64,000 nucleotides of DNA from Methanosarcina sp. MSH10X1 (GTDB taxonomy: Archaea > Halobacteriota > Methanosarcinia > Methanosarcinales > Methanosarcinaceae), in assembly GCF_004099695.1 (NCBI RefSeq), contig NZ_SCHL01000015.1:1-64000 (forward strand), in the 5' to 3' direction. The notes beneath the pieces were generated by a model. The model was not told the origin of the DNA. It ran no database searches and saw only the letters and a list, made by a program, of their open reading frames with translations. Position numbers and translations under genes: made by a program. The first letter of the stretch is position 1. Every line of letters starts with the position of its first letter. Below are positions 1 to 64,000 of this stretch, piece after piece.

Positions 1-198
1 AACTCAGTCGATGCCCTGGTGCAGATGAGAAATGCATATTCAAGAGGAATCGAAGCCAGGATATCCATCTCAGGAAAGGTTACCGGAAAAGGACCAGAGG
101 TATATGATTCGGCAGCAGTTAAAAAACTTGCAATAATCGCGGGCACGGAAACTGCAAGAAACGTGCTAAGGATAGATGAAATTATACCGAAAAAATAA
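1..198 (+). CDS. Divergent group II chaperonin (thermosome-like), C-terminal end only
   Basis: The gene enters from the left edge; only its last 65 codons are present, ending in TAA at 196-198. The translation aligns by eye with the C-terminus of the thermosome subunit at 22968-24602: 'SVDALVQMR' matches '[10 protein letters not shown]', and 'AGTETARNVLRIDEII' matches '[17 protein letters not shown]'. It lacks the Gly/Met-rich tail of that subunit and ends IIPKK, so it is a divergent paralogue. Methanosarcina species are known to carry extra, divergent Hsp60 paralogues. Family assignment is fairly sure; whether it joins the normal thermosome cannot be judged. Confidence 0.7.
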   Translation, partial: NSVDALVQMRNAYSRGIEARISISGKVTGKGPEVYDSAAVKKLAIIAGTETARNVLRIDEIIPKK

Positions 199-300
199 GC
201 TGGCCGGTAGAAATACCTCTAGTTTTGAACCCTCATGAGGCATTGTCATTATCCGGAGAGAGCTTCAGATTTTTGCTTAATTAATGGAAGGTGTAAAGGT

Positions 301-1353
301 ATGAGATGTATATTAATAGGGGGATTCCTGGGAAGCGGGAAAACCACTATGGTAAGAAAACTTGTAGAACACCTGGGGAAACAGGGTCAGAGAACGGCAG
401 TTATCGTTAATGAGATAGGAGAAATCGGGATTGACGGAGGTACGATCTCGGAAGGTGAGATTGAAGTCCGGGAAATCGCAAGCGGCTGCATCTGCTGTGC
501 CCTGAGGATAAGCATGGAACACACCCTGAGAAGCCTCATTGCTTCTTACAGTCCGGACACTCTTATAATCGAGCCCACAGGAATAGCTTTCCCGGATCAG
601 ATAAAGAGAAATATCGAGAACATGGGAATTCCGGAAATAAGCTTTGCCCCTATAGTGAATCTTGTGGATGCCGGCCGCCTGAGCCAGGACAAAGGCGAAC
701 TGCAGAATTTCATGAAAAACCAGATCAGCGATGCTGAGCTTCTGGGCATCAATAAAGTCGAACTCATAAACTGTGAAGAACTCCTGGAAATCTGCCTCTT
801 CCTGCGTAAGTTGAACCCGAAAGCAAGAATGGTCCATTTTTCGGCTCGGCTTGGAGGAGAAAATTTTGACAAATTGCTCAAACTGCTGGATGAAACAGGC
901 AGGACAAAAACAACCGACAGAAAAGAAATTCCTGAATCCAGGGACAATTCAGTCCAAATGTCCGGAGTTTCGGCATATTCATCAGAGTTTGAGATAATTT
1001 CACAGGAGATTCCTCTTGAGACCGCTATTTCGGTTTCGGAACAGATTTTAAATAATATAAAAAATCGAGTAAAGGAGCTGAACTCCGAATTCACAGGGCA
1101 TATAAAGCTTTCATTTGCTCATAAGGGAAATTTCGTAAAGGGAAGTGTGACCTCAGCCCATAGAATCCCGGAGATAGAAATTCTCAAAAAAGAAAAAAAC
1201 GAACGATCAAGAATAAAAGTGCTTTCTGCTGTAACCTCTGTGCCCCAGGCAGAGCTTATTGAAGCTGTGGACGTGGCAATAAGAAGACAGCTTGAAGACA
1301 GGATGCTTTCTTTCAAAAAGTCGGAAATAACCGTCCAGGGCATAACAGGTTAA
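301..1353 (+). CDS. CobW/COG0523-family P-loop GTPase (metallochaperone-like)
   Basis: About 350 aa. The start is ATG 301, preceded by GGAAGGTG; an upstream in-frame ATG at 235 adds residues that precede the P-loop strand and has no good ribosome site. Visible motifs from ATG 301 are a Walker A GGFLGSGKTT (residues 7-16), NEIGEIGIDGG in the switch region, the COG0523 hallmark CxCC (GCICC, Cys63/65/66), IEPTG, and NKVEL as a likely guanine-recognition motif. COG0523 proteins are GTP-dependent metal chaperones (zinc, cobalt) or help metalloenzyme maturation. The C-terminal part after about residue 225 is lysine-rich and less typical. It lies 1.1 kb upstream of mtaC on the same strand, so a role in supplying zinc to MtaB or cobalt/corrinoid to MtaC is possible but inferred. 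Confidence 0.85.
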   Translation: MRCILIGGFLGSGKTTMVRKLVEHLGKQGQRTAVIVNEIGEIGIDGGTISEGEIEVREIASGCICCALRISMEHTLRSLIASYSPDTLIIEPTGIAFPDQIKRNIENMGIPEISFAPIVNLVDAGRLSQDKGELQNFMKNQISDAELLGINKVELINCEELLEICLFLRKLNPKARMVHFSARLGGENFDKLLKLLDETGRTKTTDRKEIPESRDNSVQMSGVSAYSSEFEIISQEIPLETAISVSEQILNNIKNRVKELNSEFTGHIKLSFAHKGNFVKGSVTSAHRIPEIEILKKEKNERSRIKVLSAVTSVPQAELIEAVDVAIRRQLEDRMLSFKKSEITVQGITG

Positions 1354-1718
1354 CAGTGGACTCTTAAGCTGGACAACACTGGAAGAAGCAAGTTTCCGGT
1401 TGAGGACAGCCGCAATCTGACACGCAAAAATCTTATATACCATAAAATGCTCATCGGCCCTTGCCCGAAGGATGACCCCTCAGATAAAGAGGTAAAGTAC
1501 TCTTTCAGCCTTTAGGAAGAACCTGGCTCCGGGTTAGCTGTAGAATTTCACATAGACCGGAAGAAGCCTGCTCAGGAAGAAATTAAAGACAGAGACAGAA
1601 TAACCTGCCAGGTAAATAGTTCACCTCTGTTCAAAAAAGGATTGGAAAAAGGCAAAAAATCAAACCCTATTACACTCCATGAGAAATAAAAGATCCGAAT
1701 CTCGGAAGTTCTAACGCA

Positions 1719-1760
1719 TTTTCCACAGAAATTTAAACATCAGGACATTTCTGTGGAAAA
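1719..1760. repeat. Perfect 14-bp inverted repeat in the mtaC upstream region
   Basis: TTTTCCACAGAAAT (1719-1732) is the exact reverse complement of ATTTCTGTGGAAAA (1747-1760), with a 14-nt loop. It lies 366 bp after the GTPase stop, too far for a simple terminator of that gene and without a following T-run. It could be a regulatory stem, an operator or the relic of a small mobile repeat. Confidence 0.6.
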
Positions 1761-2304
1761 CTGAAGAGGATATTAACTTGACTTGTGTGCTTTCAAAAAT
1801 ATACATTGAATACCTTATTATGCCTGCCTCAAACCTCCCGTAAAAGACAAATCCACTTGATAACCTCCAGCACTTAAAATAAAACCTCCATATCTTCGCC
1901 CTCTGCAATCAGAAATTTCCTTGAAATGGGAATAATTGCCCTATAAATTTTGACCTCTTTGTTTAGATCAATAGGGTCAAAAAAACACTTCTTTTTTATA
2001 AAATCATTCGCAGAGAAAATTGAAAAGAGAATTATAAAATTATAGCGATTCAAAAATTATCATCGGTGAAGGTATATGCAATTAAATCTAACTGTGATCT
2101 GCAAGTGCATCCCTGAATACTAAAGGGAGTACACCTATTAGAGTCACTGGAAAATAAGATCCTTCAGAACCAGGAAACAGGAGATAGGAGATCCCTGACC
2201 CTGGTATCTCAAAAGCCCTTGAAAAAGAGCTTTAAAAAGAGAGAAGGATTGAGATTCAGCCCACTGAATAACCAGTACACCACCACAAGGTTATCCAAAA
2301 CCCC

Positions 2305-2349
2305 CAATGTAAGGAATTCGATCTTGGAGGTTTCGAATTCCTTACATTG
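2305..2349 (+). promoter_or_regulatory. Perfect 17-bp leader hairpin with a Shine-Dalgarno copy in its loop
   Basis: CAATGTAAGGAATTCGA (2305-2321) pairs perfectly with 2333-2349; the 11-nt loop (2322-2332) is TCTTGGAGGTT. The loop contains GGAGGTT, the same heptamer used as ribosome-binding site just before mtaC (about 2444-2450). The hairpin ends 111 nt before the mtaC ATG. This length and perfection are unlikely by chance, and it could act in mRNA stability, ribosome standby or translational control. That function is inferred. Confidence 0.65.
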
Positions 2350-2458
2350 TATTCAAGAAGTGTCAGGCAAAAAAGGCTTGAAAACTTTGAGGAGATAGAA
2401 CTTGCAGGGTCAACGATCTGAGCAATCCGAGACCTTTTTGTTAAATGGAGGTTAAAAT

Positions 2459-3235
2459 ATGTTGGATTTGAAACTGGAAGACATCGACGGTATATTAGTA
2501 CGTTACAACGTCGCCCTCGAAAAGGAAATGACACCTGACGAAGCTGCAGAAGAGCTTTACCCCAAGGATGAACTCATCTACCCGGTTGCAAAAGCAATCT
2601 ACGAGGGAGAAGAGGATGACGTGGTTGACGCACTCCAGGCCGCAATCGATGCAGGCAAGAAGCCAATCGACCTTATCGACGATGCCCTGATGGTAGGCAT
2701 GGGTGTTGTAACCCAGCTCTACGATGATGGTATCATTTTCCTCCCGAACGTTATGATGTCCGCAGACGCAATGCTTGCAGGTATCGACTTTTGCAAGTCC
2801 CAGACCACCGAAGTCCCTGAGCCAAAGGGCAGGGTTGTCTGCCACGTTGCAGAAGGTGACGTCCATGACATCGGAAAGAACATTGTTGCTGCCCTCCTGA
2901 GAGCAAACGGCTACGAAGTAATTGACCTCGGAAGAGACGTTCCTGTAGACGAAGTAATCGCTGCAGTGGAAAAAGAGAAGCCAATGATGCTCACAGGTAC
3001 TGCCCTCATGACCACCACAATGTATGCATTCAAGGAAGTTAACGACAAGCTCCTTGAAAAGGGAATAAAGATTCCATTCGCATGCGGTGGCGGCGCTGTG
3101 AACCAGGACTTCGTGTCTCAGTATGAACTTGGAGTCTATGGTGAAGAGGCTGCAGACGCCCCCAAGATTGCTGATGCAATCGTTGCAGGTACTACAGATA
3201 TCACAGCATTAAGAGAGGAATTCCACAAACACTGA
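2459..3235 (+). CDS. mtaC: Methanol-specific corrinoid protein MtaC
   Basis: 258 aa, cytoplasmic. It carries the cobamide whose Co(I) accepts the methyl group of methanol from MtaB; MtaA then passes it to coenzyme M. The N-terminal helical cap runs to about residue 120, followed by a Rossmann B12-binding domain. The motif EGDVHDIGKN places the lower cobalt ligand at His136, as in M. barkeri MtaC. The GTALMTTT and ACGGGAVN segments match the other corrinoid-contact loops. The start is ATG 2459 after GGAGGTT. mtaB follows after 13 bp, so the two are cotranscribed and probably made stoichiometrically. Length is standard. Confidence 0.97.
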   Translation: MLDLKLEDIDGILVRYNVALEKEMTPDEAAEELYPKDELIYPVAKAIYEGEEDDVVDALQAAIDAGKKPIDLIDDALMVGMGVVTQLYDDGIIFLPNVMMSADAMLAGIDFCKSQTTEVPEPKGRVVCHVAEGDVHDIGKNIVAALLRANGYEVIDLGRDVPVDEVIAAVEKEKPMMLTGTALMTTTMYAFKEVNDKLLEKGIKIPFACGGGAVNQDFVSQYELGVYGEEAADAPKIADAIVAGTTDITALREEFHKH

Positions 3236-3248
3236 GGAGGGAGCAAAA

Positions 3249-4634
3249 ATGGTAAAAAAATACACATCAATGGCTTACGCTAATGCAGATGACCTGATTT
3301 TCGGGCAGTCAAAGTTCCCTGTAAAGGCAGGGCTCGGCCTTGAGATCGGTGGAGGATATACATCACCCGAAGTTAACTATGCCCCAAGACCTGGAGCCGG
3401 TGCATCCAAAGAAAAGCTCATAAAAGAGTATGAAAGGATCACCACCGACATTATGGCAAGGATGGTTCAGATCGGAGCTCCCTCTGTGGTGCTTGAAACT
3501 GAACACGTTCAGCAGATGTCCAATAACCCTGAATGGGGAGGCGCTGTTGCACACGCCCAGAAGACCATCATGGAAGAATACCACGATGAATACGGCATAA
3601 AGTGCGCACTCCGCCACACAATCGGCGACATCCGTGAAGACCGTGACTACCTCCAGCTCAGGGGAGACAAGTACAGCACCTTTATTGAAGCTTTTGAGGA
3701 AGTTGCAAAGAACGGTGCAGACCTGCTTTCTGTTGAGAGCATGGGTGGTAAGGAAGTCTTCGACTACTCTATTCTGAGAAATGACACTGCAGGTATCCTC
3801 TTCGGTATCGGTGTTCTCGGCAGCATGGACATGGAAATGGTCTGGAAGGACATTTCTGATATTGCAAAGAAGACCGGCACTGTCTCAGCTGGTGACACCG
3901 ACTGTGCCCAGGCAAACACTGCAATGTTCATTGCAGGCGGTCTGCTTGACAAGAACCTTGCTCACACAACTGCAATCGTTGCAAGGGCAATCTCGGCAGC
4001 AAGATCCCTCTGTGCATACGAAGCCGGTGCGGTAGGACCCGGAAAGGACTGCGGTTATGAAAACACCATCATAAAATCCATAGCAGGTGTTCCGATTACT
4101 CAGGAAGGTAAGACCTCAACCTGTGCCCACTCCGACCTCATGGGTAACCTGGTCATGCAGTGCTGTGACCTGTGGTCCAATGAATCCGTTGAATACCACG
4201 GTGAATTCGGCGGTACAACTGTGCAGTGCTGGTCCGAGACCCTGGCATACGACTGTTCCATGATGAACGTTGCCCTTAAGACCGGAAAGGCAAAGGATCT
4301 CAGGGACATTCTTGTGCTTTCTGACAAATACAGAGACCCACAGGGCTATGTGCTTGCCTACGATAACGCCTACAAGATCGGACAGGCAATCGCAAAGGAT
4401 GGAGAAAACAACTACCTCAGATCAAAGAACGCTGCAATTGAATGCTGCAACATTATCGAGGAAGGAGCCAACTCCGGCAAGCTCAGACTCACAAGGTTCG
4501 AAACCAATGCTCTTGCAAAGGTTAAGGCTGACCTTGAAGCCCTTACCGATGATGCTGACAAGTTCATGAGCGACAACCTGACCAAGTTCAAACAGGAAGT
4601 TGCAGTTTTCAAACCAGAAAACTACGGGCTTTAA
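3249..4634 (+). CDS. mtaB: Methanol:corrinoid methyltransferase MtaB
   Basis: 461 aa TIM-barrel zinc enzyme that activates methanol and methylates the Co(I) corrinoid of MtaC. The three zinc ligands known from M. barkeri (Glu164, Cys220, Cys269) correspond here to Glu163 (SVESMGG), Cys219 (GDTDCAQ) and Cys268 (GKDCGY), shifted by one. The ribosome site AGGAGGG lies just before ATG 3249 and overlaps the end of mtaC (stop 3233-3235). A T-rich run (about 4643-4666) follows the stop and may attenuate read-through into the transporter gene. No damage is visible. Confidence 0.97.
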   Translation: MVKKYTSMAYANADDLIFGQSKFPVKAGLGLEIGGGYTSPEVNYAPRPGAGASKEKLIKEYERITTDIMARMVQIGAPSVVLETEHVQQMSNNPEWGGAVAHAQKTIMEEYHDEYGIKCALRHTIGDIREDRDYLQLRGDKYSTFIEAFEEVAKNGADLLSVESMGGKEVFDYSILRNDTAGILFGIGVLGSMDMEMVWKDISDIAKKTGTVSAGDTDCAQANTAMFIAGGLLDKNLAHTTAIVARAISAARSLCAYEAGAVGPGKDCGYENTIIKSIAGVPITQEGKTSTCAHSDLMGNLVMQCCDLWSNESVEYHGEFGGTTVQCWSETLAYDCSMMNVALKTGKAKDLRDILVLSDKYRDPQGYVLAYDNAYKIGQAIAKDGENNYLRSKNAAIECCNIIEEGANSGKLRLTRFETNALAKVKADLEALTDDADKFMSDNLTKFKQEVAVFKPENYGL

Positions 4635-4690
4635 GCCCTAAACTTCTTTTTTTTCGATTTTTCAGAAAAATGGCTTTGTTAGGTGAAACA

Positions 4691-5275
4691 ATGAGCGAAA
4701 ACGTAGGAACTGCTACCATAATAGTTGACAAGACTGCAAACGCTGCCCCCCTTGGTTTTACCGGCCTTGGCCTTGCCGCAGTCCTGTTGAGTTTGAGCTA
4801 CATAGGGGTATATCCTGTAGAATCGATGATTGTCTCCATGGCAATATTTCTGGGTGGATTTGCCCAGGTGTTTGCAGGAATTATGTCCTGGAAAAAAGGA
4901 GATATCTTTGCAGGGACTGCATTCTCAGCTTTCGGCCTATTCTGGTTCTCGCTGGCCGGACTGCTTATTATGCCTGCAATCGGCTGGGCTGAAGCTTCAT
5001 CCGGAACTGCTATGGCCGCGTATCTCTTTATCTGGGGTGTCTATACCTTTGTTATGCTATTAGTTACTATGAAAATAGGAATCCGTGCCCTTCAGTTTGT
5101 ATTTCTTACGTTATTCTTATTGTTTATGTTACTGGCTGTTGTAAACGCAACCGGAAGTGCAGGGTTGCTTGTAGTGGCTGGTTATGTAGGACTTGTTATG
5201 GGCCTTGGGGCCTTATATATAGCTGTAGGCATGGTAATGAATGAAATTCATGGAAAAACCGTAATCCCACTCTAA
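4691..5275 (+). CDS. GPR1/FUN34/YaaH-family transporter (acetate/succinate permease type)
   Basis: 194 aa with six predicted membrane helices. The family signature appears near the N-terminus as NAAPLGFTGLGLAAV, a variant of NPAPLGL. Members carry acetate or succinate with protons; M. mazei AceP is a characterised methanogen relative. ATG 4691 is chosen because AGGTGA sits five bases before it. An in-frame ATG at 4670 lacks such a site and falls in the T-run after mtaB. The gap to mtaB is under 60 bp, so it may share that transcript. Why an acetate-type permease follows a methanol operon is unclear; it could help uptake or export of small C1/C2 compounds. Confidence 0.85.
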   Translation: MSENVGTATIIVDKTANAAPLGFTGLGLAAVLLSLSYIGVYPVESMIVSMAIFLGGFAQVFAGIMSWKKGDIFAGTAFSAFGLFWFSLAGLLIMPAIGWAEASSGTAMAAYLFIWGVYTFVMLLVTMKIGIRALQFVFLTLFLLFMLLAVVNATGSAGLLVVAGYVGLVMGLGALYIAVGMVMNEIHGKTVIPL

Positions 5276-5616
5276 GGTAAGTAGTCAGCATTTAATTAGT
5301 AAGACCCTTAACATCTGAGGGAAAAACCTGCGCCAACCTCGAGATCTATATGAAACCCACAAAAATTGCAGGAAGAAACCGAAGAAGCAATCCAAATTGA
5401 GCCATCAGGCAAGCACAGATTTCAAATCTGTGTTTTCCAGTCCTCCCAAATAATACAGTTTGAATGGTTAAACTCCTTTATTAGACCGCGTTAAAAAAAT
5501 ACAGGTGCTCGAGGGCCTGTTCAATTTTTAAAGAAATTGTCTTTTGTTTTCATTACCTGGAAGAAGAGGTCCGCTTACGAAGGAAAAATTGCAAAACTGA
5601 TAACGGTGAGCTTCGA
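5276..5616. other. Intergenic, 341 bp, with a possible terminator stem
   Basis: No gene is seen. The stretch contains a tight inverted repeat CACAGATTT-C-AAATCTGTG (5414-5432) followed by TTTT, which could end transcription from the mtaCB-transporter unit. Confidence 0.4.
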
Positions 5617-5820
5617 ATGCAAGCGGATAAAAATTTTAAAGAAACCTTGAATGTATCCTATACAGGACTTATTTTGAGTTGCGTATCCACTCTTTTCAAA
5701 CTGATCGCCAGGCTTCCGGCAAACGGTACTTTGCTTCTTGCCGATGCGTTTCGCTCTTTTCCCGAATTTGTCAATAAGTATGTAAAACTCCCTGGTTTTC
5801 CTGTCGCAAGCATCTTCTGA
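5617..5820 (+). pseudogene. Remnant of a cation-efflux (CDF) transporter, N-terminal part
   Basis: 67 codons. The translation resembles the first two transmembrane helices of cation diffusion facilitators: 'TLFKLIARLPANGTLLLADAFRSFPEFVNKYVKLPGFPVAS' parallels the family pattern 'KLIAGLLSGSxALLADAxHSxxD...GFxxASK'. In intact CDF proteins about 200 more residues follow; here a stop comes at 5818-5820 and no continuing frame is seen. The HxxxD-like metal site is replaced by FRSFPE. It is most likely a decayed fragment, with a small chance of a short expressed peptide. Confidence 0.55.
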
Positions 5821-6090
5821 AAAAAGAGAGGGAAAAAGTAACCTTATAGTTACAGGATAAAAATATATAAAAATATAGAAAAAATAAAATAATAATATGG
5901 CAATAATGATGTGAAACCCAGATGAAAAGTCAAAGATTCATTATACAGTCAATATATCGCTTTTAAGCCTTGCAACTATACATTTAGCTACTATAAGGTT
6001 TAACAGCTATCCAGACTTTACGTATAATAACAGGTCTAAATCGGCTGGAATAGAAAGATCTGAATTTTATAAATTACTAGAGATATTGAG
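5821..6090. other. AT-rich intergenic DNA before the 18-bp repeat array
   Basis: Very AT-rich with runs of A and TATA-like words around 5862-5900. No ORF or RNA gene is recognised. It separates the CDF remnant from the repeat array of the HyuA-like genes. Confidence 0.4.
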
Positions 6091-6198
6091 TATCCTAATT
6101 TAACATTATATTCTAATTTAACATTACATCCTAATTTAACATTACATCCTAATTTAACATTACATCCTGATTTAACATTACATCCTAATTTAACATGA
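6091..6198 (+). repeat. Six tandem 18-bp repeats (iteron-like) upstream of the HyuA-like genes
   Basis: Six contiguous 18-bp units start at 6091, 6109, 6127, 6145, 6163 and 6181. The consensus is CATCCTAATTTAACATTA, with only one or two changes per unit. The array ends 16 bp before a TATA box at 6215. There are no spacers, so it is not a CRISPR array. Its position directly upstream of the core promoter suggests an activator- or repressor-binding array. Confidence 0.85.
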
Positions 6199-6210
6199 TC
6201 TCAAACCTTG

Positions 6211-6242
6211 GGAATTTATATAATTTGTAAAAGAGGTTGAAA
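6211..6242 (+). promoter_or_regulatory. Core promoter of the first HyuA-like gene
   Basis: TTTATATAA at 6215-6223 is a good archaeal TATA box, preceded by purine-rich GGGAA as possible BRE. Transcription would start about 25 bp downstream, at or next to ATG 6243, so the message may be nearly leaderless. A GAGGTTG stretch at 6233-6239 could be a ribosome site if initiation is further upstream. Confidence 0.55.
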
Positions 6243-8252
6243 ATGCACTTCAGTCTTGGAATCGATGCAGGGGGCACTTATACTGATGCCGTTATCGTAA
6301 GGGATTCGGACGGAGCTGTGGTTGAATCCAGTAAAGCACTGACTACCTATCCAGATCCTCTCCCTGGGATGAAAAATGCTATTGACTTATTGAGCCCTGA
6401 ATATCTTAAAGATGTTAAACTGGTGTCCGTATCTACAACTCTATCTACAAACACCATCCTGGAAAGTACCGGCTTTCCGGTAGGGCTGATCATGGTAGGG
6501 GACTACGTAATTCCTGAGAAGCTTCCTACGGATTACTGGATCGCGGTCTCAGGAGGGCATAACAGTGACGGTGAAGAACTGAAGGCTCTTGACCTCAACT
6601 CTGTAGAAGAATTTGCTCTCCGGGTAAAAGAAAAAGTTTCGGCTTTTGCAGTTTCTTCGTACTTTAGCAACCGCAACCCTGAACATGAGCTTGCTGTCAA
6701 AAAGGCCGTAAAGGAGCTTACAGGACATCCTGTGGTTTGCGGACACGAACTTTCCCAGGATCTTGGAGCCTATGAAAGGGCTATAACGGCATTTCTTAAC
6801 GCCCAGCTAATTCCTATTACTCACAAGTTTATCCAGGCAATAGTCAAGGAATTTGAAATCAGAAGTATAAATGCGAATATGCTGATGTTGAAATGCGACG
6901 GGTCAGTGGTGGGAATAGAAGAAGCCCTGGAAAAACCCATTGAGACCATATTCTCAGGTCCTGCCGCAAGCCTTGTGGGTGCATCTCATCTGACCAGGTT
7001 CAATACCTGTGCTATGATTGATGTCGGCGGTACGAGCACAGACGTAGCTATGATGGTAAATGGGCTTCCGCAGCTCAGCAATTCTGGTGCCGTTGTTGGG
7101 GGCTGGCAAACTCGCGTAAAAGCGATACGTATGGAAACGTCAGCAACCGGCGGGGACAGCCATGTATGGGTAAAAGGCGACAGAATCCATATTGGTCCCC
7201 GGAGGGTGATCCCGCTCTGCCGGGCTTCGGTTATATACCCCGAGTTCAGGGAAAAATTGAAACATAACAGGGTTGCAAAAGGATATCTTTGCGAGAGCAT
7301 ACAGGTAACGAAGTTTTATGTCAGAACCGGCTTCAGGCCTATTGAGTTGAGGGCAGGAGAGCGTGAGATTTACAGGCATATAGGAAAAGAGCCTGTTTCC
7401 TTCGGAGACCTGCTCGTAGCCCTGAAAAAACGCCCTTCTCCGTCGATGCTGGACTCATTAATCCAGAAGAGGTTGATCCAGGCAATAGGGTTTACTCCTA
7501 CCGATGCCCTTCATGTGCTTGGAGAATACACCGAATGGGACGTGGAAGCCGCAAAAATCGGAGCTTCCATGCTTGGTAGAATACTGAAACATAGTCCTGA
7601 GGCTTTTAGTGCTGAAACAAAACGCAGGGTTGCGCGTAATATTGCCGAGGATCTTATTGCATACCTTATTGAAGGAATGCCAAGAAACGAGATTGATAGG
7701 GTTCTTATGGGAAAGAACTTTACCCGCTTCAGGGTAGAAATTCCTGTAGTACTTCTTGGAGGACCTGTAAAGGCATATGTTGAGAATTTGAAAAGCCTGA
7801 TTAATGCTGATATCATAGTTCCCGAACACGCCGAGGTAGGCAATGCTGTCGGAGCCCTTGTTGGAAAAGGAATTAAAAGAGTAGAAATTCTTATAAAAAC
7901 GAAAGTTATCCCCATATCCCGTGAGGCTGAAACTGAAAGCATGGATTACGAGGCACACGAGAAGTGTCCTGCAGAGGAGATTTTGCAGTACGAGACGAAA
8001 AACGAGTTCATTGTCTTTTCTCCTTCCGAGAGAAAGAAATTTGAAGTTTATAGTGAAGCCGTTGAATATGCGGAAAAGCTCGGAAAGCAGCTTGTTATGG
8101 ATTATATGGTAGGCGCAGGGCTTCAAAAGGAGAATATAAAAATAGACGTGAGCAGGAGACACCTGGCACCAAGCGGCTGGACTGATGTGCCCCTGGAAAC
8201 AAATCTTGTTTTCGTAGGGATAGGAATCCCTAAAACTACGAGTACGCCCTGA
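6243..8252 (+). CDS. HyuA-like (hydantoinase/oxoprolinase, COG0145) ASKHA-fold ATPase, copy 1
   Basis: 669 aa. The N-terminus is SLGIDAGGTYTD, the phosphate-1 loop of the actin/hexokinase fold, and the second phosphate loop IDVGGTSTD follows in mid-protein. VSTTLSTNTIL and TIFSGPAASLVGA are typical of HyuA/oxoprolinase proteins. ATG 6243 is preferred to the TTG at 6237 because copy 2 starts at the same place (MQYSLGIDAGG). The family hydrolyses ATP to activate cyclic amides, but related ASKHA proteins (RamA, COG3894) re-activate oxidised corrinoid proteins. No ferredoxin domain is present here. Its place between mtaCB and the Msr-like regulators favours a methanol-linked role, which is inference. 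Confidence 0.85.
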   Translation: MHFSLGIDAGGTYTDAVIVRDSDGAVVESSKALTTYPDPLPGMKNAIDLLSPEYLKDVKLVSVSTTLSTNTILESTGFPVGLIMVGDYVIPEKLPTDYWIAVSGGHNSDGEELKALDLNSVEEFALRVKEKVSAFAVSSYFSNRNPEHELAVKKAVKELTGHPVVCGHELSQDLGAYERAITAFLNAQLIPITHKFIQAIVKEFEIRSINANMLMLKCDGSVVGIEEALEKPIETIFSGPAASLVGASHLTRFNTCAMIDVGGTSTDVAMMVNGLPQLSNSGAVVGGWQTRVKAIRMETSATGGDSHVWVKGDRIHIGPRRVIPLCRASVIYPEFREKLKHNRVAKGYLCESIQVTKFYVRTGFRPIELRAGEREIYRHIGKEPVSFGDLLVALKKRPSPSMLDSLIQKRLIQAIGFTPTDALHVLGEYTEWDVEAAKIGASMLGRILKHSPEAFSAETKRRVARNIAEDLIAYLIEGMPRNEIDRVLMGKNFTRFRVEIPVVLLGGPVKAYVENLKSLINADIIVPEHAEVGNAVGALVGKGIKRVEILIKTKVIPISREAETESMDYEAHEKCPAEEILQYETKNEFIVFSPSERKKFEVYSEAVEYAEKLGKQLVMDYMVGAGLQKENIKIDVSRRHLAPSGWTDVPLETNLVFVGIGIPKTTSTP

Positions 8253-8409
8253 AAGAATAGAAACAGAGATCAGGGAATGAATAGCCGGATATTATAAACA
8301 GGGATATATATCTTGAGGAATAATTTTGCAAATCCGGATGAAAAAGATGTATACAGCTAAAAAAGGACCTGAATTGAGTAACATAGAGTAAAAATGGGGC
8401 TGTTTTGAC

Positions 8410-10338
8410 ATGCAATATAGTCTGGGTATTGACGCAGGCGGAACTTACACCGATACTGTAATTTTAAGAGATTTGGACAGTAGTATCGTTGACACAAGCA
8501 AAGCACTTACTACCTATCCGAACCTTATGGTAGGGATTCGAAATGCAATTGACAAACTGAATCCGGAATATCTCAGCAAAGTAAAAATGGTGTCGGTTTC
8601 TACAACCCTATCGACAAATACCATTCTAGAAGGAACAGGATATCCTGTTGGTCTTATTCTTGTAGGGGATTATACCTTCCCAAAGGAACTTCCCGCAGAT
8701 TACTGTACTACTGTAAGAGGGGGACACGATAGCAATGGAGATGAGCTTCAACCTCTGGACCTTACTGCCGTAGAACAGTTTGCAATAAGTCTCAAAAAAA
8801 GAGTTTCTGCATTTGCGGTATCCTCGTACTTCAGCACAAGAAATCCAGAACATGAACTTAAAATTAAGCAAACTATCCTTAAATTGACAGGTCATCCTGT
8901 GGTTTGCGGTCACGAACTCTCCCAGGAGCTTGGAGTGTACGAACGGGCAGCTACAGCTGTCTTAAACGCGCAGCTAATTCCGATAACATGTCAGTTTATC
9001 CATTCCATTATGGCTGAAGTAAAGGAAAGAAATCTTGATGCGAAAGTTCTTATGCTGAAATGCGACGGCTCGGTTATAGATATAAAAGGTGCAAAACTGC
9101 GCCCCATTGAAACTATATTTTCAGGCCCTGCAGCAAGTATTATGGGAGCTTCTCACCTTTCAGGACTGGATACCTGTGCCGTTATCGATGTGGGAGGGAC
9201 GAGCACGGATATTTCCATAATGAAAAAGGGAGTTCCGGAGCTTTGTGAGAAAGGAGCAATTGTTGGGGGCTGGCAAACCCGCGTAAAAGCAATCAGAATG
9301 GAGAGTTCGGCAAATGGAGGAGACAGCCATGTCTGGTTTAAGAAATGCGTCAGAATAGGCCCGAGAAGAGTTATGCCCCTTTGCTTTGCTGCCGTAAAGT
9401 ACCCGGGCTTCAAAGAAAAACTGGAAAAAAACCCCATACCCTTGAGAACAATGCTCAATGAGCATATTCAGCCCACAAAATTCTTTGTAAGTACTGGGGC
9501 AGATCCTATTAATCCCACAGAAAGCGAGAAAAAATTACTTGAGTTTATAAAAGACGAGCCTCTTTCAATTCACGAGATCCTGAATAAAATGAAGCGTTTC
9601 CCGTCTCCAGCAGTGCTTGATTCACTGATCCAGCAGCGAGCGATCCAGGCTATAGGTTTCACGCCTACCGATGTGCTGCATGTGCTTGGGGAATACACGG
9701 AATGGGACGTGGAAGCAGCCCAGATAGGAGCCAAAAAGCTTTCGCGTTTTACTCAAATGGGAGTTCACGCCTTTTGCAAAAAAATAAAGCAACAGGTTGC
9801 AAAAAATATGGTTTACAGCCTGATGTCCTTTATTATGGAAGGCAGGGGAAGAGAGGGAATAAAAAAACTGCTGGAGGAAGAAATGCCTGTCCAGTACAAG
9901 TTAAATATTCCTATAGTCCTGCTCGGAGGCCCTGTAAAGGCTTATTATGAGGAGATTAAGGCTCTCATTGATGCAGAGATTATAGTCCCCGAACAGGCAA
10001 GGGTAGGTAATGCAGTTGGAGCGCTCGTAGGAAAAGGAATTAAAAGAATTGAGATAATTATCAGGCCGTCTTCAATGGAAAACCCTGACCAGAATTTCCT
10101 GGTATTTACTCCCGCAGGAAGGAAGAAATTTGAGCAATATTGCACGGCAGTAGAATATTCCCATAAAACGGGTGAAGAACTCATTCTGGAGTCAATGAAA
10201 GATTTCGGTCTTCCGGAAGATTCAATAAAGATAAACTCAAGCGTGGAATATCTTTCTCCCCCTGGCTGGAAACAGACACCTATGGAGACGAAGATGGTTT
10301 TTGTAGGGATCTGTACCCCCGGGATTTCAACTAATTAA
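8410..10338 (+). CDS. HyuA-like (COG0145) ASKHA-fold ATPase, copy 2
   Basis: 642 aa, a clear tandem paralogue of the gene at 6243-8252, nearly collinear with many identical blocks: SLGIDAGGTYTD, SKALTTYP, VSTTLSTNTILE, HPVVCGHELSQ, VIDVGGTSTDI, HVLGEYTEWDVEAA. The copies differ by a shorter segment near residue 570, where copy 1 has an extra charged stretch. The 157-bp gap shows no terminator, so the two could be cotranscribed and might form a heteromer. The substrate is unknown; see copy 1 for the corrinoid-activation idea. Confidence 0.85.
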   Translation: MQYSLGIDAGGTYTDTVILRDLDSSIVDTSKALTTYPNLMVGIRNAIDKLNPEYLSKVKMVSVSTTLSTNTILEGTGYPVGLILVGDYTFPKELPADYCTTVRGGHDSNGDELQPLDLTAVEQFAISLKKRVSAFAVSSYFSTRNPEHELKIKQTILKLTGHPVVCGHELSQELGVYERAATAVLNAQLIPITCQFIHSIMAEVKERNLDAKVLMLKCDGSVIDIKGAKLRPIETIFSGPAASIMGASHLSGLDTCAVIDVGGTSTDISIMKKGVPELCEKGAIVGGWQTRVKAIRMESSANGGDSHVWFKKCVRIGPRRVMPLCFAAVKYPGFKEKLEKNPIPLRTMLNEHIQPTKFFVSTGADPINPTESEKKLLEFIKDEPLSIHEILNKMKRFPSPAVLDSLIQQRAIQAIGFTPTDVLHVLGEYTEWDVEAAQIGAKKLSRFTQMGVHAFCKKIKQQVAKNMVYSLMSFIMEGRGREGIKKLLEEEMPVQYKLNIPIVLLGGPVKAYYEEIKALIDAEIIVPEQARVGNAVGALVGKGIKRIEIIIRPSSMENPDQNFLVFTPAGRKKFEQYCTAVEYSHKTGEELILESMKDFGLPEDSIKINSSVEYLSPPGWKQTPMETKMVFVGICTPGISTN

Positions 10339-10482
10339 AATAATAATTATTTACACGTAAAAAGCTAATTTAAAAAAGCCGGAGAAATGCTCAATTTGAA
10401 GATGAACAACCAAGGAACCAGTCTGCCGGAAAGAAGGATCGGCTACAACTGCAAGTCACTGAATAACAGGAAGTAAGAGAAC

Positions 10483-11268
10483 ATGGATTCCTCACTTATT
10501 GATCTTGTTTTCCGCTCCGATAAGAGAAAAAACCTTCTTCTTTTGCTGGATAGCGGCTCGAAAAATATTGATGAGATCAGGAACGCACTTGATGTTACAG
10601 CCACCTCAATCCTTCCCCAGATAAAGAAGCTGATAGATAACGATCTTATTGTCCAGGAAGACAGGATGTATAAACTAACAGTCCTGGGAGAATTCCTAAT
10701 CAAAAAAATAAAGCCGCTTATAAGTGCTCTTGAGGTAGTGGAGAAAAACAACTCTTACTGGACAGGTCACGACCTGAACTCAATCCCGCGCCACCTGCTG
10801 GAACGCATATCCGAACTCGGAAATTGGACCCTTATAGAGCCCGACCTTAACCATATATATGAGCCTTCTCCGAAAATTATTGACAGCATGAGCAACGCAA
10901 AACAGGCTTCGACTTTTGCTTCTTATTTCAACCCTGCCTATCTTCCGCTGTATGTCGAACTCGGCAGGAAAGATGCCGAACTTTCCCTGAATTTTACCCA
11001 GTCGGTCTGGGACCATCTTTCAAACGAGCACTCAAATATGATAAATGAATTAATGGGTATGGATAATGTAAGCCTGTATGTTTCCAAAGAGGGAATTAAG
11101 CTTACTGAGATTACTGTAACAGAGAGGATAATGCTGCTGGGGCTTTTTGATAAAAAAGGGAAATTCGACCAGCAGTTCATTCTGAGCTCCGAACCCAGTG
11201 CCCTTCTATGGGGCCAGGAGTTGTTTGATTATTTCAAGAGGCTTTCCAGACTGGTAAATAAGATATGA
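10483..11268 (+). CDS. FilR1/Msr-type winged-helix regulator, copy 1
   Basis: 261 aa. The N-terminal 80 residues form an ArsR-like winged helix (LIDLVFRSDKRKNLLLLL...IDEIRNALDVTATSILPQIKKL). A C-terminal FilR1-type sensor domain (DUF1724) follows, ending ALLWGQELFDYFKRL. In M. acetivorans, Msr proteins of this family control the mtaCB operons in pairs; two of them lie near mtaCB2. This gene and the next are therefore likely MsrD/MsrE-type activators of the mtaCB operon here, though I cannot assign which is which. There are no cysteine clusters or obvious ligand motif. It sits 144 bp after the HyuA-like pair. Confidence 0.85.
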   Translation: MDSSLIDLVFRSDKRKNLLLLLDSGSKNIDEIRNALDVTATSILPQIKKLIDNDLIVQEDRMYKLTVLGEFLIKKIKPLISALEVVEKNNSYWTGHDLNSIPRHLLERISELGNWTLIEPDLNHIYEPSPKIIDSMSNAKQASTFASYFNPAYLPLYVELGRKDAELSLNFTQSVWDHLSNEHSNMINELMGMDNVSLYVSKEGIKLTEITVTERIMLLGLFDKKGKFDQQFILSSEPSALLWGQELFDYFKRLSRLVNKI

Positions 11269-11595
11269 TACAGAAAGAAGATGTAGACAACCCCAGCTAC
11301 TTTGAAAGATAATACCGTTCCGATAAACAGGTAACCGCTCTGAAGAACTGTATAATAAAGTGTTAAGGGACATACAGGAAAGTAGTGAAAAATAATTATA
11401 TATTATTATAGTGTTAACCTGTTGTATAAAAAATGGTAAATTTTGTTTATATCCCAAACGTAGACCCCAAAGGTCCTTTATCCCATCAAAATTAATAATG
11501 GCGGAGGATAAAGGTACAGGAAGTTCAGAGTCTTCTGGTATAGAGATATATACAATGTCAGATATAATAGGATGAGACCTAAGAGAGGGAATTAG
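11269..11595. promoter_or_regulatory. Intergenic between the two regulators, with a likely promoter
   Basis: 327 bp without a gene. An AT-rich stretch at about 11391-11412 (AATAATTATATATTATTATA) could supply a TATA box for a separate transcript of the second regulator. A GAGAGGGA ribosome site lies just before ATG 11596. Confidence 0.4.
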
Positions 11596-12384
11596 ATGGA
11601 GTCATCATTACTGGATGTTCTCTTTCTTTCAGAAAAAAGGAAAAACCTACTTCTACTGCTTCTGGATGGACCCAAGAACATCGAAGAAATCAAAAATATA
11701 CTTGATGTTCGCTCGAGCCCCATAATGACCCAGATAAAGATACTGATGAAACAGGATCTTATAGTTGAGAGCAACAGGCTCTATAAACTTTCCAGTATCG
11801 GAGAAATTCTGGTTCCGAAGATGAAGACAATTCTGGAGACTTTTAGTGTTTTTGATAAAAACCACGATTACTGGATAAACCAGGATATGACATCAATTCC
11901 TCCTGAATTTCTGGACGAGATAGGAAAGCTTGGAGATTATATTGAAGTAAATCCTGACCGGAACCATGTATTCGAATATCCCAAAGAGGTTGTAAAACAT
12001 CTTTCCGAGTCCGAGAAAGTGATGATCTCATCGTCCTTTTTCCTGCCTATCTATCCATCCCTGTGCATAGAACTTGCAGCAAAAGGTACGGATATAACTC
12101 TGGTATTTACAGAATATGTGTATGATAGAATGCTTAACGATTACAAGAGGGAACTTGAGCATTTCCTGAACCTTAAATATACCAGACTTTATGTCTGCAA
12201 CAATAACAATATGAAAATTGCCTCAAGCATAGTTACGGAAAAGTTCATGGCGCTTTCTCTCTTCTGTAACAGCGGAATTTATTATAACCACAACCTGGTG
12301 AGTTTTGATGAAAGCGCACTCAAATGGGGAAAAGAGCTTTTCGATCATTATAAAGGAATAGCAAGACCCATCACCAGAGTCTGA
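11596..12384 (+). CDS. FilR1/Msr-type winged-helix regulator, copy 2
   Basis: 262 aa, a paralogue of the preceding regulator with the same layout: a winged helix (LLDVLFLSEKRKNLLLLLLDGPKNIEEIKNILDVRSSPIMTQIKIL) and a DUF1724 half ending ALKWGKELFDHYKGIAR. Characterised Msr proteins act on methanol methyltransferase promoters, often two different proteins per operon, and the tandem pair here fits that. The lengths match within one residue, indicating duplication. Direct targets are inferred from location only. Confidence 0.85.
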   Translation: MESSLLDVLFLSEKRKNLLLLLLDGPKNIEEIKNILDVRSSPIMTQIKILMKQDLIVESNRLYKLSSIGEILVPKMKTILETFSVFDKNHDYWINQDMTSIPPEFLDEIGKLGDYIEVNPDRNHVFEYPKEVVKHLSESEKVMISSSFFLPIYPSLCIELAAKGTDITLVFTEYVYDRMLNDYKRELEHFLNLKYTRLYVCNNNNMKIASSIVTEKFMALSLFCNSGIYYNHNLVSFDESALKWGKELFDHYKGIARPITRV

Positions 12385-12514
12385 AGAATTTTCCGACCCT
12401 GAACCTCAACAGTGAACCAGTTCGGAACAAAAAGTAAAAACCCGGGTTCGACCAGCCATGTCCTTCTGCCAGAAAGAAGTCTGGTAAACCGGAACACCGG
12501 ATAAAATATGAGAT

Positions 12515-12931
12515 TTAGTTCACCCGTATCGTAGCATTCATTTCAGGAATGTCTTTTACAATAAAACTATAGGTTCCTGCTTCATTAAAAGTGTACGTGA
12601 AAGACACCTTGTACGAAAGTTTTTCGTCCGGGAACAGCCCGTCCTCACTTACAAGCACATAATTACCCTGTTTTTTGTCGCTCCGCCAGGAGATAGTATC
12701 CCCTTTTGAAATATTCAGCTCCGCAGGCCTTATAACTCCGTAGTTCTCAAGCCGAATGATGTGCTCTTTTCCGGATTTTAAAGATGCGCTCTCTTCGGGC
12801 TGTGCATCTTCATCGGCTTCAGGTACAGGAATATCGGAATCATCAGGTACAGATGTGTTGTCTTCCTCAGCACAACCTGAGGCAAGTAGAAATACAAACA
12901 TAACGAGTAAAATCAGAATTTTCCCTTTCAT
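12515..12931 (-). CDS. Secreted lipoprotein with cupredoxin-like domain
   Basis: 138 aa. The N-terminus is a signal peptide with a lipobox (LLASGC), so the protein is probably anchored outside the membrane at Cys19. An acidic, Ser/Pro-rich linker (about residues 20-50) leads to a beta-sandwich resembling cupredoxins (LNISKGDTISWRS...YTFNEAGTYSFIV). The usual copper ligands (Cys-x-His, Met) are not apparent, so it may not bind copper. It is convergent with the regulator gene and has no obvious partner. Function unknown. Confidence 0.7.
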   Translation of the reverse strand: MKGKILILLVMFVFLLASGCAEEDNTSVPDDSDIPVPEADEDAQPEESASLKSGKEHIIRLENYGVIRPAELNISKGDTISWRSDKKQGNYVLVSEDGLFPDEKLSYKVSFTYTFNEAGTYSFIVKDIPEMNATIRVN

Positions 12932-13226
12932 AACTATCCCAATTTTTACCTTTATACTATAAATTCAGCTCATATTAATTATCTTTTTGATGTAACCTGG
13001 ATAAACGCAAAAAAATAAAATGGCTTTCCGTGGAGGAAGAAGTAAAAACAGGAACGGAAGAAAGAGATAATAACAAACCATACATAGGAAACAGATAGAT
13101 AGAAGGGAGTAAAAAATCGGTATCCTGAAAACGCAGAGGGTAAGACAAAGATGAAATTGAACAAAAAACGGAATTAAACGAGAACAAAATGAAATTATGT
13201 GAAAGAAAAGGATGAAATAAAATTTA

Positions 13227-13298
13227 CGTCCCGACTGAGACTTGAACTCAGGTCTAAGGCTCCGCAGGCCTCAAGGATATCCACTACCCTATCGGGAC
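13227..13298 (-). tRNA. tRNA-Arg (anticodon GCG)
   Basis: Reading the reverse strand, acceptor arms GTCCCGA and TCGGGAC pair fully. The anticodon stem GAGGC/GCCTT holds the loop CTGCGGA with anticodon GCG, and the T arm CTGAG-TTCAAGT-CTCAG is intact. The discriminator is G (13227). CCA is not encoded. A TATA-like GTTTATATCC on the same strand lies about 35-45 bp upstream (13331-13341). It reads CGC/CGU arginine codons. Confidence 0.93.
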
Positions 13299-13471
13299 GC
13301 AAGCGAGCAACACTGATAAGCACATTCAAGGATATAAACTTTATTCCTCAAGCACAGGCTCAACTCCAATTTTGCAGTTCTGACCTTCCTGAAAGTTCAG
13401 AGAAAAGAATCCTGCTTCCCCGGCATCACTATCAATAAAGATTAAATGCAACAAGTTCGTTTTTATAATTT

Positions 13472-14656
13472 ATGTCGATGACCATAGGACTTGCAGGAAA
13501 ACCCAATGCGGGAAAATCCACTTTTTTCAAAGCTGCTACGCTTGCAGACGTTGAAATTGCAAATTATCCTTTCACAACTATCAGTGCCAATCATGGAGTT
13601 ACCTATGTGCGGGTCGAATGCCCCTGCAAAGAGAAGGAAAAAAGATGTGGAAAGTGTATGGACGGAATCCGGCTCGTCCCGATTGATATAATTGATGTTG
13701 CCGGACTTGTCCCTGATGCATACAAAGGGAGAGGACTTGGAAATACTTTCCTGGATGAACTCAGGCAGGCTCAGGCAATTATCCATGTAGTAGACGCCTC
13801 AGGCGGGACCGACGCCGAGGGCAATCCTGTAGATATCGGCGACCACAACCCCCTTGAAGATGTGACTTTTCTGAACAGGGAGATTACGATGTGGCTTTAC
13901 GGGATTCTGGAGAGGAACTGGGTCAAACTTGCCAGAAAGATTCAGGCCGAAGGACTCAAGCTAGAAGTCGTAATTGCAGAACAACTTGCCGGAGCAGGGA
14001 TAAAAGAATCCCATGTAAGCGCAGCTTTGATTGAAACAGGGCTGGCAAGACTGGACCATGTTAAATGGAGCGAAGAAGATATGATCCGGCTCTGCGATAA
14101 AATGCGAGAAATCAGCAAGCCTCTGCTTATCGCCGCGAATAAGGCTGATATCGCCCCAAGAGAAAACCTGGACAGGCTTAAAGACCTTGATAGAATAGTA
14201 GTGCCTGCAAGTGCAGCAGCCGAGCTTGCGCTCAAATCTGCAGCAAAAAGCGGACTTATCAAATACAGCCCCGGAGATAAGAGGTTCGAAGTGCTTGGAG
14301 AGGACCTTACAAAAGCTCAGAAAAAGGGGCTTGAAGCAATCCAGAAAGTGATTGAACGGCTTGGAAGTACAGGTGTCCAGGAGTGTATAAACAGGACCGT
14401 CTTTGAGCTTCTCGATCTCATTGTTGTATATCCCGTAGAGGATGAAGGCAAATGGTCCGATAAAGTAGGAAATATGCTCCCTGATGCCTACCTGATGAAA
14501 AGGGGTTCCACCTGTCATGACCTTGCTTACCAGATACATACCGAAATCGGGGACCGATTCCTGTATTCAGTGGATGCAAGGACAAGACTGAGGCTTGGGG
14601 AAAAGCATGAACTGAAGAATGGGGACGTGATCAAGATCGTATCCACTGCAAAGTAA
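13472..14656 (+). CDS. ychF: YchF/OLA1-type P-loop GTPase with C-terminal TGS domain
   Basis: 394 aa, cytoplasmic. It belongs to the OBG-HflX class: Walker [13 protein letters not shown] near the N-terminus, G3 [16 protein letters not shown], and NKAD at G4. A Cys-rich segment [16 protein letters not shown] near residue 50 is found in archaeal members. The C-terminus is a TGS domain ending [14 protein letters not shown]. YchF proteins associate with ribosomes and often prefer ATP. Two ATGs (13472, 13478) compete. The message is probably nearly leaderless, given TTTTTATAATTT directly upstream. Confidence 0.9.
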
Positions 14657-14760
14657 ATAAACTTTAAAGCCTGTCATCTGGGAAAAAGCCTGATACCTAT
14701 ATAATAAAGGAAAAGATGATATAGTGGATTGTTTTAGCTTGTCAGGAGGATATTTTCCAG

Positions 14761-15435
14761 ATGGATTTATTTTCTTTTGCATATCCGTTATATGAAAGAC
14801 TTCTAGCCTGGCAAATAACCAGAACGCCTTCAAGTACCCCCAGGCATGTGGCAATTATACTCAAGGAAACTGACCTTTTTGACCCAAAAGGACTGGAGAA
14901 ACTCTTATCCGCACTTAGTATTTTTAGAAAATTCAGGGTCGAGCTTGTGAGTATCTACGTAGACATACTGAAAACTGAGTCGGCTTTGAAAACTGAAATC
15001 GCGTCAACACTCAAAGCCAGGCTGGAAGAGGGCTTTTCGGATCTTCCTGAAGGCACGGGTTATAGAATTCATGGCGTTGATGGAGAAGTAAATAGCACTG
15101 CGCCCGGAAGGGATTTTTTTGTCTATGTATCACTGGGATTCGGAGGAAGAAATGAAATTACCAGAGCTTTACTGAGTATCCTTGGCGAAGTTAAGGCCGG
15201 GACTGTCAGGCCTGAGGAAGTGGATGAAAAAATGCTCGAATCCCACCTTCTTGTTAAACACGAGCCTGATATCATGATCCGTTCGGGAGGACAAAAACTT
15301 TCGGACTTCCTTGTCTGGCAGTCAGTCTACTCGGAGCTGTATTTTACAGATGTCAACTGGAAAGACGTACGAAGGCTAGACCTGCTTAGAGTGATGAGAG
15401 ATTTCCAGAAAAGACAGAGAAGATATGGAAGGTGA
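14761..15435 (+). CDS. cis-Prenyltransferase (UppS) family protein lacking the catalytic Asp motif
   Basis: 224 aa, near the normal UppS length. The C-terminal signature is clear: PDIMIRSGGQKLSDFLVWQ (residues 169-187) followed by SVYSELYFTDVNW, and a GFGGRNEI block near residue 126 matches the family's GGRxEI. At the N-terminus the invariant diphosphate-binding MDGNGRWA is replaced by HVAIILKETDLF (residues 29-40), so the catalytic aspartate and the following Asn/Arg are absent. It may be a non-catalytic partner, like eukaryotic Nogo-B receptor/NUS1, or a changed enzyme. RBS GGAGGA lies upstream of ATG 14761. Confidence 0.8.
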   Translation: MDLFSFAYPLYERLLAWQITRTPSSTPRHVAIILKETDLFDPKGLEKLLSALSIFRKFRVELVSIYVDILKTESALKTEIASTLKARLEEGFSDLPEGTGYRIHGVDGEVNSTAPGRDFFVYVSLGFGGRNEITRALLSILGEVKAGTVRPEEVDEKMLESHLLVKHEPDIMIRSGGQKLSDFLVWQSVYSELYFTDVNWKDVRRLDLLRVMRDFQKRQRRYGR

Positions 15436-15441
15436 CTTGAA

Positions 15442-15975
15442 CTGGAATTTGGAGAAAAGCGCAAAAATGTCCGTTATGCAGTAATTGTATGCCCTAAATG
15501 CCGGCAGCACTCCCAGATTACAGAAACCGGAAAAAAAACCCTGAAATGCCAGCACTGCGGAGCCCTCCTCGAAACCCGAAAACTGAGGGTATTCCATTCA
15601 TCAGAAGAACTTGAAGACGCCGTACTTTTTCGAACCCGCCTGCAAGCCGAAATCTCCGGAAAAGGGGATGAAACATTTTCATTACCCTCTACCTCCAGAG
15701 ATTCTGAATCCTCTGATTTAGAAACCGAAACTCAGGCAAAAGTGTTTAAACTCCCGGAAAAAGACTCTTCCAGCCGCCTCATCCCCAAAAAAGATCCTGA
15801 GATAATCCTCCTCGAAATCCTGAAAACCGCAGGTGGGAAAATCGAAAAAGAAGAACTCCGACAGAAAGCCCTCGAAAAAGGAATGTCTCAGGAGAAATTC
15901 GAATCAATCCTCAAAACCCTCCTCGAAACCGGAGAACTCTACTCCCCCCGACCCGGCATTATAAAAATTGTATGA
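15442..15975 (+). CDS. Zinc-ribbon plus winged-helix protein, start codon uncertain or frameshifted
   Basis: An open frame begins right after the preceding stop and encodes RYAVIVCPKC...KCQHCGALLETRKLRVF, a four-cysteine zinc ribbon like archaeal DUF5817 proteins. A Ser/Glu-rich linker follows, then a C-terminal winged-helix-like domain (EIILLEILKTAGGKIEKEELRQKAL...). The frame has no ATG, GTG or TTG before the ribbon; CTG 15442 is the only near-start. An out-of-frame ATG at 15467 with GGAG upstream would read into the ribbon if one C were added to the CC at 15471-15472 (M-S-R-Y-A-V). Either one base was lost or a rare start is used. The first in-frame GTG, 15742, would drop the ribbon. Confidence 0.65.
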   Translation: MEFGEKRKNVRYAVIVCPKCRQHSQITETGKKTLKCQHCGALLETRKLRVFHSSEELEDAVLFRTRLQAEISGKGDETFSLPSTSRDSESSDLETETQAKVFKLPEKDSSSRLIPKKDPEIILLEILKTAGGKIEKEELRQKALEKGMSQEKFESILKTLLETGELYSPRPGIIKIV

Positions 15976-16083
15976 ATCATACAGCCTCGGCATAATTTGC
16001 CTAGCAGTACAAATCCAGAGCCCATAAATAATAGTCAGCAAGGAAGACGTGAGAAGATTATATTTTTAAATTAGCCCCCTGAG
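15976..16083. other. Short spacer before the repeat block
   Basis: No gene or clear signal is seen between the zinc-ribbon gene and the 14-bp repeats. Confidence 0.4.
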
Positions 16084-16152
16084 CGAAACCGTTGACCCGA
16101 AACCGTTGACCCGAAACCGTTGACCCGAAACCGTTGACCCGCGACCGTTGCG
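16084..16152. repeat. Four tandem 14-bp repeats plus a degenerate fifth
   Basis: CGAAACCGTTGACC occurs at 16084, 16098, 16112 and 16126 without interruption. A degenerate unit CGCGACCGTTGCG follows at 16140. The GC-rich repeat contrasts with the AT-rich surroundings and leads directly into the hairpin block. Confidence 0.85.
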
Positions 16153-16410
16153 CCGGTCGATCACGCTCCGATTACACCAGTATAGATAAAGCATGAGTTT
16201 TTTTGATCAAACTTTTTCAAAAAAAGTTTGCGTTGCGCCGGTTTATCACGCCGTTACGTGGGGATTTTTTCGCTCAAGCCTTTTTTGAAAAGGCTTGCGT
16301 TTTGCCGGTCGATCACGCTCCGGTTACACCGGTAGATAAAGCATGCGTTTTTGATAAAACTTTTTTTGAAAAAGTTTTCGCTCAAGCCTTTTTAAAAAAG
16401 GCTTGCGGTC
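16153..16410. repeat. Composite repeat block with four perfect hairpins
   Basis: A module CCGGTCGATCACGCTCC...TTACACC...GATAAAGCATG occurs twice (from about 16153 and about 16305). Four perfect or near-perfect stems alternate: CAAACTTTTT/AAAAAGTTTG (16208-16230), CAAGCCTTTT/AAAAGGCTTG (16275-16297), AAAACTTTTT/AAAAAGTTTT (16356-16378) and CAAGCCTTTTT/AAAAAGGCTTG (16383-16405). The structure suggests duplication of a hairpin element. The open frame at 16203-16424 merely reads through the repeats. Confidence 0.8.
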
Positions 16411-16736
16411 AAGGATTTTTATAAAAGGCTTATGAAAAGGGTACCCTTCTCCCGAGACAAAATTCGGGCACTATCTATAAATTATCCCGCTTGAACGAAG
16501 TGAACGAAACGGACCCATGCTCCCGAAGCGGAACTCGGGTTACAGAGCCGCAACTATGCTTAGACAAAAATATATTAACTACGAAAAGATTTACTATAAT
16601 TGAATTTAAATAAGAATTGAATCCGTTTTCGGCAAGCTTAAAGAGAACAGGCTGTGCCCAGGGATTGACTAAAGACTTTAGAATTTTATCACATTTACAT
16701 GAATTCATTTTTATCTAAAGTATAACGGTGTTAAAT
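16411..16736. other. Intergenic upstream of nrpR
   Basis: No gene is seen. CCCGAG/CTCGGG-type words near 16451 and 16532 suggest further degenerate repeat sequence, followed by AT-rich DNA that probably holds the nrpR promoter. Confidence 0.4.
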
Positions 16737-17708
16737 ATGATGGATCCGCAAATTGAGCGAAAACTCATTGAAATTATGAGGGTGATTCACGAAAGTGACA
16801 AACCTATAGGCGCCCGGGCAATAGCTGACGAACTTAATAACCGGGGCTATGATATAGGAGAGCGGGCTGTCCGCTACCATCTAAGGATCCTGGATGAAAG
16901 AGGGTTTACACGCAAACACGGGTACGCAGGGCGTACTCTTACCGAACTGGGAGAAAGAGAGATGAGTGATGCTCTCATTGCCGACCGTTTTGGTTTTGTA
17001 ATTTCCCGAATAGAAGAAATGGCGTACAGAACCACATATAATCCCGAAACCAATGACGGGGTAGTACCTGTAAACATTTCGTACTTTGACAAGGACGACT
17101 TAGAGGCTGTTATTGACGTGATCTCATATACTGCACACAAAGGGTATATGATAAGTCCCAGAGTAAGGATAATTGAAGAGGATGAGGAACTGGTTTCTCT
17201 GCCCCCTGGAAAAATCGGAATAGCTACAGTGTGTAGTGTTGCTTTTGATGGACTCCTTCTTAAAGCAGGAATTCCTGTGGAACCTGCCTACGGCGGGATA
17301 TTCCAGATAGAAAATAGTAAGCCTGGGCGGTTTTTAGATTTGATTTCCTACAGCGGAACCTCAATCGACCCCATACAGATTTTCATGAGCAGAAGGACTA
17401 CTTCTGTCCTTGAAGTGCTTGAGAAAGGGGAAGGAAGAATCCTTGCCAATATGCGGCAGATCAATTCCTCGGCGTATGACAGGGCAATGGAAGTTATCAA
17501 AAACGCAGAAAAAGCCGGCCTTGCAGGTTGCTTCCCTCCGGGAGAGGTTGATGAAACTCTGTATGGAGCGCCTGTTGAAACCGGAAAGTTCGGCATCTCG
17601 ATAGTAGGAGGGATTAATGGTATCTGCGCCCTTGAAGAAACGGGAATTAAAATCAAGACGAATCCTGTCTCTACTGTTATGGAATATAAAACAATGACGG
17701 AAATCTGA
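16737..17708 (+). CDS. nrpR: NrpR-type transcriptional repressor (nitrogen regulation)
   Basis: About 323 aa with one N-terminal winged helix (HTH_12: KLIEIMRVIHESDKPIGARAIADELNNRGYDIGERAVRYHLRIL) and one NrpR effector domain (DUF128), the layout of Methanosarcina NrpRI. NrpR represses nif, glnA and glnK-amtB promoters and is released by 2-oxoglutarate. The single DUF128 domain distinguishes it from two-domain NrpR of Methanococcus. ATG 16737 or 16740 is chosen; a GTG at 16728 is also open. The next gene follows after 8 bp. Confidence 0.9.
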   Translation: MMDPQIERKLIEIMRVIHESDKPIGARAIADELNNRGYDIGERAVRYHLRILDERGFTRKHGYAGRTLTELGEREMSDALIADRFGFVISRIEEMAYRTTYNPETNDGVVPVNISYFDKDDLEAVIDVISYTAHKGYMISPRVRIIEEDEELVSLPPGKIGIATVCSVAFDGLLLKAGIPVEPAYGGIFQIENSKPGRFLDLISYSGTSIDPIQIFMSRRTTSVLEVLEKGEGRILANMRQINSSAYDRAMEVIKNAEKAGLAGCFPPGEVDETLYGAPVETGKFGISIVGGINGICALEETGIKIKTNPVSTVMEYKTMTEI

Positions 17709-17716
17709 AGGGATCA

Positions 17717-18379
17717 ATGTTCAGGCTTACCATTGTTTACGACAATAAAGCCAGTAAGGATTTTACAGGAAGCTGGGGTTTTGCAGCTTTTATTGAAACA
17801 AACTTCGAAACCCTCCTTTTCGACACCGGATGGGATGGACAGCTCCTTCTGGAAAATATGAAGAAGCTCAATATTGATTCTTCCGGTATCAGAAGATTAA
17901 TTGTTTCCCACCAGCACTGGGACCATATAGGCGGTCTCCCTGAGATTCTTCAGGCAAACCCCGGGATTAAGGTTTATGTCCCTGCCTCTTTTTCGGAGAA
18001 CCTGAAAAAAGAAATCAGGAAAAGAGCTACTCTTATTGAAATAAGAGAGTCTGTCGAAATCTCTCCGGGAATAAGAAGTACAGGAGAACTCGGAGACAAA
18101 ATAAAGGAGCAGGCGCTGGTTCTGAATACAGGAAACGGGTGCTATGTACTTACAGGCTGCGCTCACCCCGGGCTTGCTGCAATTCTTGATAGTGCCAGCC
18201 GCTACGGGGAGATAAAAGGACTTCTCGGAGGGCTTCATGATAGCGAGGAGTTTGAAAGGTTGAAAGAGATGGATCTCATAGCAGCAGGGCATTGTACCGC
18301 TCACAGGGAAAAGATAAAAGAGCTCTTCCCGGAAAAGTTCGTAGAGATTGAAGTCGGCCTGTGCCTGGATCTTGAGTAA
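17717..18379 (+). CDS. MBL-fold metallohydrolase (COG1237 type)
   Basis: 220 aa. The metal-binding motif HQHWDHIGG (HxHxDH type) follows a beta strand (RLIVSH), and later HDS and HCTA histidines complete the usual metallo-beta-lactamase set. COG1237 members include the 7,8-dihydropterin-6-methyl-aminobenzene phosphate synthase-like proteins, but their substrates are mostly unknown. The gene starts 8 bp after nrpR and is probably cotranscribed with it. GGAAATCTGAAGGGATCA carries a GAAGGGA ribosome site. Confidence 0.85.
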   Translation: MFRLTIVYDNKASKDFTGSWGFAAFIETNFETLLFDTGWDGQLLLENMKKLNIDSSGIRRLIVSHQHWDHIGGLPEILQANPGIKVYVPASFSENLKKEIRKRATLIEIRESVEISPGIRSTGELGDKIKEQALVLNTGNGCYVLTGCAHPGLAAILDSASRYGEIKGLLGGLHDSEEFERLKEMDLIAAGHCTAHREKIKELFPEKFVEIEVGLCLDLE

Positions 18380-18762
18380 ATTAATTTTTACTGCAGAATT
18401 ATCCTGTTAACAGGATTGTTTGCTCTAAAAATCAAAAATTAGAGAGTTTTATTTTTGCAATTCTCATTTTTAATCCTGAATTTAAAACCGAGTCTTTTAA
18501 AGAATTCTGAGTTTTAGGGCTTTATTTTAGTATACATAAAATTTACAGAGAATGTATAGTTAGAAATATAATGTCCTCTAAAAAGAATAAAAGATTTGGT
18601 CAGAATAACGGGAGTCAGGCAAAGATGCCGTACTCCAATTTTCGTTGTTCTCATGCCATATTGAATTCACTTTGGAGAAGACGTTTTTTGTTAAATTTTC
18701 CCGATGACGGGCAAAAAGTAGAGGGGAACCGTATCAAAAATGAAATAAAGGGAGAAATGTCG
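18380..18762. promoter_or_regulatory. Intergenic/promoter region upstream of sufC
   Basis: The sufC frame is open back to 18571, but these residues look non-coding and precede the normal SufC N-terminus. A TATA-like AGTATACATAAAATT lies near 18530-18544. No other gene is seen. Confidence 0.45.
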
Positions 18763-19506
18763 ATGCTGGAAATAGAGGATCTGACTGTAGAGGTGGATGG
18801 AAAAACTTTACTTCACGACGTAAACCTCGAAGTCAAGAAAGGATATACCAATGTGCTTTTCGGACCAAACGGAGCCGGGAAATCGGCACTGATGAGAACA
18901 ATTATGGGTTTTAGCGAGTATAAAGTTGTAAAAGGCAGAATTCTCTTTAATGGGGAAGATATTACCAGCCTTCCAGTGGATGAAAGAGCTCGCAGGGGAC
19001 TGGGAATTATGATGCAACGCCCGCCTGACATGTCCGGGATTAGGCTTAGAGATCTTATAAAAGTGGTATCGAAAGGAAAGAAAGATCCTGAGGCTCTTGC
19101 CGAAAACCTGAATATGAACCGTTTCCTGGATAGGGATGTAAATGTGGGCTTTTCCGGAGGAGAAATCAAACGTTCCGAGCTTCTGCAACTTGCAGCCCAG
19201 AATCCGGCCCTTTATCTTCTGGATGAACCCGAATCGGGAGTAGACCTTGTAAGCATAGAGCAGGTTGGACTGACAATAAAAGGCTTACTTGAGGAAGGCA
19301 TAGCATGTCCCGGTGAAAGCTGCATAAGGGGAAAATCAGCCTTAATAATCACGCACACCGGTCAGGTTCTTGATTACGTAACCGCAGACAGGGGATATAT
19401 TCTTTGTAATGGAACAATCAAATGTTCAGGAAATCCTCTGAAAATGCTGGAAGAGATAAAGAGCAAAGGTTATGAGGAGTGTTTGGAATGCAAGCTGATG
19501 AAGTGA
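18763..19506 (+). CDS. sufC: SufC, ABC-type ATPase of Fe-S cluster assembly
   Basis: 247 aa. It has Walker A GPNGAGKS (residues 34-41), signature VGFSGGEIKRSELLQLA and Walker B LYLLDEPESGVD. An archaeal SufC insertion carries two cysteines (IACPGESC). SufC works with SufB/D as a scaffold that builds Fe-S clusters in the cytoplasm. ATG 18763 sits 8 bp after GGAG; ATG 18757 is too close to that site. The 3' end overlaps the next gene, so the two are translationally coupled. Confidence 0.92.
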   Translation: MLEIEDLTVEVDGKTLLHDVNLEVKKGYTNVLFGPNGAGKSALMRTIMGFSEYKVVKGRILFNGEDITSLPVDERARRGLGIMMQRPPDMSGIRLRDLIKVVSKGKKDPEALAENLNMNRFLDRDVNVGFSGGEIKRSELLQLAAQNPALYLLDEPESGVDLVSIEQVGLTIKGLLEEGIACPGESCIRGKSALIITHTGQVLDYVTADRGYILCNGTIKCSGNPLKMLEEIKSKGYEECLECKLMK

Positions 19507-20711
19507 ACCTGAAAAAAAGAGCTGAAAGTGCAGCCGGGAAGAAGGCAACCTTTGGAGAGGATTTTGAACTGGAGAGATTTGAGGAAGGTTCCAGAATTAG
19601 CAAGCCTATAGAAGACCTCCAGACCCTTGACGAGGAAAGCAAAAGAACCCTGCTCCAGGTAGGAGTGGTGCCCAGCGAAGAAGGCCGATCTGGCAGTCTG
19701 CTGGTACTTGATAACACAGTTTCGCATTCCTCCCTGAAAGACAAAAATGTAGAACTCATGTCCACCCGGAAAGCCCTGCAAAAATACGAGTGGCTCAAAG
19801 ACTACTCCTGGAAACTTGTGGCTGTCGATACCGACAAATATACGGCAAAAACTTACCTTGAAGACGCGGATGGATACTTTGTCCGGGTGCCTGCGGGTAA
19901 GAAATCAGCCCTCCCGGTACAGACCTGCCTTCTCCTTGGCAGGGATAGGGTCTTCCAGACCGTGCACAACATCGTGATAGTAGAAGAGGGAGCCAGCCTT
20001 GACATAATTACAGGCTGTACGGCTAAAAAAGAAGTGGAAGAAGGCTTGCACCTGGGAATTTCCGAGATGTACGTAAAGAAAGGCGCAACTCTGAATTTTA
20101 CAATGATCCATAACTGGGCTGAGCAGATAGGGGTCAGGCCAAGGACAGTCATCCATGTAGAAGAGGGAGGGACCTACGTAAGCAACTACATCTGTCTGAA
20201 ACCGGTCCGTTCCGTCCAGACCTACCCGACTGTCAAGCTCGAAGGAAAAGGAGCAGTGACCAGGCTCAATACTATAGCGATTGCCCATCCAGGCTCTGAA
20301 CTGGATCTTGGAAGCCGGGCTATTTTCAATGCGCCCGGTACGAAAGCCGAACTCATCTCAAGGACTATCACAATCGGGGGAAGAATAGTTGCAAGAGGGG
20401 AAATGATAGGCAATGCAAAAGGAGCAAAAGGGCATCTTGAATGTAAAGGGCTTGTCCTTACCGACAAAGGAAGCCAGCTTGCAATTCCCATCCTTGAGGC
20501 AAATGTAGATGATGTCGAACTTACTCATGAGGCTGCAGTGGGAAAAATTGCTAAAGACCAGGTGGAATACCTGATGGCAAGAGGCCTTACTGAGGACGAA
20601 GCCGTGGGCTTGATAGTGCGCGGGTTCCTGGACGTGGGAATAAGAGGAATTCCGGAAGAACTGAGAAACGAGATAGAAAATACAATCGCACAGACAGCCT
20701 TTGGAATGTAA
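19488..20711 (+). CDS. sufB: SufB/SufD-family Fe-S scaffold protein
   Basis: 407 aa from ATG 19488, which overlaps the end of sufC by 19 bp; GTG 19479 is an alternative. The C-terminal half is the SufBD beta-helix core, ending with the usual ARGLTEDEAVGLIVRGFL motif. One SufB-type protein with one SufC is the standard archaeal SUF system and is essential in iron-sulfur-rich methanogens. No separate sufD follows. Confidence 0.9.
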   Translation: MQADEVNLKKRAESAAGKKATFGEDFELERFEEGSRISKPIEDLQTLDEESKRTLLQVGVVPSEEGRSGSLLVLDNTVSHSSLKDKNVELMSTRKALQKYEWLKDYSWKLVAVDTDKYTAKTYLEDADGYFVRVPAGKKSALPVQTCLLLGRDRVFQTVHNIVIVEEGASLDIITGCTAKKEVEEGLHLGISEMYVKKGATLNFTMIHNWAEQIGVRPRTVIHVEEGGTYVSNYICLKPVRSVQTYPTVKLEGKGAVTRLNTIAIAHPGSELDLGSRAIFNAPGTKAELISRTITIGGRIVARGEMIGNAKGAKGHLECKGLVLTDKGSQLAIPILEANVDDVELTHEAAVGKIAKDQVEYLMARGLTEDEAVGLIVRGFLDVGIRGIPEELRNEIENTIAQTAFGM

Positions 20712-21191
20712 TCAGGACAGCCTGACAGGGTGTGCGAATCCGGCAGGAAAAAAGGAGAAACCTGCCGGCTCTTTTTAAGAATTTACGAATTTTAATGGAC
20801 ATAATGCGTGAGTAATGAGGATTTCCTGTGGAGAAGGAAGCCTGAAGTTTAATTATGTTAATTAAACCGCAGTTTGCAAATTAAAAACAGATATAAAAAT
20901 ACTGCTATAACAGATGATTATGTAACGAAAATTATAGAAGTTATAATACGAAGTATAGATACTCTTCAGGCAGATGCATCTTTTTTAAGGATAAAAAAGA
21001 AGAGACTCTACCTGCAGTCTGCCTCTCATTTTTTGTATGGGAACTTTTATTTTTTGCACACAGGTAAGACTGGAAAAACAGTGATAAAAAATGCAGTACT
21101 TCCTGTTTTTGGCTGGAGAATACAGTACATGGCATCGTATATATACTACGGCAATAATATTACAGTACTGCAATACTTTAGAGGGATTGAA
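20712..21191 (+). promoter_or_regulatory. Promoter and operator-like repeats upstream of the small HTH regulator
   Basis: The HTH frame stays open back to 20874 but that stretch looks non-coding. The word CAGTAC recurs at about 21094, 21123 and 21163 in ATGCAGTACTT, TACAGTACAT and TACAGTACTGCAATACTT. These sites flank a TATA box TATATATAC (about 21139-21147). Such spacing around a core promoter suggests an autoregulated operator. Confidence 0.55.
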
Positions 21192-21551
21192 ATGATAGAC
21201 TTTGCCTGTAAAGAGTTCAAAATTGAAGATGTGATTAAGTGTGCCCTTAACCTTACAAAGGCAGATTTGAATGTTATGAAGTATTTCCTGAATGAGAAAG
21301 AGCAGTGGGTTGACACCGACTATCTTTCAAAGGTTTTGAAGCTGGATATTTCCACAATCCAGCGTTCCGTCAAAAAACTGCATGAAAAAGAGATTTTACA
21401 GAGGTCACAGCAAAACCTGGATGGTGGAGGCTATGTCTTCAAGTATAAAGTCAACTCAAGGGCAAAAATAAAAAATATTATAATGTCCGTGGTGAACTCC
21501 TGGGCTGACCGGCTTGGACAGGAACTTGAAAAATGGGAAAACGGAGGCTGA
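21192..21551 (+). CDS. Small winged-helix transcriptional regulator (TrmB/MarR-like)
   Basis: 119 aa from ATG 21192, which has GAGGGA upstream. The HTH reads TKADLNVMKYFLNEKEQWVDTDYLSKVLKLDISTIQRSVKKLHEKEIL, followed by a basic wing and a C-terminal helix for dimerisation. There is no effector domain. It starts six bases before the polyferredoxin gene and is almost surely cotranscribed with it. Candidate operators lie in its promoter. Confidence 0.8.
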   Translation: MIDFACKEFKIEDVIKCALNLTKADLNVMKYFLNEKEQWVDTDYLSKVLKLDISTIQRSVKKLHEKEILQRSQQNLDGGGYVFKYKVNSRAKIKNIIMSVVNSWADRLGQELEKWENGG

Positions 21552-21557
21552 TTTAAT

Positions 21558-22175
21558 TTGCTTAAAATAACACCTTATCTGGGAATTCTGGTTCTTATAG
21601 TATCTATTGGAGGGCTCTGGTATCCGGCACTCGGGTACTTCATGCTGCTGATTTTTGCCGCGATCTTCCTGATCAGTCCTTTCAGGGGCCGGTGGTTCTG
21701 CGGAAATCTCTGCCCCAGGGGAAGCTTTGTTGATTTCTGGGTCAGCAAAATTTCAAGGAAAAAGAAGATTCCAGATACTGTACGAAGCCTGTGGGTCCGC
21801 GTGCCAGTTTTTTTCCTGCTAATGGGCTTTATGGGGTACAGGATAGCAAACATTCTCGGAAGTCTCAATACTTTTGAAAAAATCGGCATGGTGTTTGTAA
21901 CCATGTGTCTGGTGACAACTGCAATAGCATTCCTCCTGGGCACTTACCTGAGCCCGAGAACCTGGTGTTCATTCTGCCCTATGGGAACAGCCCAGCGCCT
22001 GATTGGTGGGAAGAGATACCCTCTGAAACTCACAAAGGAGAAATGCATTAACTGCGGCAAATGCGATAAAGTCTGCCCCATGCAGCTTAAAGTCCGTGAA
22101 GAAGGCAAAAAACCCGACTGTATCAAATGCGGTCGGTGTGTAAATGCCTGTCCTAAAAATGCCTTGCAGTTTTGA
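21558..22175 (+). CDS. Membrane-bound polyferredoxin (NapH/CcoG-like 4Fe-4S protein)
   Basis: 205 aa with about four membrane helices. Two CxxxCP motifs (CGNLCPRG and CSFCPMG) lie at membrane borders, as in NapH/NosR-type proteins. The C-terminus has two classic 4Fe-4S clusters, CINCGKCDKVCP and CIKCGRCVNACP. The start is TTG 21558 after GGAGG. It probably moves electrons across or along the membrane, but the partner is not in view. A decayed reading frame follows immediately. Confidence 0.85.
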   Translation: MLKITPYLGILVLIVSIGGLWYPALGYFMLLIFAAIFLISPFRGRWFCGNLCPRGSFVDFWVSKISRKKKIPDTVRSLWVRVPVFFLLMGFMGYRIANILGSLNTFEKIGMVFVTMCLVTTAIAFLLGTYLSPRTWCSFCPMGTAQRLIGGKRYPLKLTKEKCINCGKCDKVCPMQLKVREEGKKPDCIKCGRCVNACPKNALQF

Positions 22176-22218
22176 AGTTCACTAATTTCATTTTTTGAAG
22201 TTTTATGAAACCGACCTG

Positions 22219-22542
22219 ATGCTTGAGCTAATGTCCCAGATAATGGAAGCTATGCCTGTCCCGCTTCAGGCGATGATAAACTGGTTAAATACATGCCTGG
22301 TATGGATGCCATAATTAAACCCATGATGCCGGTTATTATGCCCAGGCTCATACCAGCGATTATACCAGAAATCATGCCCGATATGCTAAAAGCCGTAGAA
22401 AGAAGAGTTTCTATGCCTGATTATCTGTGAACAGCTTCCTGACCTTACGCCGAAGGCTATGGAGAACCTGATGCCAAATATGCTTCCCGAACTTATACTC
22501 CGGCTGACTCCGCGCATGATTGAGCATATAAAAACATATTGA
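22219..22542 (+). pseudogene. Decayed Met/Pro-rich reading frame
   Basis: Three frames carry consecutive parts of one protein-like sequence: LELMSQIMEAMPVPLQAMI; then MPVIMPRLIPAIIPEIMPDMLKAVERR ending VSMPDYL-stop; then EQLPDLTPKAMENLMPNMLPEL ending HIKTY-stop. Two frameshifts (near 22290 and near 22430) break it. The repeated MP pattern is not random. I do not recognise the intact family with certainty. It directly follows the polyferredoxin gene and might once have been its partner. Confidence 0.5.
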
Positions 22543-22967
22543 GAGTTCTTTGTACGAAATCCGGGTAGGGGTAATGAAGGGAGAATTTCAGAACCCTTTC
22601 CCCCCAATTTTAAAACTCCAGTTTTTAAAACTGCCTGAAGATCGTTCTTTTATATCAGCCATGCTCTTCTCGCATATTTCTCACAGTCTCTTCTCATATC
22701 CAAGCCAGTACAGAATTTTTTACAGAAGATAGTCCCAGAATCCGGAGTTTGAATCTCTGACCTGGCGCTCCCGGAAAAAAGCCCTAAAAAGGTATTAAGA
22801 GATTCCGGAGACCTTGTTTTTTGATTCAGGAACTTGCGTTCTAGAGGAATTCTTATATAGAAGTGCTTGCATTAAGAATAGGAAAATTACGCACAAAGGT
22901 AACGTGCTCAGTAATACAATTAATAAAAATTCATAAAAATTCATATCATTATAAAGGAGATTTAAGC
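22543..22967. promoter_or_regulatory. Intergenic/promoter region of the thermosome gene
   Basis: No gene is seen. The DNA becomes AT-rich from 22840, where TTCTTATATAG (about 22850-22860) is a possible TATA box giving a leader of roughly 80 nt. AAGGAGA lies 7 bp before the TTG start. Confidence 0.45.
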
Positions 22968-24602
22968 TTGGCAGCACAACCAATCTTTATTTTAAGGGAA
23001 GGCAGCAAGAGAACCCATGGTTCCGATGCCCAGCACAACAATATTATGGCCGCAAAAGCGGTTGCTGAAGCTGTAAGGACCACTCTTGGGCCCAAGGGTA
23101 TGGACAAGATGCTTGTAGACTCCATGGGTGATGTTGTTATCACCAACGACGGAGCAACAATCCTCAAGGAAATGGACATCGAACACCCAGGTGCTAAGAT
23201 GATCGTCGAAGTAGCCAAGACCCAGGACGCCGAAGTCGGAGACGGAACCACCACCGCAGCCGTACTTGCAGGGGAATTCCTGACAAAGGCCGAAGACCTG
23301 CTGGAAAGCGGAGTCCACCCCACGGTAATTGCAAGCGGTTACAGGCTTGCGGCAGATCAGGCTACAAAGATCCTGGATACGATAACTATCAGTGCATCTC
23401 CTGAAGACACGGAGACTCTCGAAAAACTTGCAGCCACAGCCATCACAGGAAAGGGTGCAGAGGCCAATAAGGATCACCTTTCCATGCTAGCTGTTAAGGC
23501 TGTTAAGTCCATTGTTGAGGTAAGTGAAGATGGGAAGATCACTGTTGATATCGAGGATATCAAGACCGAAAAGAGGCCCGGCGGAAGCATTGGAGACTCC
23601 GAGATTATCGAAGGTGTAATCGTTGATAAAGAACGCGTTCACACAGCTATGCCGGAAATTGTGGAGAATGCAAAAGTTCTGCTTTTAAGTGTGCCCATCG
23701 AACTCAAGAAGACCGAGACCAAAGCCGAAATAAAGATTACCACCCCTGACCAGATGCAGCTCTTCTTAGATCAGGAAGAAGCCATGCTCAGGGAAATTGT
23801 GGAAAAGGTGATAAAGACAGGCGCAAACGTGGTCTTCTGCCAGAAGGGTATTGATGATCTCGCACAGTACTATCTGACAAAAGCGGGCATCTTCGCCATG
23901 CGCAGGGTTAAGAAAAGCGATATGGACAAGCTTTCGAGGGCAACAGGCGCAAAGATCATTACAAGCATGGATGAGATCGAAGAATCCGACCTTGGCTATG
24001 CCGGTCTCGTGGAAGAAAAGGATGTTACTGGTTCCAGAATGACCTTTGTTACAGGCTGTAAAGACAGCAAGACCACCTCAATTCTCCTTCGGGGCGGAAC
24101 CGAGCATGTAGTTGAAGGAATTGAGAGAGCCCTCGAAGATGCACTCAGAGTCGTGGGTGTTGCTCTCGAAGACCAGAAGATCGTTGTGGGCGGCGGCTCA
24201 CCTGAAATTGAACTGTCTCTCAGGCTCAAGGAATACGCAGCAACCCTTAAAGGCAGGGAACAGCTTGCTGTAACGAAATTCGCCGAGTCCCTCGAGATCA
24301 TTCCTCATACCCTTGCAGAAAATGCAGGGCTTGACCCGATCGATATGCTTGTGGAAATGCGCTCCCAGCACGAGAAGGGCAACAAACGTGCAGGACTCAA
24401 TGTATACACCGGCAAGATCGAGGACATGTTCGAGAACAATGTTGTCGAACCTCTGAGGATCAAGACCCAGGCAATCAATGCAGCTACTGAAGCCGCGATC
24501 ATGATTCTCAGGATCGATGATGTAATTGCTTCATCCGGTGTTGGAGGAAGAGCAGGCCCGGGTCCAGGCGGCATGGGCGGCGAAATGCCTGAAGAAATGT
24601 AA
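22968..24602 (+). CDS. ths: Thermosome subunit (group II chaperonin)
   Basis: 544 aa. It folds proteins in an ATP-driven double ring in the cytoplasm. Visible signatures are [33 protein letters not shown] (ATP site) and [11 protein letters not shown], and the Gly/Met-rich tail [13 protein letters not shown]. The start is TTG 22968 (AAGGAGA at 22954-22960); the upstream in-frame extension from 22863 is not part of the family. A terminator-like stem follows the stop. Confidence 0.96.
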
Positions 24603-24624
24603 ATAATCCAGAATATAAATTAAG

Positions 24625-24666
24625 GAATGCCGGAGATTCCCAGCATTCCGAAACCTTTCTTTTTTA
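24625..24666 (+). terminator. Stem and T-run after the thermosome gene
   Basis: GGAATGC (24625-24631) pairs with GCATTCC (24644-24650), followed within 10 bp by a TTTCTTTTTT run. It sits just after the thermosome stop. Confidence 0.6.
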
Positions 24667-24920
24667 AAAGCTTCCCATATAAGTTCAGAATATATTTTCA
24701 ATGAGACGTTCTAGAAAAATCTTCAGTCTAGAAGATTTCTGCGATCTGTTTTTAGAAAAGCTTTTAGATATTTTCTATGGGGAAAATTCAATAATCTCTT
24801 GTTGGAAAGCTTTTTCAAGCATTCGAAATCAAGCATTCGAAAATTAAAAAAATGTTTTTTAATATCTTTTTAAACAGAATATTACCAGATTGCCGGATTT
24901 ACGGTAATCGGTAAAAACTG
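24667..24920. other. Intergenic between convergent genes
   Basis: AT-rich, with small imperfect inverted repeats such as AAATCTTC...GAAGATTT near 24720-24740. No gene is seen. Confidence 0.4.
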
Positions 24921-25310
24921 TTATCTGGCTTCATAGCAGGAAATTTCCCTGGCATCTACTTTCACTGGTTTCCCAAGTTCGTTTGAAATGACACTTCTTA
25001 CCCTTGCCATGCATCTGCACTCAAGCTGGATGCGGGCTGACATTGCTTCTCGTTCCTCGATATAAAGCTCATTCGAACTGACAACGGAATGGACAGAAAC
25101 TTGCTTCTGTACAACCTTTGCAATGAGTCCCTGAGTTCCGTCCGTGAGATCCTGAAGGCTGGTAGAGGTCAGGAGAACACTGTCTCCTGCGTTAAGCCCG
25201 AGTACTCCTACGAAATTTTGAGGACTCCGAATCTCAAGAGTCCTGAGATTGTGTTTCTTCAGGACCTCGATAAGAGAATCAGCAATTCCTGTTAACGCGA
25301 TGTACTCCAT
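24921..25310 (-). CDS. DUF473-like protein
   Basis: 129 aa, with the start EYIALTGIADSLIEVLKKHNLRTLEIRSP typical of the archaeal DUF473 family. No catalytic motif is known. The start has GGTGAT upstream and lies 4 bp after the stop of the PAC2 gene, so the two form an operon. The function is unknown. Confidence 0.65.
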   Translation of the reverse strand: MEYIALTGIADSLIEVLKKHNLRTLEIRSPQNFVGVLGLNAGDSVLLTSTSLQDLTDGTQGLIAKVVQKQVSVHSVVSSNELYIEEREAMSARIQLECRCMARVRSVISNELGKPVKVDAREISCYEAR

Positions 25311-25314
25311 GGGA

Positions 25315-26061
25315 TCACCCGTACATTGGGAACTCCTTCTTTACTTCTCCTTTCTGCTCGGTAGTCTGAACGTCTTCAGCAAGCTTCTGGAGTTCGACTT
25401 CTATGCGTTCAGCCTGCTCTATAAGCCGTTCCGTGCTTATTGAAAGTCCATAGAGATCGTTTAGAACTTCAATAACAGCAGAGGCAGCCCTTGGATCAGG
25501 ATTTTGAGTTCGGGTAGCTCCAAGCAGGCTGAACGCAGGAATTTCACGCAGTAAACATTCAGCCATTACGCTGCCCGATATCCCGGAGATAGTTCCCATC
25601 TGGAAAACTTCTACCTTGTCCCTGATTTTATTCAGCATATCCGAAGTGGTGGCTGCCCCGAAGACTTTATGCCCCCCGTCCATTATAGCAATCCCTGCAA
25701 TGGAAGCAATTTCTCTTACATTAATAGACTCGGCCCAGTCCACCAGAGCATTACTGACATCATAAGATACCGTGTGACTGATAGGAATATCGGAGATTAC
25801 AACAATCAGGTTATGCTCCACGTTTTCGTAGATCCTCACAGGCATGTTTATAAGCCCCTCATAAAGTACTGCAATCGAGGGGAAATACCTGGACTCAATA
25901 GAGCCGATATATTCCATTTTCAACTCTTCTATCAGATGCTGACTTGCAATATTCCCCACTAGCCCGATTCCGGGAAACCCTTCAATCAAAACAGGATTTT
26001 TTGATTGCACAGGTCTGGTAATTATCTTCACATCATTGTTGTCATAATCTGTATTTGACAA
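25315..26061 (-). CDS. Proteasome assembly chaperone (PAC2) family protein
   Basis: 248 aa, cytoplasmic. The N-terminal GFPGIGLVGNIASQHLIEEL and the following YIGSI, plus the mid-protein GAATTSDMLNKI, are typical of PAC2/COG2047 proteins. In eukaryotes PAC2 helps build the 20S proteasome; the archaeal role is not established. A glutamate-rich helix ends the protein. The start is TTG at 26061 with GAGGTGGT just upstream. It forms a pair with the DUF473-like gene. Confidence 0.85.
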   Translation of the reverse strand: MSNTDYDNNDVKIITRPVQSKNPVLIEGFPGIGLVGNIASQHLIEELKMEYIGSIESRYFPSIAVLYEGLINMPVRIYENVEHNLIVVISDIPISHTVSYDVSNALVDWAESINVREIASIAGIAIMDGGHKVFGAATTSDMLNKIRDKVEVFQMGTISGISGSVMAECLLREIPAFSLLGATRTQNPDPRAASAVIEVLNDLYGLSISTERLIEQAERIEVELQKLAEDVQTTEQKGEVKKEFPMYG

Positions 26062-26435
26062 ATAACCACCTCGGCGAAATACAACCCCTATGACTATATC
26101 TGATCTAATCCTAGATAAACAAGTTTCTCAGCAGCCCGGATCACACTACTTTCATATACATTATTAGAAAACGTGTAATGATCCCGAGTTTCCAACCACC
26201 ATAACCCTATTTTGATAAAAGAGAACCTTTTTGATATATATCTTTTCTCCTGACATGAGAAAATAATTCTGACGACCGGATTACAGTAAATTCATGTTTC
26301 GTTTCCCCGATGGAAAGTCTGACAGAGATCTGATTCTATAGAAGTTAATCGATAGAAAGAATATAATAGATAGAAGGAACCGTAAAAAGAGTTCTAGAAG
26401 GAAAGAGAAATTCGAGTACAGGAGGAGAAAAATTC
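26062..26435. promoter_or_regulatory. Divergent promoter region
   Basis: 374 bp between divergent genes. Candidate TATA words include GATATATATC at about 26233-26242. An AGGAGGAG ribosome site precedes ATG 26436. No ORF is supported. Confidence 0.45.
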
Positions 26436-27023
26436 ATGGAAAAATCTATTGTCTATTTTGATAGTGTAGGAGAATCAAATACAGAAGCCGTCATTGAAGC
26501 GGCAGCAAAAAGGGCTGCAGAACTTCAGATTTCCCATATTGTAGTGGCAAGCACCAGCGGAAAAACCGCACTGAAAATGGCAGAAGCAGTAAAGGGAAGC
26601 AGCATAAAAGTTATTGGAATAAGCCACCAGTACGGGCAGAAGGAAAAAGGAGAATGGGAAGTGGAAGAGGAATACAGGAAGAAACTTGAAGCTCTTGGGG
26701 CAGTAATTACCACTCAGTCCCATATGTTTTCCGGAATTGAACGCTCTATAACAAAGAAGTTCGGCGGTTATTCACGAGTGGAAGTAATTTCCGACACCCT
26801 TAGATCTCTTTTTGGAAAAGGTTTTAAAGTAGCTATTGAAGTTGCAATTATGGCGGCTGATTCAGGCCATATCCCTGTTTCCGACGACACTGAAATTATA
26901 GCTATAGGAGGCACAAGATGGGGTGCAGATGTAGCCCTTGTGCTCAGGCCAGCTCATAGCGGGGATTTCTTCTCCCTTCAAGTTAGGGAAATTATTGCCA
27001 TGCCGCGAGTGAAAGAAGATTAA
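26436..27023 (+). CDS. Pyruvate kinase alpha/beta (C-terminal) domain protein, COG1751
   Basis: 195 aa, corresponding to the stand-alone pyruvate-kinase C-terminal-like domain common in archaea. Blocks such as SHIVVASTSGKTALKMAE, GISHQYG and ALVLRPAHS are typical. There is no catalytic barrel, so it is not a pyruvate kinase; it may bind a nucleotide or regulatory ligand. The strong RBS AGGAGGAG suggests good expression. The function is unknown. Confidence 0.8.
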   Translation: MEKSIVYFDSVGESNTEAVIEAAAKRAAELQISHIVVASTSGKTALKMAEAVKGSSIKVIGISHQYGQKEKGEWEVEEEYRKKLEALGAVITTQSHMFSGIERSITKKFGGYSRVEVISDTLRSLFGKGFKVAIEVAIMAADSGHIPVSDDTEIIAIGGTRWGADVALVLRPAHSGDFFSLQVREIIAMPRVKED

Positions 27024-27178
27024 AGTAGAAATTCGGGGTAAAAAATAATCCATAGTATAAGTGATAAGGATTCTTATCTCAGGTTGGGGAGTAGGTCCGG
27101 GTAATTCGCCGGAATTCGCCCCGGCTTCCTGCCATTCCCCAAAGATAAATATATCTGAGAGGCATGTATAACCCCGGC

Positions 27179-28651
27179 ATGTCAGCAATATTCGAAATTC
27201 TCGATAAGGACGCAGGCGGCAGGATAGGCAGACTCAGGACTCCCCACGGGATTGTTGAGACACCTACCGTCATGCCTGTGATTAATCCAAACATTCAGCT
27301 TATCCCCCCGAACGAAATGCGAAATTTCGGGGCAGAGATCCTGATTACCAACTCTTACATTATCTACCGCAAGGAAGAACTGAGGAGTGTTGCCCTTGAA
27401 AAAGGACTGCACGGGCTCCTGGATTTTGACGGACCCATTATGACGGATTCGGGTTCCTTCCAGCTTTCCGTATACGGATCGGTGGAGGTTACGAATGAGG
27501 AAATTCTCGGGTTCCAGCAAAAAATAGGAAGCGATATAATTGTCCCGCTGGATATCCCGACGCCTCCTGATGTTCACTTCAGGAGGGCTGAAGAAGAACT
27601 TGCGGTCACAGCCGAACGGCTTGAGGCAGCCCGCAGGTTTGTCCAGGGCGAGCAGCTTCTGGCAGGTCCGGTCCAGGGCTCGACCTATCCCGAATTGAGG
27701 GAAAGAGCTGCTTCTCATCTTAAAGATCTCGATTTTGAAGTTTATCCCCTGGGTGCCGTTGTTCCGCTCATGGAAGCCTACCGTTATGCGGAATTAGTTG
27801 ACGTGATTGCTGCATCCAAAAAGGGACTTTCTCCAGCTGCCCCGGTTCATCTTTTCGGAGCAGGACATCCCATGATGTTTGCTCTTGCAGTAGCCCTGGG
27901 CTGTGACCTTTTTGATTCGGCAGCCTATGCCCTTTACGCCAAGGACAGCCGCTATATTACTGTAAACGGGACTTACCATGTTGAAAAACTAAATTATCTG
28001 CCCTGTTCCTGTCCGGTCTGTTCAAGGTACAGCGCAGAGGAATTGAAAAAAGCCGACAACCGGGAAGAACTCCTGGGAAGGCATAACCTTTACGCGACCT
28101 TTGCTGAGATCCGGCTGATTAAACAATGCATAAAAGATGGAAAATTGCTCGAGCTTGTTGAGCAGCGCTGCCGTGCTCACCCGAAGCTTCTCGACGGGTT
28201 GAAGAAGCTTTATACTCATTCTCCCTGGCTCGAACAGCTTGATCCGGCTACAAAAGGCACTTTCTTTTACTGCGGGCCCGAATCCGCTTCCCGTCCCGAA
28301 GTCCTTCGTTTTGGAAAGCGGCTGGAAAGGTTCAGCCTGCAAGGCTCTGTAGTCATCAGGACAGGCACCGTAAAGGGAGAGAAAGATTACGACCAGATTC
28401 TTATCTTCAAAGCGCCTTTCGGAGCATTTCCTGCCGAAATGGAAGAGGTTTATCCCTTCAATGCCGAGGTTCCGAAATTTCCGGATTACGAAGCCCTTAA
28501 CACAGCTCTTTTAAATACGCTTAGACTGATGGAACTGAACCCGCAAGCCGAGTTTACTTTTGTCTGCGAGAAGGAGTTCAGGCATCCGCTGATTGAAGAG
28601 GTAAGCAAAAGAGCAAAACTGGTATACAGGGAAGACTGGAGAAAAGAATAA
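27179..28651 (+). CDS. tgtA: tRNA-guanine(15) transglycosylase (archaeosine pathway)
   Basis: 490 aa. It exchanges G15 in archaeal tRNAs for preQ0, the first step to archaeosine. The catalytic region shows MTDSGSFQ, LLAGPVQGSTYPELRE and HLFGAGHP. The zinc site is CSCPVC with further Cys/His. At 490 residues it has the catalytic domain and a C1-like domain but no obvious C-terminal PUA, matching the split TgtA I recall from Methanosarcina. ATG 27179 is chosen because AAATATAT (about 27147-27154) is a TATA box placing transcription start near it; ATG 27164 is also possible. Confidence 0.9.
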   Translation: MSAIFEILDKDAGGRIGRLRTPHGIVETPTVMPVINPNIQLIPPNEMRNFGAEILITNSYIIYRKEELRSVALEKGLHGLLDFDGPIMTDSGSFQLSVYGSVEVTNEEILGFQQKIGSDIIVPLDIPTPPDVHFRRAEEELAVTAERLEAARRFVQGEQLLAGPVQGSTYPELRERAASHLKDLDFEVYPLGAVVPLMEAYRYAELVDVIAASKKGLSPAAPVHLFGAGHPMMFALAVALGCDLFDSAAYALYAKDSRYITVNGTYHVEKLNYLPCSCPVCSRYSAEELKKADNREELLGRHNLYATFAEIRLIKQCIKDGKLLELVEQRCRAHPKLLDGLKKLYTHSPWLEQLDPATKGTFFYCGPESASRPEVLRFGKRLERFSLQGSVVIRTGTVKGEKDYDQILIFKAPFGAFPAEMEEVYPFNAEVPKFPDYEALNTALLNTLRLMELNPQAEFTFVCEKEFRHPLIEEVSKRAKLVYREDWRKE

Positions 28652-28721
28652 ATACTGAACAGCTTATTAACGGCGCCGTATATTCTCCAGCCTTTTCAGG
28701 CGTATTCAGAATAAAAATCTG

Positions 28722-28754
28722 CCTCAAAAAGTTAAAAAGAAAACTTTTTTGAGG
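28722..28754. terminator. Inverted repeat between tgtA and the UbiA-like gene
   Basis: CCTCAAAAAGTT (28722-28733) pairs with AACTTTTTTGAGG (28742-28754) with one bulged base. The T-rich right arm could act as a terminator of tgtA. Confidence 0.5.
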
Positions 28755-28855
28755 TACAAACCTTTATAGAATTACCTGCAAAGAACCCTCTAACAGGGAA
28801 AAAGCCAGAATACAAAGTTTGATATAAAATTCCCTTACAAACCGGAAAAGCCTAG

Positions 28856-29806
28856 GTGAAACTATTGTCCCTCACAGCAAGAATCGGTGAACTCAGTCCT
28901 TATCTGCGACTGCTGAGACCCGAACTCTACTACATGGACCTGACCCTACCTGCCTCGAGTGCAATCCTTGCTTCCTATCTGGCAACCGGAGGGCTTCCTG
29001 AATATCTTCCCTTCCTGATTGCAGTAATAGGAGGCTTTGCAGCTATTACAAGCTCATATGTCTTCAATGATTGCTGCGATATCGATATCGATACTATCAA
29101 CCTGCCAGGTCGTCCTCTGCCCTCTTCCAGAGTTTCAAAGAACTCTGCACTTTTATACGCCTTTTTTTTACTGGGAATTGCTGGCTCTGCAGCTGCTTAT
29201 CTCAACCCTGAATCTCTTTTTATCCTTTTCATCGCAGCCGGAACCATTACCATTTACTCGATCTTTGCAAAAAGGAATACCTTTCTCAGCTTCTTACCGG
29301 TGGGTATTTCCTACGGGCTGGTACCTGTCGGTGTCTGGCTTGCCTTTGACCCTGCAGGAATTCTGAAAGGTAGCGATGGTGTTTTTCTCCCTTTGCCAGC
29401 TATTTGTTTCGGGCTAATGATATGCGTCACTGATTGGGCTTTCACCCTTGGAGGAGTTTCCAGAGATGTTGAGGGAGACAGGCTGAAAGGTGCCCCAACA
29501 ATGCCCGTGACCTTTGGAATTCCCTTTACTGCCAGATTCATTACCTTCTGGTGGATTGTGGGAGTTATTGCTTCCTTAATAGTAGGATGGTCAGCTCAAC
29601 TCGGGCCTGTGTATTTTGCAGGAGCTCTTGTTTCGGGACTCTGGCTGCTTGCCCAATGTTTTGATTTTATCAAACATCCTACCCCTGAAAGGGGCGGCAC
29701 GCTCTTCCTTAACGGTTCAAATTATAGAGCGATCATGTTCGGGTCAATGATTCTTGATGTAGTACTGTGCATTTATACAGGAGCTTACACCTCAATTCTC
29801 TGGTAA
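28856..29806 (+). CDS. UbiA-family membrane prenyltransferase
   Basis: About 316 aa with about eight membrane helices. Both metal/diphosphate motifs are present: NDCCDIDIDTINLPGRPLPS (NDxxDxxxD) and DVEGDRLKGAPTMPV (DxxxD). UbiA enzymes attach polyprenyl chains to ring or glycerol acceptors in the membrane. The sequence differs from what I expect for the usual archaeal lipid enzyme DGGGP synthase. GTG 28856 is the open start; TTG 28865 is possible. The reductase gene follows after 14 bp. A role in methanophenazine synthesis is inferred from this neighbourhood. Confidence 0.88.
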   Translation: MKLLSLTARIGELSPYLRLLRPELYYMDLTLPASSAILASYLATGGLPEYLPFLIAVIGGFAAITSSYVFNDCCDIDIDTINLPGRPLPSSRVSKNSALLYAFFLLGIAGSAAAYLNPESLFILFIAAGTITIYSIFAKRNTFLSFLPVGISYGLVPVGVWLAFDPAGILKGSDGVFLPLPAICFGLMICVTDWAFTLGGVSRDVEGDRLKGAPTMPVTFGIPFTARFITFWWIVGVIASLIVGWSAQLGPVYFAGALVSGLWLLAQCFDFIKHPTPERGGTLFLNGSNYRAIMFGSMILDVVLCIYTGAYTSILW

Positions 29807-29820
29807 AAAGGTAGAGAAAA

Positions 29821-30978
29821 ATGGATACGGATATTATTGTAATTGGGGCATCTCCTGCAGGGCTGATGGCTGCAAGGAATGCCTGTGAAAAAGGGTCGTC
29901 AGTTCTTCTACTGGAAAAGAAAGAGGAAATAGGGTATCCACCCCATCCTGCAAATTCTTTTTTTAAGGGAATGCTTGATAAGTGCGGAGAGAAGGCAGAC
30001 CCTTCCTATGTAGTGCATTATCTGAAAGGCATGAAGATTATCTCCCCTTCAGGCAGGATAGTAGAGGTTGAAGCGCCCGGCTACGCAATTGATAAAACAG
30101 CCTTCGACAGGTTTTACGCGAAGAAAATAGAAAGAACCGGCGTAGACCTTCGAGAAGGAGTAAAAGTTCAGACGATCCACAGAGAAGGAGAGAACTTTAC
30201 TGTCAACACCTCTGCCGGAGCATTCAAATCAAAGCTTGTAATCATCTCCGACGGTATAAATTCAAAAATGGCTTCCCTTCTGGGCTTGAAAACAATGAAA
30301 CACCCTGAGGATATTGCCTGGGGAATTGAACTTGATATCAGGAGTGCCGGACTTGGAAAACCGAAAATGTTTGAGTATTACGTAGGAAATCATGCCCCTG
30401 GCTGGAAAACCACATACGCCCCAAGAGGAGGCGATAATGCAGCAATAGGAGCCTATGTCCGCAGATGCGGTACGGATGCAGGGCCTTACCTTAATGCCTG
30501 GGTTGAAAATTTCAAAAAGCTTAAAGGGCTCGAAGAGCTTGAAATAGTAAGAAAGCTTTCCGGCGGAGATCCAATAGTAACAATTCCGGAGGATTACATA
30601 AACGATGGGATAATGGTTGCTGGCGGAGCAGCCGGTCAGTCAGGAATAGGCTATGCGATGAGAGCAGGTCAGATCTGTGGAGATGTGGCTGCAGATGCCG
30701 TAAAAAAAAGAGATGTCTCTAAATCTGTTCTGCAAGAGTACCAAAGGATCTGGGAAAAAGAATTTAAAGCCGAGCATTACCTGGGACGTATAGGGCTTGA
30801 GACCCTCAGGAAAATGACGGATAGGGAAATCGATGAGATGGTAAAGGTCTTTGAAAAGGAGGATCTCTCATTTATTCATGGAAGTTCAGTTGAGCAGGCA
30901 ATGCAGGTTTTTGCATTCATGTTAAAGAAGAAACCCTCTGCAATCTTAAAGTGCAGGGCATTCCTAAGGAATTTATAA
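29821..30978 (+). CDS. Geranylgeranyl-reductase-family FAD oxidoreductase
   Basis: 385 aa. The N-terminal FAD site is DIIVIGASPAGLMAARNACEKG and the later GGAAGQSGIGYAMRAGQICGDVAADAV is typical of the geranylgeranyl reductase/halogenase-like flavoprotein family. Such enzymes hydrogenate isoprenoid double bonds. It is translated from ATG 29821 (GGTAGAG upstream) and coupled to the UbiA-like gene. It could saturate part of the prenyl chain of a lipid made by its neighbour. Confidence 0.87.
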   Translation: MDTDIIVIGASPAGLMAARNACEKGSSVLLLEKKEEIGYPPHPANSFFKGMLDKCGEKADPSYVVHYLKGMKIISPSGRIVEVEAPGYAIDKTAFDRFYAKKIERTGVDLREGVKVQTIHREGENFTVNTSAGAFKSKLVIISDGINSKMASLLGLKTMKHPEDIAWGIELDIRSAGLGKPKMFEYYVGNHAPGWKTTYAPRGGDNAAIGAYVRRCGTDAGPYLNAWVENFKKLKGLEELEIVRKLSGGDPIVTIPEDYINDGIMVAGGAAGQSGIGYAMRAGQICGDVAADAVKKRDVSKSVLQEYQRIWEKEFKAEHYLGRIGLETLRKMTDREIDEMVKVFEKEDLSFIHGSSVEQAMQVFAFMLKKKPSAILKCRAFLRNL

Positions 30979-31051
30979 ACTGAAGTTAAAAAGAGCAAGA
31001 TAACAGAACTTATATTGACAATAGCATCAAATATCAGGTGCAGGAAGCAAT

Positions 31052-32191
31052 ATGCAATACGATTTCTATAAAAGCCCATTTATTAGAGTTTATACCGAAA
31101 TCGAAGACGGGTACATGAGGATGAAGACCGGCGGGGCTGCGTCCATCCTTATGAGAAAAAATCTTGAGAAAAATCTCTCACTTTTTGAAGGTGAAAAGCC
31201 TGCAAAAATCGAGACAGGAAGGCTCATCTGCTCAACCTGGATGCCCCCGGTTCCAAGTACGGGTTTTGACCGCCTGGTAAAAAGCCAGCTTTCTTCCATT
31301 CTGGGAAAAATGATTCCGGACCAGGTAACTATTTCGATCACTGAAGAATGTCCGAATAACTGTATCCACTGTGCTCTGCCTGACACGAAAAATCGGGAAA
31401 AACTTGCCCCTGATACCGTGAAATCCACAATAGATCAGGTGCTTGAGATGGGCACAACCTTTGTAATCTTTGACGGAGGCGAACCCCTGACCTACTCGGG
31501 TCTCGAAGACCTGATAAGCTATGTGGACCCTGAAAAAGCTATTACAGGCATGTTCACCTCAGGAGTAGGCCTGACTGAAGAACGTGCAAGCCGTCTTAAA
31601 GAAGCAGGCCTTTATTCCCTTACTGTCAGCTTTGACAGTGCGTACGAAGAGAAACACGATTACGTCAGGGGCAGGAAAGGAGTATTTAAAAGCGCGGTCG
31701 AAGCCGTCAAAAACGGAGTTAAGGCAGGGCTGCTTGTAAATATCTATGTTGTACTTTCCAGGGACAACGTGAATGAGCTTGATGAACTGTATGCTCTTGC
31801 GACTGAACTTGAGGTCCACGAACTTTCATTCTACGAAATAGTTCCCACTGGCAGGTGGATGGATCACGCTTCCGAAATTATGACCCCGAAAGACCTGAGA
31901 AAATTTGATAATTTTGTCTCCAGAGCCAGGGAGAAAGAAGGACCAAGAGTATTTCCCATCCCTCAGGTCATGAGAACAACAGGCTGCATGGCAGGCCGGA
32001 AGTGGCTGCATATTACCCCTGAAGGGAATATTCTTCCCTGTGCCTGTATCCCGATTCCTTATGGAAACGTCCATAGAGACAGGGTAAAAGATGTCTGGAA
32101 AAAGATCAGGGAAGATCCTGCCTATAATGCAAAGTGCTGCCTTATGAGGAATCCCGAATTCAGGGAAAAGTACCTGAAGCTTTCAGAATAA
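31052..32191 (+). CDS. Radical SAM protein with SPASM-like C-terminus
   Basis: 379 aa. The radical SAM cluster motif is CPNNCIHC (CxxxCxxC), preceded by QVTISITEE and followed by FDGGEPL. A C-terminal cysteine set (GCMAGRKWLHITPEGNILPCACIPIPYG...KCCLM) resembles SPASM/twitch domains with an auxiliary 4Fe-4S cluster. The start is ATG 31052 with AGGAAG. The 73-bp gap to the reductase and shared direction suggest one operon. The substrate is unknown; ring modification in a prenylated cofactor is a possibility. Confidence 0.88.
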   Translation: MQYDFYKSPFIRVYTEIEDGYMRMKTGGAASILMRKNLEKNLSLFEGEKPAKIETGRLICSTWMPPVPSTGFDRLVKSQLSSILGKMIPDQVTISITEECPNNCIHCALPDTKNREKLAPDTVKSTIDQVLEMGTTFVIFDGGEPLTYSGLEDLISYVDPEKAITGMFTSGVGLTEERASRLKEAGLYSLTVSFDSAYEEKHDYVRGRKGVFKSAVEAVKNGVKAGLLVNIYVVLSRDNVNELDELYALATELEVHELSFYEIVPTGRWMDHASEIMTPKDLRKFDNFVSRAREKEGPRVFPIPQVMRTTGCMAGRKWLHITPEGNILPCACIPIPYGNVHRDRVKDVWKKIREDPAYNAKCCLMRNPEFREKYLKLSE

Positions 32192-32465
32192 ACCGGGAGT
32201 AATTTAGAATTCTACTTTTTAACCCATTAATTTTATTTTTTAAGGTTCTCAGTTCGGTTTATAACTTTTTTGAGATAAAAAGTGGTAGCTATCAAAGCCG
32301 AAATCGCTTAAAGTACAGCATAACTACGCATAGAAAAGTCAATCTGACAAAAACAGAATTTATAGCAGATATAAAATGGTCCGGAATGAACCGAAAAAAA
32401 TAAGGATGCAGGTTAAAACATACCTGCAACGGAAATTGATATTTTCAGCTAATTTATTAGATTAA

Positions 32466-33323
32466 TTAGACTAAACCCGACCTCTGAAGAGTCATCAGGT
32501 CTTCGGTGGTGAGTTTTGCTCCGCCCTTGAACTTTTCGAAGATTGACTTGGCATCCTTCTGAAGCTCGGACTTGACAACGCGGGACTTTCCTTCTTTGTC
32601 CTTCTTCTTGAGCTTGAAAATTTCTTTGTCAAGATCCCGGATTTCCTTCTGGGCATTGATGAAAACCTTGTGCTGTTCATCAGCTGCTTCCTGGGCTTTT
32701 ACAAACTCCCTGTGAGCAATGTCAGACTCTGCTCTGGTTCTGTCAGCCTCTTTGAAAGCGGTAATCATCTTCTCGTGATATTCCTGAGCCTGCCTGGCGT
32801 ACTCAGCCAGCTCGTTGTGGAATTCTGAGGCTTCGTCCCGAATCTTCTGGGCTTCATCCAGAATATTCTTCAGTTCGAGGTTGCTTTCGAGCTGGACCTT
32901 CTTGACCTGATATTGCTTTTGAAGCTGAGTGATCTTGCCAACGAGTTCCCTTTCCTTGCTCGTGCTCAGGACTTCAGTCTGCTGGGCAAATTCAAGGCGG
33001 TCAATATCTTTTCTCAGGGCTTTGATCGATGGGCCACCCAGGTTGTTCTGCTTCCTGATAGAATCGGCCTTTGCAAAGAGCTCGTTTGCCCTGGCGTTGG
33101 TGTCGTCGCGCTTATTCTTGTATTCGCTGACCTTCTCATTAATTTCATCCCTGAGAACTTTTAATTCCTGGGCTTCGTTGATAAGGTCTTTTGTCTTCTT
33201 GTTAAGGTCGTTACGCTTTGCAGCGAGGGCGCTGGCCTCTGCGTTTAAAGAGTTTCTCTTATCTTTGGATTCTTCAGAAATGTCCTTCAAATCTGATCTT
33301 TTTTTCTGCAGTTCTTTTAGCAT
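32466..33323 (-). CDS. Long coiled-coil protein (COG1340-like)
   Basis: 285 aa, almost entirely charged heptad-type helix from residue 1 to about 255, then a short tail KFKGGAKLTTEDLMTLQRSGLV. There are no membrane segments or signal peptide. Such archaeal coiled-coil proteins are widespread in methanogens and often lie next to serB, as here (50-bp gap, same strand). The function is not known to me; a structural or scaffold role is likely. Confidence 0.8.
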   Translation of the reverse strand: MLKELQKKRSDLKDISEESKDKRNSLNAEASALAAKRNDLNKKTKDLINEAQELKVLRDEINEKVSEYKNKRDDTNARANELFAKADSIRKQNNLGGPSIKALRKDIDRLEFAQQTEVLSTSKERELVGKITQLQKQYQVKKVQLESNLELKNILDEAQKIRDEASEFHNELAEYARQAQEYHEKMITAFKEADRTRAESDIAHREFVKAQEAADEQHKVFINAQKEIRDLDKEIFKLKKKDKEGKSRVVKSELQKDAKSIFEKFKGGAKLTTEDLMTLQRSGLV

Positions 33324-33372
33324 CTCTTATTGTGCCTCCCGATCCAGCAAAAAAGCTGGCATTTTGGTAGTT

Positions 33373-34077
33373 CTACTGTTCGATGTCGACATGCTGTGCC
33401 TGATTACAACATTGATAAGAAAGAGATTCAAGAACAGGGATAACGGCTCTAAGATCTTTTCTTGTTATGACCACGTCCGCATACTCCCTCAGGATGGGCT
33501 TGGGATTGAAAGCTATGGCAAAACCTGCCCTCTCAAAGATACAAGCATCGTTTGCGCCATCTCCCACAACCACACATTGCTCCGGCCGGACACCGTTGAG
33601 CCGGGTGAGTTCCTCGAAAACCTTCGCTTTTGAATCGCTCTGTGTGATGGGGCCGACAACTTTGCCTGTAAGGCAGCCGTCTTCCACAAGCAGTTCGTTG
33701 GAAACAACAAAATCGATGCCAAGCACTTTGCCTATTATATCAGCAGAGATAGTAAATCCGCCGGAGATCATTGCAGTCTTATAGCCCCTACTTTTGACAT
33801 AGAGAATAAGTTCTGCGGCTCCCGGCATAAGATCGATATGGTCTACCGCATCAAGGGCAGTTTCAAGGGGAAGTCCCTTAAGAAGCCTGACCCTTTCGAT
33901 AAGCGCTTGCTCGAAATCAAGGTCTCCATACATCGCTCTCGTCGTAATCTCCTCTACTTTGCTTACAACACCTGCAGCCCTGGCGAGCTCATCGATAGTC
34001 TCAGCGTCTATAAGGGTGCTATCCATATCAAAAACAATCATTTTGTTTTCAGTAGAATTATGCGTAGGACAGTTCAC
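33373..34077 (-). CDS. serB: Phosphoserine phosphatase SerB
   Basis: About 234 aa HAD-family enzyme for the last step of serine synthesis. HAD motif I is DMDSTLID, motif II is in MISGGFT, and motif III/IV are the later Lys and VVGDGANDACIF. The open start is GTG 34077; ATG 34041 begins directly at MIVFDMDS and would give a shorter N-terminus. No ACT domain is present. It is followed by the coiled-coil gene. Confidence 0.92.
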   Translation of the reverse strand: MNCPTHNSTENKMIVFDMDSTLIDAETIDELARAAGVVSKVEEITTRAMYGDLDFEQALIERVRLLKGLPLETALDAVDHIDLMPGAAELILYVKSRGYKTAMISGGFTISADIIGKVLGIDFVVSNELLVEDGCLTGKVVGPITQSDSKAKVFEELTRLNGVRPEQCVVVGDGANDACIFERAGFAIAFNPKPILREYADVVITRKDLRAVIPVLESLSYQCCNQAQHVDIEQ

Positions 34078-34482
34078 TCAATCAAAACCTGGACTTGAAT
34101 AACTATTAGATATAGCGGGATAATTTCCCGAAAAAGGGCATGCTGCCTGGTGTACCTTCTTCAGGGGTACCCCCGCAACTTAGTATAATACATTTGCCCT
34201 GACATTAAAAGCCCACCAACGGATAAAGTTTTCAAATTATAATACGGGTCCTGTGAAACAAAACCACAAAACAACAGCATTGATGTCAACGTTTTTGAGT
34301 GAAATAAATCACATCCCTTTTAAGCTTTTCGGAGGGGAGAGGAAACATACTGAATAATAATTATAAATAACATATATATTTATAAAATAAGAATGATAAG
34401 AGGTGAAGTTTGCCAAAAGGATTATAAACCCTTTAGGAATTCCATTATTGAAGAAATTGGTTAACACAGGAATTTGAGAAAA
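34078..34482. promoter_or_regulatory. Divergent promoter region serB / mtd
   Basis: 405 bp. A very AT-rich core at 34356-34391 contains CATATATATTTATAAAATAAG, a strong TATA region for mtd that implies an mRNA leader of roughly 70 nt. A stem-like GGTGTACC...GGGGTACC lies near 34156-34182. No ORF is seen. Confidence 0.5.
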
Positions 34483-35313
34483 ATGGTCAACATAGGTTTT
34501 ATAAAAATGGGCAACCTGGGAATGAGCCAGGTTATCAATCTGATCCAGGATGAGATTGCAGCGAGAGAGGGAATTACAGTACGCGCATTTGGTACAGGTG
34601 CAAAGATGAGCCCTGCCGAAGCCGCAGACACTGAAAGTTTCAAGCAGTGGAACGCAGACTTTGTGGTAATTATCAGCCCCAATGCAGCAGCCCCGGGTCC
34701 CACCGCAGCTCGTGAGATCTGGAAAGATGTTCCCTGCATTGTAGTCTCAGATGGCCCTACAAAGAAAGAAGCCAGAGAGGCTCTTGAGCAGGACGGCTTC
34801 GGATATATTATCCTCCCGGTAGACCCGCTTATCGGAGCAAAGAGAGAGTTTCTCGACTCCGTGGAGATGGCATCCTTTAACTCCGATGCAATGAAAGTGC
34901 TCTCCATTTGTGGTGTTGTTAGACTCATTCAGGAAGAACTGGACAGGCTAACCGATCAGGTTGCTTCCGGAAGATCAGGAAAGGAACTGGAGCTCCCCCA
35001 CATTTTTGCAAAACCGGAGAAATGTGTTGAGCATGCAGGTTTCGCAAATCCCTACGCAAAAGCAAAGGCTCTTGCCGCACTTCACATGGCTGAGAAAGTA
35101 GCACAGGTTAACTTCCCTGCATGTTTCATGTTAAAGGAGATTGACCAGGTGTGCCTGACAGCCGCAGCAGGGCATGAGATAATGGGAGCTGCCGCGCAGC
35201 TTGCAATACAGGCAAGGGAAATTGAAAAGTCCAATGATACCGTATCCAGGCAGCCGCATGCAAAGAACGGCACCCTCCTGGCAAAAGTAAGATTATACGA
35301 GAAGCCGCAGTAA
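34483..35313 (+). CDS. mtd: F420-dependent methylene-tetrahydromethanopterin dehydrogenase
   Basis: 276 aa, the standard length. Mtd interconverts methylene- and methenyl-H4MPT (H4SPT) with coenzyme F420 in the cytoplasm; during methanol growth it works in the oxidative branch. The N-terminus VNIGFIKMGNLGMSQVINL and the segment AAAGHEIMGAAAQLA are typical. ATG 34483 gives the family start; a TTG at 34474 is nine bases upstream. The gene is monocistronic between divergent serB and a convergent gene. Confidence 0.96.
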   Translation: MVNIGFIKMGNLGMSQVINLIQDEIAAREGITVRAFGTGAKMSPAEAADTESFKQWNADFVVIISPNAAAPGPTAAREIWKDVPCIVVSDGPTKKEAREALEQDGFGYIILPVDPLIGAKREFLDSVEMASFNSDAMKVLSICGVVRLIQEELDRLTDQVASGRSGKELELPHIFAKPEKCVEHAGFANPYAKAKALAALHMAEKVAQVNFPACFMLKEIDQVCLTAAAGHEIMGAAAQLAIQAREIEKSNDTVSRQPHAKNGTLLAKVRLYEKPQ

Positions 35314-35456
35314 ATCCCGGAAAACTTGAGGTTTAAAAACGGGAGCTTGATTGGAGGAGCAAAGAATTTCCCCTGGAAAAACAAGCGGGGACAGATCCTC
35401 CAATAACTACTTTTTTTCGATTTATGATTCGAGTATCCGGAGACTATTTACTAGTT

Positions 35457-35843
35457 TTATTTCTTTGCATCCTCAACTTCTTGCAATACTGAGGTGTATT
35501 CCTGAAAAACAGAGGGAAGGTCTACAGTGGCCAGTATATCCACAATCCCGAGAGCTGCAATAACTTTCCCGTCTTTTGAGCGAATGGGAGCAACAACTAC
35601 GTGTTTTCCCCTGTATACACCTTCTGCAGGAACTTCACGGAAAACTTTGTTTGCTTCCAATACTTTTTCAAGCACTGGCCCTGTGTAGTCTCTGTCAAGG
35701 ATTTCCCCTTTTTCCAGGCGAAGCCCTTTTCGCTTGAGACTGCGGATGGTTGTCGGAAGTCCGATGACCGAGTGTACTGCGACTGCTATTGCCTCAAGGT
35801 CTTCAGGCCCTGAGTCTTCTGAGATAGATAGGGTAGTAATCAT
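35457..35843 (-). CDS. DUF2111 protein
   Basis: 128 aa from ATG 35843 (GGGGGTG just upstream); a GTG at 35849 is in frame. The conserved look (SVIGLPTTIRSLKRKGLRLEKGEILDRDYTGPVL...GVYRGKHVVVAPIRSKDGKVIAALGIVDI) fits the methanogen-specific DUF2111 family, a PAS/GAF-like alpha-beta fold. It is convergent with mtd. The function is unknown. Confidence 0.75.
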   Translation of the reverse strand: MITTLSISEDSGPEDLEAIAVAVHSVIGLPTTIRSLKRKGLRLEKGEILDRDYTGPVLEKVLEANKVFREVPAEGVYRGKHVVVAPIRSKDGKVIAALGIVDILATVDLPSVFQEYTSVLQEVEDAKK

Positions 35844-35963
35844 TTTCACCCCCGTGAATAGCTGGAGACCGGGCAGGACAAAAAACGCGGGCTCTTCAAA
35901 GACGAAAAGCTGGACCCAATTTTCCAGTCATATTTATAATATATTTTTTCAAAGAATATATAA

Positions 35964-36626
35964 TCACTCCTCATTCCCAAGAGCTTTTATGAATGCCTGC
36001 TTATGCAGTTCCCCTGACTCATGAATCCCTCCAAGGTCGCCGCGAGCCGCCCTGCAGGGGTAATGCTGGATATACAGCCCGGCTCTAGGGGGTGCATCCT
36101 TTGCCTCCATTCCAACGATTTCTTTTGCCATATGCCAGGTACTCCCGCATGGAGCTCCTCTTATTACTTTGACGCTGGCAATTTTCCCGTTTTCTGTCTT
36201 TACCTCTACAACAGGAGACCCGAAGAGGTCTGTAAACGGCCTGTTGAAAGCGTTGGGCTCGAGACTGCAGCAGATCTCATCTACCTCAATATCCATGCCT
36301 GAAACTTCAGAAATCTTATTGAGTTCGGGAATTGAAGCCCTGGAAGGTCCACCCGGAACTATGAGGGAACGCACGCCAGCTTCTGCCGCAAGCTTTGCAA
36401 TTGAGGATGTCAGATCAGGATGCAAAGAGTAAGTAATGATGATTTCGGCCGAAAAAACATGCCTGTCGAAGTTGAGAGCTTCCAGGAATTCATCAGGCTC
36501 TTCAATAAACACAGGCACGAACTCAGGCAGGTCAGCAGCTATAACTGAAAAATCACTGTGTTCCCTGATAGTCTCAATCAGGCGGTGCCCGTATTTGCCC
36601 CTTGTGATAACTCCTATTACAGTCAT
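35964..36626 (-). CDS. DUF166 family protein (annotated elsewhere as thymidylate-synthase-like)
   Basis: 220 aa. It begins MTVIGVITRGKYGHRLIETI and has conserved cysteines (EICCSLEP, GAPCGSTWHMAKEIVG, YPCRAARGDLGGIHESG), typical of archaeal DUF166. Databases have sometimes labelled this family as thymidylate synthase; I know of no solid proof. The divergent neighbour is thymidylate kinase, which makes the label worth noting. The cysteine pattern could instead suggest a metal or Fe-S site. Confidence 0.7.
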   Translation of the reverse strand: MTVIGVITRGKYGHRLIETIREHSDFSVIAADLPEFVPVFIEEPDEFLEALNFDRHVFSAEIIITYSLHPDLTSSIAKLAAEAGVRSLIVPGGPSRASIPELNKISEVSGMDIEVDEICCSLEPNAFNRPFTDLFGSPVVEVKTENGKIASVKVIRGAPCGSTWHMAKEIVGMEAKDAPPRAGLYIQHYPCRAARGDLGGIHESGELHKQAFIKALGNEE

Positions 36627-36800
36627 TACTCCAAGTTATTTTTAATATTGTATAAATAGATGCTTATTTTATCTGAAATTCCTGCCTCGACTCGCCAGCT
36701 ATACATGGAGTTAAAATCTTACCGTGAATCAAACTATGTAGAGTATAAATACAGATAACGCATTTCACTAAAAATCTCTTAAAGAAAAAAGACGGTATTT

Positions 36801-37418
36801 ATGAGAGGGAAACTGATCACACTCGAGGGTATTGACGGCTCAGGCAAAAGTACGGTTGCGGAAAGGCTTCAGGAGAATCCTGAAATTAAGGCTTTTGGGC
36901 CTGTTTTTACAAGAGAGCCGACAAGAGGCACTCTAACTGGAAATGCCGTAGAAAGAGCTATCCAGTCGGATACCGACCAGCTTGCCGAGCTCTTCCTTTT
37001 TACAGCTGACCATGCCGAACATCTGGCAAAGATCGTGAAGCCTGCGCTTGAGAACGGAAAAACTGTAATCTCTGATCGCTATTCTGATAGCCGCTATGCT
37101 TACCAGGGAATTACCCTGAAAACCCGCCTGGAAGATCCTCTTGAATGGATAAAGAATCTACACCGGGGCTGGACCATTATTCCGGACCTGACCTTTCTCT
37201 TTGATATCAGGCCCGAAGTTTCAATTGAGCGCTGTGGAAAACGAGGGGAGCAAAGCAAGTTCGAAAAACTGGAGTTCTTAAGGGGGGTCAGGGAGATTTT
37301 CCTCAGGCTTGCGGCAGAAGATCCTGAACGTTTTATCATTATGGATGCTTCTCGCTCCCCTGAGCATATAGAAAAAGAAGTCGCTAGAAAAATTCTGGAG
37401 TTCCTGAGCAGGAACTGA
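36801..37418 (+). CDS. tmk: Thymidylate kinase
   Basis: 205 aa. It phosphorylates dTMP to dTDP. Features are P-loop LEGIDGSGKST (residues 8-18), FTREPTRG, and DRYSDSRYAYQG, all typical of Tmk. Length is normal. It is divergent from the DUF166 gene, with a 174-bp shared promoter region. Confidence 0.93.
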   Translation: MRGKLITLEGIDGSGKSTVAERLQENPEIKAFGPVFTREPTRGTLTGNAVERAIQSDTDQLAELFLFTADHAEHLAKIVKPALENGKTVISDRYSDSRYAYQGITLKTRLEDPLEWIKNLHRGWTIIPDLTFLFDIRPEVSIERCGKRGEQSKFEKLEFLRGVREIFLRLAAEDPERFIIMDASRSPEHIEKEVARKILEFLSRN

Positions 37419-37460
37419 CCAGATACAAGGATAAAAAATTAAACCCGATAGAGTATCCCA

Positions 37461-37721
37461 TTAGAGCCCATTATCGTCAGCGAATTTGATCAGAGCTTCC
37501 CCTAACATTCTTACATGGGCGGGGTTAAGGTTGAACCTGGATTTTTTCATGCCTCCCCTTTCCTTTGCTAGTTCAACATATTCTTTCTCAAAGCGGTCGC
37601 TGTGTGCAAGGGAGACCGTCATATACCAGCCTCCTCCCATCTTGATTTCCACATATCCGTCTCCGCTTCTCTCCTCAGTGTTTTCTTCAGTATTCTCATT
37701 AGATATATCTTTCTTTACCAT
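37461..37721 (-). CDS. Small acidic hypothetical protein
   Basis: 86 aa. A disordered acidic N-terminus (ENTEENTEERSGDG) leads to a compact beta/helix part: YVEIKMGGGWYMTVSLAHSD and FNLNPAHVRMLGEALIKFA. A good RBS (GAGGTTAAAG) lies before ATG 37721, which supports a real gene. I do not recognise the family. Confidence 0.6.
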   Translation of the reverse strand: MVKKDISNENTEENTEERSGDGYVEIKMGGGWYMTVSLAHSDRFEKEYVELAKERGGMKKSRFNLNPAHVRMLGEALIKFADDNGL

Positions 37722-37836
37722 ACTTTAACCTCATAATCTCCTGGTTTTAATTGAAATCTGCTGTTCAAATACAAAAATACTCGATTATATACAAGACATA
37801 TAAGGGCTGAAATAAAAAGCATTTCCGATATTCGGG

Positions 37837-38571
37837 TTATTTTTTATTGTCCGTTTTAAGCCCTGCACTCAATACAGCTGGAGAAACCAGTCCTGAATGG
37901 ACGGCAGTTGCGACCAGCGCTCCTTTTATCCCGAGCTTATCAAGAATAAAAAGATCCTCCATATCCTTGACCCCTCCTGCAAGCAGCACACTGTGTCTGG
38001 AGCATTCAACCAGCTTTCGGAGGAAATCAGGATCAAAGCCTGAAGCTGTTCCAACCCTGTCAAGGTCAAGGAAAATAAGGTCTTTTAAGGGAAAATTATT
38101 TAACAGCTTTACGATCTCAAGAGGTGATTCAGGAAGTTCCGGATCTTTTTTCATGACTTTACCATGCTTTATATCAATACTGACACTAATCTTTCCGGGA
38201 TTTCCGGAAGCTGCATCCTTTATTGCCGAAAGCGTACCAGTCTCTGTGCCTATTACAGCGGTCCCCGCAATGGAAAGAGCTTTATCTACATCCTGTGAAG
38301 ATGTAATCCCGAAATCGAGCATTGTATCTGCCCTTAAACTTACTTCCCGGATTACTCCGAGATTCATTTCGAGAGGCCCCTTACCCTGAAGTACGTTAAG
38401 ATCTGCAATGTAAATTTCCCTGGGCTGAAGGAATTCAACCATCTCCACAGGATTCGAGCTGTTACAAACGTTACTTGAATCTGAAACCGGACGGTACTTT
38501 TCCCTATCCCCGCCCTTTGCAAGAACTACGCTACGGTTAAATATATCCATCACAAGAATTACTCGGAACAT
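37837..38571 (-). CDS. HisA/HisF-like TIM-barrel protein
   Basis: 244 aa. Blocks REIYIADLNVLQGKGP, MLDFGITS, VSIDIKHGKV, LIFLDLDRVGTASGFD and SVLLAGGVKDMEDL follow the HisA half-barrel plan with both phosphate-loop regions. It is shorter and more divergent than true HisA, so it is a paralogue of unknown substrate; relatives occur in methanogens and in C1-metabolising bacteria. It is divergent from mfnB (112 bp), which supports a role near methanofuran or related cofactor synthesis. That role is inferred. Confidence 0.75.
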   Translation of the reverse strand: MFRVILVMDIFNRSVVLAKGGDREKYRPVSDSSNVCNSSNPVEMVEFLQPREIYIADLNVLQGKGPLEMNLGVIREVSLRADTMLDFGITSSQDVDKALSIAGTAVIGTETGTLSAIKDAASGNPGKISVSIDIKHGKVMKKDPELPESPLEIVKLLNNFPLKDLIFLDLDRVGTASGFDPDFLRKLVECSRHSVLLAGGVKDMEDLFILDKLGIKGALVATAVHSGLVSPAVLSAGLKTDNKK

Positions 38572-38682
38572 ACTTATTCAATAGCTGCATCATCCTATAA
38601 AAAAATATAAAATAAAGAGTATTGTATAAAAAGAATAATATTCATGATAGATTCCAATTCGGTATTTAGTTAGAGGATTTTT

Positions 38683-39387
38683 ATGAAACTGCTTGTAAGT
38701 CCAATAAATAAAGAGGAAGCAATTATTGCTTCCAGAGGCGGCGCAGACATTGTGGATGTCAAAAACCCCAAAGAAGGTTCCCTTGGCGCGAATTTTCCGT
38801 GGATAATAAGGGACGTAAAGGAAGCTGTAGACGGCAAACAGCCTATAAGCGCAACCATAGGAGATTTTAATTACAAACCGGGAACTGCTTCACTTGCAGC
38901 TTTCGGAGCAGCGGTTGCAGGAGCGGATTATATTAAAGTTGGTCTTTACGATATCCAGACTGAAGATCAGGCCTTTGAACTCCTCACAAAGATAACACGG
39001 GCTGTAAAAGATTACGATTCGACAAAGAAAGTCGTTGCTTCAGGCTACTCGGACTACAAGCGCATCAATTCAATTTCTCCGCTGTTGCTGCCTTCAATAG
39101 CGGCGGAAGTCGGGGTAGATGTGGTTATGGTTGATACGGCGATCAAGGATGGAAAATCTACTTTTGAGTTCATGGATGAGAAAGAACTTAAGAAATTTAC
39201 CGATCTTGCCCATGAACACGGACTTGAAAACGCAATTGCCGGTTCCCTGAAATTTGAGGATCTTCCGATGCTTGAAAGGATAGGCCCGGATATTATTGGT
39301 GTCCGGGGTATGGTCTGCGGAGGAGACAGACGAACTGCGATCCGGCAGGAACTGGTTGAGAAACTTGTAGCTGAGTGTCAGGCTTGA
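38683..39387 (+). CDS. mfnB: MfnB, 4-(hydroxymethyl)-2-furancarboxaldehyde phosphate synthase
   Basis: 234 aa. It makes the furan precursor of methanofuran from two glyceraldehyde-3-phosphate molecules. The two catalytic lysines of the characterised MJ1099 enzyme are conserved at the same numbers: Lys27 (DVKNPKEG) and Lys155 (DTAIKDG). A GAGGA ribosome site precedes ATG 38683. A YdjM-like gene follows on the same strand. Confidence 0.93.
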   Translation: MKLLVSPINKEEAIIASRGGADIVDVKNPKEGSLGANFPWIIRDVKEAVDGKQPISATIGDFNYKPGTASLAAFGAAVAGADYIKVGLYDIQTEDQAFELLTKITRAVKDYDSTKKVVASGYSDYKRINSISPLLLPSIAAEVGVDVVMVDTAIKDGKSTFEFMDEKELKKFTDLAHEHGLENAIAGSLKFEDLPMLERIGPDIIGVRGMVCGGDRRTAIRQELVEKLVAECQA

Positions 39388-39484
39388 AAAGTCCTGTTTG
39401 ATATAAAAATAGAAGCTTATGCGGCAGGTCATCAGGCAGGCCAGCCGCAAAATAATTAATACAAAAATAACTATTTTTAGTCTG

Positions 39485-40015
39485 ATGTTTATCTTTGGAC
39501 ATATTGGAATTACCCTTGGTATCTTCTACCTGCTGAGCCGCTTATCCTCAAAAAATCGCTTCTCGGCAAACATTCCCTGGGTTGCATTCGGAGCGCTTCT
39601 TCCGGACTTTATTGACAAACCTCTTGGCAGGATCATTCTTGCTGAAACTATAGGAAGCGGTCGTATTTTCGCCCATACCTTACTCTTTGGCTTGCTGCTG
39701 GGTCTGGCAGGCTACTATCTGTACGTCCAGGGAAAACCTGAACTCCTGATTATTGCAGGGGCGTCCTTTTGCCATATTCTTGAAGATCAAATGTGGGATA
39801 ACCCCGGAGTGTTTTTTTGGCCCCTCTTTGGGTGGGGATTTCCGAAAGATACGATATCAGGAAGTTTTATTGAGTATCTGATGGCAATTTTCAATAGATC
39901 GTACGCCCCCGGGCTTACAGAAGTTTTTATCTCAGAAATTATAGGATTGCTAATAATAATACTTTTTACTGGCAAGCACATTCAGGATAAGAGAAAAGAG
40001 AAATCTATAGCATAA
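39485..40015 (+). CDS. YdjM-like (PF04307) membrane protein, copy 1
   Basis: 176 aa from ATG 39485 (MFIFGHIGITLGIFYLL); the frame is open 66 bp further up but copy 2 supports this start. There are about four helices. Conserved are GHIGI, GALLPDFIDKPLGR, HTLLFGLLLG, CHILEDQMWDNPG and FFWPLFGW, with His/Asp residues like those of YdjM 'metal-dependent hydrolases'. Enzyme activity is unproven. A paralogue lies at 52465-53007. Confidence 0.75.
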   Translation: MFIFGHIGITLGIFYLLSRLSSKNRFSANIPWVAFGALLPDFIDKPLGRIILAETIGSGRIFAHTLLFGLLLGLAGYYLYVQGKPELLIIAGASFCHILEDQMWDNPGVFFWPLFGWGFPKDTISGSFIEYLMAIFNRSYAPGLTEVFISEIIGLLIIILFTGKHIQDKRKEKSIA

Positions 40016-40143
40016 TGAAAGAAAAAGAGGGGTTTATTTCAGGATTGGGAGTAGCCTTCTTAAAAAGAGAAAAGGGAAATTTAATTCCATAACGGAAGTT
40101 GCTACTCAAAACCGTGGATTCCAGGCAAAATCGGGAAGGGGAT

Positions 40144-41946
40144 TCACGGAATGTGCTCATAAATTTCAATATTAAGAGAGTCATATATTTTATAAACCGG
40201 ATAATCGGGCTCAGCCTTGAGACCTTTCCAGGTAGGAACTGATGTTTCATCAGACTGCTTAGCCCTGGAATTCAAAGCCTCTGAGAAGGTAGTTTCCACA
40301 ACATAGAAAGGCCCGCGTTCTACTGCTTCTTCTGCATATGTGCCGTCATCAGGGTCATTTTTAGAAGCATAAAGAGGTTTTTGAGAGCCTGTATCAAGTT
40401 CAGCCGAACTGCTACTATTATGAACTCCTGGCAGAGCCCCTTTTGTGTCCATGTCTGCAGTAGACATGACATACGTAGAAGTTCCTTCTACCCCGGATAG
40501 CCATTGAATTCCTTCGGCTTCATTTTGTGAAATTGCCTCAGAGACTCCACCTGTATACGGCGAACTGAAACAGGTGAAGAATCCCAGTGTCCAGAGCAGA
40601 CAAAGTACCAGGACTGCAGAGCCAAGACCGAGAGTATACCCTTTTCTAAGGAAGATAATGTAGAGGGAGTACCCCAGCAAAGGAATCTGAGCAAAGATTA
40701 TGAAGCTCAGGTTTGCAAACCTATCTGGGGGGTACGGAATGAAGGGATTTAAAAGGAAAGCAAGCTCCAGGAAAAAGGTTGCGATGTAAAGTACCAGAAA
40801 GCGGGGGTACCTGCGGACAAAATGGTGACAAAACCTTTTACGATTTTGCCATACGACTACAGAATTAATCAGAATTAAAATTAAAGGAATATAGTACTTG
40901 CCGTAATAGAGATTTAAGTGATGTACGAACTCGGGAAATCCGCCTTCCGTCCCTGGCATACTGGAAAGCCCTGCAGCCATTAGCATTTTAGCGCGGGAGA
41001 TAAGATCCGAAATAAAGGTATCAAAGAACCGAGAAGCATATTTTGTAAATATCAGAAAGCTTCCCGAGGTAAGTGACAGGAATATGAATACAGGCATTTT
41101 TTTTCCTGTAGAACGGGAGGCGCGGCGGGAGAGAAAGTTGAAACTCCGGATTTTACGGAGAAATCCTGGATTCAGTACTTTGCTCGAGAAGGTAAGGAGC
41201 AGGGAGAAACAGACAAGATATGCAAAAGTAAAGGGATGGGCTAAAGGAATAAGAGGCATCATAAAAAGAAGGCAGACAGCCATTGACCTATTTTTATCCG
41301 AAAGCGCACTTCTCAACACAAAAAGATAGAGAGGTACCAGACAAAAGGTCAGGTAACAGGAGGCTGCCGATGTTTGGAAATGCCCGAAATAAGGAATCAT
41401 AGAAGAGAGAAATGCTACCAGGACTAATTTTTCTCTGCTCATGAAGATCCGATAGAACAGGAACATTCCGGTAATAAATATGATTGAAAAAAAGACTGGT
41501 AAAAAGTAAGAAAGTGCTGGCGTATCAAGACCGGAGACTTTAGCCAGGGCTGAAACGAATAGTGGACCAGTGGGAGAAAGGCTGGAAAAGCTTGAAAGAT
41601 CGCAAAGCGGACTCTGTCCTGCAAGCCCTATGTATGAGAATTTTTCTCCCCTGCCTATTGAGACATAGCCAAGCATGTGAGGCGTGATCAGTACTATAGT
41701 GTGGACAAGAAACAGTATGAGAACTGCAATTAGTTTTCTGTATGCAAGGAGCAGAACGCAGGCTGAAAGGTAGCAAAGGAGCAATGTAAGGTAAAAATGG
41801 AAAGGAAGCTGCTCATAGATATTGGTTGTATATCCTTCGGGCTGAATTCCCCTGAGAATAAAGAGACTGTAAACCAGTAGTAACAGGGAAATTGAGGTTA
41901 TGAGATTTAAGATGTTATTAGTAGTTTTAGACAATGTGTCCCCCAT
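40144..41946 (-). CDS. Large polytopic membrane protein, possible GT-C-type glycosyltransferase
   Basis: 600 aa. About 11-13 membrane helices occupy residues 15-470, followed by an extracytoplasmic C-terminal part of about 120 residues. It lies at the edge of the polysaccharide region and resembles in layout the protein at 57307-59244. No sure catalytic motif is seen. ATG 41946 is the open start. The protein is probably involved in glycan assembly or export, but this is inferred. Confidence 0.65.
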   Translation of the reverse strand: MGDTLSKTTNNILNLITSISLLLLVYSLFILRGIQPEGYTTNIYEQLPFHFYLTLLLCYLSACVLLLAYRKLIAVLILFLVHTIVLITPHMLGYVSIGRGEKFSYIGLAGQSPLCDLSSFSSLSPTGPLFVSALAKVSGLDTPALSYFLPVFFSIIFITGMFLFYRIFMSREKLVLVAFLSSMIPYFGHFQTSAASCYLTFCLVPLYLFVLRSALSDKNRSMAVCLLFMMPLIPLAHPFTFAYLVCFSLLLTFSSKVLNPGFLRKIRSFNFLSRRASRSTGKKMPVFIFLSLTSGSFLIFTKYASRFFDTFISDLISRAKMLMAAGLSSMPGTEGGFPEFVHHLNLYYGKYYIPLILILINSVVVWQNRKRFCHHFVRRYPRFLVLYIATFFLELAFLLNPFIPYPPDRFANLSFIIFAQIPLLGYSLYIIFLRKGYTLGLGSAVLVLCLLWTLGFFTCFSSPYTGGVSEAISQNEAEGIQWLSGVEGTSTYVMSTADMDTKGALPGVHNSSSSAELDTGSQKPLYASKNDPDDGTYAEEAVERGPFYVVETTFSEALNSRAKQSDETSVPTWKGLKAEPDYPVYKIYDSLNIEIYEHIP

Positions 41947-42359
41947 CCTTTTTGAAAGTTACAGAGTCCAGTTTCAGTACCTAAGTATGAGCTATCCCTG
42001 AGACTTTGGTTTCATCCTTAAAGAGTCTTTTTTCACGGGCAGCATACAGGTTAAAAACTTTAGTTCCTAAGATTTTAGATATATTTTTCCTCTTTCTTGT
42101 TTTCCCTATATTCAATCGGTCCAACAAATAATTAATGGTTGTGCCCGGAGTGCAGTTTGATATACCTGCCTCAACCTAATTAATGTTTTCATGGATTAAA
42201 AATTTTCAACAATTAAAGTCTTTCGGGTACTTCCGCAGCCCAGAGATTTTAGTATTTCTGCACCAATAACTGGCATCATTTCAGGTTAAACTCTCTTAAC
42301 ACAAATCCAGCTAATGTTAAATATACGGTTTCAACCCTGCTAATGGAACACCAGGTTAT
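41947..42359. other. Intergenic, 413 bp
   Basis: AT-rich spacer upstream of the membrane-protein gene. No gene or clear structural signal is seen. Confidence 0.35.
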
Positions 42360-42551
42360 TCAGATTCGTCTACGATTTCTGCCAGTAGCCAGAAGATCCA
42401 AAAATTCTTTCAGGGGAAAATAAGCATTGAGATCAGGATAATAGTATGTTCCTCTAAGAATAAATGAAATGATGGTAATCCCGGATACCGAACCGTAAAG
42501 CATTGAGACGAAGACCAAAATCAGAATTCGTGAAAATGAGTTTTCAAGCAT
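42360..42551 (-). CDS. Possible small membrane protein
   Basis: 63 aa with one or two hydrophobic helices (ILILVFVSMLYGSVSGITIISFIL) and a basic tail GRNRRRI. A TATA-like GTTTATAAG lies about 30 bp before ATG 42551, as expected for a leaderless archaeal gene. There is no recognised family. It may be real or a gene fragment. Confidence 0.35.
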   Translation of the reverse strand: MLENSFSRILILVFVSMLYGSVSGITIISFILRGTYYYPDLNAYFPLKEFLDLLATGRNRRRI

Positions 42552-42807
42552 TAAAATTCAGAAAATAAGCATCTTATAAACTGTTATATCGTTGGTTATA
42601 ATATTTTACATTATATTACTCAACATTATATTTGAGACCTTATCTTCAATTCCATTTTCCACATTTCGGATGATTCAGGAAATCTGCAAGGAAATGCGAA
42701 AGAGAATCTCAAAGTTAAGGGGAGATCAGTTCAATAAATAGTCGATCACAATGGAAACAACTGGTTGACACAAGACGACAACATAAAATTAAAGGGGGAA
42801 GTTAAAG

Positions 42808-44124
42808 ATGGCAGGTTCAGGATTTAAAGAGTTAAATTTATCAAAAGAAATAGAAATGGCAATCGAGGATATGGGCTTTGAAGAGATGACCACGATTCAG
42901 GCTCAATCTATTCCTTATATGTTGCAGGGGAGAGATGTAATCGGACAGGCGCCAACAGGAACAGGTAAAACTGCATCGTTCGGAATTCCGGTTTTAGAGG
43001 GCATAGACCCAAAAAATAAAGCATTACAGGCTGTAATTCTATGTCCGACGAGAGAGCTTGCGATTCAGGTGGCAGGAGAGCTCAAAAAAATTTCAAAATA
43101 TAAAAAGGATATAGAGATCTTACCCATTTATGGCGGGCAGCCTATAGACCGGCAGATTAAAGCGTTGAAGAAAGGCGTGCAGATCATTACCGGAACTCCG
43201 GGTCGTGTCCTGGACCATCTGGATCGGCGTACTTTAAAGATGGATAGAGTAAAGGTTATCATCCTTGATGAAGCCGATGAAATGCTGGATATGGGGTTTA
43301 GAGAAGACATCGAAGCTATTATGGAGAAGATCCCCGAGAAACGGCAAACCGTTTTTTTCTCCGCAACCATACCTAAAGCTATTCTCGACTTGACAAAAAG
43401 ATATCAGAAAAATCCGCAGTTTATAAAATTGGTACATAAGGAAGTAACCGTCCCGAATATAGAACAGTTTTATTTTGAAGTCAAACAGCAGTCAAAAACC
43501 GAGGCTCTTGCCCGCTTAATTGACTTTTACAATTTGAAATTATCTGTCGTATTCTGTAATACGAAGAAACGCGTGGATGAGCTTGTTGAGGATCTGCTGA
43601 CAAGAGGATATATGGCTGATGGCCTTCACGGAGATATGCAACAGAAACAAAGGGATATTGTCATGTCCAGATTCAGAAGGAATGAGATTGAAGTCCTAGT
43701 AGCAACCGACGTGGCGGCTCGAGGCATTGATGTAGGAGACGTGGAGGCTGTTTTCAACTACGATATACCTACAGATGATGAGTATTATGTCCATAGAATC
43801 GGAAGAACGGCCAGGGCAGGGAAAGCCGGGCTTGCTTTCACTTTTGTTATCGGCAAGGAAGCATATCGAATAAAGCAGATACAGCGATTCACAAAAACTA
43901 AAATTAAAGCTCAAAGAGTTCCTTCAATCAGTGATGTTGAAGAGATCAGAACAAATATGCTTTTAGGAAATGTTAAAGAGATTGTCGATGCGGGACACCT
44001 GGCAGAGTATAGTAGCCTTGTTGAAAAACTCATTGAAGAAGAGTACACTTCTATCGATGTGGCTGCTGCTTTGTTAAAAATGGCACTTGAGAAAGAGAGC
44101 AAAGAAATGTCAGCAAAAGGTTAA
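42808..44124 (+). CDS. DEAD-box RNA helicase
   Basis: 438 aa. All motifs are present: Q motif (FKELNLSKEIEMAIEDMGFEE...IQAQSIP), motif I APTGTGKT (48-55), PTRELA, TPGR, DEAD (154-157), SAT (185-187), ARGID and HRIGRTAR. The short C-terminus lacks the RNA-binding extension of some DeaD proteins. It unwinds structured RNA; in cold-adapted Methanosarcinales a relative is cold-induced with a long leader. AT-rich DNA about 200 bp upstream (TTATAATATTTTACATTATATTAC, read from 42596) may be its promoter, giving a leader of over 100 nt. RBS GGGGGAAG. Confidence 0.95.
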   Translation: MAGSGFKELNLSKEIEMAIEDMGFEEMTTIQAQSIPYMLQGRDVIGQAPTGTGKTASFGIPVLEGIDPKNKALQAVILCPTRELAIQVAGELKKISKYKKDIEILPIYGGQPIDRQIKALKKGVQIITGTPGRVLDHLDRRTLKMDRVKVIILDEADEMLDMGFREDIEAIMEKIPEKRQTVFFSATIPKAILDLTKRYQKNPQFIKLVHKEVTVPNIEQFYFEVKQQSKTEALARLIDFYNLKLSVVFCNTKKRVDELVEDLLTRGYMADGLHGDMQQKQRDIVMSRFRRNEIEVLVATDVAARGIDVGDVEAVFNYDIPTDDEYYVHRIGRTARAGKAGLAFTFVIGKEAYRIKQIQRFTKTKIKAQRVPSISDVEEIRTNMLLGNVKEIVDAGHLAEYSSLVEKLIEEEYTSIDVAAALLKMALEKESKEMSAKG

Positions 44125-44260
44125 TTCCACATTCAGGGGAGAGTGAAATTTTCCCCTCTGCCTTTCTTCAGCTTATAGGGCAGTGAATCCGGGAGGGCTT
44201 TATCAAATTCTGTCATTCGACTGTAATTTTGACTATAAATCCAGGATAACCTTCAAATTA

Positions 44261-45157
44261 TCATATTTCTTGATAATCCCTTAAGCATAATTTTTTGACA
44301 TTTTCCAGACTTTTAAAAATGTGGCGGATTCTATGTTCTACAAGCTTTCCTTTCATGCACCAGTAAAGTGGCCTGTTGTTACCTATTGAAGGAAATTTGG
44401 TGCAGGAAATGTCAAGCGGGTGGAAATAGAAGATAGTATGCCCTCTTTTCAGGCTCTGGATAAGCCCGTTCAATACTAAAGGAGCTCCCAGAAAGCGAAG
44501 TATCGGGCCTCCGGATGCCGGAATTTTAAGTACATTATGATAATAAGCCCAGGGGAACTCAATAAAGTTTCTATCGTGGCCTGCTTCAAGCCCGTGTTCT
44601 ACGGGATAGTAAGGGAAAGATGAAACTGTCTTAAGGGACGAATCCGTTTTATTGTAGAGAGAATTTACGGATACTGATGAATCATACTTGAACTTCATGC
44701 GTTCCAGTGAATCCACCATCCAGCCACCTACAAGGGCATTTGGTGCCCTGTAACCTGCCACCTTTTGCCCGCTAATTTTCTCCAGAATTCGTTTTGCAAG
44801 CAATGTTTTCTGCTCGAATTCCTCGCAATTCATTAATGGCATTTTTGTTTCAGGATCGATTTTGCAGGCGTGATGCAAGCCGTGGCACGCAATCTCATGC
44901 CCTCTTTCTACGATTGACTCGATAAGTCCAGGATAGTGTTCGACAGTGTCCGCAACTACAAAGAAAGTAGCAGTTATATTGAACTCATCGAGAATATTGA
45001 GTGCCCTATTTGTAGGTTCAGTCAGGAAATCATACCTACCGTCCCATTTTTCAAAGAACTCATTCACACTCCTGTAAACGGCATATGGAGAACTGCAGAC
45101 TGACGGAATATGATACCAATCCTCAATATCCACTGTAACCGAAAAACTACCCTTCAT
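44261..45157 (-). CDS. Polysaccharide deacetylase (NodB-like)
   Basis: 298 aa. The start ATG 45157 has GGGGAG upstream; the frame is open to 45223. Deacetylase motif 1 is SVTVDIEDWYH (Asp10/Asp13) and motif 2 is GHEIACHGLHHA with the two metal histidines. YRAPNA matches motif 3. It resembles the PEP-CTERM/exosortase-type deacetylases (DUF3473 group). It removes N-acetyl groups from glycan sugars, and in this region it may tailor the outer methanochondroitin-like polymer. There is no signal peptide. Confidence 0.88.
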   Translation of the reverse strand: MKGSFSVTVDIEDWYHIPSVCSSPYAVYRSVNEFFEKWDGRYDFLTEPTNRALNILDEFNITATFFVVADTVEHYPGLIESIVERGHEIACHGLHHACKIDPETKMPLMNCEEFEQKTLLAKRILEKISGQKVAGYRAPNALVGGWMVDSLERMKFKYDSSVSVNSLYNKTDSSLKTVSSFPYYPVEHGLEAGHDRNFIEFPWAYYHNVLKIPASGGPILRFLGAPLVLNGLIQSLKRGHTIFYFHPLDISCTKFPSIGNNRPLYWCMKGKLVEHRIRHIFKSLENVKKLCLRDYQEI

Positions 45158-46225
45158 AAGACTCCCCGTGCTACCAAAGGCGCATATATCCCATAATAAA
45201 CGCCTAACCTTTGCTGAGATCACATGAAAATGGAGATATGCAAAGTTAACTGGGTAAAGAATTTATTATTAAGTGGAAGATCACATAGGTATAAGAAATT
45301 TTTTAATGTTTCTATTAAAATAAAAGATATGAGACAAGCCTGACCAGAGATTCTGCATTTTACACTTTAAATTTAATTGGAGATTCGGCAGAGATAGATA
45401 ACTATAAATACAGGAAATTCAGGAAAGGTTGCCCCGTCTGGCAGTTTGACTAAATGTATAGGGTTTGTGGAGAGTCCGGCATTTCTCTGAGCTACTCGAT
45501 AAATAAAGTAAACTGTCATGCCCGGAATTTTCAGGCACGCTAGACTCACACAGGACAGACTGCTAAATAAGATTTGATGCCCTCTCCAGGAGTTACGCGA
45601 TTAAAACAAGAACAAGTCTCATTTTTTCAGAAATATTGAAGAAGTAGTCAAGGATATTTTGCCCAACAGTTATCTATTATATAAATCCATTTATTAAAAT
45701 ACAAAAAATATTTTATAGTTATATGAATAAAACCCGGATGTCCACCAGGGCGTCAATAGCACTAAATAAGAAGGTTTGAAGAGAGGTTGACCTTATAGTA
45801 AAGGCGTAATTAAGTGAGCAGACAGCATTGACCAGAATGCTGTCCTGTGGTCAGTAGCAGGTTTGATTCGTAGAAGCCGGGATTTTCAATCTCCGGTCAT
45901 TTTCAGTCACTGATCCTTATAGAGTAATTGGAGAGGGGAGATTTATTTGCAGTGTGCCCGCCCCATTAAACACAGCGAACCGGGCTTCATATGTTTGAAA
46001 AATATTGCGCAGATATAATAGGAATCATATCCTTATAGAGCCAGACAGATCAGGAAATTCTGTTGAAGAATTCGAAAATCCCTATCTGATTAGATTAATT
46101 TTGAAAAGTAAGTATTACGAGTACGCAATGTGGAGTTTCAGGGGTTTTTTGGGAAAAAGTAGACCCCATAGTGTAAATTTTGAGCAGGCTCAGATCCCTG
46201 GAAAACCCAACCCAAAGGTGATACA
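45158..46225. other. Long intergenic stretch, 1.07 kb
   Basis: No convincing gene. A perfect 9-bp inverted repeat GACAGCATT...AATGCTGTC lies at 45821-45844. TATA-like words occur around 45700-45720. An ORF at 46005-46232 has no coding character. Confidence 0.4.
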
Positions 46226-46654
46226 ATGCTAAAAAGCGATCATGGACCTTATTCCCGTTGGTGTGCCTTGTTTTAACAACCCTGCCGGCTGCATTAGGCG
46301 CTTCGAGTGAATCACTTGCATATGTTTCAGAAGAAAATACAATGGTCACTGATGAGTGGATAATTAACGACACTATTGCAGTGGATTCTGCGGAGCAGAA
46401 AATCAAAGCCGATAATGCAACCGTGGTAAATGTCCAGATTAACCCTGAAAGCAAATAGCCTGCCAGATAACAGGTATTATGAGCTGGATGTAACTGATCT
46501 CGTAAAGGAGCATTTGAGCGGCAAGTATGAAAATACGGGCTTCCGGATCAAGACGCACACCGAAAGTGCAGACTACGTGGCATTCTACAGCTGTGATACT
46601 GAGAACGAGGAACAGCATCCGAAATTGAACATAGAAAAGCCTGAGGGACCTTAA
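46226..46654 (+). pseudogene. Decayed disaggregatase-related (DNRLRE-domain) gene
   Basis: The first part encodes a secretory-looking leader (LVLTTLPAALGASSESLAYVSEEN) and ends at a stop near 46456. A second frame encodes LPDNRYYELDVTDLVKEH, then KYENTGFRIKTHTESADYVAFYS and HPKLNIEKP. That matches the C-terminus of the intact protein at 50291-52378 (IPDNRYYELDITELIQEY, HENTGFLIKAREEDGNYIAFYS, RPKLTIEYA). A frameshift joins the two parts, and the whole central beta-helix is missing, so this is a deletion remnant. Confidence 0.65.
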
Positions 46655-46660
46655 CTTCAA

Positions 46661-47196
46661 GAGAACTCTACCAGATTAAAGATGTGAAAAAATCCAAAGA
46701 GAGCTTGTCCCAAAAACCTGAATGTTCAAGATATATTGAGAACCAGGCAAGTGGACTTGAACCAAATTCCCTCGTAAATTTAACCAGAATCATATAAATT
46801 TATAGCTTTTAATTCCTTTATCTTCGAGGCCTTTTAGAGATACCGCTACCTCTCCAGTCAATATATTCTTTGAATTGACAAGTTTGAGTTTCGACTCAGG
46901 CTTCAACCGGATGAGCCGGGGATTATGTAGGCAAACATTTTTAGAGTGTTCAGATTCAATTAAAGAAACTTTAAGCACATAAACTTTTTGTATACTGCCG
47001 CAATCAATGAATATTGTGTTTAAATTTTCCAGGGCTTTGAGAGAAAGAAATTGGTAAAAGTTTACTTCAATTTTACAGTACAGTGCATGAATTTAAAAAG
47101 AAACGCTAGTCTGTCCCGAAATCAAACGGATAATACTCCCTGCGGATGGCTTTTTTCACGTTTGGAGATTTACACTAAAAAAGTACAGGGATAAAA
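46661..47196. other. Intergenic, 536 bp
   Basis: Spacer before the first intact beta-helix gene. No gene is supported; AGGGAT precedes ATG 47197. Confidence 0.35.
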
Positions 47197-48810
47197 ATGA
47201 ACGGAAAAGATCTGAGATACAGATGGCAAAACAGGAAGAAAACCGGAGTCTATCTTGCAATTTTAATTTTCTTGATTGCAGTGGGAACAACCGCCCTTTC
47301 CACGACTTCACCCAATACAACTGTTTATGTTGGTACCGATGGGAGAGGGGATTTCAACTGCGATGGAAGTGACGCCCAGGTAGAAATAAATAAAGCTCTT
47401 GCATTTGTTGCAGAAAACTCTCAGTTCACAACCGTTCATCTGAAGGGTCCTAACACATACGTAATTTCGGACAGTATTTTACTTGGAAACGACACCGTTC
47501 TGGAAGGAGATCCTACAGCCATAATTAAACTTAAAGATGAAGCGGATTGGCCAAGAGATAAGCCTCTGATTACGCAGATGGACAGTACAGGAAACCATAA
47601 TATCACTATAAAAGGATTCGAAATTAACGGAAACCATAACAGGAACGGAGAAAAAAAGAGAGGAGAGGGATATTACAATCAAATCCATTTTTCAAATTCC
47701 AGCGATATTCAGGTTCACTCAATGTATATGCATAACGGGCACGGCGATGGGCTGAAGGTAGAGAGGAGCTCTAACATCCAATTTTACAATAACAGGGTGT
47801 ATAGACTGGGGCATGACGGGCTTTATGCCATTGAATGCAAAAATGTAGAGGCCTGGAATAATGTAATAACGTGCAGGACTAACAGTGCTCTCAGGGTCTG
47901 GAATTCGAACCATGTAAAGTTCCATGATAATGTAATCGATTCCTTCTATCACTGGAGCGCAGGCGGGCCTGGAATCCAGCTCCAGAAAACCACAGGCGTG
48001 ATGAACGACATAGAGGTGTATAATAATACTATCCATAACACATACGGACCCGGCATCTGGCTTTTAGGTTATGGTAATTCTTACCCAAAGGAAGAAGCAC
48101 AGGACGTATATATTCATCACAATATTTTCTACACTACCGGCACGAATCCAAGCATAGATTGGGTAGGCGGTGTAGTAACGAGTGGATTCTACAATACCCT
48201 CATTGAAAATAACGTATTTGATGGCATATACCATGCTGCTGTTATCCATATGTACCCTACAGGTTATTCCACTGATCTGTCACCCAAAGATACAGGATAC
48301 ACCACAATTGTTCGCAATAATATTATTGTAAATACGCTGCAACGTACTAAAGATCCGGGCGGAACAGGATACGGAGTAATTAATTATCTGCCTGGGACAC
48401 ATATCTTTGCGCTGGAAAACAACTGCCTCTACAATAATATAGCAGGAGATTACAGGAATGCTAGGTCGACAAGTGATATTCACGCAGACCCCCACTTTGC
48501 AAATCGGAGAAATCATGATTATCACCTTAAATCGACAGGTGGAAGGTGGAATGGAGAGACCTGGGTAAAAGATCTTGTAAGTTCACCCTGCATTGATGCC
48601 GGCTATCCGAATTCTGACTATTCAAAGGAGCCGGAGGATAACGGGAACAGAATCAACATCGGAAGATACGGAAATACCGAGTACACCTCGATCTCAGGCA
48701 ATATGCCCGGATATGTTGTATGGTGGAACCAGATATTTTCACCGGAATGGAAACTCTTCAGGCTACTGTTGAGGATAATTTTCTTATTCTGCTTTAATAT
48801 AACATATTAA
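47197..48810 (+). CDS. Disaggregatase-like right-handed beta-helix surface protein, copy 1
   Basis: 537 aa. An N-terminal membrane anchor or signal (GVYLAILIFLIAVGTTALS) is followed by a parallel beta-helix of N-rich coils (FYNNRVYRLGHDGLYAIECKNVEAWNN and similar). The C-terminus ends with a hydrophobic helix (LFRLLLRIIFLFCF). M. mazei disaggregatase, of this type, cleaves the methanochondroitin matrix so cells separate. Compared with the copy at 50291-52378 it lacks the DNRLRE domain. It probably acts outside the cell on the polysaccharide or aids its turnover. Confidence 0.8.
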   Translation: MNGKDLRYRWQNRKKTGVYLAILIFLIAVGTTALSTTSPNTTVYVGTDGRGDFNCDGSDAQVEINKALAFVAENSQFTTVHLKGPNTYVISDSILLGNDTVLEGDPTAIIKLKDEADWPRDKPLITQMDSTGNHNITIKGFEINGNHNRNGEKKRGEGYYNQIHFSNSSDIQVHSMYMHNGHGDGLKVERSSNIQFYNNRVYRLGHDGLYAIECKNVEAWNNVITCRTNSALRVWNSNHVKFHDNVIDSFYHWSAGGPGIQLQKTTGVMNDIEVYNNTIHNTYGPGIWLLGYGNSYPKEEAQDVYIHHNIFYTTGTNPSIDWVGGVVTSGFYNTLIENNVFDGIYHAAVIHMYPTGYSTDLSPKDTGYTTIVRNNIIVNTLQRTKDPGGTGYGVINYLPGTHIFALENNCLYNNIAGDYRNARSTSDIHADPHFANRRNHDYHLKSTGGRWNGETWVKDLVSSPCIDAGYPNSDYSKEPEDNGNRINIGRYGNTEYTSISGNMPGYVVWWNQIFSPEWKLFRLLLRIIFLFCFNITY

Positions 48811-48907
48811 AGCTTCCTCAACTCATTCTATAACGGAGTGCCCGATAGTTAGAGAAGCATTAGAGTAAATGATCTAGTCTTTATTTATTGAATGGTTATT
48901 ATCAGAG

Positions 48908-49495
48908 TCAGAGGCTACCTCTAACAATTTGCGTAGCTGTAACTATAATGTCATCCGTTCCTCTTGTATTTATTTTTCTTGCAGGGATCCCCGCGATTGA
49001 GATACCCTTTTCATAAAATGATTTATTTACGACTGAATTTGCCCCAATTGCAATATTATCGGCAATTATGATATCCCCAAAGATTTTGGCACCGGGCCCG
49101 ATATATACATTGTTTCCAAGTTGCGGCGCTGAAATACCATCTCTATTAGATCCTATATTGGTGCAGGCATGTATTCTGCAATTTTCTCCGACCCTGACGT
49201 CTTTATTTACAACAATAGTTCCTCGATGGGCGATGCATAAACCTGGACCAAAGACGTTTATGGGAATACTGAACCCCAGATGGACACTCATCATGTGGAA
49301 CCTGAATAATAAGTATTTAAGGTATAGTCTGGAAACTAGAAATTTCTTACAATTGGTATAGTATTCAACCTTTCGTAATAATCTCTGAAATTTCCATATA
49401 TCGTCGCCGATTAATCTAGGGTTTTCGTAATCTTTCCCCAGAGCAAATTTGTCTGCTTTAACGTAAAATTCGTAATCTGCTTTTGACCTGATAAT
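48908..49495 (-). CDS. Serine acetyltransferase-like hexapeptide acyltransferase without a normal start codon
   Basis: The frame runs to 49495 (195 aa) and reads IIRSKADYEFYVKADKFAL, GDDIWKFQRLLRKVEYYTN and GFSIPINVFGPGLCIAHRGTIVVN, then left-handed beta-helix hexapeptides (RIHACTNIG...NNVYIGPGAKIFGDIIIADNIAIGANSVVN). This is the full CysE-like acetyltransferase found in polysaccharide clusters. No ATG, GTG or TTG is in frame before the ATG at 49294, which would remove a third of the protein. ATT 49495 or ATA 49501 are the likely positions; a TATA-like GTATAAAAT lies about 35-40 bp upstream. It is either an unusual start or a mutated gene. Confidence 0.7.
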   Translation of the reverse strand: MIRSKADYEFYVKADKFALGKDYENPRLIGDDIWKFQRLLRKVEYYTNCKKFLVSRLYLKYLLFRFHMMSVHLGFSIPINVFGPGLCIAHRGTIVVNKDVRVGENCRIHACTNIGSNRDGISAPQLGNNVYIGPGAKIFGDIIIADNIAIGANSVVNKSFYEKGISIAGIPARKINTRGTDDIIVTATQIVRGSL

Positions 49496-50290
49496 AGATA
49501 TACCCCTTCGACTATTGTCTCAGATTTTATACTTCTGAGGTCCTAAAATTCGATAAGTTTATACTCCCAAACTTCCTAAATGCAGTCAAGCGTTAGTTAA
49601 TCCCAGGTTTTATACTTGAAAAGCCACAGCCTTCAGGAATCTAAATGAATGAACCTCGCATACTTCATTACAAATATAATAAAGCTTAATATAAATTCTA
49701 GAGAAAGAATGTTCTTTACAAATAGTACTTATTAATGATCGATTTTATCTTAAACCTGGGAAAGAAAGGTTTACAGGCAAATTAAGCTTAAAAAATTAAA
49801 AGTAGAATGTAGTTAAACGCTCTATAAACATTTAATGATTTATGGCAGCCGGAACTCGCAGTTAATAAAATTGTTTATGGATATTGTGAGGTCAGCATTA
49901 TGATTCAGCAGGGATCTGCTGCAATCTCGGGTAAAGCTGCGGCCTGTAGGAAATGGTTCTTAAGGTTTTCATTGATAAGAGATCCAACTGCCATAAACTG
50001 TTATATGCAATAAAAAAGAAGAGAATATTGTATTTTTGAATTAGAGTAGAAAGAGATTAGAAAGATTGAATCAGGTCCGAAGTTGACTCGTTTACTAATA
50101 AAAAGGACGGGATTGGCAGGGATAGGCTCTATTAAAAAATTAAGTCAAAATTATCCTTTTTCAAATCCTAATCTTAAAATTCGATCAGGGGAAAGAGTGG
50201 AAATGTTTTAGAGGGGGGTTATCTGCAGACTTAAACAGATAACTTTTTTTAATCTTAAAGAATTATAGTTTAATGTATTGGGGATTTAAA
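49496..50290. other. Intergenic, 795 bp
   Basis: AT-rich, no gene recognised. It holds the divergent promoters of the acetyltransferase and of the second beta-helix gene; a GGGGA ribosome site precedes ATG 50291. Confidence 0.4.
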
Positions 50291-52378
50291 ATGGGCGGAA
50301 AAAGGCAAATATACAAATGGGGAGATCGAAAAAAAATATTACTTCTTAGCATAATTTTCTTTTCTCTAATCGCAGGTATAACCCTCACTCTATCAACGCC
50401 ATCTGATACAGTAGTTTATGTTGCCTCTAATGGTAGCGGAGACTTTAACTGTGATGGGACTGACGACCAGGTAGAGATAAACAAAGCTCTTGCATATGTT
50501 GCGGAAAACCCTCAGTTCACAACTGTTCGTCTACAAGGACCCAATACTTACGTTATATCGAACAGTGTCTATATAGGAAGTGATACCGTTCTTGAAGGGG
50601 ATCCAACAGTTGTGATCAAACTTGAGGACAAAGCTGGCTGGCCGTTAGAGAAACCTTTAATTACGCAAATGGACAGCGCTGGAAACAATAACATTGTAAT
50701 AAGAGGGTTTGAGATTGACGGAAACCATGATAACAACAATGAAAAAAGTAGGGGAAAAGGATACTACAATCTGATTAATTTCCTTAATTGTGAGAATATA
50801 AAAGTCCACGATATATACATGCATGACAGTCACGGGGATGGGCTTAAAGTTATAAAATGTTCAGGCATTCAATTTTACAATAACCGAGTTTATAAGTTAG
50901 GGCATGATGCTCTCTATGCTATCTATTCCTCAAACGTAGAGGCATGGAATAATAAAATAACATGTAGGACAAATAGCGGCTTAAGAGTTTACAATACAAA
51001 TCACGTGAAGTTCCATAACAACATTATCGACTCCGAAGGGGAAGGAGGGGCAGGGATTGAGATCCAGAAAATCGGCCCATCGACTGTGATGAATGATATT
51101 GAAATCTGCAATAATCTTTTATATGAGACGAATGCCGCAGGTGTATGGATTACGGGTTACGGGTCCGGATATTCCAAGGACTCTGCAAGAGATATCTACA
51201 TTCATCATAATAAATTTTATAAATCCGGCATTAACCCAGGCGCAGACTGGGCAGGGGGCATAGTACTCAATGGTTTCCAGAATACTTTGATAGAGAATAA
51301 TAAATTCGAAGGATGTTATGGCGCTGCTATTGCTCATAAACAGGTTACTGAAGAATTTCTGGCTCCAGGCACAGGATATACAACCCTTGTGAGAAATAAC
51401 ATAATAATGAATACGCGATTCAGTCCAGCAGCCGGAGAAGGGTATGCTATATACAATAAGCTGGAAAACACCCATTCCTTTAATCTGGAAAATAATTGCC
51501 TTTCCAACAATGCCGGCGGGAATTATCTGGGTGCAAGCTCTACTTCAGATATTGAAGCTGATCCTGAACTTGCGGCAAAGTTGAACAAAAATGAGTCTTT
51601 AGGGGAAGACTTCCCCTGGATTGAGGCTATGTCTGCCGGACCGCAGACCCCTTATGAGATAGATGAGAGTAGAATCCCGGAGGGCCAGGGAGAAGACTTT
51701 AAATCAAGCCTTCAAAGGATCTTTTCAGAATTTTTAAGATCGCTAAAAAGATTCTTTTTAAGTCTTTCGATGCAGTCTGACGAAATTGAGAATTTTAAAA
51801 TTGCTTTACCATTCATTATTTCTGACAACAGGTTGAGGCAAGAAGCTCCTAATATGACTCTCAGTGAAAATGAATATATTGATATCGGAAAAAAGTCCGA
51901 TGGAGGCATTTACAGGGGCGTTATACTCTTTGATCTGAATTCGTTCAACCAGACTGACAGGATCGAAAAAGCAACATTATCTTTATTCTGGTATTACCCG
52001 GAAAATCAGACAAGAACGAAGGATACGGTACTGGAAGTATATAGACCTGTGAAATGGTGCGAAGAACATGTCACGTGGCAGCAAAGAGAAACCAATATCC
52101 CATGGAAAAACTCCGGAGGAGACTGGTATGATAGGAATGAGGTCTTCCAGGGCAGCACTCCATATGCCACAGTAACTATCAGCGGAGACGAAATCCCTGA
52201 CAACCGCTACTATGAACTGGACATAACAGAACTTATTCAGGAATATGCAAGCGAGAAGCACGAAAACACAGGTTTTCTTATAAAGGCCCGCGAGGAAGAC
52301 GGTAACTATATTGCTTTCTACAGTTCCAACTGGCAAGACAAAAGTCAAAGACCTAAACTCACCATAGAGTATGCCTGA
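50291..52378 (+). CDS. Disaggregatase-like beta-helix protein with C-terminal DNRLRE domain, copy 2
   Basis: 695 aa. The start ATG 50291 fits GGGGA and the paralogue's N-terminus; ATG 50273 is alternative. Signal/anchor ILLLSIIFFSLIAGITLTLS is followed by a beta-helix closely parallel to copy 1 (HDIYMHDSHGDGLKVIKC, FYNNRVYKLGHDALYAI), then an acidic linker (about 430-500). The C-terminal DNRLRE/disaggregatase-related domain (about 510-695) ends with IPDNRYYELDITELIQEY and RPKLTIEYA. It is probably surface-located and acts on or binds the extracellular polymer. Confidence 0.82.
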   Translation: MGGKRQIYKWGDRKKILLLSIIFFSLIAGITLTLSTPSDTVVYVASNGSGDFNCDGTDDQVEINKALAYVAENPQFTTVRLQGPNTYVISNSVYIGSDTVLEGDPTVVIKLEDKAGWPLEKPLITQMDSAGNNNIVIRGFEIDGNHDNNNEKSRGKGYYNLINFLNCENIKVHDIYMHDSHGDGLKVIKCSGIQFYNNRVYKLGHDALYAIYSSNVEAWNNKITCRTNSGLRVYNTNHVKFHNNIIDSEGEGGAGIEIQKIGPSTVMNDIEICNNLLYETNAAGVWITGYGSGYSKDSARDIYIHHNKFYKSGINPGADWAGGIVLNGFQNTLIENNKFEGCYGAAIAHKQVTEEFLAPGTGYTTLVRNNIIMNTRFSPAAGEGYAIYNKLENTHSFNLENNCLSNNAGGNYLGASSTSDIEADPELAAKLNKNESLGEDFPWIEAMSAGPQTPYEIDESRIPEGQGEDFKSSLQRIFSEFLRSLKRFFLSLSMQSDEIENFKIALPFIISDNRLRQEAPNMTLSENEYIDIGKKSDGGIYRGVILFDLNSFNQTDRIEKATLSLFWYYPENQTRTKDTVLEVYRPVKWCEEHVTWQQRETNIPWKNSGGDWYDRNEVFQGSTPYATVTISGDEIPDNRYYELDITELIQEYASEKHENTGFLIKAREEDGNYIAFYSSNWQDKSQRPKLTIEYA

Positions 52379-52464
52379 GTATCGATAAAATTAATCTGAA
52401 ACGTAATTTGATTTATAATAAAAGGGCAATATTTAGATATAAATGTAAAGCCCTTTAATTTTCG

Positions 52465-53007
52465 ATGCTACTTTTTGGACATCTGGGGATTGCGCTGGGG
52501 CTATTTTTAGTAGGTGGTATTTTTATACCCCGATTAAGACTTTTAATAGACCCGAGGTATCTGGCCATTGGAGCCCTCCTACCTGATTTAATAGACAAAC
52601 CTTTGGGAAGGGTTATCTTTGCTTCTACCCTTGCAAACGGACGCATTATAGGTCACACAATATTGTTTTCTCTTCTTCTTACCCTAATAGGGGTATATCT
52701 CTACAAAAAAAATAGAGATTATAGAGGCATTGTCCTTGCTTCAGGCTCTTTTCTTCATCTTCTGGAGGATCAAATGTGGGCTCAGCCTCTAACTCTTTTC
52801 TGGCCTCTCTTTGGATTAAGTTTTCCCAGAGATTTTACGGACTATACCGGGCTGGAATACTTGTTGAGAATGTTTGGAAGATCCTTTGAACCTGAGTTCT
52901 CACAAACATTTATCGCGGAGGTCCTGGGGATCGGAATAGTAGTTATTTTTGTTGTGAATTGGATAAAAAAGCGACTGAGTGAAAACAATTCTGATGGGAT
53001 AGGATGA
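52465..53007 (+). CDS. YdjM-like (PF04307) membrane protein, copy 2
   Basis: 180 aa, a paralogue of 39485-40015. Shared blocks are FGHLGIALG, IGALLPDLIDKPLGR, GHTILFSLLLT, FLHLLEDQMWAQP and FWPLFGLSFPRDF. About four membrane helices. The histidines and acidic residues could bind a metal. Both copies lie beside polysaccharide genes. The function is unknown. Confidence 0.75.
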   Translation: MLLFGHLGIALGLFLVGGIFIPRLRLLIDPRYLAIGALLPDLIDKPLGRVIFASTLANGRIIGHTILFSLLLTLIGVYLYKKNRDYRGIVLASGSFLHLLEDQMWAQPLTLFWPLFGLSFPRDFTDYTGLEYLLRMFGRSFEPEFSQTFIAEVLGIGIVVIFVVNWIKKRLSENNSDGIG

Positions 53008-53104
53008 CAATGAAACAAATAGATGGAATAGAAGAGTAACAGTAAAAAAATGAAGGGAAAAATCAGGTATGATAAAATAAAATCCAGAAAATTGCTTTTC
53101 CGGG

Positions 53105-54706
53105 CTAACGAGCAAACCCTACCCTTTCATTCCTTTTCTTTTCAACCTGCATATCAAAAAGCATTCCGAAAAGAAGCATCTGAAGCCCCGTACCCAGTAC
53201 AAGGAAGCCAAGCAGAGGGTAGTAGGAAGGTAGAGGATGTTGTAACAACATCTGAAAGAAGCCCCACAATCCTAAAAGAACACCCATCGGCAAGGCAAGC
53301 ATTCCAAGGAAATAGAATAATACTAGCGGATGGAAGTCCAGTACAGTGTATTTGACCCTTAGCCTCCAGAGAAAGCCTCTAAAGATCATGGGTGCTACTT
53401 TGCGGATAAACTTGCTATATCGAATCTTCGATTTTTCGTTACCGTAACGAGCAGGCATCACTACATCCATTACTCTCATACCGAAGGCATTAAGCTTGAT
53501 CAAAAGATCGTTACAATAGCCATAATAAGGATAGACTGAATCCAGATCAATTACCTCCAGGGCTTGCCTGGAAATAGCTGTATATCCATTTTGGGGGTCC
53601 ATAACCTGCCAGTAACCGCTACCTATTTTAGTGATAAAGCTGAGAAGAAGATTTCCAAAAGATCTCCATCTGCTCATTCCGGTCATAAAGTCATCAGTGA
53701 GTAATCTATTCCCTTTTGTATAATCAGCTCTTCCCTCAATGATTGGAAAAATCAACCTGGGAAGCTGGACAGGGTCCATTTGGTTATCTCCAGCCATGAC
53801 CGCAACGACATCCATCTCGTCTTTCAGGGCAAGTTTATATCCGTCTATTATCCCTGCGCCTACTCCTTTATTTACTTGATGTCGCAGATAGACAACCCTT
53901 GAGTCTCCAAATTTTTTTACAATTTCCCCTGTGCGGTCTGTACTGCCATCATCAATTACGTAAATTCTGTCCACATACTCGGGGATTCCGCTCAGAGTCT
54001 CGCCTATAAGCAATTCTTCATTATAGGCGGGGACGACAACTCCTATACGAGTACTCTCAAGCTTCCGGAATATGGGATCCACATCAAAACTCAGGTAGTT
54101 AACCTTGAGTCCTTCGGTCTTTGCCGCAGACAGAAGGGATTTTAAAGACAGGTGCTCTCTGCCTGAACTGATTTTCTGCAGTGAATCTGCAGTTATCGCA
54201 AGAAAACCTATTTTTTCCTTGAAGGTATTTTTCCCATTGTAAAGCATTATTGTCTCCTGCTCACAGGAGATACGGCAGGGCCACGAACCTACTGATAGGT
54301 CAAACCCCTGTCTTAATGGTTCAAGGACATGGGAAAGCAGATCTATATCTTGCATGCACTCCGGATAGATAAGAACCACAAGTTCTGAATCAAGAGATGC
54401 CTTGTAAAGGATATTTAGTAATGCCTCTTCCCCACCTGAGGCAGGAACAACTCGTGCCCCTCCCAGAGCAGCTACTTCCATAGTTCGATCAGTGGACCCT
54501 TTGTCAAGTACAAGCACACGATCAGCGTAACTTGCCGCAATTAAGACTTTGCTTCCAATAGAAGTTTCCTCGTTCTGAGCTGGAATTAAGACAGTAAATT
54601 CATGCCTGAGCAACCTATCAGTAAGTTGGGTTGGCGAAGATACTATGCTAATAGGATCAGAGATTAGAGAATTAAGACCAAGTGAAAGGGCTGGAAACAA
54701 ACCCAA
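53105..54706 (-). CDS. Tandem GT2-domain glycosyltransferase with C-terminal membrane helices
   Basis: 533 aa. Two GT2 (dolichol-P-mannose synthase-like) folds are fused. The first (about residues 35-200) reads TVLIPAQNEETSIG and LVLDKGSTDRTMEVA but lacks a clear DxD. The second (about 225-450) has IGVVVPAYNEELLIGETL, VIDDGSTDRTGEIV and AGDNQMDP, so it is the likely active one. Two membrane helices lie at about 460-525. The open start is TTG 54706 after GGGGGG. It probably adds a sugar to a polyprenyl phosphate or glycan. Confidence 0.82.
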   Translation of the reverse strand: MGLFPALSLGLNSLISDPISIVSSPTQLTDRLLRHEFTVLIPAQNEETSIGSKVLIAASYADRVLVLDKGSTDRTMEVAALGGARVVPASGGEEALLNILYKASLDSELVVLIYPECMQDIDLLSHVLEPLRQGFDLSVGSWPCRISCEQETIMLYNGKNTFKEKIGFLAITADSLQKISSGREHLSLKSLLSAAKTEGLKVNYLSFDVDPIFRKLESTRIGVVVPAYNEELLIGETLSGIPEYVDRIYVIDDGSTDRTGEIVKKFGDSRVVYLRHQVNKGVGAGIIDGYKLALKDEMDVVAVMAGDNQMDPVQLPRLIFPIIEGRADYTKGNRLLTDDFMTGMSRWRSFGNLLLSFITKIGSGYWQVMDPQNGYTAISRQALEVIDLDSVYPYYGYCNDLLIKLNAFGMRVMDVVMPARYGNEKSKIRYSKFIRKVAPMIFRGFLWRLRVKYTVLDFHPLVLFYFLGMLALPMGVLLGLWGFFQMLLQHPLPSYYPLLGFLVLGTGLQMLLFGMLFDMQVEKKRNERVGFAR

Positions 54707-55966
54707 TCTACCCCCCTATACATATGCATGTGCTATAACCCCCTTTATGTGTATAAGTGCAAAAATATTAAAGGCTATCATACTAAAAATTATGAGACTA
54801 AGATATATTTAAGGTTAACACATGACTTGGATAGTCCAATAAAAATATTAATAAGGAAAAAATATCCTTACAAAAGATCTCTGTAAATAAGAGAGAGTGA
54901 CTGGATTAAGTGACTAGTGCCTCCCGATGCCTTTAAATTGAAAATAGACCTGATTATCTAGGAATTAAAGGCAGGATAATTGGTAAACCTCTTAATTATT
55001 CACGCAATTGTTTGGCCATGGATATGCAAACTATTTTTAATAAAGAAGTTGTTCCTATGTGATTTTCAGCCTCCTATTCTCATGAAAACCAGGTCTTGAA
55101 GAAATAATCAATTCCGGAAAGAATAGGAGAATAACCTGAATATAAAGGACTAAATTTGACATAACCAAAGCATATATGAAACAAGAAACAGTGGATTGAT
55201 AGGGTTTATAATGCAGTTTATAAACAATTTATACCGAATCCGGAAATATAAATTCGACCCTGGGTGGGTTGGAGCCTAAAGAATTTCTTCCATGATCAGC
55301 CGTAGAAGCAAGAGATGCCCTGACTGTTGATAAAGAAGTCAGATAAAGATAATGCGGCAGGAAGATTCAAGCAATGAAAACGCCTCTGAAAGGAGCTTTT
55401 TTCTTGAGAAGTCTGTAAACGATGGAAATAAATGAATCACAGATTTGAATAAAATAGATATAAAAGGTAATATTGGGTAACCTTTATAATAAGATGGCAA
55501 AGGAAGTAAAATATTATAGTAGTGATCGGACACTGAACAAGGAATTTTAATTCAACGCCAAAACTTATATCCTAATAATATTTATTCATTTAAGGGCAAA
55601 CATTATAAAATGATGGATACTGCGGAGCCTCGGCTTATGGACGAGGTTACTGAATATTTCTGGTTATCCTGCTGATTTAGATTAATTCGGGGGCTAATGG
55701 AATGTTTGTGTTTTTCTTACGTTTTAATCCTTAACGTAAAGGAAAATGCATCTGCTGACCTCAATCAATAAATGGTTAAGGCGAGTCTGCAGAAAAAATA
55801 ATGAAAGCACGGATTCTCTCTGCTGAGAACTTGATACTTGGATTAAATCAAGACTTGTATTTCCGGAAATTCTAGAATGTGGACGAAACCATACTGAAAG
55901 AGAGTCAGGGCGAATAAGAGAAATCAAGATTTATCAGACCACGGTTTAAAAGATAGAACAGAACCT
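54707..55966. other. Long gene-free stretch, 1.26 kb
   Basis: AT-rich. I find no convincing ORF, RNA gene or mobile-element ends. An open frame at 55339-55533 on the reverse strand has no family resemblance. TATA-like words occur (for example near 55450-55470) but no transcript can be assigned. Confidence 0.45.
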
Positions 55967-57145
55967 GTGAAAAGTAGATTAACGGTTCCAGTGGGGATAG
56001 GATTGATAAGACAGACTCATCGGGATAAATTCCTGAATGGAAAAAATAAAGGGACGGGAGTTGACCAAATATTTAATAAAGTTGAAGGTCCAAGATGTAA
56101 GAATAAAGGGGATACTTTGGCTAAAAAAATACAGGATGATGGCGAGCTATGGGAGTTATTTACAAAAAAAGAAGAGTACGATCCTATCCTGTTAGATAAA
56201 TATGGAAGATTTCCATATTACTTGAGCAGTCAAAGAAATGTTTTTGAACCACACGTTTCGAAATTTCTAATTAGAAATGGGCTGAATCCTGAATATCCCG
56301 AAGGCAGAAAATTTGCTGTATGCCTGACTCACGATATCGATTTTGTTTGTCCCGGAATGCTGAATACTGCGGCCAGAACCGTAAAAGCTCTCAAGAGGGG
56401 CCAATTTGCACAGGCTTCTATCCTTCCATTTTCAAGAATAAACAAGACATGGAGTCCCCTGTGGAATTTTAGACAAATTATGAAACTGGAAGAAAGTTAC
56501 GGAGCAAAATCAACTTTTTATTTCCTTACTCTTGATCCCGGAAATGAAGATTTTACCTTCAGCATTGAGGAACTGGAAGGAGAACTTGGACATATTTCGG
56601 ATGACGGATGGGAGGTGGGACTTCATGGAGGCCATGAGGCCTATAATAACCCGATGGAAATCAGGAGCAAAAAGCAAAAATTAGAAAAAGTGCTCCGAAA
56701 GGAGGTTATGGGCTATAGAAACCATTATCTGCGATTTAAGACTCCAAAAACCTGGGAGTTCCTTGCAGATGCTGGTTTCAGTTACGATTCAACTTTCGGG
56801 TACCATGATTGCGCAGGTTTCAGGAACGGCATGTGTCATCCTTTCACTCCATATAACCTTAATACAGAAAAAGAAATCGATATCCTGGAAATCCCGCTAA
56901 GCATCATGGATACCACTCTTTTCAACCAGATGCATCTTGACTTCAGTCAGGCATGGAAGCTTACGGAAAAGCTTATTGATACGGTTGAAAGCCATAGAGG
57001 CGTGCTTACAATCCTCTGGCACAATACGTACATGCAGGGGGAGTATCTGGGGTTCTATAAAAAAATCCTGCAGTACTGCGCTCAAAAGAATGCCTGGATG
57101 GTCTCAGGAGCCGAAATATACAGATGGTGGAAGGAGAAATATTGA
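55967..57145 (+). CDS. Polysaccharide deacetylase-like protein (second type)
   Basis: 392 aa from GTG 55967. The catalytic region begins at about residue 115: FAVCLTHDIDFV (motif 1), WEVGLHGGHEAYNN with metal-type histidines (motif 2), and MGYRNHYLRF (motif 3). A final LTILWHNTYM contains another conserved His. It differs clearly from the deacetylase at 44261-45157. The N-terminal 100 residues have no recognised domain. It is likely to act on surface-glycan precursors. Confidence 0.8.
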   Translation: MKSRLTVPVGIGLIRQTHRDKFLNGKNKGTGVDQIFNKVEGPRCKNKGDTLAKKIQDDGELWELFTKKEEYDPILLDKYGRFPYYLSSQRNVFEPHVSKFLIRNGLNPEYPEGRKFAVCLTHDIDFVCPGMLNTAARTVKALKRGQFAQASILPFSRINKTWSPLWNFRQIMKLEESYGAKSTFYFLTLDPGNEDFTFSIEELEGELGHISDDGWEVGLHGGHEAYNNPMEIRSKKQKLEKVLRKEVMGYRNHYLRFKTPKTWEFLADAGFSYDSTFGYHDCAGFRNGMCHPFTPYNLNTEKEIDILEIPLSIMDTTLFNQMHLDFSQAWKLTEKLIDTVESHRGVLTILWHNTYMQGEYLGFYKKILQYCAQKNAWMVSGAEIYRWWKEKY

Positions 57146-57306
57146 ATAGTGGGACAGACCAGGTATAAAAGAGCTTGAGGCTGAAGAAAGAAACTACCGT
57201 GAAAACCCATTGTGAGCTTACAGGAAAATAATATTTTGATATGGAGCGATTAAATTACAAAATTATTATCTAAAAATTCTTTAAAAATTATCGTTTGTGG
57301 GGTTGT

Positions 57307-59244
57307 ATGGGAACTGTAAAAGGATATGCGGAGAGAATTACAAATAATCTTGATGTAATTCTCAGCGTTATGGGGTTCGGTTTAGGGTTATTAATCATTT
57401 CTTTATATTATATAATCAATCTAAACCAGAAGGATATTGGAATTGCCATTCTCTCTTCCTGCTTAATCTATTTTATTTTTAGGAATAAATTTAAAAGTGA
57501 GGCCGCAATATCTTCCAAAGAAGACAGATTTAGAAGTATACTGAGCATCTCGTTCTATTTTATTTTTTTAATATGTGTTTTGATATACAGTATAAATCTA
57601 TACTATAGACCTGTATCTTATTTCATACTGGTATGTGTCCTTGCAGCCATTATCGCCTCGCAAATTCTATATATTAGAGAGGGAGACAGCCCAGCCTCCA
57701 TATTACTGCAGATATTCCTTCTATCAATTCTGATAAGAGTCGGAATTTTTTACAATTTTCCGAGCCTGATGGGCTATGACGCTTATTTCCATGCCAGCAT
57801 GGCACGGGTTATTACTGACACCGGATTTATTGCTCCGATTGAGATAAGTAGTAAATATTTCTACTATCCGCTTGCTCATATCTTTGTTTCAGTGTCTCAG
57901 GTAATGGGCAATACAGATATTAAAGATGCAATGTTCTATTCCATAGGTTTTGCCAGTGTTTTCAGTACTATAGGTATTTACCTCATCGGAAAGAAGCTTG
58001 AAGGGCCTCAGATGGGATTGCTGGCGACTTTGCTAATAAACCTGAATAATCATAACATTGTTGCAGGCATTGCAAATATAACTCCTGGTTCTCTGGTTCT
58101 CTGCTACTTTATATTCATTATATACGCAATCTTTAGCGAGAAGCAGAGCTTGAAATACACAGGATTTATTCTGCTAGTTACTATTCTAATGGTTCTGACT
58201 CACCAGTTGACCACTTTTGTTGTATTTCTTTCTATAGTTTCAATCTACGCAGGAAAATACCTTCACACCCATCTTTATAAAAGCCTTCCTACCAAAACAT
58301 CCAGTTATAATTATATTCTTTTTTTTATTATTAGTTTACAAACGTACTGGATGTTCACATTTGTCAACCCGAACACCTCTTTTCTTGAAATGGTTCTCAG
58401 TCCCCTGATGGATGTAATACAGATAGGAACAAGCTACTCAGGCAATGAGCTTATTGTAGGCTCCGGAAATAATCAGGAAACCCTGGAAGTGCTCTTACTT
58501 CATATAAGCTACCTTGCTCTACCGTTCTTCGCAATCGGAGGGGTATTAGCATGGTTTTCGGGCAGAGATGTCAAGAAAATCAATAAATTCTCTATTTCTC
58601 TGGTGGTTGTAATTCTGTATAGTCTTGCCTATGGAATTCCTTTGCTCGGAATGAGAAATTTCCTGACAAGCCGTTGGTTCCCGCTGATAGCAGTATTTCT
58701 GGTGCTTGTAGCCGCCTCATACATACTAAAACTGGTGAACCTCTTTAACTCAAAAAGAGCAAAGATCCCAGCTATCTTCATAATCATTCTATTGTTTTCA
58801 TTTGTAATGGTCACTACGCCAGGCATAAATAAAGATAATCCGCTTGTGGCAAAGGACACGACCGTCAGAAACCAGTTCAAAGAAGTTGAAATCGAAGCAA
58901 TCAAAACAGTAACCGCAAAACACTCCGGAAACATCCTGATGGACTCTCCATATGACAGCTGCCTTTTTTACAGGGATAGAGGATATGATACCAGTAACGC
59001 AACATATTTTAACATTCAGCATATACAGACTGGAGAGATCGCCGGTAATCCTATGGTTCTGCTTAGAAAATCGACGTTGAAAGAGCCAGTATCCATTAAT
59101 GACCCTGAACGTTATGGAGTGAACTTTATCCAGAAGATGCCAGAGGAGTTCTTCAACAGATTTGAAGCATATGATTACGCCCGGATATATGATAACAAAG
59201 AAGTATTTGCTTACATAAAAGAAGAAAAGACGGCCCGAAATTAA
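57307..59244 (+). CDS. Large polytopic membrane protein, GT-C-like
   Basis: About 645 aa with 13 or so membrane helices and a C-terminal soluble part (about residues 510-645). GYDAYFHASMARVI resembles the first-loop acidic motif of GT-C glycosyltransferases (xDx followed by His). A Wzy-like polymerase cannot be excluded. ATG 57307 is chosen over TTG 57295. The flippase gene follows after 83 bp. Confidence 0.7.
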   Translation: MGTVKGYAERITNNLDVILSVMGFGLGLLIISLYYIINLNQKDIGIAILSSCLIYFIFRNKFKSEAAISSKEDRFRSILSISFYFIFLICVLIYSINLYYRPVSYFILVCVLAAIIASQILYIREGDSPASILLQIFLLSILIRVGIFYNFPSLMGYDAYFHASMARVITDTGFIAPIEISSKYFYYPLAHIFVSVSQVMGNTDIKDAMFYSIGFASVFSTIGIYLIGKKLEGPQMGLLATLLINLNNHNIVAGIANITPGSLVLCYFIFIIYAIFSEKQSLKYTGFILLVTILMVLTHQLTTFVVFLSIVSIYAGKYLHTHLYKSLPTKTSSYNYILFFIISLQTYWMFTFVNPNTSFLEMVLSPLMDVIQIGTSYSGNELIVGSGNNQETLEVLLLHISYLALPFFAIGGVLAWFSGRDVKKINKFSISLVVVILYSLAYGIPLLGMRNFLTSRWFPLIAVFLVLVAASYILKLVNLFNSKRAKIPAIFIIILLFSFVMVTTPGINKDNPLVAKDTTVRNQFKEVEIEAIKTVTAKHSGNILMDSPYDSCLFYRDRGYDTSNATYFNIQHIQTGEIAGNPMVLLRKSTLKEPVSINDPERYGVNFIQKMPEEFFNRFEAYDYARIYDNKEVFAYIKEEKTARN

Positions 59245-59327
59245 GAGCCTGGGATAGCCACTAATTACTGTAGTGGGATTAAAGAAGAGCCCATATATCT
59301 GGACTTATATTTAAAGTTGGAAATAAT

Positions 59328-60791
59328 ATGTCAAACTTTATTGCCAATGTGCTAAAACTTGTATCGGGAAGTGTTGCTTCACAGGTTCTGGGTATACTTC
59401 TTGTGCCTCTACTTACCAGAATTTACAGCCCTGATGATTTAGGAGTCTTTCAGCTCTTTGTTTCAGTATCAGGCATACTTGTGATTTTCTCTACTTTCTC
59501 ATACCAGTATGCTATTATGTTACCAAAAACCGAAGAGGATTCTGCAAACGTAGTTTTCCTTTGTTCGATATTAGTTACCGTTATATCCTTACTCACAGCC
59601 GTAGTTGTAATAATTTTTCCGACGGAAATTGAACACATCCTTAATGCACCTGGAACCTCAAAATACTTAATTTATCTTCCGGTAATAGTATTCTTTAACG
59701 GTCTTTTCTTTGTGCAGAATTACTGGCTTTCAAGAAAAATTCGCTTCGGAATTATAGCAGGATCCAGAGTTTTAAACACTTTGTCAACCAAGGTGTTTCA
59801 GTTAGCTACTCCCATCTTGAGTGTAGTATCCCCTCTGGGCCTTATAGCAGGATACGCAATTGGATACGGATTTGCAGACCTGTTTATGCTTAAGGGTGCA
59901 AAAGAAGACTTAAAAATCTTCAAAAAAGTCTCAATAAAAAAGATGAAAGAGGTGGCAATTCAGTATAAAAACTTCCCTTTGTTTAGTTCCTGGTCTACAC
60001 TAGCAAACACGATTTCTCCACAGGTGCCTACCTTTTTGCTTGCATATTTTTACAGCACAAGTGTTGTCGGATATTTTTCAATTGCGAATCAGGTAGTAAA
60101 TATGCCCATGGGACTTATAGGGACAGCTATACAACAGGTTTTCTTCCAGAAAATCAGTGAGGTTAAAAACGGGAATGAAAAGGGAGATATGAAAATCATC
60201 GTTAGCGAAGTTTACAAAAAACTAATTCTAATAGGCATATTCCCGATGATACTCCTGCTGATTCTGGGAGAAGAGATTTTTACATTTGCTTTCGGAGAGG
60301 GCTGGCATGTATCAGGCACTTATGTGAAAATTCTCGTGCCCTGGATATTCCTTGTTTTCCTGTCCTCGCCTATCTCAACCCTTTATAGCGTCTTTGAGAA
60401 GCAGAAGGTCTGGCTGACCTTCAGCATGATTCTTCTGGCCTCCAGGGTGGTAGCACTGGTGATAGGGGGAATGTACGGAAGTCCTGAGCTTGCCCTTGGC
60501 CTGTTCAGCTTTACAGGCGTTATATTCTGGCTCTGGAACAATGCGTATTTGCTTAATCTTGTAGGGATTAATAGAATGGAAAGCGTAGAGATCCTTGTTA
60601 AATATGCAGCAATAGGAATCGCTGTCTCGACCCCATTAATTCTGCTTGAAGTGTTCTCTGCAAACTTTTATATTATCCTCCTTGCAACTGGCATCATAAC
60701 TCCTATTTATTACGGTCTGACCCTTCGTGACGACCCTACATTCAGGAGAATATTTTCGGCTTTTCTCGTGAATATAAAAAGCAAGACCTGA
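59328..60791 (+). CDS. Polysaccharide flippase (Wzx/MOP superfamily)
   Basis: 487 aa with about 14 membrane helices. The N-terminus VLKLVSGSVASQVLGILLVPLLTRIYSPDDLGVFQLFVS is the typical start of O-antigen/teichoic acid flippases, and NYWLSRKIRFGIIAGSRVLNTL is also characteristic. It moves lipid-linked glycan units across the membrane. It probably forms a transcription unit with the preceding membrane protein. Confidence 0.9.
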   Translation: MSNFIANVLKLVSGSVASQVLGILLVPLLTRIYSPDDLGVFQLFVSVSGILVIFSTFSYQYAIMLPKTEEDSANVVFLCSILVTVISLLTAVVVIIFPTEIEHILNAPGTSKYLIYLPVIVFFNGLFFVQNYWLSRKIRFGIIAGSRVLNTLSTKVFQLATPILSVVSPLGLIAGYAIGYGFADLFMLKGAKEDLKIFKKVSIKKMKEVAIQYKNFPLFSSWSTLANTISPQVPTFLLAYFYSTSVVGYFSIANQVVNMPMGLIGTAIQQVFFQKISEVKNGNEKGDMKIIVSEVYKKLILIGIFPMILLLILGEEIFTFAFGEGWHVSGTYVKILVPWIFLVFLSSPISTLYSVFEKQKVWLTFSMILLASRVVALVIGGMYGSPELALGLFSFTGVIFWLWNNAYLLNLVGINRMESVEILVKYAAIGIAVSTPLILLEVFSANFYIILLATGIITPIYYGLTLRDDPTFRRIFSAFLVNIKSKT

Positions 60792-60964
60792 ATAAGAAAT
60801 TGAACCTTTTCAGGGAAATAACTTTGAGAAAAAGCTGAGCTCAAAAATATCCCATTTAGAAAGAGAAAGTAGAACCCGGTCAAGAAAAGTCCCGATTAGA
60901 AAAGATACAAAAATTAATTTCGGGATTTTCCCGACTTTGCAATTTTAAGAAAAGTTCTGTTCTG

Positions 60965-61972
60965 TTAGTAAGTTTCTTTGTGGGTGGTTTTATACAGAGT
61001 TTTTGCGATTGAATATTTTTTGCTCTCCAGAGTCACGCTATAGTAGGGAATTAGCTCAGGAGAGAAGCCCATGATAAAATCCGCAAACCTGGAAATATTC
61101 GCTGCCATTACATTCATGTACTCGAAGTTTCGGGACTTCAGGTCAAGAAATTCATTATAATATAGAAGAGCATTAGGTCCCAGACGACCAAAATCCGGGT
61201 TCAGGGCTGAGGTCCAGGTTATAGAGCATTTCTTTCCATACAGATTCAAGTGAGCTGCAACAGCTTCACCTTCAGGAGTCTCTGAGACAAACATGTAACC
61301 GATATCTTTTTCCTGAATCAGCTTAAATACTCTCTCGAAGAACTCTCTGGGAAGTGGAGGTGCTAAATTCTGTTTTTCGTAAACCATTGAAAGCAGATGG
61401 TAATATGTCTCAGGATCATTCCATGACCTGGTCTTAAGTTCTGCCTCATTTGCAGTTTTAAGTTCTCTTCGGATCTTTCTTGAAAGGTTGTTGTCCACAT
61501 TATCTTTCAGATTTAAGTAATGAGTATAATGCACAGTGGAATCCCATCCGTACCAGGTAAAAGGTCTCACATCCTCAAAACCCGGAGAAAACGTAAGATG
61601 AATACTGTCAAACCCCTGTTTGCAAAGAAATTCCCTGAGTGGATTAAGAATTTCGTGAATCTCCTGTATACGTTTACTTGCCTTGGAACTTGCACTCTCC
61701 TTAATAAGAGGCCCGCTATAGCTGGTCATATCACAGGTCGAAGTTGCTACTTTCAAGATTCCCTTAATGTTTTTAACAAAAAGCGGGCAACCTCCTACAA
61801 GTTCACCCTTTCTGAAACAGCCGTAAATTCTGAGATCTTTTGACAGGACATCCCTGCAAATTCCAAGCCATTCACTGGTATGGAAAAGTGTACCAGGTTG
61901 AGCTTTCTCTACAAGCAAATCCCATTCTTTGTATTCGGATGGCGCTAATTCTCTAACTTCAATTTCGTCCAT
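60965..61972 (-). CDS. FemAB/GNAT-like acyltransferase
   Basis: 335 aa. It has the FemAB layout: YKEWDLLVEKAQPGTLFHTSEWL at the N-terminus, SRKIRRELKTANEAELKTRSW in the middle and AVAAHLNLYGKKCSITWTSALNPDFGRLGPNALLYYNEF typical of GNAT fold 2. FemAB proteins add amino acids to peptidoglycan in bacteria; in archaea they are thought to modify surface polymers. It is convergent with the flippase gene and has GGGGCTT upstream of ATG 61972. Confidence 0.8.
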   Translation of the reverse strand: MDEIEVRELAPSEYKEWDLLVEKAQPGTLFHTSEWLGICRDVLSKDLRIYGCFRKGELVGGCPLFVKNIKGILKVATSTCDMTSYSGPLIKESASSKASKRIQEIHEILNPLREFLCKQGFDSIHLTFSPGFEDVRPFTWYGWDSTVHYTHYLNLKDNVDNNLSRKIRRELKTANEAELKTRSWNDPETYYHLLSMVYEKQNLAPPLPREFFERVFKLIQEKDIGYMFVSETPEGEAVAAHLNLYGKKCSITWTSALNPDFGRLGPNALLYYNEFLDLKSRNFEYMNVMAANISRFADFIMGFSPELIPYYSVTLESKKYSIAKTLYKTTHKETY

Positions 61973-62055
61973 TTTAAGCCCCGTGCAAATAAATATTATT
62001 CTTATCCTTGATGAGTTATTGATTAATAGGAAAACATAAGACTAATTCCGAACCC

Positions 62056-63270
62056 TTAGATTTCGACTTTGAGTTCTGATTTGCAGACTTCGTTAACCTT
62101 TTTCGCAACACTGTACCAGCTGTAATTTTCAGTAACATAACTTAAACCTTTTGAGCCCAGTTTCGTTCTCAAACCAGGGTTTTCAAGCAACTTTAAGATA
62201 CCTTCTGCAAGAGCTTCCGGGCTTTCAGGAAGGGCAGGAATCCCCCCTTCGGATGCCTTAAGTATGTCAGAGACACCGCTAATGTCACTTGCGACTACAG
62301 GTTTTCCGCAAGCCATATACTCATATAATTTTAAAGGAGACAGTCCTATTTTTGCGTTTCTGGCAAGTATAAAGGGAGCAATACAGGTATCGCTCGCATT
62401 AATGTAAAGAGGTACGCGATTGTAGGCAACTACACCCGTAAAAATAAACCTGCCCTCAACTCCGAGTTCCCTGCAGAGCTTGAGAAGGCTGTCTTTCATG
62501 ACCCCGTCTCCGACAATAAGAAAGTGACATTCAGGGAACCTGGAAAGTATAGAGGGAGCTGCCTTTACCAGATACTCAACTCCCTGCCAGGGAGCAAGAT
62601 TGCCTACAAAACAGACATAGGGAATTTCCGGATCCAGACCGAGTTCTTTTCTGCAGATTTCCTGTTCCTGCGGTTTGAAAAGGGAAGTATTTGCCCCATT
62701 GGAGACCACGACTATTTTTTCACCAGGGATGTTATAAGACTTTTCAAGATTTGCCTTTATTCCGGGAGTTACAGCAATAATTCGGTCTGAATAACCGAGA
62801 GCTTTTTTGAGGATAAATAGTTTGAGCCTGGCGTGTGCGGAGAAATATCGGTTTGAGAAACTCCCTTTCTTGCCTGGTTGTAAGAGTTTATTTCCTTCGT
62901 TTTTCGTTCTGAAGAGATTTTTTTCATCCTCCGGAATTCCATTTAACTCATAAACCATTTTTTTGCACCTGCTTTTACAGAAGAGTCCAGCAAGGAAGCC
63001 GAAGTTGGGATTGCGGGTATACACCACATCAAAAGTCTCGGAACCCAAAAGGTTTACAGAACTGCTGAAGTAGTTGATAGTAAGTGAGAGGAAACTCCCA
63101 GGTGAAATATAATGGCTATGGATATTTTCCATATTCGAGAGGGGACTCCTGCCAGCCGTAAATATGTGAATTTCATTGTCAAGCCTGGCGAGATTGCTCA
63201 CAAGTTCACATCTATGGATAAGCGAACCGTCGGCAAGAGAAAGGGGTCTTACCATATCCAGAAAAAGCAT
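62056..63270 (-). CDS. GT4-family glycosyltransferase
   Basis: 404 aa from ATG 63270 (AGGTGA ten bases upstream); TTG 63276 is in frame. The N-terminal half binds the acceptor; the C-terminal half has VPYVCFVGNLAPWQGVEYLV, HFLIVGDG and the EX7E-type region NAKIGLSPLKLYEYMACGKP used for nucleotide-sugar binding. The fold is GT-B and the enzyme is probably cytoplasmic on the membrane face, elongating the glycan. Sugar specificity is unknown. Confidence 0.9.
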   Translation of the reverse strand: MLFLDMVRPLSLADGSLIHRCELVSNLARLDNEIHIFTAGRSPLSNMENIHSHYISPGSFLSLTINYFSSSVNLLGSETFDVVYTRNPNFGFLAGLFCKSRCKKMVYELNGIPEDEKNLFRTKNEGNKLLQPGKKGSFSNRYFSAHARLKLFILKKALGYSDRIIAVTPGIKANLEKSYNIPGEKIVVVSNGANTSLFKPQEQEICRKELGLDPEIPYVCFVGNLAPWQGVEYLVKAAPSILSRFPECHFLIVGDGVMKDSLLKLCRELGVEGRFIFTGVVAYNRVPLYINASDTCIAPFILARNAKIGLSPLKLYEYMACGKPVVASDISGVSDILKASEGGIPALPESPEALAEGILKLLENPGLRTKLGSKGLSYVTENYSWYSVAKKVNEVCKSELKVEI

Positions 63271-63321
63271 CTTCAAATTATCACCTGTGAGTGAGTTGCT
63301 TTTTACAAATGCTGCTAATAT

Positions 63322-64000
63322 TCACGGCTCTCCCTCCAGTACATCTCTTGAATTCCGACTAAAAACTCCCGATACTCGGGATAACAAACCTGTAAGCCCC
63401 TGATTCTTGTAGTAAGCCCTTATTTCAGGGTCCTGGATTTGTTTATCCCTTTTAATTGCCGAACTAAAATAGCCCCAGAAGTAAGCAGCGCCTGTATAAT
63501 AGGGGTATTTCACTGAGAAGTAAAGTACGTTTACTAGAGCAATTAAAGAATTTTTGCCGAGATAGTAAGCCATCCAACCATTTTTAATATATCCATGCCA
63601 GAGTCCATCTGCTGCACTTGTTTTACGTTTCTGCATCTGGACGACATCGGCATATTGTACGAGCCTCCAGCCTCGCATGAGAGCTTTTATGTTGGAAATT
63701 GAATCCGGAGATGGCTCAACCTGATAGCCGCCGGTCTCAAAGAAGCACTCCTTCCTCCAGATCCTTCCCGTGCCACGAGGAAGATTTTTGGTAGTTACTT
63801 CCAGGGAAAGTTTCCCTTTAGTCTCATAATATATTCCGCCGCTTACAATCCCGATAGAATTATCCTTTTCAAATTCATCCAGGAGTTTTCCAAAATAATT
63901 TTCTTCCAGAACCGTATCGGCATCCAGAAGGGCTATATACTCGAATTCGAGATTATTTCCCCTGCAATACTCAAGCGCATAATCAAAACCCTGTTTGCAG
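63322..64000 (-). CDS. GT2-family glycosyltransferase, cut by the window edge
   Basis: The frame is open from 63322 to the right edge; its 5' end lies outside. The visible part starts CKQGFDYALEYCRGNN and contains IALLDADTVLEENY with the DAD (DxD) metal motif, then GRIWRKECFFETGGYQ, typical of GT2 enzymes. A hydrophobic stretch (SLIALVNVLYFSVKYPYYTGAAYFWGYF, two parts) follows. An internal ATG at 63678 is not the true start. It belongs to the same surface-glycan cluster. Confidence 0.85.
   Translation of the reverse strand, partial: CKQGFDYALEYCRGNNLEFEYIALLDADTVLEENYFGKLLDEFEKDNSIGIVSGGIYYETKGKLSLEVTTKNLPRGTGRIWRKECFFETGGYQVEPSPDSISNIKALMRGWRLVQYADVVQMQKRKTSAADGLWHGYIKNGWMAYYLGKNSLIALVNVLYFSVKYPYYTGAAYFWGYFSSAIKRDKQIQDPEIRAYYKNQGLTGLLSRVSGVFSRNSRDVLEGEP

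Follow-up and report, generated by a model that had tools for sequence, protein, structure and literature searches.

Corrinoid methyltransferases channel methyl groups from methanol, methylamines and methyl sulfides into methanogenesis, and in bacteria they also take part in glycine betaine use. The loading and upkeep of their corrinoid cofactor are partly understood, and the characterised activator is RamA. The closest described counterpart of the locus studied here is the mtaCB2 locus of Methanosarcina acetivorans (MA4391-4398), in which MA4395 and MA4396 are labelled "predicted hydantoinases" (PMC11619418). We found no functional study in the literature, biochemical or genetic, of these proteins or of any other member of the subfamily described below.

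Gene order at the locus

The window, a 64,000-nucleotide stretch of Methanosarcina sp. MSH10X1 DNA, contains a locus with the same layout as that of M. acetivorans, and all the genes named here lie on the forward strand. A COG0523/CobW-type GTPase (235..1353; PF02492), belonging to a metal-chaperone family that clusters with mta genes (PMC2770081), comes first. It is followed by mtaC, encoding the methanol corrinoid protein (2459..3235; NF040655, 461.7 bits, cut-off 420), and mtaB, encoding the methanol:corrinoid methyltransferase (3249..4634; NF040651, 832.5 bits, cut-off 720), both identified by NCBIfam equivalog matches above cut-off, and by an mtaP-like gene for a GPR1/FUN34/YaaH membrane protein (4670..5275; PF01184, E 1e-31). 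After a gap of 960 bp come two standalone HyuA-like ASKHA ATPases, HydA1 (669 aa, 6243..8252) and HydA2 (642 aa, 8410..10338), which by position correspond to MA4395 and MA4396. Two FilR1_middle regulators close the locus, MsrD-like (10483..11268; PF08350, E 3e-32) and MsrE-like (11596..12384; PF08350, E 1e-34) by position, in synteny with MA4395-4396-msrDE.

Both HydA reading frames are intact and full-length. For HydA1 the ATG at 6243, with AAGAGGTTG 5' of it, is the preferred start; an in-frame TTG is listed at 6237. The two proteins are about 60% identical to each other and match PF05378 (E 6e-32 for HydA1, 2e-33 for HydA2) and PF01968 (E 8e-30 and 4e-29). The sequence-only reading, which had placed two paralogous ASKHA proteins with no HyuB partner between mtaCB and its likely regulators, is thus borne out by the reading frames, the Pfam matches and both phosphate motifs. 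No HyuB gene lies near the pair, and the sole HyuB in the genome is part of a HyuA-HyuB fusion on another contig (C18). We also considered whether the 960 bp upstream of HydA1 hold a conserved element, either an RNA or a regulatory one, but discarded this because the gap has no Rfam match and an 18-bp repeat is not conserved in the two loci compared (L030 and L031).

Distribution and neighbourhood of the subfamily

HydA1 and HydA2 belong to a subfamily whose members score at least 700 bits against its own profile (lowest 702), while other HydA proteins reach at most 330 bits. Its hosts are Methanosarcinaceae, Methanomassiliicoccales and anaerobic bacteria. In a quick tree, the deeper forks of which are only moderately supported, HydA1 groups with an mtaCB-linked member from Methanimicrococcus (SH-aLRT 92). 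HydA1 and HydA2 do not group together in it; each shares its clade with mtaCB-linked members from other genera, and a recent tandem duplication was rejected on this basis.

The most common neighbour of the subfamily is a corrinoid protein gene, present at 17 of the 31 loci outside Methanosarcinaceae and 21 of the 47 within, followed by MttB, COG0523, RamA, MtaA and DUF1638. Within 2 kb of members there are 2.4 methyltransferase genes per 10 kb, compared with 0.2-0.6 beyond 4 kb. In seven bacterial genomes, a corrinoid or MttB gene was found within 5 kb of 12/14 members and of 2/13 other HydA proteins from these genomes (Fisher p 4e-4, with counts that are not fully independent), and the reverse holds for HyuB, which lies within 5 kb of none of the 14 members and of 8 of the 13 others. 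Gene pairs of HydA and DUF1638 also occur; B12-dependent methionine synthesis in Phaeobacter requires DUF1638 together with a RamA-like protein (PMC5764234).

These associations are not confined to methanol. Close relatives stand beside mtsF-type methyl-sulfide genes and in MttB glycine-betaine operons, one of them being Ga0180325_114738 in the glycine-betaine operon of Ca. Formimonas warabiya strain DCMF (L134). In the genome under study, which encodes six members, the HydA pair is absent from two of the three mtaCB loci, and three members (a pair on contig C52 and one on C54) lie away from any methyltransferase gene. Of 32 other Methanosarcina-type genomes with mtaB, 27 have a member within about 8 kb of that gene, according to their coordinate tables. 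Among Methanosarcinaceae genomes 104/112 have a HydA match and 96/112 have mtaB, a co-occurrence that is strong but confounded by descent and that we do not use as main evidence. One 99% complete genome (G098) has members and lacks mtaB. The link to corrinoid methyltransferases proposed from the sequence is therefore supported, but the methanol specificity attached to it is not, and the co-occurrence with mtaCB is not exclusive. The subfamily is not essential everywhere, because a genome rich in corrinoid proteins (G129) and an mtaB-bearing Methanosarcina draft (G092) have no members.

Sequence and structure of the pair

Both HydA proteins carry the two phosphate motifs, which archaeal and bacterial relatives have kept. 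In HydA2 the phosphate-1 motif GIDAGGTYTD spans residues 6-15 (8425..8454), with D8 and GGTYTD invariant in 69/69 members, and the phosphate-2 motif DVGGTSTD spans residues 260-267 (9187..9210), with D260, GGT and D267 likewise invariant in 69/69. The AlphaFold2 model of HydA2 (pLDDT 89.8) has as its best Foldseek matches N-methylhydantoinase, acetone carboxylase, acetophenone carboxylase and caprolactamase, all over the whole fold (E 7e-31 to 5e-25).

Such a full-length HyuA fold could belong to an enzyme of methyl metabolism acting on a small molecule, be it a kinase, a hydrolase or a carboxylase, that uses ATP and has no HyuB partner. The Ca. F. warabiya member would fit this too, being the 668-aa protein marked "?" in the DCMF glycine-betaine cluster, for which a log2 induction of 7.2 on glycine betaine was reported (PMC9768040), as high substrate induction suits an enzyme. 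We nevertheless regard a small-molecule enzyme as unlikely. HyuB is missing from the surroundings of the bacterial members, and the diagnostic motifs have been lost: residues 303-306 of HydA2 (9316..9327) read GGDS, as in 69/69 members, in place of the GGGS of HyuB-partnered HyuA, which occurs in 0/69, and the position of D305 is G in 7/7 HyuB-type proteins. An insertion of about 85 residues (333-417; 9406..9660) replaces the canonical GPxSAGxxPGPxCY segment, and GPxSAGxxPGP is found in none of the 69 members; both GGGS and GPxSAGxxPGP are found in the genome's own HyuAB on C18. Moreover, methanol, methyl sulfides and glycine betaine offer no common bond to attack, and only the corrinoid step is common to them. 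A hydantoinase or oxoprolinase in particular was rejected on the missing HyuB and the lost motifs.

A methanol-specific reductive activator, driving MtaC from Co(II) to Co(I) with ATP and replacing or paralleling RamA, would be in keeping with the position of the pair next to mtaCB and with an ASKHA fold broadly common to activases (1hux and MbdO/P, E about 1e-6). We consider this reading, which had been proposed from the sequence, very improbable. The Fe-S motif CxxCxxC is found in 0/69 members, which have one invariant Cys, whereas the genome's own RamA proteins have CxxCxxCxxxC and CxxC in 5/5 cases. Neither HydA1 nor HydA2 matches PF14574 (RACo_C_ter). All 23 distant hosts have RamA-type genes, and the genome under study has five of them; the relatives in non-methanol systems and the two mtaCB loci without the pair also speak against this reading. 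A RamA substitute was accordingly rejected, and the proposed distinctness from RamA was upheld.

A sensor or regulatory ATPase acting with Msr regulators, or a functionally unlinked neighbour, would suit the location between mtaCB and msrDE-like genes, the occurrence of Msr/PAS genes next to members at mts loci and the 960-bp gap from mtaP, which suggests a promoter of the pair's own, but has little chance of being correct, since Msr-type regulators are found near members at Methanosarcinaceae loci only and the corrinoid link reaches into bacterial operons whose genes lie tens of bases apart.

Discussion

On balance we favour the view that HydA1 and HydA2, ATP-binding proteins of HyuA fold in which the hydantoinase/carboxylase signature and partner have been lost, act as accessories to corrinoid-dependent methyltransferases. 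That the pair is an accessory dedicated to corrinoid methyltransferases is likely, and its clients at the window locus are most likely MtaC and MtaB, with MtaC as the candidate client. The basis of the accessory reading is the fold, the intact ATP motifs, the lost HyuA signatures, the corrinoid neighbourhood in both domains and the co-existence with RamA. Because the family adjoins genes for B12-type methyl-transfer enzymes in archaea and bacteria, its role is probably the servicing of such enzymes and not hydantoin breakdown.

As to mechanism, binding or hydrolysis of ATP would close the two HydA lobes on the corrinoid protein, with the 333-417 insertion and H106, C166 and H424, residues restricted to the subfamily, as candidate contact or ligand sites. 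Closure would serve to remodel the corrinoid site or to reload it, leaving it in a form that RamA is able to maintain as Co(I); this specific remodelling step is doubtful. The mode would resemble that of ASKHA reactivases such as diol-dehydratase reactivase and GlmL/MutL, HydA not being one of them.

More widely, and tentatively, archaea and anaerobic bacteria may have in common an unrecognised ATP-driven service system for corrinoid proteins, made up of the HydA subfamily, often with DUF1638, alongside RamA and filed in databases as hydantoinase, of which the mtaCB2 pair would be the methanol version. If so, a second conserved ATPase of corrinoid methyltransferase operons, misfiled as a hydantoinase, would be a missing component, and annotations would be corrected in many genomes. 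M. acetivorans genetics already allow a direct test of the role of HydA.

Among known systems, MA4395/MA4396 and Ga0180325_114738 are the nearest counterparts and are described by annotation only. The HyuA-type subunits of N-methylhydantoinase, 5-oxoprolinase/caprolactamase and acetone/acetophenone carboxylase (PF05378 and PF01968) share the whole fold, both phosphate motifs and the invariant core residues with the HydA subfamily, which differs in its partner, signature, insertion and private residues. MutL/GlmL (PF13941), accessory to B12-dependent glutamate mutase, is likewise an ASKHA protein serving a B12 enzyme, and four bacterial members score above its cut-off of 27 (31.6-35.5 bits), with the window pair just below; however, the weak N-terminal similarity lies mostly in some 50 residues around the phosphate-1 motif, and length and context differ. 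The RamA/RACE activases (PF14574) are alike in being ASKHA ATPases encoded beside corrinoid methyltransferases, but they belong to another branch of the fold, and the two kinds of protein coexist in the same genomes.

The HydA pair in the methanol locus

Both HyuA-like ASKHA proteins are intact and lie between mtaCB and two regulators, as the sequence-only reading had described. HydA1 runs from the ATG at 6243 to 8252, with a ribosome-binding-like AAGAGGTTG just 5' of the ATG, and HydA2 from 8410 to 10338; a domain search gave strong matches to Hydant_A_N and Hydantoinase_A in both. A COG0523 GTPase, mtaC, mtaB and a GPR1/FUN34/YaaH membrane protein are encoded 5' of the pair, and the regulators on its 3' side are two FilR1_middle proteins. 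M. acetivorans MA4391-MA4398 has the same layout; there MA4395 and MA4396, beside msrDE, were termed 'predicted hydantoinases' in 2024 (PMC11619418). Clustering of mta genes with COG0523 was already known (PMC2770081).

The 960-bp gap from the mtaP-like gene to HydA1 (5276-6236) holds only small ORFs, the largest of 67 aa, and gave no match in an Rfam search; HydA1 is therefore probably transcribed from a promoter of its own. An 18-bp direct repeat, ATCCTAATTTAACATTAC, occupies 6092-6196 (5.8 copies, 94% match) and ends about 46 bp 5' of the HydA1 start; it was not present 5' of the HydA1 orthologues at the two loci compared (L030 and L031). Another tandem repeat, the 14-bp CGAAACCGTTGACC (4.8 copies), lies between called ORFs at 16084-16150.

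Extent of the subfamily

Relatives were sought in 84,980 species genomes, and at least 576 were confirmed. The best 80 of these, described here, belong to Methanosarcinaceae (45-88% identity for most), to Methanomassiliicoccales and to bacteria (32-40%), the last including Desulfosporosinus, Acididesulfobacillus, Ca. Formimonas, Chloroflexi, Eggerthellaceae and others. An alignment of 69 members shows the ATP motifs, and many columns besides, to be invariant. The profile built from it gives members at least 702 bits and other HydA proteins at most 330; the corresponding gap in seven bacterial genomes is 755 versus 251 bits. A sample of 345 genomes from the phylum had the subfamily in all 51 of its Methanosarcinaceae and in none outside. 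Some genomes, such as G129, have many corrinoid proteins yet lack it. The literature searched contained no biochemical or genetic test of any member.

Linkage to corrinoid methyltransferases

Corrinoid methyl transfer is tightly linked to the subfamily across domains. B12-binding corrinoid proteins ranked first among the recurrent neighbours over 78 loci, occurring at 17 of 31 outside Methanosarcinaceae and at 21 of 47 within that family; next came MttB, COG0523, RamA, MtaA, DUF1638, MeTr-type pterin-binding proteins and MtaB. Methyltransferase genes thin out with distance: at loci outside Methanosarcinaceae their density was 2.4 per 10 kb in the nearest 2 kb and 0.2-0.6 past 4 kb, and inside it dropped from 1.7 to 0.1 per 10 kb at 8-10 kb. 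Bacterial operons have the order corrinoid-MttB-corrinoid-MttB-HydA-MeTr, often with DUF1638 adjoining HydA.

The control consisted of the remaining HydA loci in those seven bacterial genomes. A corrinoid or MttB gene lay within 5 kb of 12 of 14 members versus 2 of 13 other HydA (p ~4e-4). Some of these 14 loci had contributed to the reference set, and the orthologous operons do not count as independent cases; six of seven loci fetched after that set was built keep the link. HyuB accompanied none of the 14 members versus 8 of the 13 others (p ~6e-4).

Of 32 other mtaB-bearing Methanosarcina-type genomes (genus groups g1 and g5; coordinate tables), 27 have mtaB no more than about 8 kb from a member, the remaining five being fragmented drafts, and mtaCB is also linked to a member, in differing arrangements, in Methanolobus, Methanococcoides and Methanimicrococcus. 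The proposed specificity for methanol was not supported, since relatives serve methyl-sulfide and glycine-betaine systems and no HydA was found within the stretches read at the other two mtaCB loci of the source genome.

The glycine-betaine case is locus L134 of Ca. F. warabiya, which corresponds gene by gene to the published cluster (PMC9768040). There Ga0180325_114738 (668 aa), 'Unknown' in the table and a hydantoinase in the text, was strongly enriched on glycine betaine relative to dichloromethane (log2 change 7.2; PMC9768040). The HydA of L134, also 668 aa, reaches 867 bits against the subfamily profile; one bacterial member is thus induced along with its operon.

Members elsewhere in the source genome

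The source genome carries HydA-family proteins at nine places and also has three mtaB, five RamA-type proteins and a single HyuB, which is fused to HyuA on contig C18. Six of the HydA proteins belong to the one subfamily (48-60% identity to HydA2): the window pair, another tandem on contig C52, and one protein each on C54 and C4. The C4 locus is the methyl-sulfide counterpart of the window locus; L022:3840-14447 encodes, in a row, an MtaA homologue, a PAS kinase, an Msr regulator, an mtsF-type fused corrinoid/methyltransferase and the HydA member that adjoins it.

No methyltransferase neighbour was found at the C52 and C54 loci, and the clients of these members, if any, are therefore encoded elsewhere. 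The C52 pair (L020:6772-10947) adjoins a pyruvoyl-dependent arginine decarboxylase; this tandem arrangement recurs in L038, L039 and L057, and the decarboxylase neighbour in L057 and L070. G098, a 99% complete Methanosarcina genome, has no mtaB gene and keeps several HydA members, including a C52-type pair.

Structure and proposed role

The subfamily has an ATP-binding HyuA fold from which HyuB and the HyuB-type signatures have been lost. Key residues of both phosphate motifs are invariant. Where HyuB-type HyuA proteins have GGGS, 69 of 69 members have GGDS, and GPxSAGxxPGP is missing from all 69, an insertion of about 85 residues (333-417) standing in place of the canonical segment. When seven HyuB-type and five short standalone HydA proteins were aligned with the members, H106, P163, C166 and H424 proved specific to the subfamily; the D305 and N534 states are common to the subfamily and the short standalone HydA (five bacterial members aligned). 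The latter, of 555-573 aa and without HyuB, form a separate group (L145, L150, L153, L155, L157, and L029 on contig C19 of the source genome).

The AlphaFold2 model of HydA2 is confident (pLDDT 89.8, pTM 0.85). The solved structures closest to it are HyuA-type without exception (E 7e-31 to 5e-25), with activases next at only ~1e-6. Since the client systems act on different substrates (methanol, methyl sulfides, glycine betaine) and have just the corrinoid step in common, the corrinoid protein is the likely client; the proteins could also be small-molecule kinases.

DUF1638 has been connected with RamA in bacteria: B12-dependent methionine synthesis in Phaeobacter needs it together with a RamA-like protein (PMC5764234), and in R. 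pomeroyi on methylated compounds it is up along with RamA (PMC12478193). Of the four DUF1638 genes in the source genome, two lie ~8-9 kb from a RamA/dimethylamine locus. A HydA member directly adjoins DUF1638 in bacterial operons L135, L136, L137, L138 and L140, and in L136 DUF1638 is the sole recognised partner of HydA.

RACo_C_ter proteins are present in 23 of 23 distant genomes carrying a member, so the HydA family supplements RamA and does not take its place. It is also distinct from RamA, as originally suggested: CxxCxxC is present in all five RamA proteins of the source genome and in no member. With the corrinoid protein as client, lobe closure driven by ATP could serve to remodel the corrinoid site or to reload it, in a manner comparable to ASKHA reactivases such as the DdrA-type reactivases and GlmL.
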